Shown here in pieces: positions 1 to 64,000 of a DNA stretch of 64,000 nt (the first letter of the stretch is position 1; each line of letters begins with the position of its first letter). The notes below the pieces were generated by a model. It saw only the letters and a list, made by a program, of their open reading frames with translations, made no database searches and was not told the origin of the DNA. Position numbers and translations under genes: made by a program. This stretch comes from Diacronema lutheri (lineage: Eukaryota > Haptophyta > Pavlovophyceae > Pavlovales > Pavlovaceae): the NCBI GenBank assembly GCA_019448385.1, contig JAGTXO010000028.1, forward strand, positions 310,001-374,000, read 5' to 3'.

Positions 1-1156
1 GCCCTCCGCTGCGCGGGTGGCCGAGTGGCGCGCCCTAGCTCACACGAGCGGCGCGCAGCGCTTTGCGCCCGTGCGGCCGTGGTCGGGCGCGGACGAGGCG
101 CTCGACGCCGACAGCGAGCGCGGCTCGCGCGCCGGCGGCAGTGGCGTACGCGCGCCAGGGCCGGCGCCGCGCAATTATTTTGGCGCGTCCTCGCCCGTCC
201 AGCTTGGCGCGATCGACGCGTTCATCTCGCACTCGTGCGCGCAGCTGGCCGCGCGCCGCCTCGGCGGACAAAAGCCGCACGCCGCGCGCCGCCGCTAACT
301 GTCGCCGTCACGCGCGCGCGCGCGCGTTGCGCCGCGCCCGCCGCGTCTTTGCCCATCTGCGCGCGTGCAGATGGCACGACGACCCGATCAGCAAGTTTGC
401 CGCGCTCCAACAGTGGCGGCGTGAGTTTGTGCGCATGCACGGCCGGGAGCCGACCGTCTGGTGAGCGCGCACGCGGCGCGCGAGCGCGTGGCCTCGAGGC
501 GCCATGTCTTGCAGGCCGTGTGCGGCGAGGAGCGTGCGCGGGCGGGCGGGCGGGCGGGTGAATGGGCTGCCAGACGTCCGCCGCAGCGTGCACGGTCTCA
601 GCGCACGATTGCCCTCCCTTCCGCTGTTGGGGCGGGCGTCGCTCGCGCAGGCTCGACCGGGTGTGCATCGCAGCTACCGGCGCTACCCGTGTATCTCGCC
701 GGCTGCAAGAGCCTGCTCGCGCTGCACGGGCCCACCTACTTTCAACGGCTCTGGTGCGTGCTCGAGCTGCACATCTTTTACCAGATGGGCGGCTCGCTCG
801 ACCAGATCCAGTTTGTGCGCGTCGACGGCGGCGTGCACGCCGCGTTGGCCGCATCTGCCGTCGGCGGTGGGCCGTCAGCTTCGCCGCCGCCCGGTGACGA
901 GACGCCGTCGCGCAACCTCTTCGACGTGCGGCGAGCAACGGCGACCGACCCGTTTGATCACGCGCGGCTGCTCGCGGTGATCGAAGGGAATGGCCAAGGC
1001 ATTGTCGCCTTCAACGAGTGGGTGCGCGGACTTCTGCACCTCGCGCATATGCGCGACGAGCTCAGCGCGCAACGGCGCGCCGCCGCGGCCGGCGGCTCCG
1101 TTGGCACTGGGTCAAGGGGTCGCACGCCCTTGAGTGTCAGGCGCCACCCGGCTTAA
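1..1156 (+). pseudogene. 5'-truncated 'FISHSW...RLWCVLEL' protein gene with an internal break
   Basis: The gene starts before the window or in its first bases. Exon 1 ends at 234 (IDAFISHS), exon 2 is 371-460 (WHDDPISKFAALQQW...GREPTVW), and exon 3 opens at 651 with LDRVCI. The joins at 234/371 and 460/651 keep phase and give FISHSWHDDP and TVWLDRVCI. This matches a TIR-like protein family common in algae, with the order FISHSW, WLDK-CID, LPVFLAGC and RLWC-ELF. Directly after LDRVCI (669) the expected continuation LPALPVYLAGC, GPTYFQRLWCVLEL is in the +1 frame, and about eight family residues are missing. That frame then runs open to a stop at 1154-1156. The break could be a real deletion (pseudogene), a sequencing error or an unrecognised junction. 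Biochemical role unknown. Confidence 0.6.
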
Positions 1157-1172
1157 ATTTGACAACGGCCTT

Positions 1173-2773
1173 TCACCGCGCGTGCGCCGCGCGGCGACTC
1201 GCCAGCCGCGACGCCTCGGCGTCGGCGTACGCACTCGGTCCGCCGCGCATGAGACCGGTCTGCCAGCCGCCAAACTGCGCGAGCGCGTGCGCGCCGTGCG
1301 CGACGATGGCGGCGGCGGCCGCACGCATCTCGTCGCCGAGTGAGGTGCGCCAGTTGCCCGGCGGCGCAAGTGGCGCGAGCGAGCGCCGGACCTCGACGCG
1401 GTTGCACCGCTCCGACGCGAGCGTCGCGTCGAGCAGGATCCGCCGGCAGAGGCCGGCGCGCAGCGCATCGAGCCATCCGCCCGTGCGCGCGTGCGCGTCA
1501 AAAGAATAGGAGATGCGGAGGAGTGGGAGGAGGAGGAGCAGCCGGAGAGCGACGACGAGGAAGAGGCCGAGCGCCGCGGGCTCGTGGAATGTCGCGTGGC
1601 GCAGCTTCGCGACAATCTGCGGCACGAGGTGCACGATGGCCGCCTGCGCCGCGTGCGCGCGGCGCGGCGCGGCGCGGCGCGGCGCGGCGGCGCAGCGTCG
1701 AATGCGCGGCGCGGCGTTCAGCGCGCGCACGCGGCGCGCAAGCGCGCAAGCCGAGCCGCGCGCACGCGGCACGGCGCGGCACGGCACAGCGCGGCGCGGC
1801 ACGGCGCGGCGCGCACGTGCAGCTCAAACGCGAAGGCTGCGCCACGCTTCTCCCACCGCGCCGCACGCGCCGCGCCGATGGCGCCACGCCGGCCGCCGCC
1901 GCCGCGCCGCGGGGCACGAGGCGTGCCCGCGCCGCGTGCGCCCGGCGGCGGTGTGGATGGCAAGCGGACGCGCGCATGCGCGAGGCTCGTTGCGATGCGC
2001 GCGAGCGTCGGCGCGAGCGTCGGCGCGCACAGTCGCGCGAGCGGCGAGAGAAGCGGATGGAGCGGCTCGAGTTTTGCAGACGCCGAGCTGACAAGCCAAT
2101 AACAAAGCAGTGGCGCGCGCCAGTGCATGTAGCTGCCGAGCAGCGCGGACACACGCGCGCGCTGCGCGACGAGCACGCGCGCGATGCGCGCGAACGACGC
2201 GCGCGCGCGCACGCCGCGCTCGACCATCGCCGCCACGCATGCGTCGAAGCCCGAGCTCGCGCCGGGCGAGCTGCCGTCTCGCCGGCCCGCGGCGCAGCTC
2301 TCGGCGCGCGCGGGCGAAAAACGGAGCGCACCGCAGCGCGCGGGCGCGCCGCGCTCGGCCGCCGCGGGCAGCACCGCGCGCCGCCGCCCGCCCAACGTGC
2401 CGACGCGCGCCCGCGCCGCGTCCGCGCGCTTGGGCCGGCCGAGCCCGCCGAGCAGCGAGACGTGCCGCTCAAGCTCGTCCAAAGTGACGCGGCGTATCGT
2501 GCGGCCAAAGCGCTCGGCCTCGACGGTGAGCGCGAGCCGCAGCTCCGTCACGTCGTGCCGGACGATCCGCAGCACGAGCTCCGTCGGCGAGGCCGGCTGC
2601 TCGGCCCCCATCCATGCCGCGCGCGTCGTGCTGCGCCCGAGGGCGACGGCGCGGAACCGCGCGGGCGCTCGCGCGCTCGCACGCGAGAAGGGCGGCGCGG
2701 GCAGCGCCACGAGCGCGGCGGCGCACAGCAGCGCCACGCCGGGCCGGCGCTCCGCGCCTTTGCGCGCAATCAT
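1173..2773 (-). CDS. Predicted multi-pass membrane protein of unknown function
   Basis: Two exons are proposed: 2773-1817 and 1643-1173, with donor GTGCGC and acceptor GCGCAG. The join is in phase and gives about 475 residues. The N-terminus has a hydrophobic leader (ALLCAAALVALPAPPF), which reads as a signal anchor or targeting peptide. Further hydrophobic stretches are WRAPLLCYWLVSSA and, in exon 2, LGLFLVVALRLLLLLPLL. The 173-bp intron is full of GGCGC repeats. I do not recognise a family. It is head-to-head with the sulfotransferase gene, with 173 bp between start codons. Confidence 0.5.
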
Positions 2774-2946
2774 TGCCCACGCCCGGCCTTCTCGAAGGGA
2801 TCACAAAAAGTAAAAAGGTTTTACTATGGGGCCTTGGGTTCGGGGACGTCTTATCGAACCCGTTTCCAGTTTGGGCGCGAAGAGCGCTGGGTGCGCTCTT
2901 GGGTGCGCCTGTCGCCCGGCTGCACGGCGCGGACAGCACGGGCTTC

Positions 2947-4356
2947 ATGCCGCGTGGCGCGCGCTTGCTGCTCACAGCCGCCGCGCTCACCGGCGCGCGC
3001 TGCGGCACTCGTGGCGCGCTCGAGGCAGTGTTGCATGTTGGCCCCCACAAGACGGGCTCGACCACGCGTGCGCGCGCGCGCCGCGCGCGCGCCGCGCGCG
3101 CGCATGCGCCTCTCGCGCCGGCGCGTCGCATGCGCGCGACCGGCGCGCGTGAGCCGCGCACGCGCGCGCGCGCGCGCCGCGGGCCGACGCTCGGTGCGCA
3201 GTCGAGGCTGCGACGCTCGTGCTGCCTGGCGTGCGCAACCTGCTTATCAACCGCGATTCGTTCGCGCTCGCGCACGACATGCCGGGCAAATACGTCGGCG
3301 CAAAGGCGCACGCCAACCTCGCCGACGCGCTGCTCTCGCCGGACATGCTCTCACACCCGACGTGGCCGTGGTTTGTCGCTTACGCGCGAAAGAGCCACGC
3401 GGCCGGCAAGCGCCTCTTCATCACGACAGAAAACCTCTCCGTCGTGCCGAGCGTGCCCAACCTGCGCCGTCTCCTGTCGACGCTCTCAGCCGGCATCGGC
3501 TACCGCGTGCGAGTCGTCGTCATCCACCGACGCCTCTTCGACAAGCTGCCGTCGGTGCACTCGGAGCTCTACATGGCCGAATATAGGCCAATCCTCGCCG
3601 TGCGCGAGTACCTGCCCATCGTCGTGCGCGCACAGGCCGCCCCGACCGGTCGCCGCAGCAGTGCCGCGCCTGCGCTGCTGCTGCACGCCGCACCCGCTCA
3701 GCCGTTCGCCGCGCGAGGCCGCCGCCGCCGCCTCCGCGTAGGACTGGATCGTTCAACGCGATGCGCACGTGAGCAGCCGGTTCTACCAGACCGTTCGGCT
3801 GCGAAACCAGTTCGCGGGGCTTGGTGCGGCGGAGGTGTCCGTGATGAACATTCACCGACTGCCGGCGGGCGCGTCGCTCACGGCTGAGTTCGTGTGCAAC
3901 CACCTGCGCGCAAACTTCACGTGCAGCCGGCTGCGCTCGCGCGGCGCGCCAAAGGTGCTGCTCAAGAACGCGCGGCCGCGCGGGATGAGCACGCTCTTCG
4001 ACCTCATCTATGGCGCGGCGCGCGCCGCCGGCATCGCGCGACTCCGCCCAGACCGCGCGCTCGCGGTGCTCGCCGAGCACGGCGCGGACGCGCGCACGCG
4101 CCCGCAGATCCCGTTCCGCTGCCTCAACCAGACCGTCCTCAAGGGCATCTGGCGCGCGGCACTCGGCGAGGAGCGCGCGCTCCACGGCGCGGCGCCCTTC
4201 CGCGAGCGCGAGCGCGCCGAGCTGCGCGACATGTACGAGGCCAAGGTGCGCGACCTCTGCAGCGCAGATGTGGGCGTCGCGCTGCGAATGGCGCAGTGGG
4301 CGCAGCCGCTCAAGGCCGCGCTCGAAGCCGGCCGCGTGGACGCGCCCGCGCAATGA
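2947..4356 (+). CDS. PAPS-dependent sulfotransferase-like protein, probably secretory
   Basis: Three exons (2947-3067, 3202-3623, 3742-4356) join in phase to about 385 residues. The chosen ATG gives a signal peptide (RGARLLLTAAALTGARCG). It is followed by VLHVGPHKTGSTT, the 5'-phosphosulfate-binding loop of sulfotransferases, with the lysine and TGST present. The first join restores KTGSTTLEAATLVLPG and the second restores LPIVDWIVQRDAH. Such proteins move sulfate from PAPS to carbohydrates or other acceptors, usually in the Golgi; the acceptor cannot be told from sequence. The remaining body, with SSRFYQTVRLRNQF and FDLIYGAARAAG, fits algal carbohydrate-type members. Introns are 134 and 118 bp with GTGCGC donors. 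Confidence 0.8.
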
Positions 4357-4404
4357 TGCACGGCCGGCGCGGGGAGTGGGCCCGGAGTCGCCGCGGCTCA
4401 ACGC

Positions 4405-4462
4405 AAATAAGACGTATACTAACGACGCTTACAAAATAAGACGTATGGGGTACTCATGAGTA
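4405..4462. repeat. AT-rich island with solo TIR-like 17-mer between direct repeats
   Basis: In the 277-bp spacer before the PP2C gene lies a short AT-rich patch. The 12-mer AATAAGACGTAT occurs twice and brackets TACTAACGACGCTTACA at 4417-4433. The same 17-mer recurs at 42197 and 42517 as the end of an inverted-repeat element. A perfect palindrome TACTCATGAGTA follows. This may be the scar of an excised small transposon. The rest of 4357-4633 holds nothing else I can name. Confidence 0.5.
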
Positions 4463-4633
4463 TTAAGAAAACCGCGGCTCAGGGCGCGCGCTGCGGGCGG
4501 AACTTGTGAGAGGGTCGGCCGAGGCGCGGGGGCGACGCTTGGCTCGTGCGCGAGGAGCGAGCGCGTGGCGGTCGCGCGCGCGCCCACGCGACCGACGCCC
4601 TAGGCGGCCCTAGGCGAGCATCGACGTGCTGAG

Positions 4634-6013
4634 ATGGGGTCGTACGCGTCGGTCGCCAACACGCGCAAGGACGTGTCCGAGGGCGTCGTCGGCCCGCTCG
4701 CGTTCGGCGTGGCGGAGATGCAGGGCTGGCGCAAGACGATGGAGGACACGCACATCGTCGCGCGCGTGCGCGACCCGCCCACGCACGTGCCGCACGCGGC
4801 CGGCGGTGCCGCCGACGCGGCCGAGGACAGCGACGACGTGTACGTGTTTGGCGTCTTCGACGGGCACGGCGGTCGCGAGGTGGCGCACTTTTGCAAGCTG
4901 CACTTCGCAGAGACGCTGCCCACGCTGCCGTCGTGGCGCGCGCGCGCCTTTGCCCCGCTCCTTCGCGAGGCCTTCCTCGCGATGGACGAGATGCTCCTCG
5001 AGCCGCGATACTACGCGGAGCTCGGCGCGCTGCGCGGCACGCCGCCGCCGGCGCCCGGCGGCGCGTCGGGCGCGGATCGGGGCCGCGTGGACGCGCTCGT
5101 GCGCAACATTGAGAGCAGCGCGATCATCCCGATCGACGACACGGCGCAGCGGCTGCGCGCCGTGCTCGCGCTGCAGAAGCCGCTCGGTGGCGCCGGCGGC
5201 ATGGCATCGTCGCCCGTCGCCGGCTCGACCGACACGGCGGAAGGCGCGCCGGCGAGCGCGGCGGAGGCGGCGGGTGGCGGCGCCGGCGGCGCGCTCGCGC
5301 CGGCTGAGCGCTCGCGCCCGCCGCCCGCGCGCTACGACCCGCTCGGCCACGTGCAGGCCGGCTGCACGGCGATCGTCGCGTGCGTCCATCGACGCACGCT
5401 GCACGTGGCGAACGCGGGCGACTCGCGCGCGGTGCTCAGCCGCGGCGGCGAGACGGTGGTGCTCAGCGTGGACCACAAGCCGGCGCACCCGACCGAGTAC
5501 GAGCGCATCACCAAGGCGGGCGGGTGGGTCTCAGACGCCGGCCGCGTGAACGGCAACCTCAACTTGTCGCGCTCGATAGGCGACCTGCGCTACAAGCGGA
5601 ACGAGGCGCTCGAGCCGGACGAGCAAGTCATCACCGCCGCGCCAGACGTGCGCTCGATTGAGCTGCAGGCGGACGACGAGTTCTGCGTCCTCGCGTGCGA
5701 CGGCATCTGGGACGTCAAGACCTCGGAGCAGGTCGTGCACTTTGTGCGCGCGCGGCTGCAGCGCGCGGACGCCGCCGTGGTAGCGCGCGCCGCCGCGCCG
5801 CCGGGCGCGGACAGCGCCGACGGCGCAGGCGTGGTGGGCGGGCACGGCGGCGCAGGCGCGCGCGCGCCGCTCCTCTCCGCCATCGCCGAGGAGCTCTTCG
5901 ACGAGTGCATCTCGCGCAACCCCGCGGAGACGGCCGGGATCGGCGCGGACAACATGACGTGCTTGATTGTCGATCTGCGCGCGCACTGCGCACCGCGCGT
6001 CGGCGGCACGTGA
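4634..6013 (+). CDS. PP2C-family (PPM) protein serine/threonine phosphatase
   Basis: Uninterrupted 459-residue frame. PPM motifs are in order: KTMEDTH (35-40), VFGVFDGHGGREV (about 71-83), GCTAI, VANAGDSRAVL, SVDHKP, NLSRSIGDLRYK, VLACDGIWDV, and GADNMTCLIV near the C-terminus. The acidic residues that bind the two Mg/Mn ions (in MED, DGHGG, CDG and DN) are all present, so it should be active. A glycine- and alanine-rich insert (about 135-235) splits the domain after the DGHGG segment. The protein begins MGSYAS, so N-myristoylation is possible. The substrate is unknown. Confidence 0.93.
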   Translation: MGSYASVANTRKDVSEGVVGPLAFGVAEMQGWRKTMEDTHIVARVRDPPTHVPHAAGGAADAAEDSDDVYVFGVFDGHGGREVAHFCKLHFAETLPTLPSWRARAFAPLLREAFLAMDEMLLEPRYYAELGALRGTPPPAPGGASGADRGRVDALVRNIESSAIIPIDDTAQRLRAVLALQKPLGGAGGMASSPVAGSTDTAEGAPASAAEAAGGGAGGALAPAERSRPPPARYDPLGHVQAGCTAIVACVHRRTLHVANAGDSRAVLSRGGETVVLSVDHKPAHPTEYERITKAGGWVSDAGRVNGNLNLSRSIGDLRYKRNEALEPDEQVITAAPDVRSIELQADDEFCVLACDGIWDVKTSEQVVHFVRARLQRADAAVVARAAAPPGADSADGAGVVGGHGGAGARAPLLSAIAEELFDECISRNPAETAGIGADNMTCLIVDLRAHCAPRVGGT

Positions 6014-6097
6014 GCGCGCGCTGTGGGACCCGGCGGGGGCGCGCGGGTGGCCGATGAGTAGGGCGGCACGGCCGGAACGTCACGGGCACAGGGGTCA

Positions 6098-7360
6098 TCA
6101 GTCATGGGACCGTGGGGGCCGTACGTAAATGCCGGCGGCGTGCGCCCTCCTCCTCTGCGGCCGTTCGTGCCAGCTCGCCGCCGGCCCATGGGCGTCCGCG
6201 CTCGGCGCGTCGCGCGTGTCGTGCGCGGTGCGTGCGCCCGCGCGCCGCGCGATGCGCCCCGTGCCAACTGCCGTCGCGGCCGACTTCGCGCGTGGCGTCG
6301 TGCCGCGTTTGGGCGGCGCGTTATGCGCGAACGGCCCGTTGGCAACGCGCTTGCACGTGCCGTCGAACGCGCGGTCCCAACCCGTGCTCGCCGCATTGCT
6401 CGCGCACTGCACGGCAATTGGCGCCACATCGTAGGGCGCGAGGTCGACGGGAATTTCGGCGTCAATGGTGGCGCCCCCAAGCGTGAGCGTGACGCGCACC
6501 GCGCGGAAGCGGACGCCGGCTGCGGCGGCTTCGCGGCACGCGCGCGCAAACGCTGGGTCGTGATGGTCGGAAGGGCGCACGCCCGCGAGCACGTCAGCGC
6601 GCTGCACGACGAAGAGCACGGTCGCGCGCTCGCCGACCGCGACGCGCGCGGCGAGCTCGCGGACGTGCCGCGCCGCCCTCTCAGAAACGGAGTCCGGGAA
6701 GTAGCCGAAGGTGTCGTCGTACACCATGTGACAGTTCTTCACCTCAAGCCAGTGCGCATTCAGGCCGGCCGGGCCGGCCGGACCGGCCGTGCCGTTCTCG
6801 CCGGCCGGCTCGACCAGCAGGAAGTCGCACCGGCCGCGAGGCTCCGCCTTGCCTGCCGGCGTGGCGCGCGCCGCGGCTGCCGCCTTGCGCTTGCGCGCTG
6901 CGGGCGGGTCAGGCGCTAGCGTGGCGTCGACGGCGGGCAGGACGAGCGGCGCGTGCGTCAACGGAAGCGCCACCTCCCGCTGGAGCGCCTCGTACTCGCG
7001 CAGCCCTTCGAGCGTGCGCGCGCGCAGCAGCGCGAGCGCGAGGTCGTTGGGCCACTGCGTGTTGCAGCCGCACAGAACGGGCGAGGCGGCGCCAGGCGGC
7101 ACGTGCTCGAGCAGCTCCCACGTGTACGCGCACTTGCGCTGACGCTCCACCGGCGCGAGCGACAGGAAGACGCGCGCTCCGATCGTGACAAAGGCCTCCA
7201 TCCGGCCCGGGTTGACGCAGTGCGCGACGACGGGCGGCGCGCCTGCGGCGGCGCCATCCAGGATGACGTCGGCGAGGAAGCGGTCGCGCCGCGCAACCAG
7301 GCGGCCGGCAAGCAGCTCCGTGGGGAAGGGGACGAAGGCGAGCGGGCACGCGGCGAGCAT
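6098..7360 (-). CDS. sfsA: SfsA family protein (sugar fermentation stimulation A-like)
   Basis: The core has RDRFLADV near the N-terminus, CVNPGRM, KCAYTWELLEHV, CNTQWPNDLA, RCDFLLVE, HWLEVKNC, FPDSVSERAARHVREL and VLFVVQRADV, in the order of bacterial SfsA. SfsA is a nucleic-acid-binding, nuclease-fold family first named for maltose metabolism; its role in algae is not established. I place the start at MLAACPLAFVPFP (7360). The frame is open up to an ATG at 7525, which would add a 55-residue basic leader that could be organellar. After the core, about 120 basic residues of low complexity precede the stop, so the true 3' end may differ. Confidence 0.82.
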   Translation of the reverse strand: MLAACPLAFVPFPTELLAGRLVARRDRFLADVILDGAAAGAPPVVAHCVNPGRMEAFVTIGARVFLSLAPVERQRKCAYTWELLEHVPPGAASPVLCGCNTQWPNDLALALLRARTLEGLREYEALQREVALPLTHAPLVLPAVDATLAPDPPAARKRKAAAAARATPAGKAEPRGRCDFLLVEPAGENGTAGPAGPAGLNAHWLEVKNCHMVYDDTFGYFPDSVSERAARHVRELAARVAVGERATVLFVVQRADVLAGVRPSDHHDPAFARACREAAAAGVRFRAVRVTLTLGGATIDAEIPVDLAPYDVAPIAVQCASNAASTGWDRAFDGTCKRVANGPFAHNAPPKRGTTPRAKSAATAVGTGRIARRAGARTAHDTRDAPSADAHGPAASWHERPQRRRAHAAGIYVRPPRSHD

Positions 7361-7551
7361 CGGCTGGGAGCCCCCGCTCTCGTCGCGTCTTGTGGCAAGA
7401 CTACATACAGTATGGTGGGAGTATGCGTGCGCCTTCAGTTCGCCGCGTACGGCACGCGCAGCTCCTGCTCGCGCGCGCGCACTTGGCTGCGCGGACAGGC
7501 GCCACCGCAGCGCCGCGCCGACCACAGCGCCTGATGTGAGTCACGTCATCA

Positions 7552-10041
7552 TCAAGACGACGCGCCGACAGCTTTCTCGAGCTCCTTGAGGGCGCACTGC
7601 CTGTCCCACGCGCTCCGCAGCACCGCCTTCTCCTCTGCCTTGCGCTGCAAATCGCGCTCGCGCGACTCGCGCAGTTCGGACGAGACGAGCTGGATGATCC
7701 CAGTCTGCGCAATCAAGTCCTCGCTCGCCTGTGCCTCCTGGGCACGCCGCTTGGCCGCCACCTGCGTCACGCGTATCGTGCGAAGGGAAGAGCCGAAGGG
7801 GCGCCACGGCACCGCGCGAGTGAGCCTTCTGGCGCCACGCGCGGGCTTTGGCCTGGTGCGCGCTGCCCGCTCCACGCGCGCCGCCCTGCCGCCGCACGAA
7901 AGAGGGCTCAAAAGGCCTCAAGCGAGGCGTGCGCACCTGCTGGTCGAGCGTCGAGCGCAGCTGCTGGCGCGTCGCCTCCTCCTGCTCAAGGTTGCGTGGC
8001 TTTGGCCTGGGCAGCCCCAAGACGACGGGCGGCACCTTGTGCAGCTTCTTCTCGAGTTCCATGGCTTTCTTGCTGTTGATACAAAGGGAAGGGGGTGGGG
8101 GGCGGGCAGGATCAGCAGGGCGCGCGCTGGCGCGGCTGAACGAGCAGCGCTCACGAGGCAAAATGGGGAACTGGAGTGCACGCGCGCACCACGCCGCGTG
8201 GCCCGCTGAACCCTTCACCCCCCCCGCCGCCGCGGCCGCGCGCCCGAGCTCCGCCGCCGGCGCGCGGTGGGGCGCCCTGCGCGCGCGCACGTGTTTTGCG
8301 ACCATTCCATCTGCCGCTTGAGATATTCGCTCATCTCCGCCGTCCGCCGCTTGCCCTCCTCGCGCCTGAGCAGCTCGGCGTGCTCGGCGAGCGCCGCCTG
8401 CTCGTGGGCGTACGCGCGCGCGGCCTCGTCCGCGCCCGCCCTCGATGCGAGAAACGACGTGTATCTCGAGTATGCATCATCAATCGCCGCCTGCATCGCG
8501 AGGTGCGGCCGATCCGCGCTCACGCCCGCCGAGGCCGCCGCCGGCTCGGGCAGGTCCATCGGGAGCGACGTGGGCTCGGGTGTGCCAGGCGCCGAGCCGC
8601 GCGCGTGCCGGCCGCGCACTCCGGAGAGCGATCCGCCATACTCGCTCCCACCGCGGCTGCTCGTGCTGTACGCTCCGGACGGCGCGGCGCCAAGCGAGCG
8701 CCGCGCGTCCTCGCGCTCGCGCAGCTGCTGGTCGAGGTTGGCGCGCAGAATGGCGTTGGACGCCCTCGTGTGCGCAGCCACCTCCTCCTCCGTCCGGAAC
8801 GGAAAAAAATCCGCCGTTGAGCCGACCTGCCGCGCGTCGCGGTCGCGCAGCGCCTTCTCGTGCGCCTGCACCTGCACTCGCCGCGGCGCGCGCGCGTCGC
8901 GAGCGCGCCACACGGGTGTGAGCGCGCGCGGGGGCGGATGCGCGTGCCGGAGACGTGTGCGCCGCGCGCGCGTGGTCTCTGCGTCTTTGTCCTATACCTG
9001 GTGGATGAGCGCGACATCGCGCAGGTTGGAGCGACGCTGCACGCGCTCCTCGAGCTCGAGGACCATCTCGCCGCGCAGGCGCGCCATGTCCGACGCGAAC
9101 TGGTCCGCCTCCGACTCGTGCTCGGCGCGCGCGGCCGACGCCTTGCGCGCGAGCTGCGCGGCGTGGCTCAAAAGCACATCGCGCGGATCGAGCTTTGGCG
9201 GCTTCTTGATCGTCGGGCGGCGCGGGCGCTGGAGCGGCGGGTCGGCAACCGAACCGGCGGTTGGCGCCGGCTTTCCCGACGCGCGCCCACCCGACGTCTG
9301 CGGCCGCGTGCCCGCCCCACTCAGCCGGCTCGCCGCAGTGGACGGGCGCGCGCCGCCGGCGCCGCCCGTCGCCGACGCGCCGACGATGCCGAGGTCTGCG
9401 TCGGCGTCGGCAGCGGTATTGCCAAAGTTGACGCTGCGCTGCGCGCCTTGCCCGCCGCCCACAGCAGCCGCTGCCGCGCCCGCGCGCTTCTTGCGCGCGT
9501 CGAGGGCGCGCGCGCGCTCGTCGGTCGAGAGGAAGTGGAACTCGACCGAGCGGTTCTCGCAGACGAGCTTGCCGAAGAGGAGGTCGACTGTGACGATGCC
9601 ATATGCGCGATCGTCCGAGCAGAACTCGCCGAGCCGCTCGATCGCGTCCTTGAGCGCCGCCTCGACGGTCTCGCGCAGCACGACCTCGCCGAGCTTGTCC
9701 GTCGCCATCTGCGTCACCTTGCCAATGTCGACGTCGAGCGGCCGGCCGGTGCGCGAGTCGAGCGCGGCGGGCTTGGGGCGGCGGTCGTGCAGGCCATGCC
9801 GGTGCGCATACCCCTCGTTCATCACGAACATTGGGTTGAAGAACTCCATCGGACCGATCTTGTCGCGCCGCAGCGTGAAGTCGCCGAGCTCGAGGCAGCG
9901 GACGGCCGTCTTGGCGTGGAGCTGCTCGGTCATCCATGTGGTGAACGACTCCCAGATCGCCGCCATGAACTTGGCGTCGACCGCCGAGAGCTTGGGCCGG
10001 CTCACCACCGACGCGAGCAGCTGCTGCGTGTTGACCGTCAT
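7552..10041 (-). CDS. CCDC81-like HU-domain centrosomal/ciliary protein
   Basis: Four exons (10041-8998, 8871-8291, 8072-7937, 7761-7552) join in phase to about 656 residues. The N-terminal 190 residues match the CCDC81 HU-fold region: IWESFTTWMTEQLHAKTAV, ELGDFTLRRDKIGPMEFFNP, then a second unit with KDAIERLGEFCSDD and FGKLVCENRSVEFHF. The middle is proline- and serine-rich. The C-terminal half is charged and likely coiled coil (AHEKALRDRDAR, NAILRANLDQQLRERE, QEEATRQQLRSTLDQQ, SELRESRERDLQRKAEEKA). CCDC81 proteins locate to centrosomes or basal bodies, so a flagellar role is inferred. Donors are GTATAG, GTGCGC and GTGCGC. Confidence 0.8.
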
Positions 10042-10228
10042 GGGGCGCGCTCACCCTCGACCAGGCAGTCCCAGGCGAAACGGCGGGCCGCAAAGATTGA
10101 ACTGTCAACGTCGGCAAGGTGACTGAGTGAGCGACGGTGTCTCGCCACCGACTGCGTCAGTGACGGACTGCGTCACGACTTGCCGACGACTCCGACGAGC
10201 GCGGCCGGGGCCCACGCGCACGGCGCGT

Positions 10229-11227
10229 TCATTCACTAGCGCGCGCGTGCGCGCGTGCCACGCCCTCGGCGTCTGCGCGTGCGTCCGCTCGGAGCAGCGC
10301 GCGCGCGAGTTCGACGTGCAGCGCGTGGCCGGCCCGCTGCGCGACGATGCGCATCGGGCCGAGCGGACGGCCGCAAAGCGCGAGGTCACCGAGCAAGTCG
10401 AGCAGCTTGTGCCTGACCGGCTCGTTTGCGAATCGAAGCGGGCCCGCATTGAGCCACCGCCCGCCGTCGCTCACGAGCGCGTTGTGCACACCACCGCCGT
10501 GCCTCCTGCCCGACGCCTGCAGAGCGCGCGCGTGCGCGGCGGGCGCGAACGTGCGTGCGGGCGCGAGCTCGGCGGCGAACTCCGCCGCCGCCGCCACCGC
10601 GCACGCCGGCGGTGCCCACGCAAAGGACTGCTGGCCGATTGGCGCGTCGTGCGCAAAGTCGATGGCGTACGAGAAGGAGAGATCGTCAGCGGGCAGCGCG
10701 ACGATCGAAGCGCCGTTGGACTCGACCGCGATGGGCGCGGTGAGGCGGAGCGGGCGCGCGCACCATTCTTCATCCGCCTCAGCGCCCGCCACGCACTCCA
10801 GCGCGGCGCCGGCACCATCGTCCTCGTCCGCGCGCGCATTGGACGGTTCGTACGCGGGCACGCCGTCCGCTGCCGCCTCGCGCAGCGCTTCGACCCAAGG
10901 GAGCGCGCTGCCATCGAGGATGGGGAGTTCGGGACCGTGCACCTCCACGCGGCACGCGCGCACGCGCATGCCCGCGAGCGCGGCGAGCAGGTGCTCGACC
11001 GTGCCGATGGGCGCGTCGGCACGTCCGGGCGTGCCAAGCCGCGTCGAGAGCGTCGTGTCCGTCACGCTATCCACGTGCGCGCGCACGCCGAGCGGCGGGT
11101 GCACGTCTGCGCGCACAAACGTGATGCCCGCCCGGCGCGCGGGCAGCAAGCGCACGCGCGCGGGCTCGCCCGTGTGCAACCCCACGCCGCACACGGTGAC
11201 GGCGCGCGATATCTTCAGTGCGGCCAT
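10229..11227 (-). CDS. lpxC: LpxC: UDP-3-O-acyl-N-acetylglucosamine deacetylase
   Basis: About 332 residues from MAALKISRAVTVCGVGLHTG. It deacetylates UDP-3-O-acyl-GlcNAc, the committed step of lipid A synthesis. Diagnostic motifs are VEHLLAAL (metal His at about 79), ELPILDGSA, IDFAHDAPIGQQ, PARTFA, NEPVRHKLLDLLGDL (metal His and Asp) and RAGHALH (catalytic His). The metal and catalytic residues all look intact. The frame is open upstream to 11440; that extension is low complexity and overlaps EMC6, so I reject it, although a short leader is possible. Plants carry organelle-targeted LpxC, so a eukaryotic copy is plausible. It is head-to-head with EMC6, 62 bp apart. Confidence 0.9.
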   Translation of the reverse strand: MAALKISRAVTVCGVGLHTGEPARVRLLPARRAGITFVRADVHPPLGVRAHVDSVTDTTLSTRLGTPGRADAPIGTVEHLLAALAGMRVRACRVEVHGPELPILDGSALPWVEALREAAADGVPAYEPSNARADEDDGAGAALECVAGAEADEEWCARPLRLTAPIAVESNGASIVALPADDLSFSYAIDFAHDAPIGQQSFAWAPPACAVAAAAEFAAELAPARTFAPAAHARALQASGRRHGGGVHNALVSDGGRWLNAGPLRFANEPVRHKLLDLLGDLALCGRPLGPMRIVAQRAGHALHVELARALLRADARADAEGVARAHARASE

Positions 11228-11289
11228 CGTGCGCGGCGTCGCGCCCCAGTGTTCGGCCGCGAGAGCGGCGTTCGTCAGCGGCGGGGCAG

Positions 11290-11749
11290 ATGATGCAACC
11301 TCCAGGCGCGGAGGTGGAGGAGGAGAAGGGCGCGGAGCTCTTTGCGCCCGACAAGATCGCGCACAACGGCCGCACGATCTACACGTGGTACGCGTGCGCG
11401 GCAAGCCGTCCGCGCGCCCGGCCAACGGCGCGCGGCACAATGCGCCTCACCTCGCCCCTGGCGCGCGCGCACGCGCGCTCGCACGCGGGATGGGCGCAGC
11501 CGCGTGGGCAGCGCAATCGTCGCCGGCTGCGTCGCGGGCATCTTGGGAATGGAGGGGTTGCCCGGCTTCTTCTTCTTCCTGCTGTCGTGCGTCGCGACGT
11601 CGGCGATGCTCTGCGCGCGGATGGGCTCGGTCAGCATGTTTGACTACTTCGCCAAGCCGTACCAGGTGTGGACGGACGGGTTGACCGAGGGGCTCATGTC
11701 CTACATCCTCTTCTGGACCCTCCTGTTTGACCTCGTCTACATCTTCTGA
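11290..11749 (+). CDS. EMC6: EMC6: ER membrane protein complex subunit 6
   Basis: Exons 11290-11387 and 11500-11749 (donor GTACGC, acceptor GCGCAG) join in phase to 115 residues. The join creates TIYTCRVGSAIVAGCVAGILG, which aligns with the EMC6 segment that follows its Y-C-R motif and precedes AGILG. Then come GLPGFFFFLLSC, FDYFAKPYQVWTDGLTEGLM and SYILFWTLLFDLVYIF, giving three predicted membrane helices and the typical hydrophobic C-terminus. The EMC inserts and stabilises multi-pass and tail-anchored proteins in the ER. Confidence 0.88.
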
Positions 11750-12312
11750 GAGCACCCGCAGACCGCCGGCGGCCAGCCGCCGCCCAAGCCCGCCAAGACT
11801 GTGTGGTGCCCCGTGCGCCACACGGGCGTGTAGGGACAACCGACCAGGTTCGTTGCCGGCTGCGTCTTCCCTTGACGACGGTGACCTTGTTTACAGGACC
11901 GGACGCGACGGGGGCAGTGGGTCACTCCATGACCCACCTCACTCTGTTGATCACGACGACCGTCCAATTCTCACAGAGTGCGCGAGGCGGGCACGGGCGC
12001 GTGCGCCACATCGCACTGGAATCCGCGCAGCCGCTCGGTTCAAGCACAGTGCGAGCGGCGCGCGGAGCCTCGACGCGGGCCTGCTCAAGCCCGAGCAGGC
12101 TCGCCCGTGCCCCCACCCATCGAGGTGGGGCGGCAGCGTCGAGCAGCTCCGCGCCGCGCTGGCAGACAGACGGCGCGCCCATTCCAAACGCCGCAAACGT
12201 GCTCGTCCTTCCCGTGCCGGCACCGTGCCCCAGCGCGGCGCGCGCAGGTCGCCTGCGCACCAAGCCGAGAGCTGGCGGAGAATTTCGAGGCCGACGGTGC
12301 CTTGGCCCGACA
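11750..12312. other. Gene-poor spacer with GC-rich hairpins
   Basis: 563 bp between the convergent EMC6 and eS19 genes. No supported ORF. There are three inverted repeats: GTGGGTCA/TGACCCAC (11917-11937, 5-nt loop), a 12-bp stem with one mismatch at 12075-12104 (loop AAGCCC), and CCCCAC/GTGGGG at 12111-12130. These could be 3'-end structure or a small structured RNA. No Sm site or other known RNA signature was seen. Confidence 0.35.
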
Positions 12313-12798
12313 TCACTTATCGGCCGACTTGATCTGCCCAGCGATGGAGTCGAGATCGCGCTGGCCCGTCTCCGTAATGCGCCGGCCACCCTTGCCCGTC
12401 GCCGGCGCCTTCTCGAGGATCTTCATCTTCTCGAGCTGCGCAAAGATGTGCCGCGGGATCGAGCCGCCCGAGAGGGCAAACTTCTCCTTGACGGTGCCGC
12501 GGCGCTGGCGACCACCGTAGATCTTGCGCATCGCGCCAACACCCACGTTGCCGCGCAGGTACACGCGGCGCGCGATCGCCGCCGCGCGCACGTAGTACCA
12601 GTCCGGGTCGTACGGCGCGAGCTCGCGAGCCTTCGACGTCTTGACAAGGTCGGACCATTTGGGCAGCTCGATCTTGCCTGTGCGCTTCAAGTGCGCGGCG
12701 TACGCGACGATGAAGTCACCCGCCGGCACGTCCTTCACAGTCACACCGCACGGCCCCTCGGCCGGCGTGTTGTTGCTCACGCGCGGGGTCACGGACAT
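12313..12798 (-). CDS. RPS19: 40S ribosomal protein eS19
   Basis: Complete, intronless, 161 residues. The eS19 features are [87 protein letters not shown] and [17 protein letters not shown]. It is a small-subunit ribosomal protein needed for 18S rRNA maturation. It is divergent from the oxygenase gene with 67 bp between start codons; that gap contains TTTTAAA, the only TATA-like stretch there. Confidence 0.97.
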
Positions 12799-12865
12799 GC
12801 TCCCGTGATCGCTCTCTGAGCAAAGGGGCGCGTGGTCAGGCGCGTTTTAAACGGCGCGGCGCACG

Positions 12866-14107
12866 ATGGCGCGAATCGCGTTTCGAGGGCGCGGCGTGCC
12901 GGTGATCGACGTCGCGCCGCTCGCGGGCGCATGGCCCGCGGCGGGCGATGACGCGCGCCGGCGCGCGTGCATCGAGGCCATAGCCGATGCCTGTGCGCGC
13001 GTCGGCTTCTTCCACGCGCTCGGTCACGGCGTCGACGAGCGCGTGCAGGCGCGCACGCTACGCGCGGCGTCCGACTTTTTCGCGTTGCCGGCCGAGCGCA
13101 AGGAGCGGATCGCCAACGCGCGCTCGTACTGCTTCCGCGGGTACGTGCGCCAGGGCCTCGAGAACACCGCCGGCGTGCCCGACGAGCGCGAGCAGATCGA
13201 GTTTGGCCGCGAAGAGCCACCCGTCGACCCGGCGGCCGGCGCGCAGCACTACGAGCGGCTGCGCGGGCCCAACCAGTGGCCGGAAGAGCGCGACGTGCCG
13301 GGCTTTCGTGAGGCAATCAGTGACTTTGCACGCCGCATGACCACGCTCGGCGAACAGCTCACGCGCGCGATCTGTGCCGGCCTCGGCCGAGCCGGCGCGT
13401 ATGGCGTCGAGGTGGGCGGCGACGACGCGTCCGACGCGCGCCGGCTCGAGCGGCTCTTCGACGGCGCGCACCTGCAGTGGAAAGTATGCAAGTATCCGCT
13501 GCTCGGCGGCGCGGGCGATGATGCGCGTGCCTCTCCGAGCGGCGTCGGCAGCCATGCTGACTCGGGCTTCCTCACGCTGCTCGTGCAGGACTGCGTCGGC
13601 GGGCTACAGGCGCAACTTGACGATGGCGGCTGGGTCGACGTGGCGCCGGTGCCGGGCAGTGTCGTCGTCAACATGGGCGAGATGCTGCAGCTCGCGTCAG
13701 CCGGCCGCGTGCGCGCGACCGTGCACCGCGTAATCCGTCGGCGCGCATCGGAAGTGCCGGCCGGCGCGGCGCCGGACGGCGCGAGGCTGTCGGCACCCTT
13801 TTTTTACAACCCGCGGCTTGACGCGCCAGTGGGCGCCGAGTTGCTCGGCCCAGGGAGCGGCGGTGGCGCGGGCGGCGGCGGTGGCGGTGGCAGTGCGCCG
13901 CTCGCGCTCTACGGCGAGAACGCGGAAGGGTCATCTCGAGCGCAAAGCGTCGCACGCACACTGTTCTCGTGTCCGCAAGCAATGTGTACGACGCGGTCCC
14001 TGCGGACGTGCGGTTGCACATCAGCCCACGCCACCCTCTGCGCCTGGCATTGCCCTGCACATTGGCGCGCTCGGACGGGCGTGCGCCGGCGGGTTGGGCG
14101 ACGGTAG
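12866..14107 (+). CDS. 2-oxoglutarate/Fe(II) dioxygenase, isopenicillin-N-synthase-like
   Basis: 413-residue frame. The N-terminal non-haem dioxygenase domain has VPVIDVAPLAG, ACARVGFFHALGHGVDE, FFALPAERKERI and CFRGYV. The core has SHADSGFLTLLVQD (HxD iron ligands near 229-231), VNMGEMLQLASAG, VHRV (distal His near 286) and RLSAPFF (2OG-binding R-x-S near 306). The substrate is unknown; plant relatives act on hormones and flavonoids. After a glycine tract and LYGENAEG the frame turns basic and cysteine-rich, whereas another frame reads GHLERKASHAH, closer to the family's C-terminus. The real 3' end may therefore involve a missed splice or a frameshift. The last 87 bp overlap the convergent JmjC gene. 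Confidence 0.85.
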   Translation: MARIAFRGRGVPVIDVAPLAGAWPAAGDDARRRACIEAIADACARVGFFHALGHGVDERVQARTLRAASDFFALPAERKERIANARSYCFRGYVRQGLENTAGVPDEREQIEFGREEPPVDPAAGAQHYERLRGPNQWPEERDVPGFREAISDFARRMTTLGEQLTRAICAGLGRAGAYGVEVGGDDASDARRLERLFDGAHLQWKVCKYPLLGGAGDDARASPSGVGSHADSGFLTLLVQDCVGGLQAQLDDGGWVDVAPVPGSVVVNMGEMLQLASAGRVRATVHRVIRRRASEVPAGAAPDGARLSAPFFYNPRLDAPVGAELLGPGSGGGAGGGGGGGSAPLALYGENAEGSSRAQSVARTLFSCPQAMCTTRSLRTCGCTSAHATLCAWHCPAHWRARTGVRRRVGRR

Positions 14108-17100
14108 CCCCCCGCACTCGACGGGTTTGAACGTGCATTCGACGGGCGTCATCAGGCGCACAGCCGCCATGCGCGCACCGTCCGGCGCATGCGTGCCGTG
14201 CTCGTCGCGCGCGCGCGCGCCAGCTACGTTGCCGTCCAGCGCGATCGCTTGGGCTCCGTCGGCATGCGAGGCAACGTCCGCGCACGCCTGCGCCGCGCGC
14301 AGCCGTAGCTTGAGGAGCAGCTTGGCAAAAGATGCGCGCTTGGGCCCGCCGTGCAGTGTGAGGAAATCGGCGACGGCCAACATCCCGCGAGCGATGCTCT
14401 CCTGGCCGTAAAACAGCCCGTCCGCTATCAAACGCTCCACGCGCAGCTTGCGCGCGCGCGCGCGCGCGAGCGAGGCGGCAAGCGCGCGCGCGCGTGCGGC
14501 GGTCGCTGAAAGCGGCAGGCCAACGCCGTCCACGCCCCCGCCCGGCTCGTCGCTCTCGGCACTGTCGGGCGCGCGCGCGCCTGCATCGCCAATCACAGGC
14601 GCGTTGCGCGCGTCGGCCATGTCCGCCGTGTCGAGTCGCTCGACGACGGTTTCGACGAGGGCCCAGAGGCGCTCACGCAACGTCTGCAGGTCGAATGCGG
14701 GGACCTGCCGCCTGCGCTCGCGCGCACGCGGTCGGCGCGCGCGTCAAGGTCAGGGTACGGGCACCGAGGCTGTCGGTTTCGTCGGGTTCGTCTCCGACGC
14801 ACAGGATGCGCGCTCAGAGAGGCGGGAGGGAGGGCGCGTGCGCGCGCGCGCCCTGTCGCTGTTGCGGCGCGGCGCGGCGCGGTGGTGGCGGCGGCCTCAC
14901 ATCTCCGCTGTCCTTGCTCCCCAGTCAGAGAGCGCAAGAGGCAGCGACGTGCCCAGTTGCGCGGCCGTGTGAAAATTCCACCCGAGCGCGCACGAGTCTG
15001 CTGGCGTGAAGACGGCGTGGATCCAGCCGGCGGGTATGAGGATCGAGAAGCCTCCGCTGAGCACCGCCGACGAGAGGTGCTGCAGATCCGCGGGGAAGAC
15101 GGAACCATCGCTCAGCTCGCCATCGTCAGGCTCGCCCTCGCACTGCCATCTCTGCAGCAGCTCGATGTTGCGCTCCGTGGGCGGCGCGAGCGCAAAGACC
15201 TTGCCGCCCCATAAGATATGATAGAAGACCGCCGTAGCCCATAGGTCGAGGTGGAACGACATGGACGAGCCGCCCATCGACAAGAGCAGAAATGCCTCCA
15301 CCTTTGGCCACCACAGGAAGGATGCACGCGCGGCCTCGAGCGCGGCGGGCATCGAGAAGGCGACGCGGGCGTTGCTCCCGGACGCGGACGAGGCGGACGC
15401 GGGCTCGCTGCTCACAAACTCGGCGCCCGTGATCTCCGTGATCGAGCTGATCACCGCGCCATTGCGCAGAGCGGCGTCCATCGTGAAACGGGCGAGCACC
15501 TTGGCGGCGGGCACGCCTGGCCGACGGCGCGGACGGAGGCGCGGGATGGCGCGAGGCGGGGCGGGTGAGCGCGTGCGGTGGGCGCAGCATGGCACGGCGC
15601 CGCGCCGAGCGGCGCTGCACCGCGCGCCGCGTGCTCCGTGCGCGGTGGCGGCCGCGTCAGCGGCGGTGGTTGCGGTTGCGGTTGCGATGGCTGTGGCGAT
15701 GGCGGCGGCGGTGGCGGTGGCGGTGCGGCGGAGCGCTGGGCTGCGCTGGCATGCGCGCAGGCGGTGCGCGCACACCCTGGCGCGAGTACATTTTGCCGCA
15801 CAGGCTGGCCACGTTGAGCTTCGCGTGCTTCGCGAGCTGGGCCGCGACCTGGGCGCGTCGAGGCGCTCGGCGCGAGTTTACGCGCGGAAGGGCGCCGCGG
15901 GCAAAGGCGTGAAAAATGGCAGCGCGCGGCACGTGGGCGGGCGCGTCGAGCTACGCTTGCGCGACGGTGTGCACGCGCGGCGCGCACATCGGCGAAGCAA
16001 CGCCACGGCGGCACGCGTAGCCCCGCCCGCTCGAGCGCCGATTTTTGATCGCTCGGCAGCAGCATGGCGCCCATTTCGCTCGCCCATCCGTCCGACACGC
16101 GCTCGAGCGCGAGGCGCGCATCGACGACGGCCGTGACGAGCGGCACGCCTGCGCTCGGCATGCGCTTCGGCCCGGCCATGCGTGCGCACGCGAACAGCGC
16201 CGCGGCGAGGCGCTCGGCCGCGGCGTCTTCGACAGATGGCGGTACGCCGAGCGAGGCGCGTTCACTGTCGCTCATGAACGTGCGCACCGCGTCTGCGAGC
16301 ACGGCGCACGCGTGCGTCTCGTATCTGCGCGCGTCTGTCTCCAGCGGCGCCTCCGGATGCGAGCGCTGCGCCTGCGCGCGTGACGCATGCGCGAGAAAGG
16401 CGCTCGCATCCCACTGCAGCGGCATTGGCGCACGCAGCGGCTGCCGCGGCGACGGCGGCGGTAACGGCGGCGCGTGCGTTGAGCGCCTACTCCGCACAAT
16501 GCCCGGCGAGCCCGACTTGCCCTCATGTGGCGAGCACCCCGGCGGCGGCGCGCGCCGCCGTGTTGCCGAGCCTGTGACGGGTCCGGGCGATCGACTGCGC
16601 TTGCGCTGCGCGGGCAGGCGAGCCGTGCTGGACGCAAGGATGGCTGCGCTGGCATTGTCGGCGAGCGCCTCTGCCATCGCAGCCGGCGCGCACGGGCCGG
16701 GCGTGGGTGCGCGCGCCGCCGGCCCTGCCACCACCGGCCCGGCCGCAAGCACGGGCGCTGCCCAGGGGCCGGCTGCGCGCACGTCAGCGTCGTGCCGGGC
16801 GAGGTAGTGGCAAAAGGAGAGCACGCACGCCTGCTTGCGGCCAAGTTTCCACGCGTTGATCAGCGGCAGCCGCGCATTCGACCACGCGCAGAATTCCTCG
16901 CCCGTGCCCGCACGCCGCCCCTGGCGGAGCCACTCGGCAAGAACCTCCGCGTCGAGCTGGCACGTGAGCAGGCCCAAGAACTCGCACTCCGGGTCGCAAA
17001 AAAGGGTGGACGCCACGCCGCCGTTCGACGTGCTGCGACAAATGGCGACAACGCCTGCGCACACGCCCTTTTCGATGCCCGTGATCGCGCAGATCCGAGG

Positions 17101-17304
17101 CAGAGTTTTGAGCAGCACGCCCGCGCCGCCGACGCGCGCGAGGAACGCCACCACGAGCTGCTTGTCGCCATGCACTACGCGCGGGGCGCGCGCGGCAGCG
17201 GCAGAAGCGACGCGCGCGCGCGTAAGCAAGGCGGGCGAGCGCGCGCGCGGCCAATCCAGCACACGGACCGACGATTTGGCATGCGTCCGCCATTCCTGGG
17301 CCAC
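14021..17304 (-). CDS. JmjC-domain protein related to KDM2/KDM7 histone lysine demethylases
   Basis: Four exons (17304-15988, 15848-15776, 15516-14901, 14711-14021) join in phase to about 898 residues. The JmjC core in exon 3 has SMSFHLDLWATAVFYHIL, GGKVFALAPPTERNIELLQRW and FSILIPAGWIHAVFTPADS. It keeps the HxD...H iron ligands and the lysine and tyrosine positions around the 2OG site. The phrase 'PPTERN...RW, IPAGWIHAV-TP-DS' is typical of the KDM2/KDM7/PHF8 branch, which removes H3K9/K27/K36 methyl groups. No PHD or CXXC finger is visible. The N-terminal 440 residues hold an unassigned globular region (DKQLVVAFLARVGG, WKLGRKQACVLSFCHYLARH) and a basic low-complexity stretch. The C-terminal exon is helical. 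The exact start is uncertain. Confidence 0.8.
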
Positions 17305-17347
17305 GAAGGCGTTTCAGAGTCGGAACTCGGAACCTCGGTGGGGGACT

Positions 17348-17414
<67 letters not shown>
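17348..17414. repeat. Poly-G tract (67 G)
   Basis: A pure run of 67 G followed by GGGGA units, in the 167-bp space between the start codons of the divergent JmjC and kinesin-like genes. The exact length is prone to sequencing error. Confidence 0.9.
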
Positions 17415-17415
<1 letters not shown>

Positions 17416-17471
17416 GGGGAGGGGAGGGGACTCCGGGGAGGAGGTTTCTGGGAAATCGGCCTCCGGCGCCG

Positions 17472-18802
17472 ATGGCGAGCCGCCCGCGCTTCCGCGCGAT
17501 TGCGCGCGTGCAGCCGGTGGAGGAGACGGACGAAGACGCTGAGGAAGGAATCGCCGTGGAATGCAGGCGTGACGGCGACACCGTCGTCGTCGCCGAGCTC
17601 GGCGCAGGCGGGCAGAAGACGGAGGCGTTTGAGTTTGACCACGTGTTCGGCACAGAGTCGACGTACCGCGACATCCACTCGCAGGAGCTGCGCTTCGTGG
17701 TGGAGGGCGCGCTGCGCGGACGCAACTCGACGCTCTTCGTTTCGGGCACCTCCACGTGCGGCAAGCGCCACATGGTCTTTGGCCAGCCCTTCCTCACCGC
17801 GGCCGAGGGCGGGATCTCGGGCCTCGCCGAGCGGATCGTGGGCGACATTTACATGCGCGACTCGCGCGAGGAGTGGGTGCTGTCCGTCTCACTCTATTCG
17901 ATCTACCGCGAGGAGATCTTTGATCTGCTTGCGCCCACCGCCTCAATGCGCCCGCTCACCATCGTCGACAGCACGACCGGCGGCGTCGCGATCTCATCGT
18001 TGTCGGACGTGTCGATCTCGAACACGTCCGAGCTGCTCGCCGTCCTCCGCCAGTCGATCTACGCGCGCGAGGCGCTGGAGGAGGAGACGTCCGGGCGGGA
18101 CGCGGAGTCAACGCTCGTCCTCGTCATCTCGATGACCTGCGTCGTCAGCCCCGACTCGGCCAAGGTACACCTCGTCGACCTGGCTGGCTCCGACCTCGGC
18201 GGCAGCCCGTCCGCCGCGCTCGGCCGCGCGTTCTCGCGGCTCGCGGCGGGCCGCGGCGGCGGCGGCGGCGAGAGCGCGGTGGCGGACTACGCGGCGTCCA
18301 AGCTGATGGTGCTCATGAGGGACTACCTCGAGGAGGCCTCGTCCGTCGCCGTCCTCGCCGTCGTTTCGCCGATCGCCGCGTCGATGGCCGGTCTGAAAGA
18401 CGGGCTGCGCCTGGCGGGCAAGGCGCACGACGGCCTCAAGCAGCTCGCGCGCGCGCCGCCCGACGCGGAAGCGAGCAAAGCGGCGGCAGCCGCCGGCGCG
18501 GCGGCGATGGAGGCGGCCGCCGCCGCCGCGCGCGAGGAGGCAGTCAAAGCGGGCGCAGCTCTCAACTCGATGTTCTCAGACCAGGCGGCGCACGGGCCAG
18601 GCAATGTGTCGTCGCGCCAGTTTGGCGGGCGCGCGCTCAGGGCGGACGAGCGGCGGCACGCGACGCTGCCGAGCGAGCAGCCGATCGCGCCCGCCGCGCC
18701 GCCCAACGGCCACACCCACGAGCACGCCGGCGTTGTGCACGCCGAGCGGCCGCGCACCGCGCGCCCGCCCTCGCTCGAGCGTCTCGGCGACGATCTACTC
18801 GC

Positions 18803-18859
<57 letters not shown>

Positions 18860-20864
18860 AAGCGGCGGCGGAGGCGGAGGCGGTGGCGGCGGCGCGGACG
18901 GCGGCGCGAGCGAGGGCCTCGTGCCGTGCGAGAAGTGCGGGCGCAAGTTCGCCGCCGGGCGCATCGACAAGCACCAGGCCGTGTGCAAGGGCCCGGCCAA
19001 GTCGCCGCGTTCGTCGCCGTCGCGCGCCGCGTCCGGCGCTGCGGCGGTCGGCGCGGACGCGGCGGCCGGAGGCGGCGGCGGCACGGACGCGGCGGCGGAG
19101 GTGGACGCGACGCGCGCGATGGCGGCCAAACCGCGCATCCGCAAGGCCGATGCGCTCGAGCCGTGCCCAAAGTGCGGCCGCACGTTTGCGCCCGACCGCA
19201 TCGACAAGCACGCCTCCGTCTGCAAGGGCGAATCGACGGCGCGACGACCATCCACGTCAGCGGGCAGCGGCGCCGGCGGTGCTGGCGGCGGCGCCGGTGC
19301 ACCGCTCGCGATCGTGGCGGCATCAGCGGCCGCGCTCGACGGCCGTGGCTTTGGCGCGCTCGGCGTCGACTACAAGGACCCGAACGCCCCCGAGCCGTCG
19401 CCCAAGCCGCGCGCCAAGAGCCGCGCGCAAGCGCTCGACGTCGACGACGACGAATTCGCCGGCGGCGGCAGCGCGGCGACTCGCCGCGGCAAGTCGCCAC
19501 GCGCGCGCACTCCAGGCCGCTCGCCGCGCCGCGGCTCGTCCAGCTCGCGCGGCGGCGGTGCCGAGCCTCCCGCCGAGCTGCAGTACAGAGGCAAGCCGGG
19601 TGAGCTGCAGACGATTTTGGAGGATGTCTTCACGGGCGATGGCGTCGGCACGGGCACGCAGCTCGACGACGAGTCAATCGCCATCTACTCGAAGCTGCCG
19701 CTGTGCGGCGACGAGTCCACCGCGCGTCGCCCCGCCGCGGCGATCACCGTCGCCGCCGAGATGAAGGCGTCCGTCGACGACTCGTTCTCGATCCCGGCGG
19801 TCGTGCGCAGCCATGACCCTCGCGTGCTCGGCCTGCGCATCTCGCACTCGGCGGAGTCGCGGCGCTCGCACGAGATCCTCAACGGGCCGGACGAGATGGT
19901 GGCGATCCTCACGCTCATCAACGACTCGTACACCGACGAGTCCTTCTGGGACAAGAAGAAGCAGGGCGGGATGAACAACCCGGTCGTGGCGATGATCCAC
20001 AACACACTCGTCCGCATCCGCCGGTTCCACCGCATGCTCGAGGACACGCAGATGGTCGAGTTCGCCGATGCGGTGATCGAGGCGATGCTACGGATGTACG
20101 TCTTCTGCACCACCGTGATGACGCGCTCAGGCCGCTCCGCTCTGTACAACCAAGCGGTCAAGCACGTGGGCGAGTTCTACTGCTACAAGTTCGTCTCGCC
20201 GCCCATCATGCAGGCAGCCAACCTCGGCAAGCGCGGCGGCGCGGGCACGGCGAACGCGACGTTGCGCGAGGGCATCGCCGCGCTCTTCGCGCTGCTCATC
20301 AAGGGCGAGCTCAACGACGCGAGCCGCGCCGCGCTGCGCGAGTCACTCCGCTGCGTCGCGGTCTCGTGGGCGCCGCCCCTCCTCCTCTCCGAGGTCGCAC
20401 TCGACGCGATGACCGAGAACCTGAAGAACCGCGACGCATTCGCGATGCGCACGCGCGAGATGGGGCTGACGATCGTCTTCATGGTCCTCTCGCGCTACAC
20501 GTACAGCGCCATCAAAAAGTTCTTCGATGCGCCCGACCGGCCGACGGGCATGCCGTCCAAGCTGCACACCCTCTGCGCGTGCATGGGGATGGCTCGCGCC
20601 GAGGCGTCCAAGTCGCCGCTCAACAAGGCGCTCACGATCGAGATCGCGTCGCTCCTCAAGGCGCACGTCGGCGAGGTGCGGCTGCGCGAGTCCTTCGAGG
20701 GCGCCGACATGGACCGTGGAGTCGCCGCCGAGATCTTCAAGGCGCCGATGACCAACCTTGACGTCTCCTCGCTCAAGGCGCCCGTCGGCAGCGTGTCAGG
20801 GCGCACGCCGCGCGTGCCATCCAAGTCACCGCGCCGGCCGCGCGCAAACTCGAGGACGCGCTGA
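17472..20864 (+). CDS. Degenerate kinesin-motor protein with two C2HC zinc fingers
   Basis: Single 1,130-residue frame. Residues 1-330 follow a kinesin motor: FEFDHVFGTESTYRDIHS, GTSTCGKRHMVFG at the P-loop, SLYSIYREEIFDLLAP, and HLVDLAGSDLGG (switch II) with ASKLMVLMRDYL after it. The P-loop threonine is arginine, and the usual N-x-x-SSRSH switch I is not recognisable, so ATPase activity is doubtful. A poly-Gly tract precedes two C2HC fingers, VPCEKCGRKFAAGRIDKH (about 486-512) and EPCPKCGRTFAPDRIDKH (about 563-588), the ZC2HC type seen in many flagellar proteins. Residues about 776-1090 form a helical domain I cannot name (GPDEMVAILTLINDSY, FYCYKFVSPPIMQAANLG). The C-terminus is basic and serine-rich. 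Confidence 0.78.
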
Positions 20865-21016
20865 TCGCGCGCGTGCATGGCCGCCCGCCACAGCGCGTGC
20901 GCAGTGCTGCGCAGTTGCCGTTGGCCGGCGGTCGCGCGTCGGCCGTTGCGTCGGTCGCCTGCGCCGCCATGACGCTTCAGTCATCAGCTTGATACGCCGT
21001 CCTCGCGGGGTTCATC

Positions 21017-21080
21017 GCAGCGTTCCGTCCGCCGCGGGCCAGGCAGCTGCGCTGCTTTGAAGCCCACGGCATCATGCTGC
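21017..21080 (-). promoter_or_regulatory. Candidate type II SECIS element of the left msrA copy
   Basis: Exact mirror of the element at 22260-22323, lying downstream of the stop of the left msrA gene. It has the same ATGA/GA core, AAA loop and capping mini-stem. Confidence 0.68.
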
Positions 21081-21109
21081 TACAAGAGCCCGAGGGTGCG
21101 AGCGACGCG

Positions 21110-21627
21110 TCAGCGCAGGCATGCCGCGCCCGAGTTCTTGAAATTGTAATCCTGGTGGTGCTCCTCTGCGTCATGCCACTCCATCGCGGGCGCGAGCTCG
21201 ACGATGCCCTCGAGCCCGCGCTCGGCGAGCGCCGTCCGTGCGGCCGCCTCCTGGGCCGCATCGTCGAACCAGATCGCTGATGCGTACTGGCGGCGCGCCT
21301 TGCGCACGTGCCGCTCCGCGGTGAATACGGCGAGGAGCTGCACATACGAAACTACCGCTGGGTCGTACTCCACGCGCACCGCCTCCACGTGCCCGTCGCC
21401 CTGCAGCAGCGTGACGCGCGCACGCGTCAGAAGGCGTGCGGCGCACCGCGCACACCGCGCGCGCCGGACGCACTCACTCGACACACTGTGGAATAGGTGG
21501 GCGCGGAACTGCGGCCACCCGTGTAGCCGACACGCGTTCGAAGCACGCCCGACAGGCGGCGGGCGGAGAAGAGCTCCTCCACGCCCCAAAATCACCCCAT
21601 GGCGAACAGCGCGGTCTTGCGCGCCAT
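21110..21627 (-). CDS. msrA: Methionine sulfoxide reductase A, putative selenoprotein (left palindrome copy)
   Basis: Mirror copy of the gene at 21713-22230, with exons 21627-21478 and 21400-21110. The in-frame TGA at the catalytic position is at 21594-21592. The coding sequence appears identical to the other copy. Its candidate SECIS is at 21080-21017. If the palindrome is real, both copies share an 85-bp divergent start region (21628-21712); if it is an assembly artefact, this copy may not exist. Confidence 0.75.
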
Positions 21628-21712
21628 GTTGACGAGTCGTAAAAAGGCTTTTGCCCGGTCAATCGTCAGAGCTAGAGCGCGCGCGGCGCGCGCAAGGTTA
21701 CGACTCGTCAAC

Positions 21713-22230
21713 ATGGCGCGCAAGACCGCGCTGTTCGCCATGGGGTGATTTTGGGGCGTGGAGGAGCTCTTCTCCGCCCGCCGCCTGTCGGGCGTGCTTC
21801 GAACGCGTGTCGGCTACACGGGTGGCCGCAGTTCCGCGCCCACCTATTCCACAGTGTGTCGAGTGAGTGCGTCCGGCGCGCGCGGTGTGCGCGGTGCGCC
21901 GCACGCCTTCTGACGCGTGCGCGCGTCACGCTGCTGCAGGGCGACGGGCACGTGGAGGCGGTGCGCGTGGAGTACGACCCAGCGGTAGTTTCGTATGTGC
22001 AGCTCCTCGCCGTATTCACCGCGGAGCGGCACGTGCGCAAGGCGCGCCGCCAGTACGCATCAGCGATCTGGTTCGACGATGCGGCCCAGGAGGCGGCCGC
22101 ACGGACGGCGCTCGCCGAGCGCGGGCTCGAGGGCATCGTCGAGCTCGCGCCCGCGATGGAGTGGCATGACGCAGAGGAGCACCACCAGGATTACAATTTC
22201 AAGAACTCGGGCGCGGCATGCCTGCGCTGA
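21713..22230 (+). CDS. msrA: Methionine sulfoxide reductase A with in-frame TGA (selenocysteine) at the catalytic site
   Basis: Exon 1 is 21713-21862 and exon 2 is 21940-22230 (77-bp intron, GTGAGT...CAG, phase 0). Read through the TGA at 21746-21748, the product is 146 residues: [11 protein letters not shown], Sec12, [80 protein letters not shown]. MsrA reduces methionine-S-sulfoxide in proteins using the nucleophile in GCFWG. Here the Cys codon of that motif is TGA, while every flanking family residue is conserved on both sides, so this is not a gene end. Selenocysteine MsrA is known from Chlamydomonas and some other organisms. No signal peptide is seen, so it is probably cytosolic. A candidate SECIS lies 30 bp after the stop. 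Confidence 0.88.
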
Positions 22231-22259
22231 CGCGTCGCTCGCACCCTCGGGCTCTTGTA

Positions 22260-22323
22260 GCAGCATGATGCCGTGGGCTTCAAAGCAGCGCAGCTGCCTG
22301 GCCCGCGGCGGACGGAACGCTGC
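22260..22323 (+). promoter_or_regulatory. Candidate type II SECIS element of the right msrA copy
   Basis: Helix I is GCAGC (22260-22264) with GCTGC (22319-22323). The core is ATGA (22265-22268) opposite GA (22311-22312). Helix II is ten pairs, 22269-22278 with 22301-22310, including two G-U. The AAA at 22282-22284 is 13 nt after ATGA, and an extra mini-stem GCAGC/GCTGC (22285-22289, 22293-22297) caps the apical loop. This is the layout of a type II eukaryotic SECIS, folded by hand. Confidence 0.78.
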
Positions 22324-22511
22324 GATGAACCCCGCGAGGACGGCGTATCAAGCTGATGACTGAAGCGTCATGGCGGCGCAATCGTCTGCTTTGACGATTG
22401 ACAGCTTTTGCCCGGCCGGCGCCCGCCTGCGGGCGGCCAAACGGACGTCGCGCTCGCTGCTGCAAATAGAGCTCGGAACCATCGAGCCACCTTGCGCGCG
22501 CCGCGCGCGCT

Positions 22512-23593
22512 CTAGCTCTCGAAGAAAATCTGGTTGATGAGAAGCGTCGCGCCGAGGAGCTGCGCGCCCTGCTCCCACGACTTCTGCGGGATGCGGTTCA
22601 GGTCGTACATGTACCGGTTGGTCGACGTCATTCCGATCGTCTCCTTAAAGTCGCGCATCGCCTCGTCAGCGGCCGCCTTGGCCTTCTTGTCCAGGTCGCC
22701 GAGGTTGAGGCGGCCTGAGTCGTAGATCGGGCGCACGTCCGGGCCGCGGAAGCGGAACGTGTCGTCGTCGGTGGCGAGCTCGGCGAAGAAGTTCTTCCAC
22801 AGCTTGTTGATGTCACCGCTCGGCTTGTCGCTGCCCGGCAGGTAGACTTTGAAAGGGATGCGGCAGCAGCACGACGCACTCCGGTCGCAGCAGTTGACGC
22901 ACAGGCCGCAGCAGCACGTCGGCTGGTGCACATCGAAGACGTCGGCGCCCGTCGCGTCCTTGACGGTGAAGAGCGGCACGCACAGCCAGCACTGCTCCAC
23001 CACCGTGCCGACCTCCACCTGGTTCTGCACGTCGGTGATCGACACGTACTGCGAGCAGCAGCACTTGCACGGCATCACGGGCAGGCGGCACGGGTGCTGG
23101 ATGAGGAGCACGTCCTTCGCGTCGGCCGCCGTGGTCGTCGCGCCATAGAAGACGCGCGTCGTCCAGTAGTACGAGTTGGCGCAGCAGCTGCGGCCGCGCA
23201 GGGCGCCGGAGCACGCGCGCGTGCGCGGCGTCAGGCGGCGGCGCGCGGCGCGCGCGCGCGCATCTGCGCTCGCTCGGCGCGCGCGCTCGGGCGACCGCGA
23301 CGGCGCGGCGCGCACAAGCGCGTGAGCGAGCCTCGCTGCTCCTGCCCGTAGTACATGTCCGAGCTGCCGTCGATCGACGAGCCAATCTTGAACGTCTCAC
23401 TCGCCGGGCACGCGCAGCAGCCGTCGCACTGCCCACGCTTCGTCTGCTTGATGTACCACTCGTTCGAGAGGCCAAAGACGCGGATCATCTCCTTCGGCGC
23501 GACGTTCTGCATCTCCAATGAGTCCGAGCGCGGCGCCTTGTTGAGCCGGTCGAGACCGAACTCGGGGTTGGTGCTCCCGGCGCAGTTGCCCAT
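22512..23593 (-). CDS. Phospholipid scramblase-like, dual-acylated cysteine-rich protein
   Basis: Exons 23593-23316 and 23187-22512 (donor GTGCGC, acceptor CCGCAG) join in phase to about 317 residues. The start MGNCAG suits N-myristoylation at Gly2 and palmitoylation at Cys4. The body has cysteine clusters typical of scramblase/tubby-like proteins (CCCSQYVSITDVQNQ, CWLCVPLFTVKDATG, DVFDVHQPTCCCGLCVNCC, CCCRIPFKVYLPG) and a hydrophobic C-terminal stretch (LLGATLLINQIFFES). A role at the inner face of a membrane is likely; lipid transport activity is not shown for this branch. Its stop codon region is partly copied into the loop of the adjacent palindrome. Confidence 0.7.
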
Positions 23594-23752
23594 GGTCGCT
23601 GGCGGCGAGTGATCCGGGGGCGCTCGAAAAGTGGCGCCTCGCGCCGCTGGCTTTATAGGCGCAACGAACGACGGCGAACAACTTGGTATTCTAAAAGGGG
23701 CGGAGGAACAGCTGACGCGAAACGGCTTTTATGAACACGCTTCGGGTGGCTC

Positions 23753-25648
23753 TCAGTCGGCCCACTCCTCCGAGTCGGACTCGCCCTCACCCTCCTCGCC
23801 CTCATCGCTGCTGCCCGTGCTCAGCCCCTCCTCCCCCTCCGGCGGGCCCCCGTCGTCCGACGACTCGTCGTCCGACGACGCGGGCGCGTCGTCTTCCGGC
23901 TCCGCGCGCACCGCGCCGCGCCACAGGCACGTCCAGTCGGGGCGGTTGATGTCAAGCTTGCTCATGTTGAGCGCCCACAGGTCGTCGAGCGTGACCTCCG
24001 CCGCCCGTCGCTCCACCAAACCGCCCCACAAATAGAGCACGTTGCCGCGCACCGCGCTCGCCCCGTTCATGCGCGCGCACGGCGCCGTCGGCAGCGGCGC
24101 AACGTCGGCTGCACCGGCACAATCGGCGCCCGAGGCAGTCGCGGCGTGCGCGCTGCCCGCGCCGAACACCAAGCTCGCGCCATCCTCGCCCGCGCCGTCC
24201 TCGCGCCGCCGCTCGCGCCGGCCGCGCTTGCCGCCCGTGTCAAGCAGCAGCAGGTCTGCCACGCCGTCGGCCAGCTCGTCGGACTCGCCGCGCTTCGCGA
24301 CGGCGAGGGCCGCAGCGTCTGCGGATGAGCCGCCAGCGCCGCCGCCGGGCACGCTGTCCACATCCATCCCACCCGCGCCAACTCGCGCCGCTCGCTCGCT
24401 CGCGCCGGCTGTGCCCACCACAGCACCGGCGCCGCGCTCGGCTGCGCCGGGCAGCTCAGCGTCCGGCCGCTCCGAAGGCGCGAACCACTTGCCGTGCTCG
24501 AGCGAGTAGACGTGCAGGTCGTTGAAGAAGACCGAGCGCAGCGACTCGTGCTCCGGGTCCTCCTCGTCGTGCACGCCGCCAAAGCAGACGAGGCGTGAGC
24601 GCGGCACGTCGGCCGCCATCGTGAAGCCCGAGCGCTGCGATGGCGGCCGGCCCGAGCGCTTGGCGGTGCTCCACGTCCCACGCGCCGCGTCCCACACCCA
24701 CATGTCGCGGAATTCGTGCCCCACCTCCAGCGCGTCGTCCGCGTCGGCGGCCGACGCCGCCGCGCCCGACGCGCCCGCGCCCGCCGCGCCCGCCGCGGCG
24801 CCGCTCGAGCCCTTGGCGGTGTGCTGGTTGAACTGCTTCATGGCCGCCTTCTTCTTAAAGTAGCCGCCAAACACGACGAGCTGGTCCGCCGACGGGTGCG
24901 TGACGAGCTGGCAGCCCGAGCGGGGCAGCGGGACGGACGCGCCCGGCTCCACCGGCACGCGGCTCCATTTATACAGCGAGAGGTCGAACAGGTGGAGGTC
25001 GTTGTAATACTTGACGTCGCGCAGGTTGTCAAAGAACCCGCCGAACACGGCGAGCCGGTCACGCAGCAGCACCATCCGGTGTCCCGAGCGCGCGGACGGG
25101 CCGTTGCGCGCGTCGATCTTGGCCCACTGCCACGACGTCAGGTCGAGCGCCCACAGGTCCTTATAGTGGTAGAACTGCGTCTGCGTGGGCGACGAGTACT
25201 CGCCGCCGAACACGAAGAGCGTCGGCGGGTCCGATGGCACCGCCACCGCCTGGTGGCTCGCGCGCGGCGGCGGGCACGGCGCGGACGAGACGAGCCGCCA
25301 CTCGCCGCGCTTCGTTGAGTAACGGTACAAGTCAGAGAAGAGCGTCGCGCGCTTGCCATCGTAGATCTCTCCACCGAAGAGGAGAAGCTCGTCGAGACGC
25401 GGGTGCGCGGTGAGCGACGCGTTTGCGCGCGCGCTCGGCGGCGGCACGACCTCGTCGCGAACGTCGGCGCGCGGGCGCGACGCGTACTGCTCGATGAGCG
25501 CGGCGAGGTCCTCCTCCTCCTCGCGGTTCTTGGCACGGCGGTCGTGCTTGGCCGCGGCCTTGTCCGTCTTCGTCGCCGTCTTGACCGCGCCCTTGCCGCG
25601 CCGCTCCTCGCGCTTCGCCTTGGCGGCCTTGGTGTCGCGCTTCCCCAT
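23753..25648 (-). CDS. KLHDC4: KLHDC4-like kelch-repeat protein
   Basis: 631 residues, intronless. The lysine-rich N-terminus (MGKRDTKAAKAKREERRGKG) and the sequence EEEEDLAALIEQYASRPR are characteristic of KLHDC4. The kelch blades follow: ELLLFGGEIYDGK, LFVFGGEYSSPTQTQFYHYKD, LAVFGGFFDNLRDVKYYND, LVVFGGYFKKK, LVCFGGVHDEED and VLYLWGGLVERRA. A disordered Gly/Ala segment separates the fifth and sixth blades, and the tail is acidic (SSDDESSDD, ending EEWAD), as in animal KLHDC4. The molecular function of the family is little known; it probably scaffolds proteins. It is divergent from the DHHC gene, with 63 bp between start codons. Confidence 0.93.
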   Translation of the reverse strand: MGKRDTKAAKAKREERRGKGAVKTATKTDKAAAKHDRRAKNREEEEDLAALIEQYASRPRADVRDEVVPPPSARANASLTAHPRLDELLLFGGEIYDGKRATLFSDLYRYSTKRGEWRLVSSAPCPPPRASHQAVAVPSDPPTLFVFGGEYSSPTQTQFYHYKDLWALDLTSWQWAKIDARNGPSARSGHRMVLLRDRLAVFGGFFDNLRDVKYYNDLHLFDLSLYKWSRVPVEPGASVPLPRSGCQLVTHPSADQLVVFGGYFKKKAAMKQFNQHTAKGSSGAAAGAAGAGASGAAASAADADDALEVGHEFRDMWVWDAARGTWSTAKRSGRPPSQRSGFTMAADVPRSRLVCFGGVHDEEDPEHESLRSVFFNDLHVYSLEHGKWFAPSERPDAELPGAAERGAGAVVGTAGASERAARVGAGGMDVDSVPGGGAGGSSADAAALAVAKRGESDELADGVADLLLLDTGGKRGRRERRREDGAGEDGASLVFGAGSAHAATASGADCAGAADVAPLPTAPCARMNGASAVRGNVLYLWGGLVERRAAEVTLDDLWALNMSKLDINRPDWTCLWRGAVRAEPEDDAPASSDDESSDDGGPPEGEEGLSTGSSDEGEEGEGESDSEEWAD

Positions 25649-25711
25649 GACGGTCCACGCCCGGCACGCGGCCGTGACGCCGAGCGGTGACACACACGGG
25701 GCGTTCAAAGA

Positions 25712-27549
25712 ATGGCCGCGCTGTGGTGCCTCTCCGACGACCCGTGCGGCGTCGTGTGCGCGTGCATGACGCACAGCCTTGTGCGCCGCGGCGCGCGCGC
25801 GCCGCGGCCGCCTGGAAGCTGCGCGCTCGCAACCTCTGCCTGCGCGCCGCCCGCTCGCCTCGCCCGCGTGGCGCGAGCCGCGCGGCCGCGCGCGCGCGCG
25901 CGCGCTGTGGCCGCACCGCGCGCAGATCGTGTTTGGCAACTTTGCGATGGCCTACGGCGTGCTGCTGCCGTGGTACGGCTGGACCGCACCGGCCGCGCTG
26001 CACTATACGATCTTCTCGATCATCTGCATTATGGCCATGCTCTCGCATCTCACCGCGATGACGACCAACCCGGGCGCAGTCCCGCTTAACTGCCCGCTGC
26101 CGGCGCAGGCGGTGCGCGCCTCGCCGCGCGGCAGCGCGGGCCGAGGGGAGCGGCTAGGGGTGGTCGGTGCTGGGCGCGCAGTTCTCATTGCTCTCCGCCA
26201 CCCCGGCCTTACGCACATGCGCAACGGGCAGCCGCCACGCCGCCGACGGCCATCGCCAAGCTCGGCTGCGCCACGGTCTGACATTTTGCGTCGCGCGCGC
26301 GGCCGCGCTTCTTCCGGTCGCGCCGCCCGCACGCGCGCTGCGCAGGAAGAGAGCCGCATCAGCCTGCCCATCTGCCACCGCTGCGACGGCTACAAGCCCC
26401 CCCGCGCACACCACTGCTCGCAGTGCAACCGGTGCATTTTGAAAATGGATCACCACTGCCCGTGGGTGCGTGCGCGCGCGCTTCCGCCACCAAGCCGCGC
26501 GCCAGCCGTCGCTCCGCTGCCGCCACCGCCGCCGCCGCGCGCTCGTCACGCGCCGCGCTCTCCCGCAGCCACGGCGCGGCGCATGACGTCTGCACGCGGT
26601 TCGTTAATGTGCGTGCGGCTGCGCAGGTGAACAACTGCGTCGGGCAGAACAACCAGAAGCACTTCATCCTCTTCCTCTGCTACACGCTCACGCTCTCGAC
26701 GTACGCCCTCACGATGCTCGCGATCCGGGCCGTTTCGACCGTCGCGTCGCTCGAGCACGGCCCGACGCGTAACCGTCCCGCCGCCATTCTCCGTCCCCTT
26801 GCGAGCAGCCATCATTACGCGCACGGCTCAGCGGGCGGCGTCGATGACGCGGGGCCCGTCTTCGTCAACTGCCTTCTCTTCTTTGAGGTGCGCACGCGCG
26901 CGCGCGGCGCGCCCATCGCGGCGCGCCCACTCGCCCGCCCAAGCGGGCCCGCACCTGCTCGCCGCGGCCACTGAATCGCGCCGCGAGCTGCGTGCCGCTC
27001 TGTTGGCAGTCCATCCTCTTTGGCCTCTTCACCGCGGCGATGCTCACGGACCAGCTCACGTCGGTGCTGCACGACACGACCGCGATCGAGCGCCTCAAAA
27101 AGGACCACCACGCGGCGGGCAGGGACGCGCGCGCCGACCCAGACTCGTGTCTCTATTCGCTCTCCGAGACTTTCGGGCGGCCATGCTCGCTTCTGTGGCT
27201 CGTGCCCACATCCGTGCGCTTCAATGGGCTCACGTACGAGCAGATCAGCTCGACCGAGCTCGCGCTGCCGCCCTACCACGCGCACGGCTCGACGTCCACG
27301 CTCAGTCACCGGCGGCGGCATTCGGGCGACGAGCGTGCGCACGAGAGCTTCCACCGCCGGCGGGGAGACGACGACAGCCTTGAGCCGTCCGATTCGGACT
27401 GCTCGGACAGCGCCGCCGATCCGCCGCTCGCGCCGCGCTACGCGCGCGCGCACGCCGGGGAGGCGCGAGAGCAGCTGCTTGGCCACGCGGCCGAGCCCGA
27501 TCAGCTCGCACCGCGCCTCACTGCGAGGCACGGGGGCGCTGAAATGTGA
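25712..27549 (+). CDS. DHHC-type protein S-palmitoyltransferase
   Basis: Five exons (25712-25780, 25926-26111, 26346-26465, 26627-26887, 27010-27549), all phase 0, give about 391 residues. It transfers fatty acyl groups to protein cysteines at membranes. Helices 1-2 are in exons 1-2 ([48 protein letters not shown]), followed by TTNPGAVP. The cysteine-rich domain spans exons 3-4: [46 protein letters not shown]. The catalytic DHHC is intact. Helices 3-4 follow ([19 protein letters not shown] and [20 protein letters not shown]). The cytosolic tail is long and serine/aspartate-rich. All four introns use GTGCGC donors. Confidence 0.93.
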
Positions 27550-27636
27550 CCATCGCCGTTCCGTTGTGTGCGTGTGCGTGTGTCCCCGCGGAATGTCACT
27601 GTGCGCCGGTGCACACGCAACAGTCCACATCGGCCC

Positions 27637-29266
<1,630 letters not shown>

Positions 29267-29545
29267 CCGGCCTAGGTGCCGCGGGGATGCGAGCGCCGGC
29301 TGGTGGTTCGGGTGTTCGGCGCGTCGTCAGCATGGCGCACCGCGCGCCGGCTCTTGCCCCCCCCCCCCCTTCCCCCCTCCCCCCCGCGCGCGCGAAGCCC
29401 GCGCGACCGGTGCGAGCACGCTCACGGCACCGCGTGGCAGCGCTCATTTGGCGCGAGCTTGGCATTCAACACCCAAGCCTGCGGTGTGCCCGACGCTGCG
29501 CACCACAACGTGACAGATCTGTAGACGTTTTTTTACATCACAGCG

Positions 29546-30498
29546 TTGGCTGTGAATTTGCCCCCAACGATGGCGTGCGCGATCGTGTTAGCACTGTCGG
29601 GATCAATCTCCATGCTCGGGAACACGCGCCTCGTCGCATCGCGCGCCCTGCCGTGCCGCTCGTTGGCGCGTATGTCAAGCGACGAGCCGGACCCTGTCGC
29701 GCCCGAACCGACGCAGCCGACGCGCCCAGGCATGTACGACCTGTCCAAGCTGCAGAACACGGACGGCGGTGGCTTCAACAAGTTTGATCCGGTGCTCACA
29801 GCGTCGAGCTTCATCTCGCGGCGATTTGGCATCGTCGGCGGCCTCGCGCTCGTGGCCGCCCTTGCCGCGACCGAAGGGCGCGAGATCTACAACTCGTTCA
29901 CTGCGACCGGGCCCACGCCCGGCTCTGGAGAAGTGGTCACGCTCGGCGACGGGCTTTCGTACGTCGACCTGCTCGTCGGCACGCAGGGCTCCTCGGTGCT
30001 CCCTGGTAACATCGTCGGCTTCCATGCCGTCGTCACGGTTGGCGACAAGCTGCTCTTCGACACGCACGTGGATAAGCCCGGTGAGCCGCGGGGGAGGGGG
30101 GCGGGGTGTATGTGTGTGTGGGGGGGGCGGGGGGGGGGGGGGGGGGGGGGGGGGGTCGCGGTGGGGGCTCTCGCGTGCGCGAGCAGACCTCCTGCAATCG
30201 CTTCTCCCCTGCACTCGCGCTCGCGCACGCGCGCTGCGTGGCCACGCGCCGCGCCGCGCCCCGCTTGCTGACCACTGCGCCCATGTCGCGGCGCGCAGTC
30301 GCCTACACCTATGGCAAGCGCCCCTACCCGAGCCTCGTGTGCGCGGGTGTCGAGGAGGGTCTGCGCGGGATGAAGGTTGGCGGCAAGCGCCGCCTCGCCA
30401 TCCCGCAAGCGCTCGCGCCGGAGGGCGTTCAACTCCCGGCCGGCGTCGCGCTGACGTACGACATCGAGCTGACCGAAATCCTGACAAACTACTTTTGA
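29546..30498 (+). CDS. FKBP-type peptidyl-prolyl isomerase with plastid-type leader
   Basis: Exons 29546-30080 and 30299-30498 (donor GTGAGC, acceptor GCGCAG) join in phase to about 244 residues. The FKBP fold includes LSYVDLLVGTQGSSVLPGN, VGFHAVVTVGDKLLFDTH, GKRPYPSLVCAGVEEGLRGM, KVGGKRRLAIPQALAPEG and LTYDIELTEIL. The N-terminus has a hydrophobic signal (ACAIVLALSGSISML) then a basic serine/arginine stretch, as in bipartite leaders to complex plastids, and a further hydrophobic segment (FGIVGGLALVAALAA) that could direct it to the thylakoid lumen. Location is inferred. A second ATG at 29570 is also possible. The intron contains a run of 27 G. Confidence 0.88.
30129..30155. repeat. Poly-G run (27 G) inside the FKBP intron
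   Basis: Follows a GTGTGTGTG stretch within the 218-bp FKBP intron. A second run of 23 G lies at 30513-30535 just after the FKBP stop. Confidence 0.85.
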
Positions 30499-30590
30499 AA
30501 AGAGAAAGGAGAGGGGGGGGGGGGGGGGGGGGGGGAGGGGGTCCCAACTCCCACACCTGTTTGTCACGCTCGCGCAACATCAGCGACGGC

Positions 30591-33500
30591 TCAGATGACG
30601 AGACGCGGCATGCACGCGGCGGACGGCATGCGTGCTCGGCCATGCTGCGCTCGCGCCGTGCTGCCCGCGAGGCGCGCCTTTCGCACAACGACGACGATGT
30701 CGCCGACGAGGTCGCGCAGCAGCGCGGCGACCTGCGTGTTGCGCAGGCCGGCTTGCCCGTCGACGAGCAGCACCATGTCGTCGAGGCCGACGCCCGCCTT
30801 GCTCCCCGCGCCTTCCGGGTCGACGGCCGAAACGATGGGCTGCACCGCTCCGTCGGCCGGGGCAAAGGCACGTTCGTACCCGGCGTCGGAGCGCACGAAC
30901 CGGATGCCGACGGCGGTCGACTCGGCGGGCTTGCGGATCGTGAGGACGCGTATCGTGCTGTCGTGCGCGCGCGCCGTCTGCGCGGACGGCGACAGCTGCG
31001 GCGGCGACGACGGCAACGTCGGTGTGCGCGCGCTGCGTCTCGTGAAGGAGAAAGCGCGGAACGGCGTGGGCGCAGAGGCGGCCCGGTCCGTCTGTGAGGC
31101 ACAGGCCGCGCTGCCGCGATTGGCCGCGCCGTTGGTGTTGGTGGACGGCTCGCGCATCAGCGTGAGGACGTGGGCGGTGCCGTGCGGCACGGCGATGCAC
31201 GTCTGCGCGCGCAGGGCAACGCGGTGGGTTGGTCAGAGGGATGCGCGCTCAATCGTGCGCCCGTTCGCAAGCCATGCGCGGTGGGTTGGTCAGAGGGATG
31301 CGCGCTCAATCGTGCGCCCGTTCGCAAGCCATGCGCGGCGCGCACGGGCGCGTTGCGACGCGATGCGCACAGAGGCGCGCGCGACCCGCCCCGCGCAACC
31401 AACGGGCTCGGACGCCGCGCACACAGCGCGCACGCGCGCACCTGCATCACCGCCTGGCGCAACGCGTCCGGCGCACTGCCGACGGCGAGCCCATCGATCG
31501 CAACGATCACGTCGCCTTCGCGCACGATGTCGTCGCGAGCGCCGTGCGGCGCGCTCGGCTGCGCGGGGCGACCCAGGTGCGCGCCAGACGCAACGGCGGC
31601 GTCGGCGGCGTCGGCGGCGTGCGCGGCGTGCGCGGCGGGCCCGCCTCGCACGAGCTGTACCACTCGGCTCGAGCCGTCGTCGGCGACGACGAGGCCAAAG
31701 CCAGCGGCGCCCCTGTGCGCGCGCACGACAATGAGCTCGCGCGCCATGTCGGGCGACGTGTCCTCAGGACTCAGCCCCGCGTGCCGTACGCCGCTCAGCC
31801 AGGGGCGCACTGGTGGCGTTTTCAGTCCGGGCGCATCGCCCGGAGCGCAGCCGCCGCTCCCACTGCGCACGTGCGTGCGCGTCGAGACCGAGCGCCACGG
31901 CGAGCGCACGGACGCGGTCTCCTGGGCGGGGAAGGTGGCCGCGCGCGAGAGCGCACCAAGTGGGCAGCCGGCGTCCGTCGCGCATGCCACGCCCGTCGCA
32001 TGCCCGCACACGGCGTGCGCGCTGGGCGGTGGCGGCACCGCGGGCCGGCTCGCGTCGCGCGGCGAGCCGCCGGGTGGGCTGTCGGTGCGCGCGGCGCGCG
32101 CGCGCGCGGCGAGGCTGCCCGGCGCGATGCCCGGCGAGGAGGTGGGCGTGGCGGTGAAAGGGCGCGCCCTGTCTGCGCACTGCAGCCGATCGCTCAGTGC
32201 GCGCGGTGCGGTGGGCGAGGTGGCGGGCGAGGCTTCGGGCGAACGCATGTCGCGTCCGGCCGCGCACGCGTCCGAGCGTAACCGGACCGCGTCGCGCGCA
32301 ACCCGCGCCAATCCCGCCGCCGCGTCCGCCGCTCCGCGCAGCAACGGTGCGCTGCGCGTTGCGTCCGTCGACGGCGAGCGGGGGCTGACGCCGCGCGGGC
32401 GAGCGAGCCAGCCCCACGGGGAGGTGGGCGCGCTGTGCGCCGGTTGGCTAGCTGCGGCGTCCTGCGACGCTGAGCCGTCGCTCCCGCTGTGCGCGGCGGG
32501 CGAGCGCGCAGAGGTCGAGTGGTCAGTTGGTGAGTTTGCCTCCGAGCTCACTTCCACACTCAGCTGCCCGCGCCAGCTCACGGACGCGCGCGTCTTGCCA
32601 GCGGAACGCGCCGACGGGCAGAATGGCGTCGACGGGCCGAATGGCGTCGAGTGCTCCGCGCAGAATGGCGTCGAGTGCTCCGCGCCATGCGCGTCGCGCG
32701 GCTGCGCTTGCGCCGCCGCCGCGGCCGACGCAGCCGCGCACTCCGCGGCCGTGCAGCTCGGCCCACCGTCCGAGCGCGCGCCGGCGTGCGCTCGTTGCGA
32801 CGCCGCCATCGTGCGGCGGCCGCCGGGCGATGGCGGCGAGGCGGAGGGAGGCCAAGCGGCGAGCACCCCTGCAACCAGCCGCTCCTGCTGCGCGCTCGCG
32901 CAGGTCTGCTGCGCGCCCGCCCCGCTTGGCGCTTCTCCGACACCACCGAATGCTGCAGGCGGCGTCGCGAGCAAATGCGCGCGGCCGCCCGTCGCCGCTC
33001 CCCCGATCGGCAGCGGCAGCGGCAGCGCTGGCGGCGCAGCCGTGCGGCGCAGCGCGCACGTTGATGCCTCGGCCGCGACGTGCGCGCGCGCCTCGGCGAG
33101 CGCCATGGGAGCGGCTGCAGATGGCGCGCCCGTCGGCACGCGCGCTGGCCCAGGTCGGTCGTTCGCCAACGGTCGTTCGCTCACCGAGCGCGCGAGCTCG
33201 GCGGCGAGTTTTGCGTAATGCGCGTCCGTTGGCGCGTGGTATGAGAGCGCGCCGCTCGCGCCGTGCCGGTAGTAGAGATCGCCGCTCGGGTCGCGCAGCG
33301 GCTGCCACGCGCTCGCGGCCGGCTCGGGCGCGCACAGCGCCTCGTCCGCGAGCCAGAGCAGCTGCGCGTCGCTGTCGGCGGCGAGGCCGAGGACGGTGCT
33401 CTGCTCGAGCACGTCGGCGCGCGCGCACCGCAGCGAGCCGCGCGCGGATGCGCCGCCGGACGCGGCGGCGGCCGCGCGCTGGCGCAGCCGAGCGGCGCGC

Positions 33501-36500
33501 AGGCGCGCGTGCACGGCGCGCGCGCCTGCCTCTGCGTCTGCCACCGCCGCCGCGCGCGCGAGCACGCGGCCGCCGCCGCCGCCGTCCGCGCGGGGCGGAA
33601 CGGCGGCCGTCGGCTCGCCGAGCCGTGCGCCGCCGTGTCGCGAGGCGCGCGACACGCCGATCGAGACATCGCGCCAGTCCTCGAGCGCGTCGAGCGCGTG
33701 AGGCGAGAGGAGCACGAGCTGAGGCGGCGGCGGGAGTGGCACGCCCGCGCTTGCCTCGCGCTCGCTTGCCCCTTCACCGGCCGCGCGCGCGTCGGCGTGC
33801 GCTGCACCGAGCCCAAAGCTGCCGATGCGGCCGAGAGCGCGCATGCGCCCACCTGCGCGCGGCGTGGCGCTGCCTGCGCTGCGTGCGCTGCCCACGCAAA
33901 AATCAAAATCGGCGTTGGTCAGCGCGGCCATGCCGCCAAGGAGCGCGCGCGCGCGGCGTAGCGCAGCCGCGGGCGCCGCGCGCGACGCGGCGGGCGCGAC
34001 GGGCGAGGAGGCGGCGAGGAGGAGGGGGGCGTAGCGGCGATCAAAGTGCGCGAGCGTCATCGGGATGTGCGCGACAAGGCGCGCGAAGAGGGGCGCGGCG
34101 ACGAGCAGGCCCGTCGATGCCAGCTCGCGCAGCAGACGACCGCCGTCGAGCGGCGGCGTCGGGTGCCGCACCGCTGGAGGAGGCTCGGCCCCACCATTTT
34201 CGCCAACGCCGGGACAGCGCGCCGGCTCAGCATGCGCCATGCTGAGGCAGACGAGGAGGTGCGTGCACGCCGCCTCGCGCGCGAGCTCGTCGAACGGCGG
34301 CAAGAAGGGCTGCGGCGGCGCGCCCGTAGGACGCTCGTCTCGCTCGTGCGCGCCCTTGTCGTTGCCGTTGTCGTCGTCGTTGTCGTCGCTGCCGCTGCCG
34401 CCGCCGCTGCCGCCCTCCGCGCCGTCGCTGTCGCCGCGCGCGTCAGCGCGCCGGCCACACGCCGTCGCGCCGCCATCGCTCGGCGTGGGCGCGGCAGGCC
34501 GGGCGATGGCGGCGTGGAGCGCGTGCTCCAGCCCGCGCTGCCACAGGCGCACGACGCCCGCTGCCTCCGACGAGGGCGGCGCGCGCGCGGGCACAAGGCC
34601 GCCGCCGAGTGCAGCCCGGTGGCGCGGCGCGGAGAGCAGCGTGTCGGGCAGCGCGCGCACGAACGCGTCCGACGAGGCGCGCAGCGCGCCGAGAGCGTCC
34701 GCGCACGGGCGCGCGCGGCGGAGCGCGAGGCGCACGCCGCGCGCCTCGTAGCTCACGCGGTGCGCGTGGTGCGCGACGACAAAGGCGGAACGCGAGGCGC
34801 CCTGCCCGAGCGCGTGAGGGCGCGGCGCGCCCTGCCCGACGAGGTCGCAGCGCGCGGCTCCGTGCGCGCGCTGCGCGTCCGCGCGCGGCGCGGCGGGCGC
34901 TAGCGCGGCGGGCGCGGCGGGCGCGGCGGGCGCGGCGGCATCTGCGGCTCGGGGCTCGGCGCCGCTGTCTGCAACGTGCCAGCTCGCGGCTGCAGCGCAC
35001 AGCTCAGCAACGCCACCCTCGTCCTCGTCCTCGCCGCTCGAGCCGGACGCGTCAGCTCCGCTGGCCGGCGCGCGGTCGGCGCGCGCCGCCGCCGCGTCAG
35101 CGCGCACCGCGCGCGGCTCGCGCCCCAGCTCGCCGGCGCGCGCGCCGCCGCCGTCCGCCATTGCCGCGAGCACGCGCAGCAGCGGCACGCCGCCCGAGCC
35201 GTGCGCCGCGCTACGCGCCGCCGCCGCTTTGCGGCCGCCGTCGGGCGCGCGCGCTTGCGCGCTGCGCGCGGCGGGCCACGTCGCCGAGAGGCTGGCACGC
35301 GCGACGATGACGGGATCGGTCTCGGCGTCAGCTGCAGAGTGCGCGGCGCGCGCGGACGAGGGCGCGCACGCCGCGTCGTCGCCCTCGATGACGGCGAGGG
35401 CGCGCAGGAACGGGAGCATCAAAGCGCTCCACGCCGACGCGGCAAAGCCGCCGACCGCCTCCGCGCCGTCGGCCGCGCGCGCTGGCGCGCACAGGTCGGC
35501 TGCGTGCGCCGCGCCGAGCACGACGGCGGCGAGCGCGCGCGCGCGCAGCTTCTCCGCGGCGTAGTTGGCGAACAGCTGCGCGCCACCATTTGCGCACCCG
35601 GCGGGCGTCACGTCCTCGAAAGGAGGCGGGGCAAGCACCGTCACCGTCACGCACGGGATGGCACCGCGCCGCCGAGCCGCGCGCGCGCTGGCCGGTGGTG
35701 GCGGTGCTGGCGCGGGCGTGGGCGCGGATGCGGCGCGGATGGTGGAGGCGGCGGAGGCGCGCAACTTCTCAGCAGAGCGCGCGTGCGCGCCCGGCGCCCA
35801 CGCGGCTGCGCCCGCCGCGCCCGCCACGTCCGCCGCGTCCGCCGCATGCTCCGCGTCCTCGTGCCGCTCGCGCACACCGCCGTCGTACGCCGCGCCGTCC
35901 AGCGCGCTCGCCACGCAGCGCACCGCGAGGAGCTCGAAGAGCGCAGCGTGCAGCGCGAGCTGCACCGCGCAGAGCGTGTGCCGCCCTTGGCCGACGCTCT
36001 TGCCCGCAACGAGCGGCGCGCCGTCCGCAAGGGGCGCATCGGGCCGCCATCGCGTGAGCGCGCCCTCGAGCGTCGCGGCGGGTAGCCGCAGGCACGCCGC
36101 CGCGTCGGCGAGCGAGGCGCGCGCCGCGTCGTCCGCCAGCTCGCACGCGCCGTGCGCGGCCTGCACCGAGCCTGCGCGCGCCGCCGGGTCGGCGCGGCGC
36201 AGCGTGACGCGTCCGAGATGAAGTCCGGCAGCAAGGACACGCAACGCCGAGTCGCGCGCGCTCGCGTCGAGCCCGGCGGCGACGAGCGCGCGGCCGAAGC
36301 GCGCGTAGCCGTCGGCGGATGCCGCGTCGTCGGCCGCACGTCGCACCGCGGACGAGTCGCTGCCGGGCTCGTTGCGCGTGTCTCGCGCGCGCCGCGCAAA
36401 TGCTGCGGGGAACGCGGCGCGCGCTCCGTCCGCGTCGGCCGGCAGGCGAAGCGCCGCGCGCTCGTCCACGCGCGCGCCGATGAGAAGCTGAGGATAGGCA

Positions 36501-37129
36501 CAAAACATGCCGACGCCGTCGGCGTGCGCACCCGCCGCTGACAGCGCACGCTCCCGCTCGAGCAGCGTCACGTCAATCGACGCGGCGACGAGGCGACCGT
36601 TGCGCGCGCGCGCGCCGCCGCCCGCGCCACCGCCCGTCGCGCCCCTGTCGCGCGCGCGCGCAAACGAGAAGCGCGAAATTCGGCAGCAGCGCGACGATGT
36701 GCGCTCAAACGGCGATGGCGCGCTGCTGAGCGCAACGACGAGCGCGTCCACGTGCCGCCACGTGGCGCCAAGCGCGCCCCCGCCCGCCGCGCCGCATGCC
36801 AACCATTCGCACACGCGCCGCGCGCCGACGGCCGCCCCGCTACCCGCGGCTCCGCAGACATATATCGTCTGCATGTCTCCCGTGCGCATGGCCGCGGCGA
36901 GCGCACGCGCGGCGAGCGCGTGCGCGTGCGGCTCGCGCGCCCGCCCATCCGGCGAGGCGGGCGAGGCGTCGACCGGGAGCTCGCCGCCGCCCGCGTCGTC
37001 GTCGTCGCGCGCCAAGTCACCCGCCTCGGCCAAATCGCCGCCGCCGAGCAGGTGCTGCACGACGATCGGGCCGCACTGCGTGTATGCGAAGCCGCGCCGC
37101 GCCCGCGCCCCGAGCAGGGTGCCGTCCAT
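30591..37129 (-). CDS. Degenerate myosin-head protein with WW and tandem PDZ domains
   Basis: Exon 1 (37129-31442) and exon 2 (30977-30591) join in phase to about 2,024 residues. Residues about 20-1,000 follow a myosin head: YVCGAAGSGAAV at the P-loop (88-105), a switch-I-like SSRCCRISRFSF (about 140-155), GVGMFCAYPQLLIGA, RVLAAGLHLGRVTL, FEDVTPAGCANGGAQLFANY, YAAEKLRARAL and FVVAHHAHRVSYEARG. The P-loop lacks the GKT lysine and threonine, so ATP hydrolysis is unlikely. Alanine-rich and acidic inserts interrupt the head. A WW domain (WQPLRDPSGDLYYRH, 1273-1305), a PDZ domain (about 1795-1893) and a second PDZ in exon 2 (TIRVLTIRKPAESTAVGIRF) follow. It probably acts as a scaffold rather than a motor. 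Confidence 0.72.
31224..31337. repeat. Two tandem identical 57-bp units in the myosin-like gene intron
   Basis: Units 31224-31280 and 31281-31337 begin GTGGGTTGGTCAGAGGGATG and appear identical. Both lie inside the proposed intron between the two PDZ-coding parts. Because 57 is a multiple of three they also keep a reading frame open, so translation without splicing cannot be excluded. Confidence 0.88.
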
Positions 37130-37333
37130 GCGGGCAGCTTGACCCGCAAGTTCGCAACAGTTCGCAAAAATATGCCATTGAAAATTTCAGTACGACTCTA
37201 CTTTTATTAGTACAGTGATTACGGTTGTGTAACCAGTATTGGGTCCTTGTTCGCGGGCGATCGCACGCGCGCCCGCGCGAGCCTCAAGCCGGCAAGAGAG
37301 CACGGGCAGGACGCTTCGTCGCAGAGCGAAGCG

Positions 37334-38434
37334 ATGAACGCGGTCGTGCCTGCAGCAGCGAGTGGCGGCGTGCCCGACGGCGCGGCCTGTGCCTCCCTCG
37401 CAAACCATCCGCGCGACCCCAGCGCCGGCGCGGACGATGCGCGCGGGCGCACGCCGCTCGCCACGACGTCGCGCGAGCACGATGGGATGGTGGTGGGGGA
37501 CCGCGCGGATGGTGGGTGGGGCGGCGAGCCCTACGGTTATGAAGAGGATTGAGAGGAGTTCAACGGCGACAAGCTCGAGCTTGTCGGGGCTTCCGACCCC
37601 GACGAGCGCTTCATGCCGCAAAGGGAGGGTGAAACTCTCGCGGCCTACCGTCGCCGCCTCGAGAGCAACGCGAAGAAGCGCCGCGTGCTCACAAGCGGAC
37701 AGCGGCGCGCGGCCGCGGTCAGCTCAACGCCGTTTTATGGAGCTGAGTTTGCGATCAATGGGCGCACGGACGAGCTTGGCTACGTGGTCATCTGCGACGA
37801 CAAGCATCGAGACTGGAAGCGCGCGTCGATCGTCGACACCTACGACGTGATGTTCGGCTTCTGTACACCGCGGGCCGAGGATGAGGAGATGCAGCACGAC
37901 GCAAACTCGCGCGGGCTTGACGAGCATGTGCGCACTGACCAGTCGAAGAGTTCGCGATGGTCAAGTGGGTGCTTTTCGAATGAAGCGCCCACGGCAGCTC
38001 CTCGTATGCTGCGTTCCTCCACATGCCCCTTCTCGCGATCAACGGTGGACACCCGACGTCGAGCCTAGCGCTGCGCCGCAGGCTCGCGAGCCCGTCGCCG
38101 CAAGGCACGCGTTCCTCAGGCCCAATCCAAACATCGTGCTCAGCTTTGCGATGTACACGAGCACGACGCTGCCGTCGCTCCCCCCCCCCACGTCGCTAGA
38201 CGCGGGACTGTCAGCGTCTACTGCAAGCGATTTGGCGTGCAGACCATGACGGACGAGGCCATTGTGGACTGGACAGAGAGCCTCCACATCGCCACCAACC
38301 CGCAGATGTGCTTTGCGAGCGGCGAGTCCAAGCACTTCGATCCGGCCACCGCGCGCTTCGATCCGGCGGGTCCAGGGGCGGCGGAAACACTCCAGAGGCC
38401 ACGAGCTACGCCGGCTTGCACGCGCCGCACTTGA
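37334..38434 (+). pseudogene. Unrecognised coding remnant with an in-frame TGA
   Basis: Coding-like segments lie on the plus strand. A frame from 37334 (MNAVVPAAASGG) runs to GGEPYGYEED, meets TGA at 37550-37552, and continues in the same frame as EEFNGDKLELVGASDPDERF, AAYRRRLESNAKKRRVL, GAEFAINGRTDELGYVVICD and WKRASIVDTYDVMFGF to 38068. A further exon-like piece starts after a C-tract and TAG at about 38214 (TVSVYCKRFGVQTMTDEAI, VDWTESLHIATNPQMCF). The amino-acid composition is more balanced than in surrounding random frames, so it looks like a real or recently real gene. Family unknown. The TGA may be a nonsense mutation (Trp would fit), an error, or intronic if a splice acceptor at ATTGAG is used. 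The 3' end overlaps the convergent zinc-finger gene by a few bases. Confidence 0.4.
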
Positions 38435-40822
38435 AGCAGTGCGTCTTGAACGACGCGCCGTCGCGCGTGAATGGAAAATTGACCAGACCGCAGCCGGCGC
38501 ATAGCCAGTCCTTGCCGCCGCCGCGGCCATTGAGCGGCTGCTCCGCGCACGCGACGGCGGGCGCCGTGACCGGCTGGCCACCTCCTACCGGCTTGCGCAG
38601 CGCGAGGGCCATGCGCAGGTCGCGCGCGCCGGCGGCGGCTCTTCGCACGGGCGGGGCCGGCGCAGCGGGCGGCACGAGCGCCGGTGGCCGCGCGCGCGGC
38701 GGCTCGGGCGTGGCGGGCTGCCCGCTGTCGACGCCGCCGCCACCGCAGCCGCCGCCTCCTCCTCGTTGCCCCCGTCTCCGCTTGCGCGTGAGAGGCGCCG
38801 AATTGCCGCTCGCGTCGGCGGAGGCGGAGGCGGCGCAGGCCGCCGCCGCCGCCAATGGGCCGGGCGCCACGCTCGGCGCGCCGCCACGCGGCGCCGCGCC
38901 GCTGGCGGCGGCCTCTGCCCGTTGGGGTGGGGGCGCGGCGCACGGCGCGCACGCGGCGAGCTTCGCCACAGGCTCCCGTGCCAGTGGGCTGGTCGCCCGC
39001 GCGTCCGCGCCGTGCGCGACGCACGCGACGGGCTCAAGCGCGCATGTGCGCGGCACGGCCTCGGTTGGGCACGTCCCGTCCACGGCCTCAGTGGGACGTG
39101 CCCAACCGGTTGGGCACGTCCCGTCCACGGCGTGCGCGTGCGCGCACGCTGCGCGCGCGGGAGTGCAATGCTCCATCACCTCACGCACGGCCTGAGCGGC
39201 GGCGTGGGCGGCGGCCGCCGCAGCCTCGGCGGCAGAGCGCGCGGCGGCCCCGGCCATTCGCAGCCGCGCGAGCTGCTCGCTCTGCGCGCTGGCCACGTGC
39301 ACAGCTGCTGCTCCCGCCATCTCTGCCGCCATCGCGCAGCCGCTTTCTCCTCCGCTCGTACGCGCGTTGGCGGCGGCAGAGTGCGCGACGTCGAGCGTGC
39401 GCGGGGGCGCGGCGGATGGCTGCGGCTGCGGCTGCGGCTGCGGCTGCGGCTGCGGCTGCGGCTGCGGCTGCGGCTGCGGCTGGTGCTGCGGCTGGGGCTG
39501 GGGCTGGGGCTGGGGCTGGGGCTGGGGCTGGGGCTGCGGCGGCGGCTGCGCGTCGACAGCGGCCAAACCGCCGGCGCCGAGCCCCGTGCTCGCCAACGGG
39601 GCCGCGGTTGATACGCAAGCGGCACGCGCATCGCCGCTGGCCTCGGCAACGATGGCGGCGGCGGCTTCGTTCCCAGCGATCAGCGGCTCCGAAGCGAGCG
39701 CGTTCGTCCGGGCGTCGTGCGCGCGCATGGCCGCGGCTGCGGACGGGCCGGCGTGGCCGGCATCGCCGCCCGCATTGGCCGCTGCGATGAGCGGCAGCGC
39801 ATCGGATGGGTCGTAACGCGCGCGGCTGCGGCTGCGGCTGCGGCTGCGGCTGCGGCTGCGGCTGCGGCTGCGGCTGCCACGCCGGTTGCGCCGGCCGTGC
39901 CTGCGTCGGCGCCGATCGCGAGCCCGGCTGCTGCTGCTGCGGCTACTGCTGCCGCTGCTTGCGCTGCTGCCGCTGTCGCTCAGGCACGAGCTGCGGCTGC
40001 GGCTGCGGCCCCGCCCCCTTGGCGCGCGCCAGCGCTCGGCGTTCGCCAGCCGGTGCGGCGCGCGGCACTTGTAGCAGAGCGTCTTGAGCGACGTGCCGTC
40101 ACGCGTGTACGGGAAGTTGATCTCACCGCACACTGCGCACACCCAGTCGCGAGGCCTGCAGCCGACGGCGCGTGCGTCGCGCCGCGCGCGGCCATGCTGA
40201 GCGCAGCCATGCTGAGCGCAGCCATGCTGAGCGCAGCCATGCTGAGCGCAGCCATGCTGAGCGCAGCCATGCTGAGCGCAGCCATGCTGAGCGCAGCCAT
40301 GCTGAGCGCAGCCATGCTGAGCGCGTGTGCGCCGCTCGCGGCGCGGCGTGGCCGAGCGCGCGCTCGATGAGTCGGAGTGGGAGCTGCGCTCGCGTGAGCG
40401 GCGGCGAAGGCCCTGCCGCCGCGCGCGCCGGCGGGCGGGCTCGGCCGGGCTACGGCCGTGCCCCTCATCACCGGCCGACGGCGTGCGCGCCGACCGTGAG
40501 CGCGGCGAGCAGCGCTCATGCAGGTTGTCGTCGTCGGCGGCGCGCGCGCGCGCGCATGCGCCGGTCGGCGCGTCGCCGGGCGGCACGTCCGCCGCCGCGC
40601 CTGCGCGCGGCGTGTGCGCCGGCGCGGCCGACGCGCGCGGCGCGCGCGCGGCTCGATCGGCGCTTGCCGCCGTCGGAAGTGGCGGCGGTGGCGGTAGCGG
40701 CAAAGGCGAGATGAGCGGTGGAGGCGGCAGCTGCGCGTCGCCGCGTCTCGCGAGCTCGCGCAGGCGGCTGAGCGCCGCGCTCACGACTCCATCGCCGCCG
40801 CCACCACCGCCACCTGTACCAA

Positions 40823-40853
<31 letters not shown>

Positions 40854-42146
40854 ACAGCGCCCGTCGTGGCCGGCGGGCGGCAGCGAGTCACCGTTTACCG
40901 CGTCAGCGCGCGGGAGCGCGAGCGGCGGGGCGTCAGACCCAGGCTGGCCACTCGGCGCAAGCGCTGGCGCGTGCGCCTCGTCGCCGGCACGCGCGGACAC
41001 GGGCGGCTCGAACGCACCACCAATAGCGCCGCCATCGTGCCAGCGCCCGCCCGCGTGGCGTGTGACGTCCGCGCCAGATGCACCGGGTGCATTGGACGCA
41101 CCGGCGCGACTGAAACTGGGTGCGAACGGGCGGAAGTGCGCGAGCAGCTGCGCGGGCGGCGGCGCGGGCGGCTGCGCCGGCCGTGCGCCCGCGCCACCCG
41201 GCGCGGCGCGCGCGTGCGCCTCGCCGCTGTGAGGCACAGCCTTGGGTTGCAGCATCGGAGGCGACGGTAGCAGCTGCGCCGAGAACGGCGCGCCAGCGCG
41301 GCTGGTGGCGGCAGGCGAGCACACGGCAAACGCAGCAGACGGCCGCGACGCTGGCGGCGGCGTTACTGGCGCGCGCGCCGCGCCGACGCACGCCAAAGGC
41401 GCCACGGCCTGTGAGTCGGCGGGGGGCTCCGCGTGCGCTCGAGGGGCAGGCGCGGCACGTGGCCGCATCGGCCCGGCAGGCGTCACGGCGTCCAACGCGC
41501 CCGCCGCCATGGGCGGCACCTCATCGCCGGACTGCCGATCGTCCGCGCCGAGCGGCGTGGTCATCGCCCCTCTGATTCCGCTCGCGTCCGGCGCGGCGAC
41601 GCTCGGGCTTTGCGCACACAGCGGCGAGACGAGCGGTGTGAGCAGCGGCCCGGCGGGCATCACACGCCCCCCCGGTGCTACCGAAGCCGCGTCGATCGCC
41701 GCGCTCGCCACTGCCGGGCGTGTGCCCTCCGGCGCACGCGCCGGCTGCGGCGCGCAGACGGCGACGCACGCGCGCGAACCGGCAATGGACGCGCGCACGA
41801 TGCGGTGCGGCGCGCGCGGATCGGAAGCGATGGCGGCGAGATCGGCGCAGTGCGCGTCGGCGCTGACGCCGTCGGCGTGCGCGACCGCGCGCGTGAGCAG
41901 CACCTCGAGCCGGTCGGCCGGCACGCTCGCCAGGCCGGCAGCCGACAGGCACGGCGCGCGCTGCGCAATCTCCTGCGCGAGGACCGACGCGGTGAAGGTG
42001 AGACCCTCCTTGGAGAGGTGCGCCGATATGGCGGCGAGCACCTCCGAGCGGTCGAGCACGTACAGCGCGGGCAGCTGCGATGGCGACAGGCCGAGCGACG
42101 ACGTGGGTGACGTCGTGACTCGTGCACTCTCGCGCTGGGCCGCCAT
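38406..42146 (-). CDS. Large low-complexity protein with LisH-like N-terminus and two RanBP2-like zinc fingers
   Basis: About 1,246 residues, intronless, starting MAAQRESARVTTSP. The N-terminus has a LisH-like helix pair (DRSEVLAAISAHLSKEGLTF, TASVLAQEIAQ). Two fingers of one type follow, DWVCAVCGEINFPYTRDG...CYKC (about 666-698) and DWLCAGCGLVNFPFTRDG...CFKC (about 1212-1245). They resemble W-x-C-x2-C...NF...C-x2-C RanBP2 fingers, but 17 residues separate the Cys pairs instead of about 10. Between them are SR dipeptides (RSRSRSRS, as in splicing factors), a QP tract, and a five-residue AQHGC array. RNA binding in pre-mRNA processing is an inference from the SR and zinc-finger content. The frame is open 12 codons upstream of the chosen start. 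Confidence 0.7.
39418..39540. repeat. Hexanucleotide arrays GGCTGC and GGCTGG
   Basis: Tandem six-base units code (on the minus strand) the Gln-Pro tract of the zinc-finger protein. A related GGCTGC array at about 39822-39876 codes its Ser-Arg tract in another frame. Confidence 0.85.
40193..40321. repeat. 15-bp tandem array, about nine copies
   Basis: Unit CATGCTGAGCGCAGC repeated head to tail. On the minus strand it codes the AQHGC repeat of the zinc-finger protein. Copies look identical, so length polymorphism is expected. Confidence 0.92.
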
Positions 42147-42201
42147 CCCCGTGCGCACGGGATGCGTCCGCACGGACCGCACCTCACTCAGTTATGTACT
42201 A

Positions 42202-42507
42202 ACGACGCTTACAGGCGGGTGAGCAGGAGGGGCGCGCACGGGGCCGAGGCTGGACAAACGGAGCGAGCGAAAGGGCGCACGCAACATCAGGCCGAAATCA
42301 GGGCGTCGACCCTGTGCACGCCGGCAGCGGGAACGGCCGGGACGGCAAGGACGTGGCAGGACGCGTCATGGGCGGACACCCACACACGCCTAGCCACCCC
42401 TCGCCGGCCCCCGCCGGCCGCCGCCGCCGTCGCCGCGCCGGAAGCAGAGGCCGTCCACACCGCCGCAGGCGTCCACATCCGCCGGAGGGGCGCGCCTGTA
42501 AGCGTCG
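42202..42507. mobile_element. MITE-like element with 16-bp terminal inverted repeats
   Basis: The left end ACGACGCTTACAGGCG and the right end CGCCTGTAAGCGTCGT-type sequence are inverted copies (one base near the inner edge differs). Both sides are flanked by CAGTTATGTACTA. A second left end follows at once at 42522, and about 150 bp of the internal sequence (GGCTGGACAAACGGAGCGAG and beyond) is repeated there with small changes. It is too short to code for a transposase. Confidence 0.6.
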
Positions 42508-42891
42508 TCAGTTATGTACTAACGACGCTTACAGGCGGGTCAGCAGGGGGGGCGTGCACGGGGCCGAGGCTGGACAAACGGAGCGAGCGAAAGAGAGCGC
42601 GCGCGCAACGTCGGGCCGAAGTCAGAGCGTCGACCCTGTGCACGCCGGCAGCGGGGACGGCGGGGACGGCAAGGACGCGGCGAGGGCGTGCCACCCCCCG
42701 CCGCGCCTATCCACCCCACGCCAGAAGGCGCACGTCGAGGTCGCGAGGCGACGGGCGCCGGACGCCGCCCAGCAGCCAGTCGTCGCCGTCGGGTGCACCG
42801 CCGCCCGTAGCCAGCACGGCGCAGCCCGCCACGCCACCGCGCGGCACGCGGCCACCGTCCGGCCCGGCGCCTCTGGGCGCCACGCCAACGT

Positions 42892-43149
42892 GCGTGCCCG
42901 ACCAAAGGGACGGAGCGCGGCGCCCACCCACCGATGGGCACCGCGGCGCGTGCGGCGCGTGCGGAGCAATGCGCATCGCGGCCGCCCCCCGCAGAGCCCA
43001 CCGATCCGCTTGCAAAGGCAGAGGCGGGAGCAGACAAAGGAGAGGTAGCCTGAAGCGCGAGACTGGGGACAATTGAGGGCATCTCACGATGCGAAGCCGC
43101 GGGGTTTGGGTTAGAAAGTGCCAGTGCGGCCCGCATGGTCCCCTCGTCC
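42892..43149. repeat. Direct repeat, copy 1 (258 bp)
   Basis: Starts GCGTGCCCGACCAAAGGGAC and ends CATGGTCCCCTCGTC. It is nearly identical to 43324-43573 but carries an extra 8 bp around GACAATTG near 43070 and a few substitutions. Confidence 0.88.
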
Positions 43150-43323
43150 CACGAACAAACGAAAGCGCAACGCGCGGACGCAGCCGCCCGTCGAGCGGGC
43201 CGTGAGCGAGGAACTTGAGGGTCTTGAGGGTCTTGAAAGAAGCAAAGCGCCGGCCGACGAGCGCGCCACCGAACGCGTCCGCCCAGCGGCGCTGCGCGCG
43301 CCTAGAGCGCTGGAGGCCACCGA

Positions 43324-43573
43324 GCGTGCCCGACCAAAGGGACGGAGCGCGGCGCCCACCCACCGATGGGCACCGCAGCGCGCGCGGCGCGTGCGGAGCA
43401 ATGCGCATCGCGGCCGCCCCCCGCAGAGCCCACCGATCCGCTTGCAAAGGCAGAGGCGGGAGCAGACAAAGGAGAGGTAGCCTGAAGCGCGAGACTGGGG
43501 AGGGCATCTCACGATGCGAAGCCGCGGGGTTTGGGTTAGAAGGTGCCAGTGCGGCCCGCATGGTCCCCTCGTC
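43324..43573. repeat. Direct repeat, copy 2 (250 bp)
   Basis: Second copy of the 42892-43149 repeat, 432 bp downstream, lacking its 8-bp segment. Its end abuts the CTCACTCAGTTATGT border motif. Confidence 0.88.
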
Positions 43574-43587
43574 TCACTCAGTTATGT

Positions 43588-44359
43588 GAGGCCACGAACG
43601 GGCGACCGGGAAGTGGCGGCTCACGACTGGCGCTCCTCTCTGGCTGGCTCCCGCCAAATCTCAGCGCGTGGCGCTCGAGGTGTAGCGTGTGCCTCTCGGG
43701 CGAAAGGCTGCACAGGGCCCTGAATCCTGATTGGGCCAGCTGCTGCGAGCAGCTGACTGCGAGTGCTCAGCGCGCCGCCCCGTGCTCGCTTGATCACGCT
43801 GCGTCCCGTTGTGAGTCTGCGCCAGTGATGCACTCTTGAGCGGCGCGAGAGGCGCGGCCCCCATTCGAGCGAGGCATCTCGTCGCCAATCGGCTTGCGGC
43901 CAAGACCGCGCACTGGTCCATGGCGATGGCGGCGCAAGCTGCTCGCTCCGAGCCATTCGCCCCTCGCACCGCAGCGTCGCCGTCTGAGACATGCACAACT
44001 GGACGCTGTGACCAGAGCCGACTCGTCAGCGGCGGGCTTGAGCAGTGGCGCGGCGGCTGGGTGTGCCGTCGGATCGAAGCTGCGCGCAACATGAGCGCCT
44101 AGCGCCAGGTCCAAAAGGTCCGGAACGAGCCACCGCCGGATTGCAGCACGGTCGCTGGCCGCTGACCGCTGCAGATGGTGGGCGGTGCAGTCGCACCGTG
44201 CGCGCGCCAGTGCGCGACGCGTGTCACGGCCGCTGAGCAGCGCGCGCCGCCAACGCTGGGCCGGACAGGAGAGGAAAATGCGAGTGGGGACGGCAGGATC
44301 CAAAGCGCCCGCGCTGGCGGCTTGAGCAGCGTCGCCAAACGCCGCAGCGCGTGTGCAGC
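43588..44359. other. Gene-poor stretch, nothing recognised
   Basis: 772 bp between the repeat block and the plastid-type gene. Open frames exist on both strands (longest 189 codons, minus), but they lack recognisable motifs and I do not support them as genes. The GC content is lower than in coding neighbours. Confidence 0.4.
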
Positions 44360-44998
44360 TCACGCTTGTCTCGCAACGTAGCTGCCCACCGGAAAGGGCT
44401 CCATGTAGGTCGCGCTCGCGCCGACGAGCGGCACGTCGAGCGGCACGCGCCGCGTGACGGTCCCGCCAGAGAGCGCGGCACCCTGGCCCTTGCCGCGGCC
44501 ATCGTGGCCACCCTGCAAGTAGTAGAGGCCACCGGGCAGCTCGCGGCCGTCAGCCAGCGTGCACGACGCGTCGAGCTCGAGCTCGAGAAGCACGAACGGA
44601 TACAGCGGCTCGCGGAACAGACCCCAAATCCACAACCCGTCGCGCCTGTCCTCCGGGTCCTCGCTGAGCAGCCAGCGGGTGCGCGCGCCGGCGCGGTAGG
44701 CGGGGCACTCATCGATTCGCACAATGCCTTGCGGCGGCTCGTAGCCCGGCTCCTCGATCAGGTCGACGCGAAGCGCGAGCTCTTCGCTGCCGCGCAGCGA
44801 GAGGAAGAGCGTCCCCGCCCAGTACGGCTTTGCGAGCGCGGGCGCGCCCATAGCGACGCGAGCGCGCGGGGCGGCGGCCGTGGCCGGCGCGGCGAAAGTC
44901 CGCCCCGAGAGCGTGTGCGCGCGCCCGGCCGACGCGCCCGCCCCGACGAGCAGCAGCGCCTGAGCGAGCACCCTTCTCGCAAGTGCGGCCCGCGGCAT
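44360..44998 (-). CDS. Unknown protein with plastid-type leader
   Basis: 212 residues, intronless. The N-terminus MPRAALARRVLAQALLLVGAGASAGRA is a signal peptide with an A-x-A cleavage context. It is followed by a basic, hydroxylated stretch (HTLSGRTFAAPATAAAPRA) like transit peptides of complex plastids. The mature part is compact and conserved-looking: KPYWAGTLFLSLRGSEELAL, WIWGLFREPLYPFVLLELEL, GGLYYLQGGHDGRGKG and YMEPFPVGSYVARQA. I do not recognise the family. It is divergent from the nucleolin-like gene with 64 bp between start codons. Confidence 0.7.
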   Translation of the reverse strand: MPRAALARRVLAQALLLVGAGASAGRAHTLSGRTFAAPATAAAPRARVAMGAPALAKPYWAGTLFLSLRGSEELALRVDLIEEPGYEPPQGIVRIDECPAYRAGARTRWLLSEDPEDRRDGLWIWGLFREPLYPFVLLELELDASCTLADGRELPGGLYYLQGGHDGRGKGQGAALSGGTVTRRVPLDVPLVGASATYMEPFPVGSYVARQA

Positions 44999-45062
44999 CG
45001 TGCGATACTACTGTACCCTCGATACCTCTCACGTGCCGGTCGGCCACGGGGCCAGGTCGACG

Positions 45063-45772
45063 ATGGCGATGGCGGCGACAGCGGACGATCACACCATCCT
45101 CTCCCTTGTCCACGAGTTCCTTACGTCGAAGGGGCTGACGCGGACGGCTAACGCGCTGCTGAGCGAGGTGAAGACGCCGGTGCAGCCGCTCAAGCCCGGC
45201 ACGCCGCCGCTCGCGCAACTCGTCCGGCTGCGCGCCTCTGCGCCCGCCGCGCCGCCGGCGGAAACGTCTGAGGAGAGCTCGGACGACTCGGACGAGAGCT
45301 CGAAGGCCGCAGCCAAGGAGAGCTCGGACGACTCGGACGACTCGGACGAGAGCTCCAAGGCGGCGGCCGAGGAGAGCTCGGACGACTCGGACGAGAGCTC
45401 CAAGGCGGCGGCCGAGGAGAGCTCGGACGACTCGGACGAGGGCTCCAAGGCGGCGGCCAAGGAGAGCTCGGACGACTCGGACGGCGATTCGGACGACTCG
45501 TCGGACGACGAGAGCAGCGATGGCCCCGCAAAGGCGCCCGTTGTGAAGCCGCCCGTTGCGAGCGGTTCCCTCATCGACGGTGCTGCGCAAACGCCAGGTG
45601 GTGCGGCGGCGGAGTCGTCGGACGAGTCGGACGGCGATTCGGACGATTCGTCGGACGACTCTTCAGACGACGATTCGTCGGCCGACGAGAACGAGCAGAA
45701 CGCTGCAAACGGTGCGCAGCCTGCAAAGGCCGCGGTCACGCATGATGCCTCCTCCTCGTCCTCCTCCTCGTC

Positions 45773-45847
<75 letters not shown>

Positions 45848-47161
45848 TTCCGAGAGCAGCCCGTCGTCCGACAAGAAGGCAAAGGAGGAGGAGAAGGAGG
45901 GTGGCGGCAATCACGCCAGCGACAGCGACAGCGACGACGATGCGCCCTCACACAAGGCTGCCGCAAAAGCCGTGACGGCCGACGAATCGGACGGCAGCTC
46001 GTCGTCCGATGACTCGTCCGACGATGATTCGGAAGATGAGCCCGACAGCAGCTCGGACGACGACGACGACGACGCGAGCGACGCACCTGCTGCGCAGCCG
46101 CCGGCCGCCGGCAGCAAGCGCGTGCGGGACGAGTACGACGCTAGCGCAGGCACGCCCGCGCCCAAGCGTGCCGCTCCAGCCAGCAGCGGCAACGGCGGCG
46201 GCAGCGACAAGCCGACCGCGATGCTCACCGGGCTGCCGCACGAGGTGACGGACGCGGCGATCCGCGCGTTCCTCGCTCCCGCCGGGTGCGGGCCCGTCGA
46301 GATCTTCATGCCGGGCGAGAGCACGGGGCAGACGGGCCGCGGCGTGGCGTTCGTCTCCGTGAGCTCGACCGACGCGCTCGCCAAGCTGATCGCGCACTCG
46401 GGCAAGCAGCTCGGCGGCCGCGCCGTCGGCATCCGCGAGGCCGTGAGCGCGGACGGTGGCGCTGTCACCTATTCGATGACAGTGCCGCCGGGCGTCACCA
46501 AGCTCTTCGTGGGCAACCTGTCGTTCAAGGTGACGGAGGCGGCACTGCGCGACGCATTCGCGCCGTGCGGCCACGTGACCGCCGTCCGCCTGGGCATGGA
46601 CAAGGAGGACCCGACCAAGTTTGCCGGCTGGGCGCACGTCGAGTTTGCGTCGCACGCCGACGCGCAGAAGGGCGTCGCGCTCAACGGGCTCGACCTACTC
46701 GGCCGATCGATCCGGATCGATCCGGCGAACCCGTCTGCGGGCGGCGGGGGCCGCGGCGGCGGCGGACGCGATGGCGGACGCGGCGGCGGCGGGCGCGGCG
46801 GCACGCCCGGCCGGACGCCGGGCGGGCGCGGGGGCACGCCGGGCGGGCGCGGCGGCTCGCGCGGCGGTGGGCGCAGCGGTGGGCGTGGGTCTGATCGAGC
46901 CAAGGGCGCCGGTTCCATTCAGGTGCGTCACGTGCGCGCGCACGCTGCCACAGACGCTGCCGCATACGCCGCGCACAACGTGCAGCAGTCGCTCGCCACG
47001 CGCGCGCTGCACTCGATGCCGACTGCTGGCGCGAGTCACTCACGGCATGGGGGCGGGTTGTGTGATCCACGCACAGCTGACAGCGTGGCCGTGCGCGCGC
47101 GCCGCCGCATACGCGCGCGACGCAGGAGTTTTCGGGGAAGAAGATGTCGTTTGACGACTGA
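45063..47161 (+). CDS. Nucleolin-like protein: LisH, acidic serine tracts, two RRMs, RGG tail
   Basis: Exons 45063-46922 and 47126-47161 (donor GTGCGT, acceptor ACGCAG) give about 631 residues, ending GSIQ|EFSGKKMSFDD. The N-terminal LisH is HTILSLVHEFLTSKGLTRTA. Repeats of ESSDDSDESSKAAAK follow, as in Nopp140/SRP40, then an aspartate run of about 25 residues (from about 237). RRM1 (about 386-455) includes AMLTGLPHEVTDAAIRAFL and GRGVAFVSV. RRM2 (about 479-555) includes TKLFVGNLSFKVTEAALRDA (RNP2) and GWAHVEFAS (RNP1). The tail is RGG/GGR-rich. The layout predicts a nucleolar rRNA-processing factor, probably CK2-phosphorylated in the acidic blocks. The frame is open 21 codons upstream of the chosen ATG. 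Confidence 0.9.
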
Positions 47162-48038
47162 TGTGCTCCACGGTCTGCTCGACGGCAGCGTGGCCCACCA
47201 CTGGCACTTCCCGTTCACTCGGCGTTCAGCACGGTGGGGACTGGGTCGTTGCATGCAGTCAAGCGTCAGCGGCATTTTGTTACACTCCCTCGGCGAGCCG
47301 AATGGCGTATCGCTGGAAGCAGGCGAACTCGCGAGTGGGGTGCTTGACAGCCAGCCGTGCGCGGGATCGGCCGTCGAAGTCGTGATCCACGCCATAACGC
47401 GCGCTGTTCGAGGTCCGCCGCCTCGTGCGCAAGGCTGAGCTGTTCGCCCGCGATGAACACGGCGGATGAAATGGTCGTGTGCGCGATGCCGCGACCGTCT
47501 GTGAGCTTGACCAAGGCATGGAGGATGCGGCGCGTATATGTTGCGGGCGCCACGCGAGCCCGCGCAAAGCTGGACGTGCAGCTGCGCGTCACCAAGGAAT
47601 GCGCTCGCGTGGTCGAGCTAGCTCGCGTCGAGCGCGCGCGCGCACATGCGCCACTGCGCGTCGGAGAGCGCGGCGACTTGCTCGGCATTGCACCGCAGCC
47701 TCAATGCGCGCGGCCGGGCGATCCCGCCTGCCTGCTCGGCGCTCGAAGACGAGCTCACGTCGGTGGATGCGGCGCGCGCGCTTCTCGCGCGTGTCGGGCG
47801 CGCCGGCAGCTTCCTGCGCGCGGCACCGACGGTCTGTGGGCACCGACGGTCGACGACGGTCGGGCGCGTAGCTGGGTTGCTGGGCCGGCAGCATGCTTGC
47901 GCGGCCGGCCTGGCCGAGTCTCGCGAGGTCGCGCTCGTTCCTGGCGGTATTCAACCTGTGGCTCGCATGCGTTGGGCCATCGCATATGAGTATTCAAAAC
48001 AACACCCGCCGGAGCGTGGAGAAGGCGTGGGGAGTGCC
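47162..48038. other. Intergenic region upstream of the LSD1-like gene
   Basis: 877 bp. On the minus strand two short frames look coding-like (DGRGIAHTTISSAVFIAGEQ near 47480 and GVDHDFDGRSRARLAVKHPT near 47350), but they are in different frames and unrecognised; they may be a gene fragment. A less GC-rich patch (CATATGAGTATTCAAAACAA, about 47980-48002) lies just before the chosen LSD1-like start and may be its promoter. Confidence 0.35.
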
Positions 48039-51000
48039 ATGGAGGATGAGTCCAGAATGACGTTGCTCCGACTGGGCTGGACGACGCGCACGATGTCGCG
48101 CGGCGAGCGCAGTTGGATATCTCCCGCGCGCGTCGAGTACCGCTCGTTCCGCCAGGCCTGGCGCGCACACGAGTCTGGTGGCGACGCGGACACGGCTCCT
48201 CGTGCGCGAGCGGCGAGCGCTGGAGCGGGCACCGGGCCGTTTGACGGCGCGGACGTGGCGGCGGTGCGCCCGCGTCTGCGGGTCAAGCAGCGCGCGCTGC
48301 GCGGCGCGCGCCTGGCGCCTTTCGCCACCGCCGTCCACGCCGGCGCGCACGGGGCATCGCCTGCGCACAACACGGTCGACAGGTTGCAGCCGGCGGCCGA
48401 GACGCACCTCGCGGCGTGGCACGTGGCGCTCGAGGACGGGCGGTCCGTCTCGCTCGATGGGCGCACGATGGACGAGGCCCTCGACGACTATAAGCGCGCC
48501 ATTGCCGCCGCCACGGATCCCGCCGACGCTGGCTTGGCGCGCGAGCACAAGCCGCTCGATCGACTCGCACACGCCGGCGGCGACGGCGTCGGCGGCGTCG
48601 ACAGCGGCGACGGCGGCGGCGACGGCGGCGACGGCGGCGGTGACGGCGGCGGCGGCGGCGGCGGCGCGGCGGGAGCTTTGGCGTCGGAGCACGCGCCAGC
48701 GCCGGCGGGCGCGCCGACGCTGACCGCGGCTGCGCCCGGCCGCGCGGACGCTGCCGGCCGACCCGCCGGCGCGCCGCGCGCGCGGCTCGTGCGCGACGCT
48801 GGTGGGCGCGACGCTGGTGGGCGCGACCGCGGGCGACAGCTGAGCGCCGCGGCGCGGCGCGTGCTGGGGCGTGTGGCGGGTGCGCACGCCGCCAGGGCTT
48901 TCGCGCGCGCGCGCGCGCCGCCCGCCGCGCCCGCCGGCGCGAGCGACGGGATTGGCGACGCGGGCGCGCACGGCTGGCCGGCAGAGGAGCTTCACCGCGC
49001 GCGCGCGCGGACGCCGACCGCGCGCGCCGGTGGGCCTCGGCCAGCTTCACGCGCACGGCGGTCGTGGACGCTCGCCGAGGAAATGGCGATCGACCGCGAA
49101 GCGGAGAGCGAAGGCCTCGCCGCCATCTCTGCCGCCGATCTCGCCGCCGCGCGGCTGCGCCGCCGCGCCCTGCGCGCGGCCGCGCGCGCCGGCGGCGCGC
49201 CGTCGCGCGGCGGCACCGGCACGGGAATTGCCGGTGCGGTGCGGCGCGAGCCGCCGCTTGCGCCCGACTCGTCGCCGTCCTCTGACGAGAGCCACGATGG
49301 CGTCCACGATGGCGTCCACGATGGCGTCCTCTCCACGCCCGCATGGATACCCGCGAGCGCGAGCGCTGCGGCCGCGCGCGGCGGCGACGGCGGCGTGGCG
49401 AGCGGCGGTGGCCGCCGCGGCGGCGGCGCGCCACGCCACGCCGTCACAGCCGCTGGCGGCGCGCAGCGCGCCGGCGCGCTGCGCGCGTCCGCCGCCTCGC
49501 ACGCGCGGCTGTGCTGCCTGTGCGGCACGCGTCTCAGTGATGGCGGCGACGAGGCCGTTACGTGGATGTGCGCGTGCTCGGTGACGCCGGCGCGCGCGCA
49601 CGCGCGCTGCGCGGCGAGCGGTGGCGGGCGCGCGGCGTGCAGTGGAGGTGGCGCGGGCGCGCGCACGGTCGGCGCGCGCGCCGCGCGCTGCCTGACGTGC
49701 GGCCTCACCAACCAGATGGCCGTCATCACGCGCGCACGCGACGAGCTGCACGTGATTGTGATCGGCGGCGGGCCTGCGGGGCTCGCGGCGGCGCGCGCCC
49801 TTGCGATCGGCGGCGCGAAGAGCGTGCTCATTCTCGAAGCGCGCGAGCGCCTCGGCGGGCGCGTGCACTCTTCGCGCCTTTTGAACGGAGAAACGGTCGA
49901 CCTTGGCGCCTCATATATCCATGGCTGCTCGATCTACAACCCGTGCTACCGCGCCGCCGCGTCGCTCGGCGTCGCCGTCGACCGACGGCGAGGCGGGTAC
50001 TCGCGCGCGTGGGGCGAGCAATGCGCGTGGTACGAGGCGGTGCCGACCGCGCCGCCCGGCTCGCGCGCGCCGCCGCGCGCCGTCGGCCGCGCCTTTGAGA
50101 TCCTGCGCCGCGTTCGCGTGCTGCTCGAGGCGTACTTGCGCAAGCTCGTCGCTGCGCGGGCGCGCGGCCTGCCATGGCCGCCGCTGCCCATGCCGCGCAA
50201 GCGCGGCGCGCCCATCCGACGCCTCGCGCGCGCTGCGCCCACCACGGCCGGCGGCGCCGGCGCCGGCGCCGGCAGCGGCAGCGGCGGCGGCGGCAGCGGG
50301 GCGGAGCACACGGACGCCGCGCGCATGCCGCCGGACGATGCCGGGCCGCGCGTCGTTTGCGATGGCGCGCGCGGTTGCGAGGAGCAGGGCGACGGCGTCA
50401 GAATGGGCGGCGCCCTGCCACCGCCCGCCGGCGCGGCGCGCGACCATGGCGGCGCGGGAGAGGCGCACGCTGGTGGTGCGGCACCCGTTGTTTGCGCCGG
50501 CGGCGCGGCGTGCAACCAGCATGCGGCCGAAGACGCCGTCGCCGTGGCCGCTGCCGCCCCTGCCGCCGCCTCCGCCCCCGCGGCGGCCGTCGCCGTGGCC
50601 GCTGCCGCCCCTGCCGCCGCCTCCGCCCCCGCGGCGGCCGTCGCCGTGGCCGCTGCCGCCCCTGCCGCCGCCTCCGCCCCCGCGGTGACCGTCGCCTCTG
50701 CGGCCGGGCCGACCGCCGCGGCCGCCGCGGCCGTCGGCGACGGCGCGGAGGCGGACGTCGAGACGCTGCTGCGCGCGTACGCCGGCCCGTTCTCCGTGCT
50801 CCTCGTCGTGCCGCGCGAAGCGACCGCCGGCTCGCCCGTCTTCTTCCTGTGGGCGCCGTGCGCGCAGCAGCCGCGCGCGTACTCGATGGGCGGCGAGGCG
50901 GTCGGTGGCGACGGCGGCGGCGCGCCGCTCGCGCGCAGCGGCGACGCGTGCGCGGTGGCGCAGCGGCCGCAGCCGTGCACGCTGCGGCTGCCCATGACGT

Positions 51001-54000
51001 GGCAGCCAGGCCAGCACCTCTTGCTCACACTGACGCGCGCGCTACCGCCGCCGCGCGCGCCGCGGCGCCGCGGCGGCAGCGATGCTGGCGGGCGGGTGAG
51101 CGGCCACGTCGTGCCGGGGCCGCGCGCGGCGCAGCCGCGGCCCGTGTCCGGCGCGCAGGCGCGCGCGCAGCCCGTGGAAAGCGGTGCAGCGGACGGGGTT
51201 GAGGAGAAGGCGAGCGCGAGCGCGCGCGCGCGCACGCTCGCAAAGAAGCGCCAAGGGGGGGCGCGCGGCGATGCGGCGCGCGCGACGGCGTCGGGCGAGA
51301 ATGACGGCTTCGCGGAGGAGGAGGTGAACGAGCTGCTGCGCCGGCTGCTTGGCGCTTCGCCGCCGCAGCGTCGGCAGCGCAAGGCGTTGCCGCTGTGCGC
51401 CGACGCACGCGACGCAGACGACGCGCAAGGGGGCACGCTCGCTGCCGCGTTGATTGGCGAGCGCGGCGCCCATGCGGCGCGAACAGACGGCGCGAGCGAT
51501 GGCGGCGGCGACGGCGTCGGAAGCGGCGGCGACGGCGGTGGCAGCGGCGGCGACGGTCGCATCGAGGAGGAGGGCGAAGGTGCGCTCGCCGGTGCTGGCG
51601 TGTACGGCGCGGCGCTCGAGCCCAACGGCGCGGACGCGGACGCGGGCAGCGCAGCGGTGCGCCGTGGCGTTTCGCTGCCTGCGCCCGGCGCAGCGGACGG
51701 CGCGCTGATTGGCGCGAGCGCGCGTGGGTGTGGGGCATGGGCGAAGGGAGGACGGGATGAGCTGCTCGCGCAGCACTCGCCGCCCATCGCGCACGCGTAC
51801 GGCGCGAGTGCTGCCGGCAGCGGCTGGCAGCTAGCCGCGTCTGCTGCCGGCGCCGCGTGGCCAGCCGATTTTGGCGCCAACGGCGCACCGCAAAGGGCGG
51901 TGGCGACGCGTGTCGCGAGCGCGATTGCGCACGCGCCGAACGGCCGCGCGGGCACCGTGCACGGCGCGCCCGGCTGGGGTGCGCTCGACGCGCTTGGCGA
52001 AGCGGCCGCCCCGCCGCCCGCCTCGCCCGCAGACGCGCGCACGTGGCGTTCGCACCCGTTACACCGGCCGTTACACCGGCCGCACGCGTCGCACCAAGCG
52101 GCCCAGCCGCACGTGCACGCGGCGCTGCTCGCACAGCAGCGCGCGCTCCTCGACGGAAGGGCCGCGCTCGAGCACGCCATGAGCGAGCAGGCCCGCACGT
52201 GCGCACACGCGCAGCACGCCGTCGCCGCGCTCGGGCCGCACGTGCTCGAGCGCGCGACTGCGCGCGGCTTTGCGTCGGCGGTGGTGGACGCAGCGAGCGG
52301 CGCGCGCGAGGCAGCGATGGCGAGGGCGGCGAGCGTGCGCGCGCAGCACGCGCTGCAGTACGTTGTCGGGCGGGTGCAGCAGCAGCAGCGGGCGCAGCAG
52401 CAGCGGGCGCAGCAGCAGCGGGAGCAGCAAGAGCGGGCGCGCTGTTTTCACCACCAGATCCTCCTTCAGCAGGTGCAGCAGGTGCGGCTGCAGCTGCAGC
52501 AGCAGCAGCAACAGGAGCACCAGCAGCAGGTGCAGCACCAGCAGCACCAGCACCAGCAGCACCAGCAGCAGCAGATCGAGCGTTACGCACACCGTGACGA
52601 GCACGCCGCCTCGCCGATGTCGCAGCTCGCCTCGCGCGAGGCCTGGGCGACGGCGCTCGGTGCTGCCTGCATCGACCGCACAGCGCGCGCAAAGCCTCCG
52701 CCTCCGGCACTGCACGTGCGCGGCTGGAGCAATGGCGGCCTCAGCAATGGCGGCCTCAGCAATGGCGGCCTCAGCAATGGCGGCCTCAGCAATGGCGGCC
52801 TCAGCAATGGCGGCATCAGCAATGGCGGCCTCAGCAATGGCGGCCTCAGCAATGGCGGCCTCAGCGGTGGGTTTGGCCTCGCTGCCGGCGTGCCGCTCGC
52901 ATCGCCGCCGCAGCCGCCCGCGCGCGCAGCTGGAGTTGCGAGCGTGTCCGCCGGCACGCACCTGCACGGCGGCGCGCTGGGCGCTGGCAACGCGCTCCCG
53001 ACGTGCGCGCTCGACAATTGGTGCGTGCCCGCGGCCGGCGCGGCGGCGCGTGCGGAGCATGGCGCCGAAATGGGGACGCGGCCAATGCTCGCGCTGCCGT
53101 TGGCCGCGCCGCCTCCGCTCGACGGCGAGGCCGTTTCGGGCAGCAGCTGCGTGCCGCCGTCACCGCGCCGCGCGAACAGCGTAACGGCCGTGCCGATCGC
53201 GCGCGGATCACCGATCGCGCGCGCACCGCCAGCCGAGCCACCAAGCGCGCAAGCCGGGCCGCCGCCACCCGACGGGTATGGCTCGGCGCCTGATGGCGTG
53301 CCCGCGCGCGCGCCAGCCGCCGCGCGCGCGAGGCACGCGCCGGCGGCGGACGAGTGCGCGCAGGATGGCGCCGCGCACTGCCCGCCACACGCGGATGCGG
53401 ATGCGGACGAGTGCGCGCAGCATGGCGCCGCGCACTGCCCGCCACACGCTGATGCGGATGCGGACGAGTGCGCGCAGCATGGCGCCGCGCACTGCCCGCC
53501 ACGCGCGGATGCGGATGCGGACGAGTGCGCGCAGCATGGCGCCGCGCACTGCCCGCCACGCGCCGGTGCGGATGCGGGCGCGGGCGGCGATGCGGCGCCG
53601 GGCGCTGACGTGCTCGCCCCTATGCACGTCGACGGCGAAGGCGACGACGACAATGCCGGCGGGCGGCATGAGCGCCCGCCAGCGCACGCAGCGCACGAAA
53701 GTGCGCAGCTCACGCAACCGCGCCTCGACCAGCCAGCGTACGCACCCGCGCAGCCCGAGCTCGCGCCGTTGACGGCCGCGGGGCGCGCAGCCGAGGCGCT
53801 CGTTGCCTCGGCCAACGCCGCGGATGGGTGCGCCGATGCGCGCGCCGCAGCGCTCGAGGCGGACGCAGACGCGGAGACGCGCGTAAAGCGCGCGCTCGCA
53901 CCCGCCACGGGCGCCAGCGCTGACGTGGGCCCGAGCGCCGTAACGGCCGTTACGGCGGGGGCGGCGCAGGGCGGTGTCCAGCAGCCTGCACAGGCGCAGC

Positions 54001-55558
54001 GCGCAGCGCAGCGCGCGTCGCGACGCGCAGCCATCGTAGGCGGGCTGCGCGATCCGCGGCCGGTGCGCGCGCGCGACACGCCCGTGCACGCCCTATCGGA
54101 GGCCAGCACGACCGCCGGCCGTTGCGTGTCGGGAGCGATGGCGGGCGTGTCGGGAGCGATGGCTGCGCCAGCGGCTGCGCCCGCGCTGCCGCGCGCGCCC
54201 ACGCCCGCCGCTCCTCGCGCGCTCAAAATTGGCGAGCACGTGCTCGTGATCGGCGGGCCGCACGTCGGCCGCACGGGCGTTGTGGATGGGACCAAGCATG
54301 GCTACTATGGCGTGCGCTTTGACATGGACGGGGCGGACGCGCTCGCTGGCGCGCGAAGCGGCGCGCACATGTATCGCCGTCAGCTGCAGACGGATGACGA
54401 GACGCGCGCGCAGGCGGCGGCTGTAGCGGCGGCGCGCGCCGAGGCGGGCGCTCGCGCCGCGTGTGGCAGCGTCGACGGCGTCGAGGCCGCACATGGCGAG
54501 GGCGGCGCGGCCAAGCGCCAGAGGCGCAGCGCGTCCGGCGGCGTCTCGGCCGACGGCGCGGCGGGCGCACGCACCGCCGCGCGCGCCGCGTCGCCGCTGG
54601 CGCACGCGGCGGCTGCCAGCGCCCGCCGCGCGCAGAGCGGCGCAGGCGGCGCGGGCGCGCAGCCCAAGGCGCGCGCCGCGCCGCCCGGCTGCGCCAAGCG
54701 GCGGCTCGATGCAACCACGTCTCCGCCGCGCCCTGGGCGCCCGCGCGCGGTGCCATGCGCCGCGGTCGTCGACGTCAGCATCGCCCTGCACCCAGCGCTC
54801 GCCGATGCCGATGCGCGCAGTCGGCCGGCCGTGGGGGGTGCTGGGTGCAGGCCGATGCTGCCGGCCGTGCGGGCGGCGCCGCGCGAGTGGCGCGTCCGTT
54901 ACGACGTGCTCGCGTCGCTCACGCCGCTGCGCTGTCGGCGGACGGCGCAGCTGCTGCGCGAGGCGGCGGGCGCGCACGCCACTCGGCCGCAGCCGCTGCT
55001 CAAGCCGGGCGAGCTGCTCAAGCCGGGCGAGCTACAACGGCCGACGACGCGCGTGTGCGTCGCGGCGTGCAACGTGCAAATGCTCACCACTGTCGACGCA
55101 GACAACGCCGTCCTCGCCGGCTGGGCGGCCGCGTGCAGCAACGACGGCACGCAGCGCAAGCGTTTGGCACACCGGCTGCACGCGGATCTCACGCCGCCGC
55201 TGTTCCCCGCGCAGCGCGAGCGCAGCCGCGCGGCCGCGGCGGCGCTGTTCGCGCTCACCGTGGGCGCGCCGCGCGTCGCGCGCGCGCCCACCTTCCCCGT
55301 CGGCGCGGCGCGCGCGCGCCATGCGCTTGATCCGCGCACCGGGCCGACCGCCGGGCCGGCCGCTGCGCCCGCCGCGGCGCCGGCGGGTGCGGCCGACGGC
55401 GGCGAGGTCGGTGCGCTCGCCGACCGCGCCGGTGCGCCGGTCGCCAGCGCGGCGCGAGCGTCGGGCGTGCCCGCTGCGCCCGCCGCATCCGCGCCCGCAC
55501 CCGCGCCTGCGCCCGAGGCCAAGCTTCCGCCCGCTGCTCCGAGCGCGCCGCGTGCCGA

Positions 55559-55596
<38 letters not shown>

Positions 55597-55923
55597 ACGC
55601 CGACGCCGTCGGTGCCGTCGACGACGTGTCGATCGGCTGGCTCTTCGAGCAGCTCGTCGCCGTCGCGCTCGCCGAATCGCCCGTGATCACCCCCACGCCG
55701 CTCGAGCTTCGGCTCCTCGACTCGTGCAAGGTGCTCGTGTGGGGGTATAACGCGAGACTGTGTGACGTGGGCGCACTCGGGCTCGCTGACTCGACCGATG
55801 GTGCGGCCGCCGGCGCGGGCGGCTCGGCGAAGGCGCCCAAGCTGCTCGCCGCTACGGCGGGCGGCGCGCAGACCGCGTCGGCCACGCGCGGCGTGCGCGC
55901 CGCCGGCGAGGCTTTGCTCGACG

Positions 55924-55956
<33 letters not shown>

Positions 55957-57774
55957 GCGACGGCGGCGGCGACGGCGACGGCAGCGGCAGCGCACGCGCT
56001 GGTGGCCAGCCGCGCGGCGGCTCGCGCGCCGCGCGGCTCGAGCTCACGAAGCGGCGGCGGCTCGCCGCGCGCAAGAGCGTACGCGCACGCACGCACGCGC
56101 TCGGCGGGCTCAGCGGCGGCGACGCGAGCGCGCCCAGTGCGCCGCGCGCCCAGAGCGACAGTCAGGGGTGCGACAGTCAGGGGTGCGACAATCATGGGAG
56201 CGCGCCGGCCGCTGCTGCTGTCGAAGCCTGCAGTGCCAGCGGCTCGACCACCACCTGCCGCCGCTTCGGCAGCTCATGGGCGCTGCACGTGCACCCGACG
56301 TTACGCGCCGCCGTAACGCTCACCGCGTGCGCGCGCGCGCCGCACGGGCCGCAGCGGCAGGCGAATGGTCACGCTTCACAGTACGAGGTGGTCGACGCGC
56401 TCGTTGGCGATGGCCGCGCGCCGCCGCTGCTGCGCGTCGCGCTGCGGCTGCGCGGCGCGACGCCCCTCGCCGCCGCGCGCGCCTTCATCCCGCTGCGCGC
56501 CGCGGCGCCCGCCGCCGCGCCGGCCGCAGCGCCGCGCGCGAGCGGCGCGCGACGCTTGTCGCTGGCGGCGAGCGAGGCGTCGCCGGCCGCTCCTGAGCCC
56601 GGACCGTCGCCGTCTGCGCCGCCCGCTTGCGTGGCTAGGCCCGTCGCGTCGCCGTCCGCGCCGCCCGCGCTCGACAACGCGCCGGCGGCCACGCCGGCGG
56701 CCGCGCCGGCGGCCGCGCCGCCGCCCGCGCCGGCGGCCGCGCCGCCGGCCGCGCAGCGCGGGTGGCGCGCGCCGGTTCCGGCCGCGCAAGCAGGGGCCGC
56801 CTATGCGGCCGGGACGCACGACGCGCCGGCCGACGGCACGCGGCCGCAGCGCGGGCTCTCGCCGACGATGGCGTTCGTGGTCGATCCAACCGCGTCGCTC
56901 TCGCCCGCGTGCGCGCCGGACTCGCCCGCGTGCGCGCCGGACTCGCCCGCGTGCGCGCCGGACTCGCGCATGTGCGCCGGCTTGGCCGCGGTAGCGGGCG
57001 CGCGTGCGGGCGCGGCCGCGGCCGCGGGCGCGGGCGTAGCGGCGGCGCCGTACAACGCACGCGTGGGTGCATCGAGCTGTGACGGGATCGCGAGCGACGT
57101 TGACGACAGGTCGGGCCGCGCGCCGGGCAGCGCGCCGGGCAGCGCGCCGGGCAGCGCGCCGGCGTGTGTGCCCACCTCCGACGCGCACGCAGCCTTGGCG
57201 CGCCCAGACTCGCGGCGTGTGCCCACCCAAGACCGCCATGCTGCTCACGCGCGCGCCGCATCGCGCCGCGAGGCCGAGCCGCCGCAGCCGCAGCCGCAGC
57301 CGCAGCCGCAGCCGGCGTGCGCGCGGCCGAGCGTCGACGGCGCGGCCACCTTGTCGCGCGGGCTCGTGCCGCCAACGGTGGCGGGCGCGGCGAGCGGCGG
57401 TGGCGGCAGCGGCTGCGGCTGCGGCTGCGCGAGTACGGCGGCGGGCGCGCCGCGCGCGCGCGGTGTGGCGCGGGTGCACGCGCCGCCGCGGCTCGGTCGC
57501 GCGCGCGCGCAGACGCGCGGCATCGCAAAGCGTGACCCGATGCTCGTGCGCGTTCGTGTTGTGCTGCGTGGGGGTGGGCCCGCCATCGTGACGCCCACGC
57601 CGCTCGCGCCCCTTGGCGCGCGGCGGGCGGCGGCGGGCGGCGCGTTAGACGGCGCAGGTGCGGACGGCGGCGCGCGCGCGGACGCGGCGGCGGCCGCCAC
57701 GGCCGCAGGGCCACGGCGTGCGCCGCCGCCGCGCGCAAAGGGCGCGGCGGCGGGCGGCGGCGGCGGTGGCGGCA

Positions 57775-57805
<31 letters not shown>

Positions 57806-58026
57806 ATTGGCGGGCAGCGCGCCGGGCGCCGGCGGAGCGCCGTCTGCGCGCGCCCTGCCTCCGAGCTACGAGGAGAGCTCGGAGGAGTCGACGGACGACG
57901 ATGCGATCGTTGACGGGCTTGTGGTCGGTGGGTACGGCAACTTGATCCTTGACGCCTTCGGGTTCACACACGACGGCCAGAGGCGGCGGCTGCAGCCACC
58001 GCCCGCCGCTCAAAGGCGCGCGGCGC

Positions 58027-58057
<31 letters not shown>

Positions 58058-60235
58058 CGGCGCGGCGGGCGGCGGCGGTGCGGCCGCCGTGCCGCGCCGC
58101 GCGTCCGCCGACGCGCGGCGCCGCGCCGCCGCCTCGTTGCGCGCGATGCTGCTCGCCGAGGCGCGCCGGCGTGAGCGGCTGTGCGATAGCCGCATCGCCA
58201 TTCGTCTCTCGCAGCCCGTCGAGGCCATCGAACGAGACGGCGGCGTGGGCGGGCGCGCGCGCGTGCGCACGCGTGCGGGCGAGGTGTTCGACGCGGACTA
58301 TGTCGTGTGCACGCTGCCCCTCGGTCAGCGCCGCGCGCGGAGGCGCGCGGCGCTCGTGCGCGCCTGGCCTTTGCTGTGGGGCCATTGGCACGAATGCCCC
58401 CCCCCCCCCCCCCCCCCCCCTTTCTATGATTCCCATCACCTAACACCCCCTCCCCTCCCCTCCCCTCCCCTCCCCTCCCCTCCCCTCCCCTCCCCCTCCC
58501 CTCCCCTCCCTTCCCTTCCGCTGCTCAGGTGTGCTGCAGAGCCCCCTCCCCTCCAATCGCGTGCGCTTCGACCCGCCCCTCTCCACCAACAAGCAGCGCG
58601 CCATCGCAACGCTCGGCGTGGGCGTTGAGAACAAGGCGCGCGCACACACCGCGCCGCTCGCCGCGCCCACGTTCCGATCCCGCGTGCGAGTGCGCTGTCG
58701 GCTGGCGCGTGCGTAGCTAACTGCTGCCGCCCCATTTGAACTGCTGCCGCCCCATCTTCCCCCTCCTTCCTTGCTGCCCCTGCCCCTGCCCCTGCCCCTG
58801 CCCCCCCCCCCCCCCCCCCCCCCCCCCTAATTGCCGGTAGGTGGTGCTGCGCTATGCCGCGCCGTTTTGGCGGGAGAACGAGTCCTACTTTCAGTGTACC
58901 GACCAGCGGGTGAGCGCCCCCGCCCCGCCTCCCGCCCCGCCCCCCGCCCCGCCTCCCGCCCCGGCCCCCGCCCCGCCTCCTGCCCCCCCCCCCCTCCCCG
59001 CCCCGCCCCCGCCCCGCCTCTCCCCCCCCCCCCCCATCCCCCCTTCACCCCTCCCCCCCCCCCCCTTCACCCACCCCCCCCCCCCCCCCCCCCCCCCTCC
59101 CATCGCGCAGCTCCGTTTCGTCAACCTGCATGCCTTTGGCAAGGCGGGCGTTCTGACCGCGCACGCGGGGCCGCCCTTCGCTGACGGGTACGAGGGCCGC
59201 TCCGACGAGGAGATCGTCGCGCTCGTGCACGGCTTGCTCTGTCACATGTTCCCGCCCGGCGGCGACGGGCCCCACGGCGCCGATGCGGACGCGGCGCGCG
59301 AGGCGGGCCCCATCGAGGCCGTCGTCACGCGCTGGGAGGAGGACAAATACGCGAGGGGGTCGTACTCGTATTTGGCGCTCGGTGCGCTCAGTGCACTCTC
59401 AGCGCGCACCGCACCCGCGTCGCGTGCTCTGCGCCCCGGCCGTGCACAGGCCGCGCCTGCCGCGTGCGGTCCAGGGGCGGCTGGGGGCGCGCCCCGCCTG
59501 CGCTGCAGGCGACGCGGGGCGACACGCCGCGCGGCGCACGCGGCGGTGCGCGCGCGGCGGTGCCGGCGCTGGCGCTCACACCGCTTGCCCCCTTCCCCTT
59601 CCCCTTCCCCTTCCCCTTCCCCTTCCCCTTCCCCTTCCCCTTCCCCTCCCCCTCCCCCTCCCCTTCCCCTTCCCCCCTTCCCCTCGCCTTCCCCTTCCCC
59701 TTCCCCCTTCCCCTTCCCCTTCCCCTTCCCCTTCCCCTTCCCCTTCCCCTCGCCTTCCCCTTCCCCCTTCCCCCTTCCCCCTTCCCCCTTCCCCCTTCCC
59801 CCTTCCCCCTTCCCCCTTCCCCCTTCCCCTCCCCCTCCCGGCGCAGGCTCTACTTCGGAGACGCGCCTCGAGCTGCAGGCACCGGACTGGCCCGGCGCGC
59901 AGTCCGGCCCTCCGCACCCGCGCCTCTTCTTCGCGGGCGAGGCGTGCGCCGTCCTAGGCGCGCAGTGCGTGCACGGCGCCGTCGAAACGGGCGAGCTCGC
60001 CGCGCGCCAGCTGCTGCGCACACACCAGTACCACGCCGTGCGAGTCGGTTCGGGAGAGACGCCGCAGCTGTGCGTGTGCAATGGCGGCGAGCAGCTGTGG
60101 GATTCGAGCAAGTTCACGCAGCCGATGATCTCGTGCGACCTGTGCCACTGCTGGTTCCACGGGCAGTGCGTTGGCGTGGACATCGCGCGCTTCAAGGACA
60201 CGGACGACTGGGTGTGCCCGCGCTGCGTCAGCTAG
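48039..60235 (+). CDS. Giant LSD1/KDM1-like flavin amine oxidase with C-terminal PHD finger
   Basis: Five exons (48039-58323, 58529-58635, 58841-58909, 59111-59381, 59847-60235) join in phase to about 3,706 residues. A Cys/His cluster (CCLCGTRL, WMCACS, RCLTCG; 489-565) precedes the FAD-binding VIVIGGGPAGLAAARAL (about 570), EARERLGGRVHS and GASYIHG. The second half of the oxidase comes about 2,600 residues later: VLVWGYNARLCD (about 2567), VVGGYGNLILDAFGF (about 3295), VVCTLPLG|VLQ (3424), VVLRYAAPFW, YARGSYSYLALG and PRLFFAGEACAV. A PHD finger (CVCN, SCDLCHCWFHGQCVGV, WVCPRC) ends the protein. A KOW-like GEHVLVIGGPHVGRTGVVDG is at about 2061. It should demethylate lysine using FAD; the target is unknown. 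Intron 2 appears to have a GC donor. The start codon and the absence of introns in exon 1 are uncertain. Confidence 0.82.
50561..50690. repeat. 48-bp tandem repeat coding AAAPAAASAPAAAVAV, about 2.7 copies
   Basis: Units of 48 bp beginning GTCGCCGTGGCCGCTGCCGC lie inside the LSD1-like insertion. The copies look identical. Confidence 0.85.
52370..52580. repeat. CAG/CAC-rich tract coding a Gln/His-rich segment
   Basis: Imperfect triplet repeats of CAGCAG, CAGCAC and GCGCAG code QQQ-, QQR- and QHQQ-type runs in the LSD1-like protein, a probable disordered or coiled region. Confidence 0.85.
52729..52866. repeat. 15-bp tandem array coding NGGLS, about nine copies
   Basis: Unit AGCAATGGCGGCCTC, with one variant copy reading ATC (isoleucine) near 52814. 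It lies within the LSD1-like insertion. Confidence 0.92.
53346..53574. repeat. 57-bp tandem repeat, four copies
   Basis: Each unit codes a 19-residue block with DADADECAQHGAAHCPP. Copies differ at a few bases (HA or RA at the unit end, DG or HG inside). It lies within the LSD1-like insertion. Confidence 0.92.
58397..58827. repeat. C-tracts and CCCCT arrays in LSD1-like introns 1 and 2
   Basis: Intron 1 has 24 C (58397-58420) then CCCCT repeats up to the acceptor. Intron 2 ends in CCCCTG repeats and 27 C (58801-58827). Introns 3 and 4 (to 59846) hold similar C-runs and CCCCTT arrays. They stand where a polypyrimidine tract is expected but are almost free of T. Confidence 0.85.
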
Positions 60236-60602
60236 CGCTCGAGTCGTCTGCTGACAGCCTCCTCCGCGGGAGCTTTTATTCAGAAAAAACACTGGGCTTG
60301 TCTGGGCTAGTCTACATGGCGAGCGAAAAGTGTCAGTGTGTGGTGTGGCGTGGACACGCAGGGCATTCGGTTCGCAAGCCCCCACACTCGCAACCAAGCG
60401 GCCGCCTCGCCTCAGCGCCTGCGTAGCGCGCCCAAGCCTGAAAGAGCACAAGTATGCATGCAGCGGCGGCCCCGGGCGGGCACGGCGCGAGAGGCGCGCG
60501 CGGCCCCTGTCGGAGCGCAGCCATGGCGGCGGCGTCGCTCGCGCGCTGCTGCGGCGGGCCGCAGCCGGCGCGCGCGCGCACGCGCGCAGACGCGGCAGCA
60601 CG

Positions 60603-63600
60603 TCAAAACTTGTCAGGCGCGCGCATCGAGATGGTGTGCTCCGATGTGACGGCCTTCTCGAGCGTCTTGGCCACCTTCGCCTCCGGCAGGTCGTCGCCAT
60701 AGACGAAGGAAGACGGGTGCCGCTTGAGCGGCTTCGCCGCGCGGCGCGTCGTTGCCTTGGGCGTGCCGTCCTTGGCGGGGTCGGCGTCGTACCCACGCTT
60801 GCGCATGCGCTCGACGACGTACTCGATCGCCTGCTGCACGAGGGGCACGGGCACGTACTCGAGGTAGTAGATGTTCGGGTAGTGCATCTCGCCAATGCGC
60901 TTGTTGAGGATGAAGGGCGCGTGGCCCTCCTTCTCCGGGATGTAGCCGCGCTTGTTGTCGTGCAGCACCTGCTTGATCCAAGGGGGAGGGGGAAGGGGGG
61001 GGGGAGGGGGAAGGGGGGGGGGAGGGGAGGAGGGGGGAGGGGAAGGGGGAAGGGGAAAGAAAGGGAAAGGGGAGGAGGGGAGAGGGGAAAGGGGAAGGGA
61101 GGGGGAAGGGGGGAAGGGGAAGGAGCGGAGGGGGAGGGGGGAGGGGAAGGGGGAAGGGGAAAGAAAGGGAAAGGGGAGGAGGGGAGAGGGGAAAGGGGAA
61201 GGGAGGGGGAAGGGGGGAAGGGGAAGGAGCGGAGGGGGAGGGGGAGGGAGGAGGAAGGGGGGCGGGCGGGCGCTCGCACGGCACGCGTGAGCGAGCGAGC
61301 GGCGGGTGATCGCTGCGAGCGGCCCGAGCGCTGCATCGCGCGCGTGGGTGAGGGAGGGGGAGGGGAAGGGAGGGGGCAGCAGGGGGGGGGGGGTGGGGCA
61401 GGGAGGGGGGCAGGGGGCAGGGGGCAAGGGGGCAGGGGGCAGGGGGCAGGGGGGGGGGGGGGGGGGGGGGCACACGGGTCGCACCTTGTCGAGAACCTCC
61501 GCGGTGATGTCCCGCTCGGGGAGCAGGATCTCCGGGTCGAGCCACTCAATCAACTGGTCGTGCTCTGCTCGGTCCGCATCGCTCATAATGCCCATCTGCA
61601 CACGGGGCACGAAGGGGAAGGGGAGGGGGAAGGGGGAGGATGAAGGGGAGGGGAGGGGGGACTGCTGAGCGGAAGGGCGCATGCCACGATGGGAGGAGAG
61701 GAGAGGGGGGGGGGGAGGGGAGGGGAGGGGAGGGGAGGGGAGGGGAGGGGGGGTGGGCGCACCTTGTTCGCAATGAACGATGCGCCAAGCATCCCAATCG
61801 CCACGCCCTCGCCGTGCGAGGTGACGGTCCCCTCCGTCAGCTCGAGGGCGTGGCCAATCGTGTGCCCGTATTCAAAAAGCAGCGCGATGTGCTTCTCGCG
61901 CGGGTCAAGCTTGAGAAGCATGTCCTTTGCGGCGATGCCAGTGAAGGTCGCCTCGACAAGGTCCTCTCCTGACAGCTGGTAGCCCTTGACGGCGACTGTT
62001 CGCTTCATCAGCTCATGGTGCACGCCGCCAAAGAGCGCGGCATTCTTGGTGAGCTCGCCAAGCCCCGCCTTCATCTGCGACTTGCCGAGCGACGCGTAGA
62101 AGGACGTGTCCACGAGCACCATCGTCGGGCAGTGGTACAGGCCGACGATGTTCTTGTAGCCCGCGTGGTTGACCGCCTGCTTCTGCGAGGACGAGGCCGC
62201 GTCGTGCGCGTTGAGGAAGGAAGTGGGCACCTGCGCGGGGGAAGTCCGGGGTGGGGTCCGGGGGGGGGGTCCGGGAAGGGGTCCGGGGGGGGGGGTCCGG
62301 GTGAGGACGAGCAGGGCAGCGCGCGTATCAAGCCATCGCGGCGACAGCATCAGCGCAGGGAGGGTGCAGTAGGGTGCAGTAGGGTGAGAATGTGCAGGGG
62401 GCAGTACGAGAGGGCAGTAGGGTGAGAAGCGGGCAGTACGAGGGCAGTAGGGGGGCAGTGACAGCAAGGGGCACGCACGCACCTGCACGAGCCGAATGCC
62501 ACGGAAGAGCAGACCCGCGGCAAGGCCGTAGGTGTTGGACACGATGCCACCCCCGACAGGCATCATCACCGTCTTGCGCGAGCCGCCCATCTTGAGGAAG
62601 GTCTCGAGAACGCCGTCGAGGGTCGAGACGGTCTTGGCCGCCTCGGTCAAGCCCATCACGTGCCGTTCAAAGGCGATACCCTGCTTACTCAGTTCGGCTT
62701 CGAGGCGGTGACCGCAGTGTTTGGCCGTCATCTCGTCGTACCCGAGGAAGACCTGTGCCAGGCGGTGGGAAAGGGTTTGGGGTGTAGGGGGGGGGGGGGG
62801 GGGGGGGGGGGGGGTTGAGAGCGTGGGGCAAACGCCGGCACGGTATGGCTGCAGCGGAGGGGGTGCGCCGCTCGACTTTGAAACAACCCCCCCCCCCCCC
62901 CCCCCCCCTCCAGCCAAGGCGGGCGCACCGCCCAGCCGCACCGCTGCAGACGAGCACGGGCTGCATCCGCAATGCCTCTGCGCCCGATGGCCGCCCCAGC
63001 CGCACGGCGCTCAAAAAAAGTCGCGCGCCCATTACTGCGCCGCCGCGCACTGCGGCGGTGCGGGCACTGAGCCGCGCGGCGCGCGGCGCGCGGCGCGCAG
63101 TGCGCGGCGGCGCGCGGCGCGAGGCGTTCGGCAAGGCGTGCGTCGGGGCGGAAGCTCCACACGCGCGACGCGCCGAGCTCGGCGGCGACGGCTGCACGCG
63201 CTCCCAGGGCAAGGCACGGCAGGGCACAGCCCGCAGCGCGGCTGCACGCGTGCCGCGCAGCGCACCTTGTCGAGGTCGAGCTTCTTCAGCTCGCCGACGA
63301 GCTCGGGCAGCTTGTTGTACCCGAGGTACACGGGGTAGGTATGATCGCCAATGTGCATCGTGAGCTCCTTCACCCCGTTGGGCAGCTGCTTGGACTCGAG
63401 CTTATGCTCGCGCGCCGTCTGGGAACGCGCGCGCGGCGCCGTGCGCGCGTTGGCGTGAGCGGCGCGCGCGGCGCGCTGGAGGCGCATCGGCGGCACTCGA
63501 GCGTGGCCACGCGCACAGCGCAGCTGCGCGCGGCTGCGCGCCGGCTCCGCGCGACGACGCGCGCGCTGCCCGGGCCAACGTGCACGCCACACGCCGGCGC

Positions 63601-63713
63601 GGCCGGCCGACGCGCGCGCGCGCGCGTCTGGCGTGCGCGGGGACGGCGTGCGGCACCACCTTTTGCAGGAAGTCCTTGTTGTCCATCTCGGCCGGGATGT
63701 GCAGCGGCGCCAT
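60603..63713 (-). CDS. Sugar-phosphate cyclase of the dehydroquinate synthase superfamily, DOIS-like
   Basis: Six exons (63713-63660, 63418-63266, 62752-62483, 62230-61763, 61595-61485, 60971-60603), all phase 0, give about 474 residues. Zn/NAD cyclase motifs are MMPVGGGIVSNTYGLAAGLL, LFRGIRLVQVPTSFLNAHD, SSQKQAVN, YKNIVGLYHCPTMVLVDTSF, KAGLGELTKN, LFEYGHTIGHALEL and SHGEGVAIGM. The three metal ligands (Glu in GLGE, His in GHTIGH, His in SHGE) are present. Against AroB, it lacks GGKTAVN and GGGVVGD. EYGHTIGHALE and HDNKRGY instead match 2-deoxy-scyllo-inosose synthases, which cyclise glucose 6-phosphate. Substrate assignment is an inference. About 75 C-terminal residues extend beyond the usual end. 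No targeting peptide is seen. The last acceptor may be 3 bp further on. Confidence 0.85.
60969..61484. repeat. Purine tracts (C/T-rich in sense) in cyclase introns
   Basis: The last intron is nearly all GGGGA/GGGGGAA repeats on the plus strand, with two duplicated blocks of about 130 bp (about 61015-61130 and 61140-61245) and a run of 22 G at 61449-61470. The previous introns carry GGGGA arrays (61690-61750) and a run of 28 G (62787-62814). Read on the gene's strand they are C-rich tracts. Confidence 0.85.
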
Positions 63714-63873
63714 GGGGCTTGCGAGCTGGTGGGGGCGTGGGCGGGGCACTCGCGGTCGAGCACGCCACCTGTGTCTAGACCAGCGCTGAGCGAGGATGTA
63801 TCGAAGGTCTCCAATCGCGTTTCGCCGTAGAATCGCCTTTTGAAAACGGCGCGTTCGCGCTCAAAGTCAGTGA

Positions 63874-64000
63874 ATGGCGGAGCACGTCGTCGTCCTGGGT
63901 GGTGGTGATCGCGGCGCGGCGCCGCCGCGCACGATCGCGACCGCCTCGCTGCCGCACCCGCGCTCGGGCGAGCACTCTTCATACCTCCTCGTTGACGGCG
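63874..64000 (+). CDS. Start of a gene cut by the window edge; possible RNase H2 subunit B
   Basis: An ATG at 63874 opens a frame of 42 codons to the window end: MAEHVVVLGGGDRGA, then TIATASLPHPRSGEHSSYLL. The pattern of a short strand, then L-x-P-x-SGE-x-x-x-YL, recalls the N-terminus of RNase H2 subunit B, the non-catalytic subunit of the enzyme that removes ribonucleotides from DNA. Too little is visible to be sure. It is head-to-head with the cyclase gene, 160 bp between starts. Confidence 0.4.
   Translation, partial: MAEHVVVLGGGDRGAAPPRTIATASLPHPRSGEHSSYLLVDG

Follow-up and report, generated by a model that had tools for sequence, protein, structure and literature searches.

A probable selenocysteine-containing MsrA gene and its perfect mirror copy in the haptophyte Diacronema lutheri

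Known selenoprotein MsrA enzymes and the gene at this locus

Selenocysteine (Sec)-containing MsrA of algae is already in print, and one haptophyte, Emiliania huxleyi, has it at least in the form of a GST-MSRA fusion (PMC7539508). In the available portions of that work, MSRA and SELENOU are the families found most often in algal selenoprotein gene clusters, while the clusters built from members of a single family are those of SELENOW, SELENOU and PRX, and not of MSRA. Among bacteria, the MsrA of Clostridium oremlandii is a natural selenoprotein (PMC4479559, as far as its available text goes), described in the accessible part of PMC4333827 as a 1-Cys enzyme that requires a helical domain at its C-terminus. 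Judging by the titles listed, none of the literature on selenocysteine or selenoproteins in Pavlova evidently concerns D. lutheri, and the main text of the D. lutheri genome paper, in the form available, contains no word starting with 'selen' (PMC8379373). The gene described here resembles the algal Sec-MSRA genes of PMC7539508 in being an MsrA selenoprotein gene, and differs from what the available text of that paper describes in that its two copies lie in a perfect inverted repeat. The statement of the first-pass annotation that Sec-MsrA is known in some algae is thus borne out by the algal selenoproteomes, and what is less ordinary here is the exact mirror pair, the absence of an aspartate equivalent to E. 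coli Asp129, and an array of nine tandem tRNA-Sec genes elsewhere in the genome. We consider it highly probable (roughly 0.92) that the locus encodes a Sec-MsrA whose in-frame UGA is read as Sec, and that its second copy arose by a recent template-switch inverted duplication.

The window (the whole stretch of 64,000 nucleotides analysed, contig C3 310001-374000) has a GC content of 0.67-0.81 in 2-kb steps. In the right-hand copy of the gene, exon 1 (21713-21862, plus strand, 50 codons) opens with an ATG at 21713, passes through an in-frame TGA at 21746-21748, and continues through FWGVEELF and VGYTGG to TVCR, where a phase-0 GT-AG intron of 77 nt (21863-21939, GTGAGT...CTGCAG), predicted from the frame, leads to exon 2 (21940-22230, with a TGA stop at 22228-22230). 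Splicing restores a PMSR domain: the predicted protein of 146 residues, in which X stands for the TGA codon, matches Pfam PF01625 at E 2.1e-32 (112.9 bits, cut-off 23.7) over profile positions 1-152 of 153, and scores 97.2 bits against the stricter NCBIfam TIGR00401, below its cut-off of 108.1. Thirty distinct sequences of solved structures match it at E <=0.001, the best being E. coli MsrA (1ff3, E 1.4e-25), and in this alignment the TGA falls at Cys51. The first-pass annotation had placed the TGA at the catalytic Cys codon and had run the frame on through VGYTGG and a phase-0 intron, and both claims are confirmed. The annotation described a single gene, however; that gene stands as described, but an exact mirror copy of it had been missed, so that there are two.

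As a member of the PMSR family, the window MsrA has the nucleophile position within GxFWG (as a TGA codon) and equivalents of Tyr82, Glu94 and Tyr134, the catalytic residues whose roles are given for the N. meningitidis MsrA in the available part of PMC6210582, and it also has equivalents of E. coli Tyr189 and Cys198. It differs from the E. coli enzyme in having TGA for Cys51, in a deletion of the stretch around Asp129, and in having one residue fewer before Glu94. With the C. oremlandii enzyme, to which we attribute chain 4w8c from its 144 residues and Cys16, it shares both the Sec position and the missing Asp of the GNDxGxQY motif; unlike that enzyme, it ends soon after its C-terminal Cys and has no helical domain. 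In a putative Sec-MsrA of this kind, Sec would be the nucleophile attacking methionine sulfoxide, and resolution would probably fall to the Cys of KNSGAAC close to the C-terminus, the counterpart of E. coli Cys198 in the alignment. Also on the plus strand of the window, at 17226-20864, a long open frame encodes a kinesin motor (PF00225), a Microtub_bd domain (PF16796) and two C2HC zinc fingers (PF13913); the tail of the frame appears RasGAP-like by eye only, Pfam giving no match.

Selenocysteine decoding in the genome

The genome searched comprises 43,492,796 bases in 103 contigs, and the search for Sec machinery and other selenoproteins that the first-pass annotation had proposed recovered tRNA-Sec (nine of 10 matches above cut-off), SepSecS (contig C48, E 1.5e-47), eEFSec and SelD, so that the genome is not one lacking the Sec insertion machinery, the case that the annotation had named as contrary to its reading. 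The eEFSec candidate (contig C33:432054) scores below the cut-off for bacterial selB in a single exon-wise match and matches 5izk, listed as a selenocysteine-specific elongation factor, at E 5.7e-136 over 508 residues. SelD is found on contig C9 in two pieces, one above cut-off, and PSTK-like sequence gave one match (2.9e-11), below cut-off. The SelD reading frame (L051/L050, contig C9:1759247-1760130) is apparently fused behind another open-frame part, which we take to be an NADH-dehydrogenase-like oxidoreductase. Nine other genes carry a single TGA at a redox motif, namely two GPx, three Rdx, three Sep15/SelM and one further MsrA on contig C6; TGA was found in two of four GPx loci (five matches), and in three of four matches for each of Rdx and Sep15/SelM. 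Since both the machinery genes and single TGA codons at redox motifs are present, use of selenocysteine by D. lutheri is well supported at the level of sequence.

The tRNA-Sec genes are themselves unusual in arrangement. On the minus strand of contig C19, at 159090-160638 (locus L029, C19:154001-164000), nine copies follow one another head to tail at intervals of 181-184 nt; seven are identical, two have one change in the anticodon stem, and a truncated tenth follows. Variable columns number one of 88 in the tRNA bodies and 18 of 90 in the spacers, a difference which argues that the array is under selection and is not an assembly stutter. In the available text of PMC5330540, the diatom Fragilariopsis cylindrus has eleven non-identical tRNA-Sec predictions. 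D. lutheri is similar in having many near-identical tRNA-Sec genes with differing flanks, but has its nine genes in a head-to-tail array, whereas the word 'tandem' does not occur in the available main text of the F. cylindrus paper. Within the window itself ARAGORN found no tRNA.

Eukaryotic SECIS elements follow the coding region and share a consensus of a non-standard quartet, a helix II above it and an apical AA. A SECIS-like hairpin of type II lies at 22249-22332 on the plus strand, after the right MsrA copy, and was recognised by descriptor and by folding; the descriptor also finds it after the left copy (21008-21091, minus strand), where it is identical by mirror. TGA at 22266-22268 stands opposite GA at 22311-22312, with an 11-pair helix II above, AAA, and a 5-pair apical helix III. 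The minimum-energy fold of 22248-22336, from a program that cannot model the non-standard quartet pairs, has -44.5 kcal/mol (z -2.32, with four of 200 shuffles equally good), and shows a basal helix and AAA on the 5' side of the apical loop. The descriptor is our own and was written after sight of this hairpin. Applied to both strands of the window (128,000 bases), it matches at two positions, one behind each MsrA copy and none elsewhere; in seven other loci (87,000 bases, both strands) it matches twice, after the C6 MsrA and in a GAAATTT-type repeat of L029; and it has no match in the 120,000 bases that the two strands of six background stretches make up. Across 15 gene loci it matches downstream of two of nine other TGA genes (L003, already known, and L062) and after one of six loci without TGA (L061, a Sep15/SelM exon), and in about 1.5 kb of flank of each locus it has no match upstream or on the opposite strand. 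With no background match, and with matches at two of nine TGA genes and one of six others, the descriptor is fairly specific but insensitive.

These data bear on whether the MsrA TGA could instead be a normal termination codon, a sequencing error or a codon reassigned in general, which we regard as very improbable. In its favour, the Rfam SECIS model misses the hairpin: no Rfam family reaches gathering score in the window, no SECIS is reported near the MsrA gene up to E 10, and RF00031 has no match in the whole genome. Against it, TGA occupies the same catalytic codon in the second MsrA locus (contig C6:969516-969923) and in two of 80 prokaryotic relatives examined, which makes a chance TGA very unlikely; nine other genes have TGA at a redox motif; and the Sec machinery is present. 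General reassignment is further opposed by the window MsrA and its kinesin-like neighbour both terminating with TGA, which argues that the codon is not reassigned throughout. The selenocysteine reading of the MsrA TGA, which the first-pass annotation had proposed, is on this evidence well supported by the hairpin, the Sec machinery and the other single-TGA genes, although Sec insertion itself is deduced. The in-frame UGA would be decoded as Sec by tRNA-Sec and eEFSec, guided by the hairpin 3' of the coding region. In the spliced transcript the distance to the SECIS core is 441 nt from the Sec UGA and 36 nt from the terminal TGA. Against the least UGA-SECIS distance of at least 51-111 nt given in the available part of a review (PMC8659212), the two TGAs of one gene would be read differently, and the terminal UGA, lying so close to the hairpin core, would serve as stop.

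The inverted repeat and its borders

The MsrA gene and its 3' region are mirrored exactly, and the feature is therefore two genes rather than one. The right arm of the inverted repeat (21698-22380, plus strand) and the left arm (20960-21642, minus strand) are perfect reverse complements, identical at 683 of 683 nt including the intron and the 3' region. The second Sec-MsrA (minus strand, 21627-21110) accordingly has its own intron and SECIS-like hairpin; by mirror coordinates its exon 1 is at 21478-21627, with the putative Sec TGA at 21594-21592, and its exon 2 at 21110-21400, and PMSR is matched on both strands. Both arms end 15 nt upstream of the ATG. They are separated by a spacer of 55 nt (21643-21697) made up of a 25-nt sequence S and most of a 31-nt repeat R (21668-21698, plus strand), the last base of which is the first of the right arm. 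R is the exact reverse complement of 22489-22519, where on the minus strand its native form comprises the last bases, the stop codon and the following bases of a neighbouring scramblase gene (PF03803, E 8e-13). A segment X (22381-22488), which separates the right arm from the scramblase end, is proposed from its position to be part of the original MsrA promoter. An 8-nt direct repeat, CAATCGTC, occurs on the plus strand at both borders of the presumed insert, one instance (21660-21667) lying at the junction of S and R and the other (22379-22386) at that of the right arm and X.

Taken as an insert, the stretch between the two CAATCGTC copies is identical to the left arm and the scramblase end, joined without the intervening part and reverse-complemented. 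Removal of this insert leaves an empty site of tandem genes, in the order MsrA (minus), S, X, scramblase (minus). S and X share matching blocks of 12 and 9 nt, which none of 5000 random 25-mers from the window equalled (two had a 12-nt match). The inverted copy, the 8-nt border repeat and the displaced 31-nt scramblase piece, all of which would be expected of template switching, are each present, and the borders fit a recent inverted duplication by template switch during repair. In this proposed mechanism the reverse complement of MsrA, led by 31 nt of the scramblase end, would have been inserted at CAATCGTC; in this presumed order of events the left copy would be the original. The age of the duplication can be read only as 0 differences in 683. 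A genome search with 20960-22530 found only the MsrA locus and the 31-nt repeat. A role of this repeat as the end of a transposon was rejected, there being no genome copy beyond the two in a search that skips very common words. Nor are CAATCGTC and GCTTTTGCCCGG clearly enriched as general motifs of the window, with four occurrences against 1.44 expected (six of 100 shuffles reach four) and, at up to two mismatches, 13 against 9.16 (14 of 100 shuffles reach 13).

Artefacts are known to include fold-back chimeras. The true locus could accordingly hold one Sec-MsrA and the inverted repeat be a product of assembly or library construction, in which case the Sec reading would stand. The identity of the arms over 683 nt speaks for such an origin, as does the MsrA pair being the sole perfect one among 21 inverted repeats of at least 80 nt reported in the window, the other 20 being 71-84% complementary. 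The assembly, however, according to the available text of PMC8379373, derives from size-selected PacBio reads with about 315-fold modal coverage and a subread N50 of 23.458 kb, polished with Illumina data, and a palindrome of 1.4 kb is easily spanned by such reads. The spacer moreover contains the displaced scramblase piece and other bases, which would not be expected from a simple fold-back. We therefore hold an artefact to be improbable, and a genuine duplication remains the preferred reading. Elsewhere in the genome, nested inverted repeats of 89-207 nt and 95-99% complementarity, unlike the MsrA palindrome, were observed at contig C9:400376-401262 (L036:376-1262); they account for all four pairs of at least 80 nt in six sampled 10-kb stretches, a sample too small for a genome rate.

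The geometry of a genuine duplication has possible consequences for expression. The insert separates the left MsrA from most of the presumed promoter X and leaves the right MsrA without native upstream sequence, so that either copy may be poorly expressed. The outcome would be transcription of both genes from the short spacer, a weakened expression, or a hairpin RNA made from X. In the last case X, pointing left, would transcribe the right copy antisense and the left copy sense, and the order of X, right arm, spacer and left arm is as this requires; the resulting 683-bp hairpin RNA would be untranslatable or would silence MsrA. That the pair is silenced or dead in this way is, in our judgement, unlikely. 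No Piwi/Argonaute domain (PF02171) was found in the genome by an intron-free six-frame search, which could miss a gene of small exons, and classical RNAi is on this basis unlikely; D. lutheri may lack it. Frame, intron borders and SECIS are intact in both copies, although with zero divergence there has been little time for decay, and X is only a presumed promoter.

Absence of Asp129 from Sec forms of MsrA

Asp129 of E. coli MsrA, which belongs to the QGNDxGxQY motif, has no counterpart in either D. lutheri Sec-MsrA form. Of the Cys paralogues in the same genome, those on contigs C44 and C67 have the Asp and the divergent one on C85 does not, and an MsrA match on C27 has no recognisable active site. 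Prokaryotic relatives were examined as 80 of at least 518, picked by likeness to the window MsrA, which is a bias. The catalytic codon encodes Cys in 78 of them and is TGA in two, L121 from a Rokubacteria MAG and L123 from an unclassified MAG. The Asp is present in 77 of the 78 Cys forms (76 by pattern and L072 by eye; L105 has Asn) and in neither TGA form as read by eye, the pattern having mis-hit L121. These two have instead a short loop, GDHTE and GGHTE, and their MsrA match runs from 1001. Chain 4w8c likewise lacks the Asp, and the active site of C. oremlandii MsrA as described in the available part of PMC4333827 lists none. In total the Asp is present in 79 of 81 Cys forms and in none of five Sec forms (Fisher p 6e-7, for rows that are related and Sec forms that may be one lineage). 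Absence of Asp129 is no bar to membership of the MsrA family, since the C. oremlandii enzyme is active without it. No role for Asp129 was found in the accessible parts of the MsrA literature searched, and no literature was found joining selenocysteine, MsrA and Rokubacteria. Among viral sequences, 142 IMG/VR stretches matched a pattern, none of them a relative, and 21 of 50,697 phage records contained an MsrA-like match.

The phylogeny is consistent with either shared or separate origins of the Sec forms. The C6 MsrA groups with the two prokaryotic Sec rows at 94/76, and the window MsrA falls elsewhere at 80/30, on a tree with long branches. Holding the four Sec rows as one clade was not rejected (p-AU 0.561), its log-likelihood being 5.56 above that of the free tree. 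It is possible that a Sec nucleophile makes the Asp129 stretch dispensable, that this stretch was lost in the haptophyte (in two paralogues) and in bacteria by descent or convergence, and that the recent head-to-head doubling of Sec-MsrA and the nine tandem tRNA-Sec genes point to strong demand for Sec; we put this combined proposal forward tentatively, as rather less than an even chance.

The locus is of a kind that an ordinary gene caller would truncate, and its mirror copy could pass for an artefact; as a pair, the two genes offer a clean candidate case of template-switch inverted duplication. The gene adds a likely member of the Pavlovales to the lineages with Sec-MsrA, and the correlation with Asp129 makes it testable which part of the Cys-MsrA active site serves the thiol and would be needless with a selenol.
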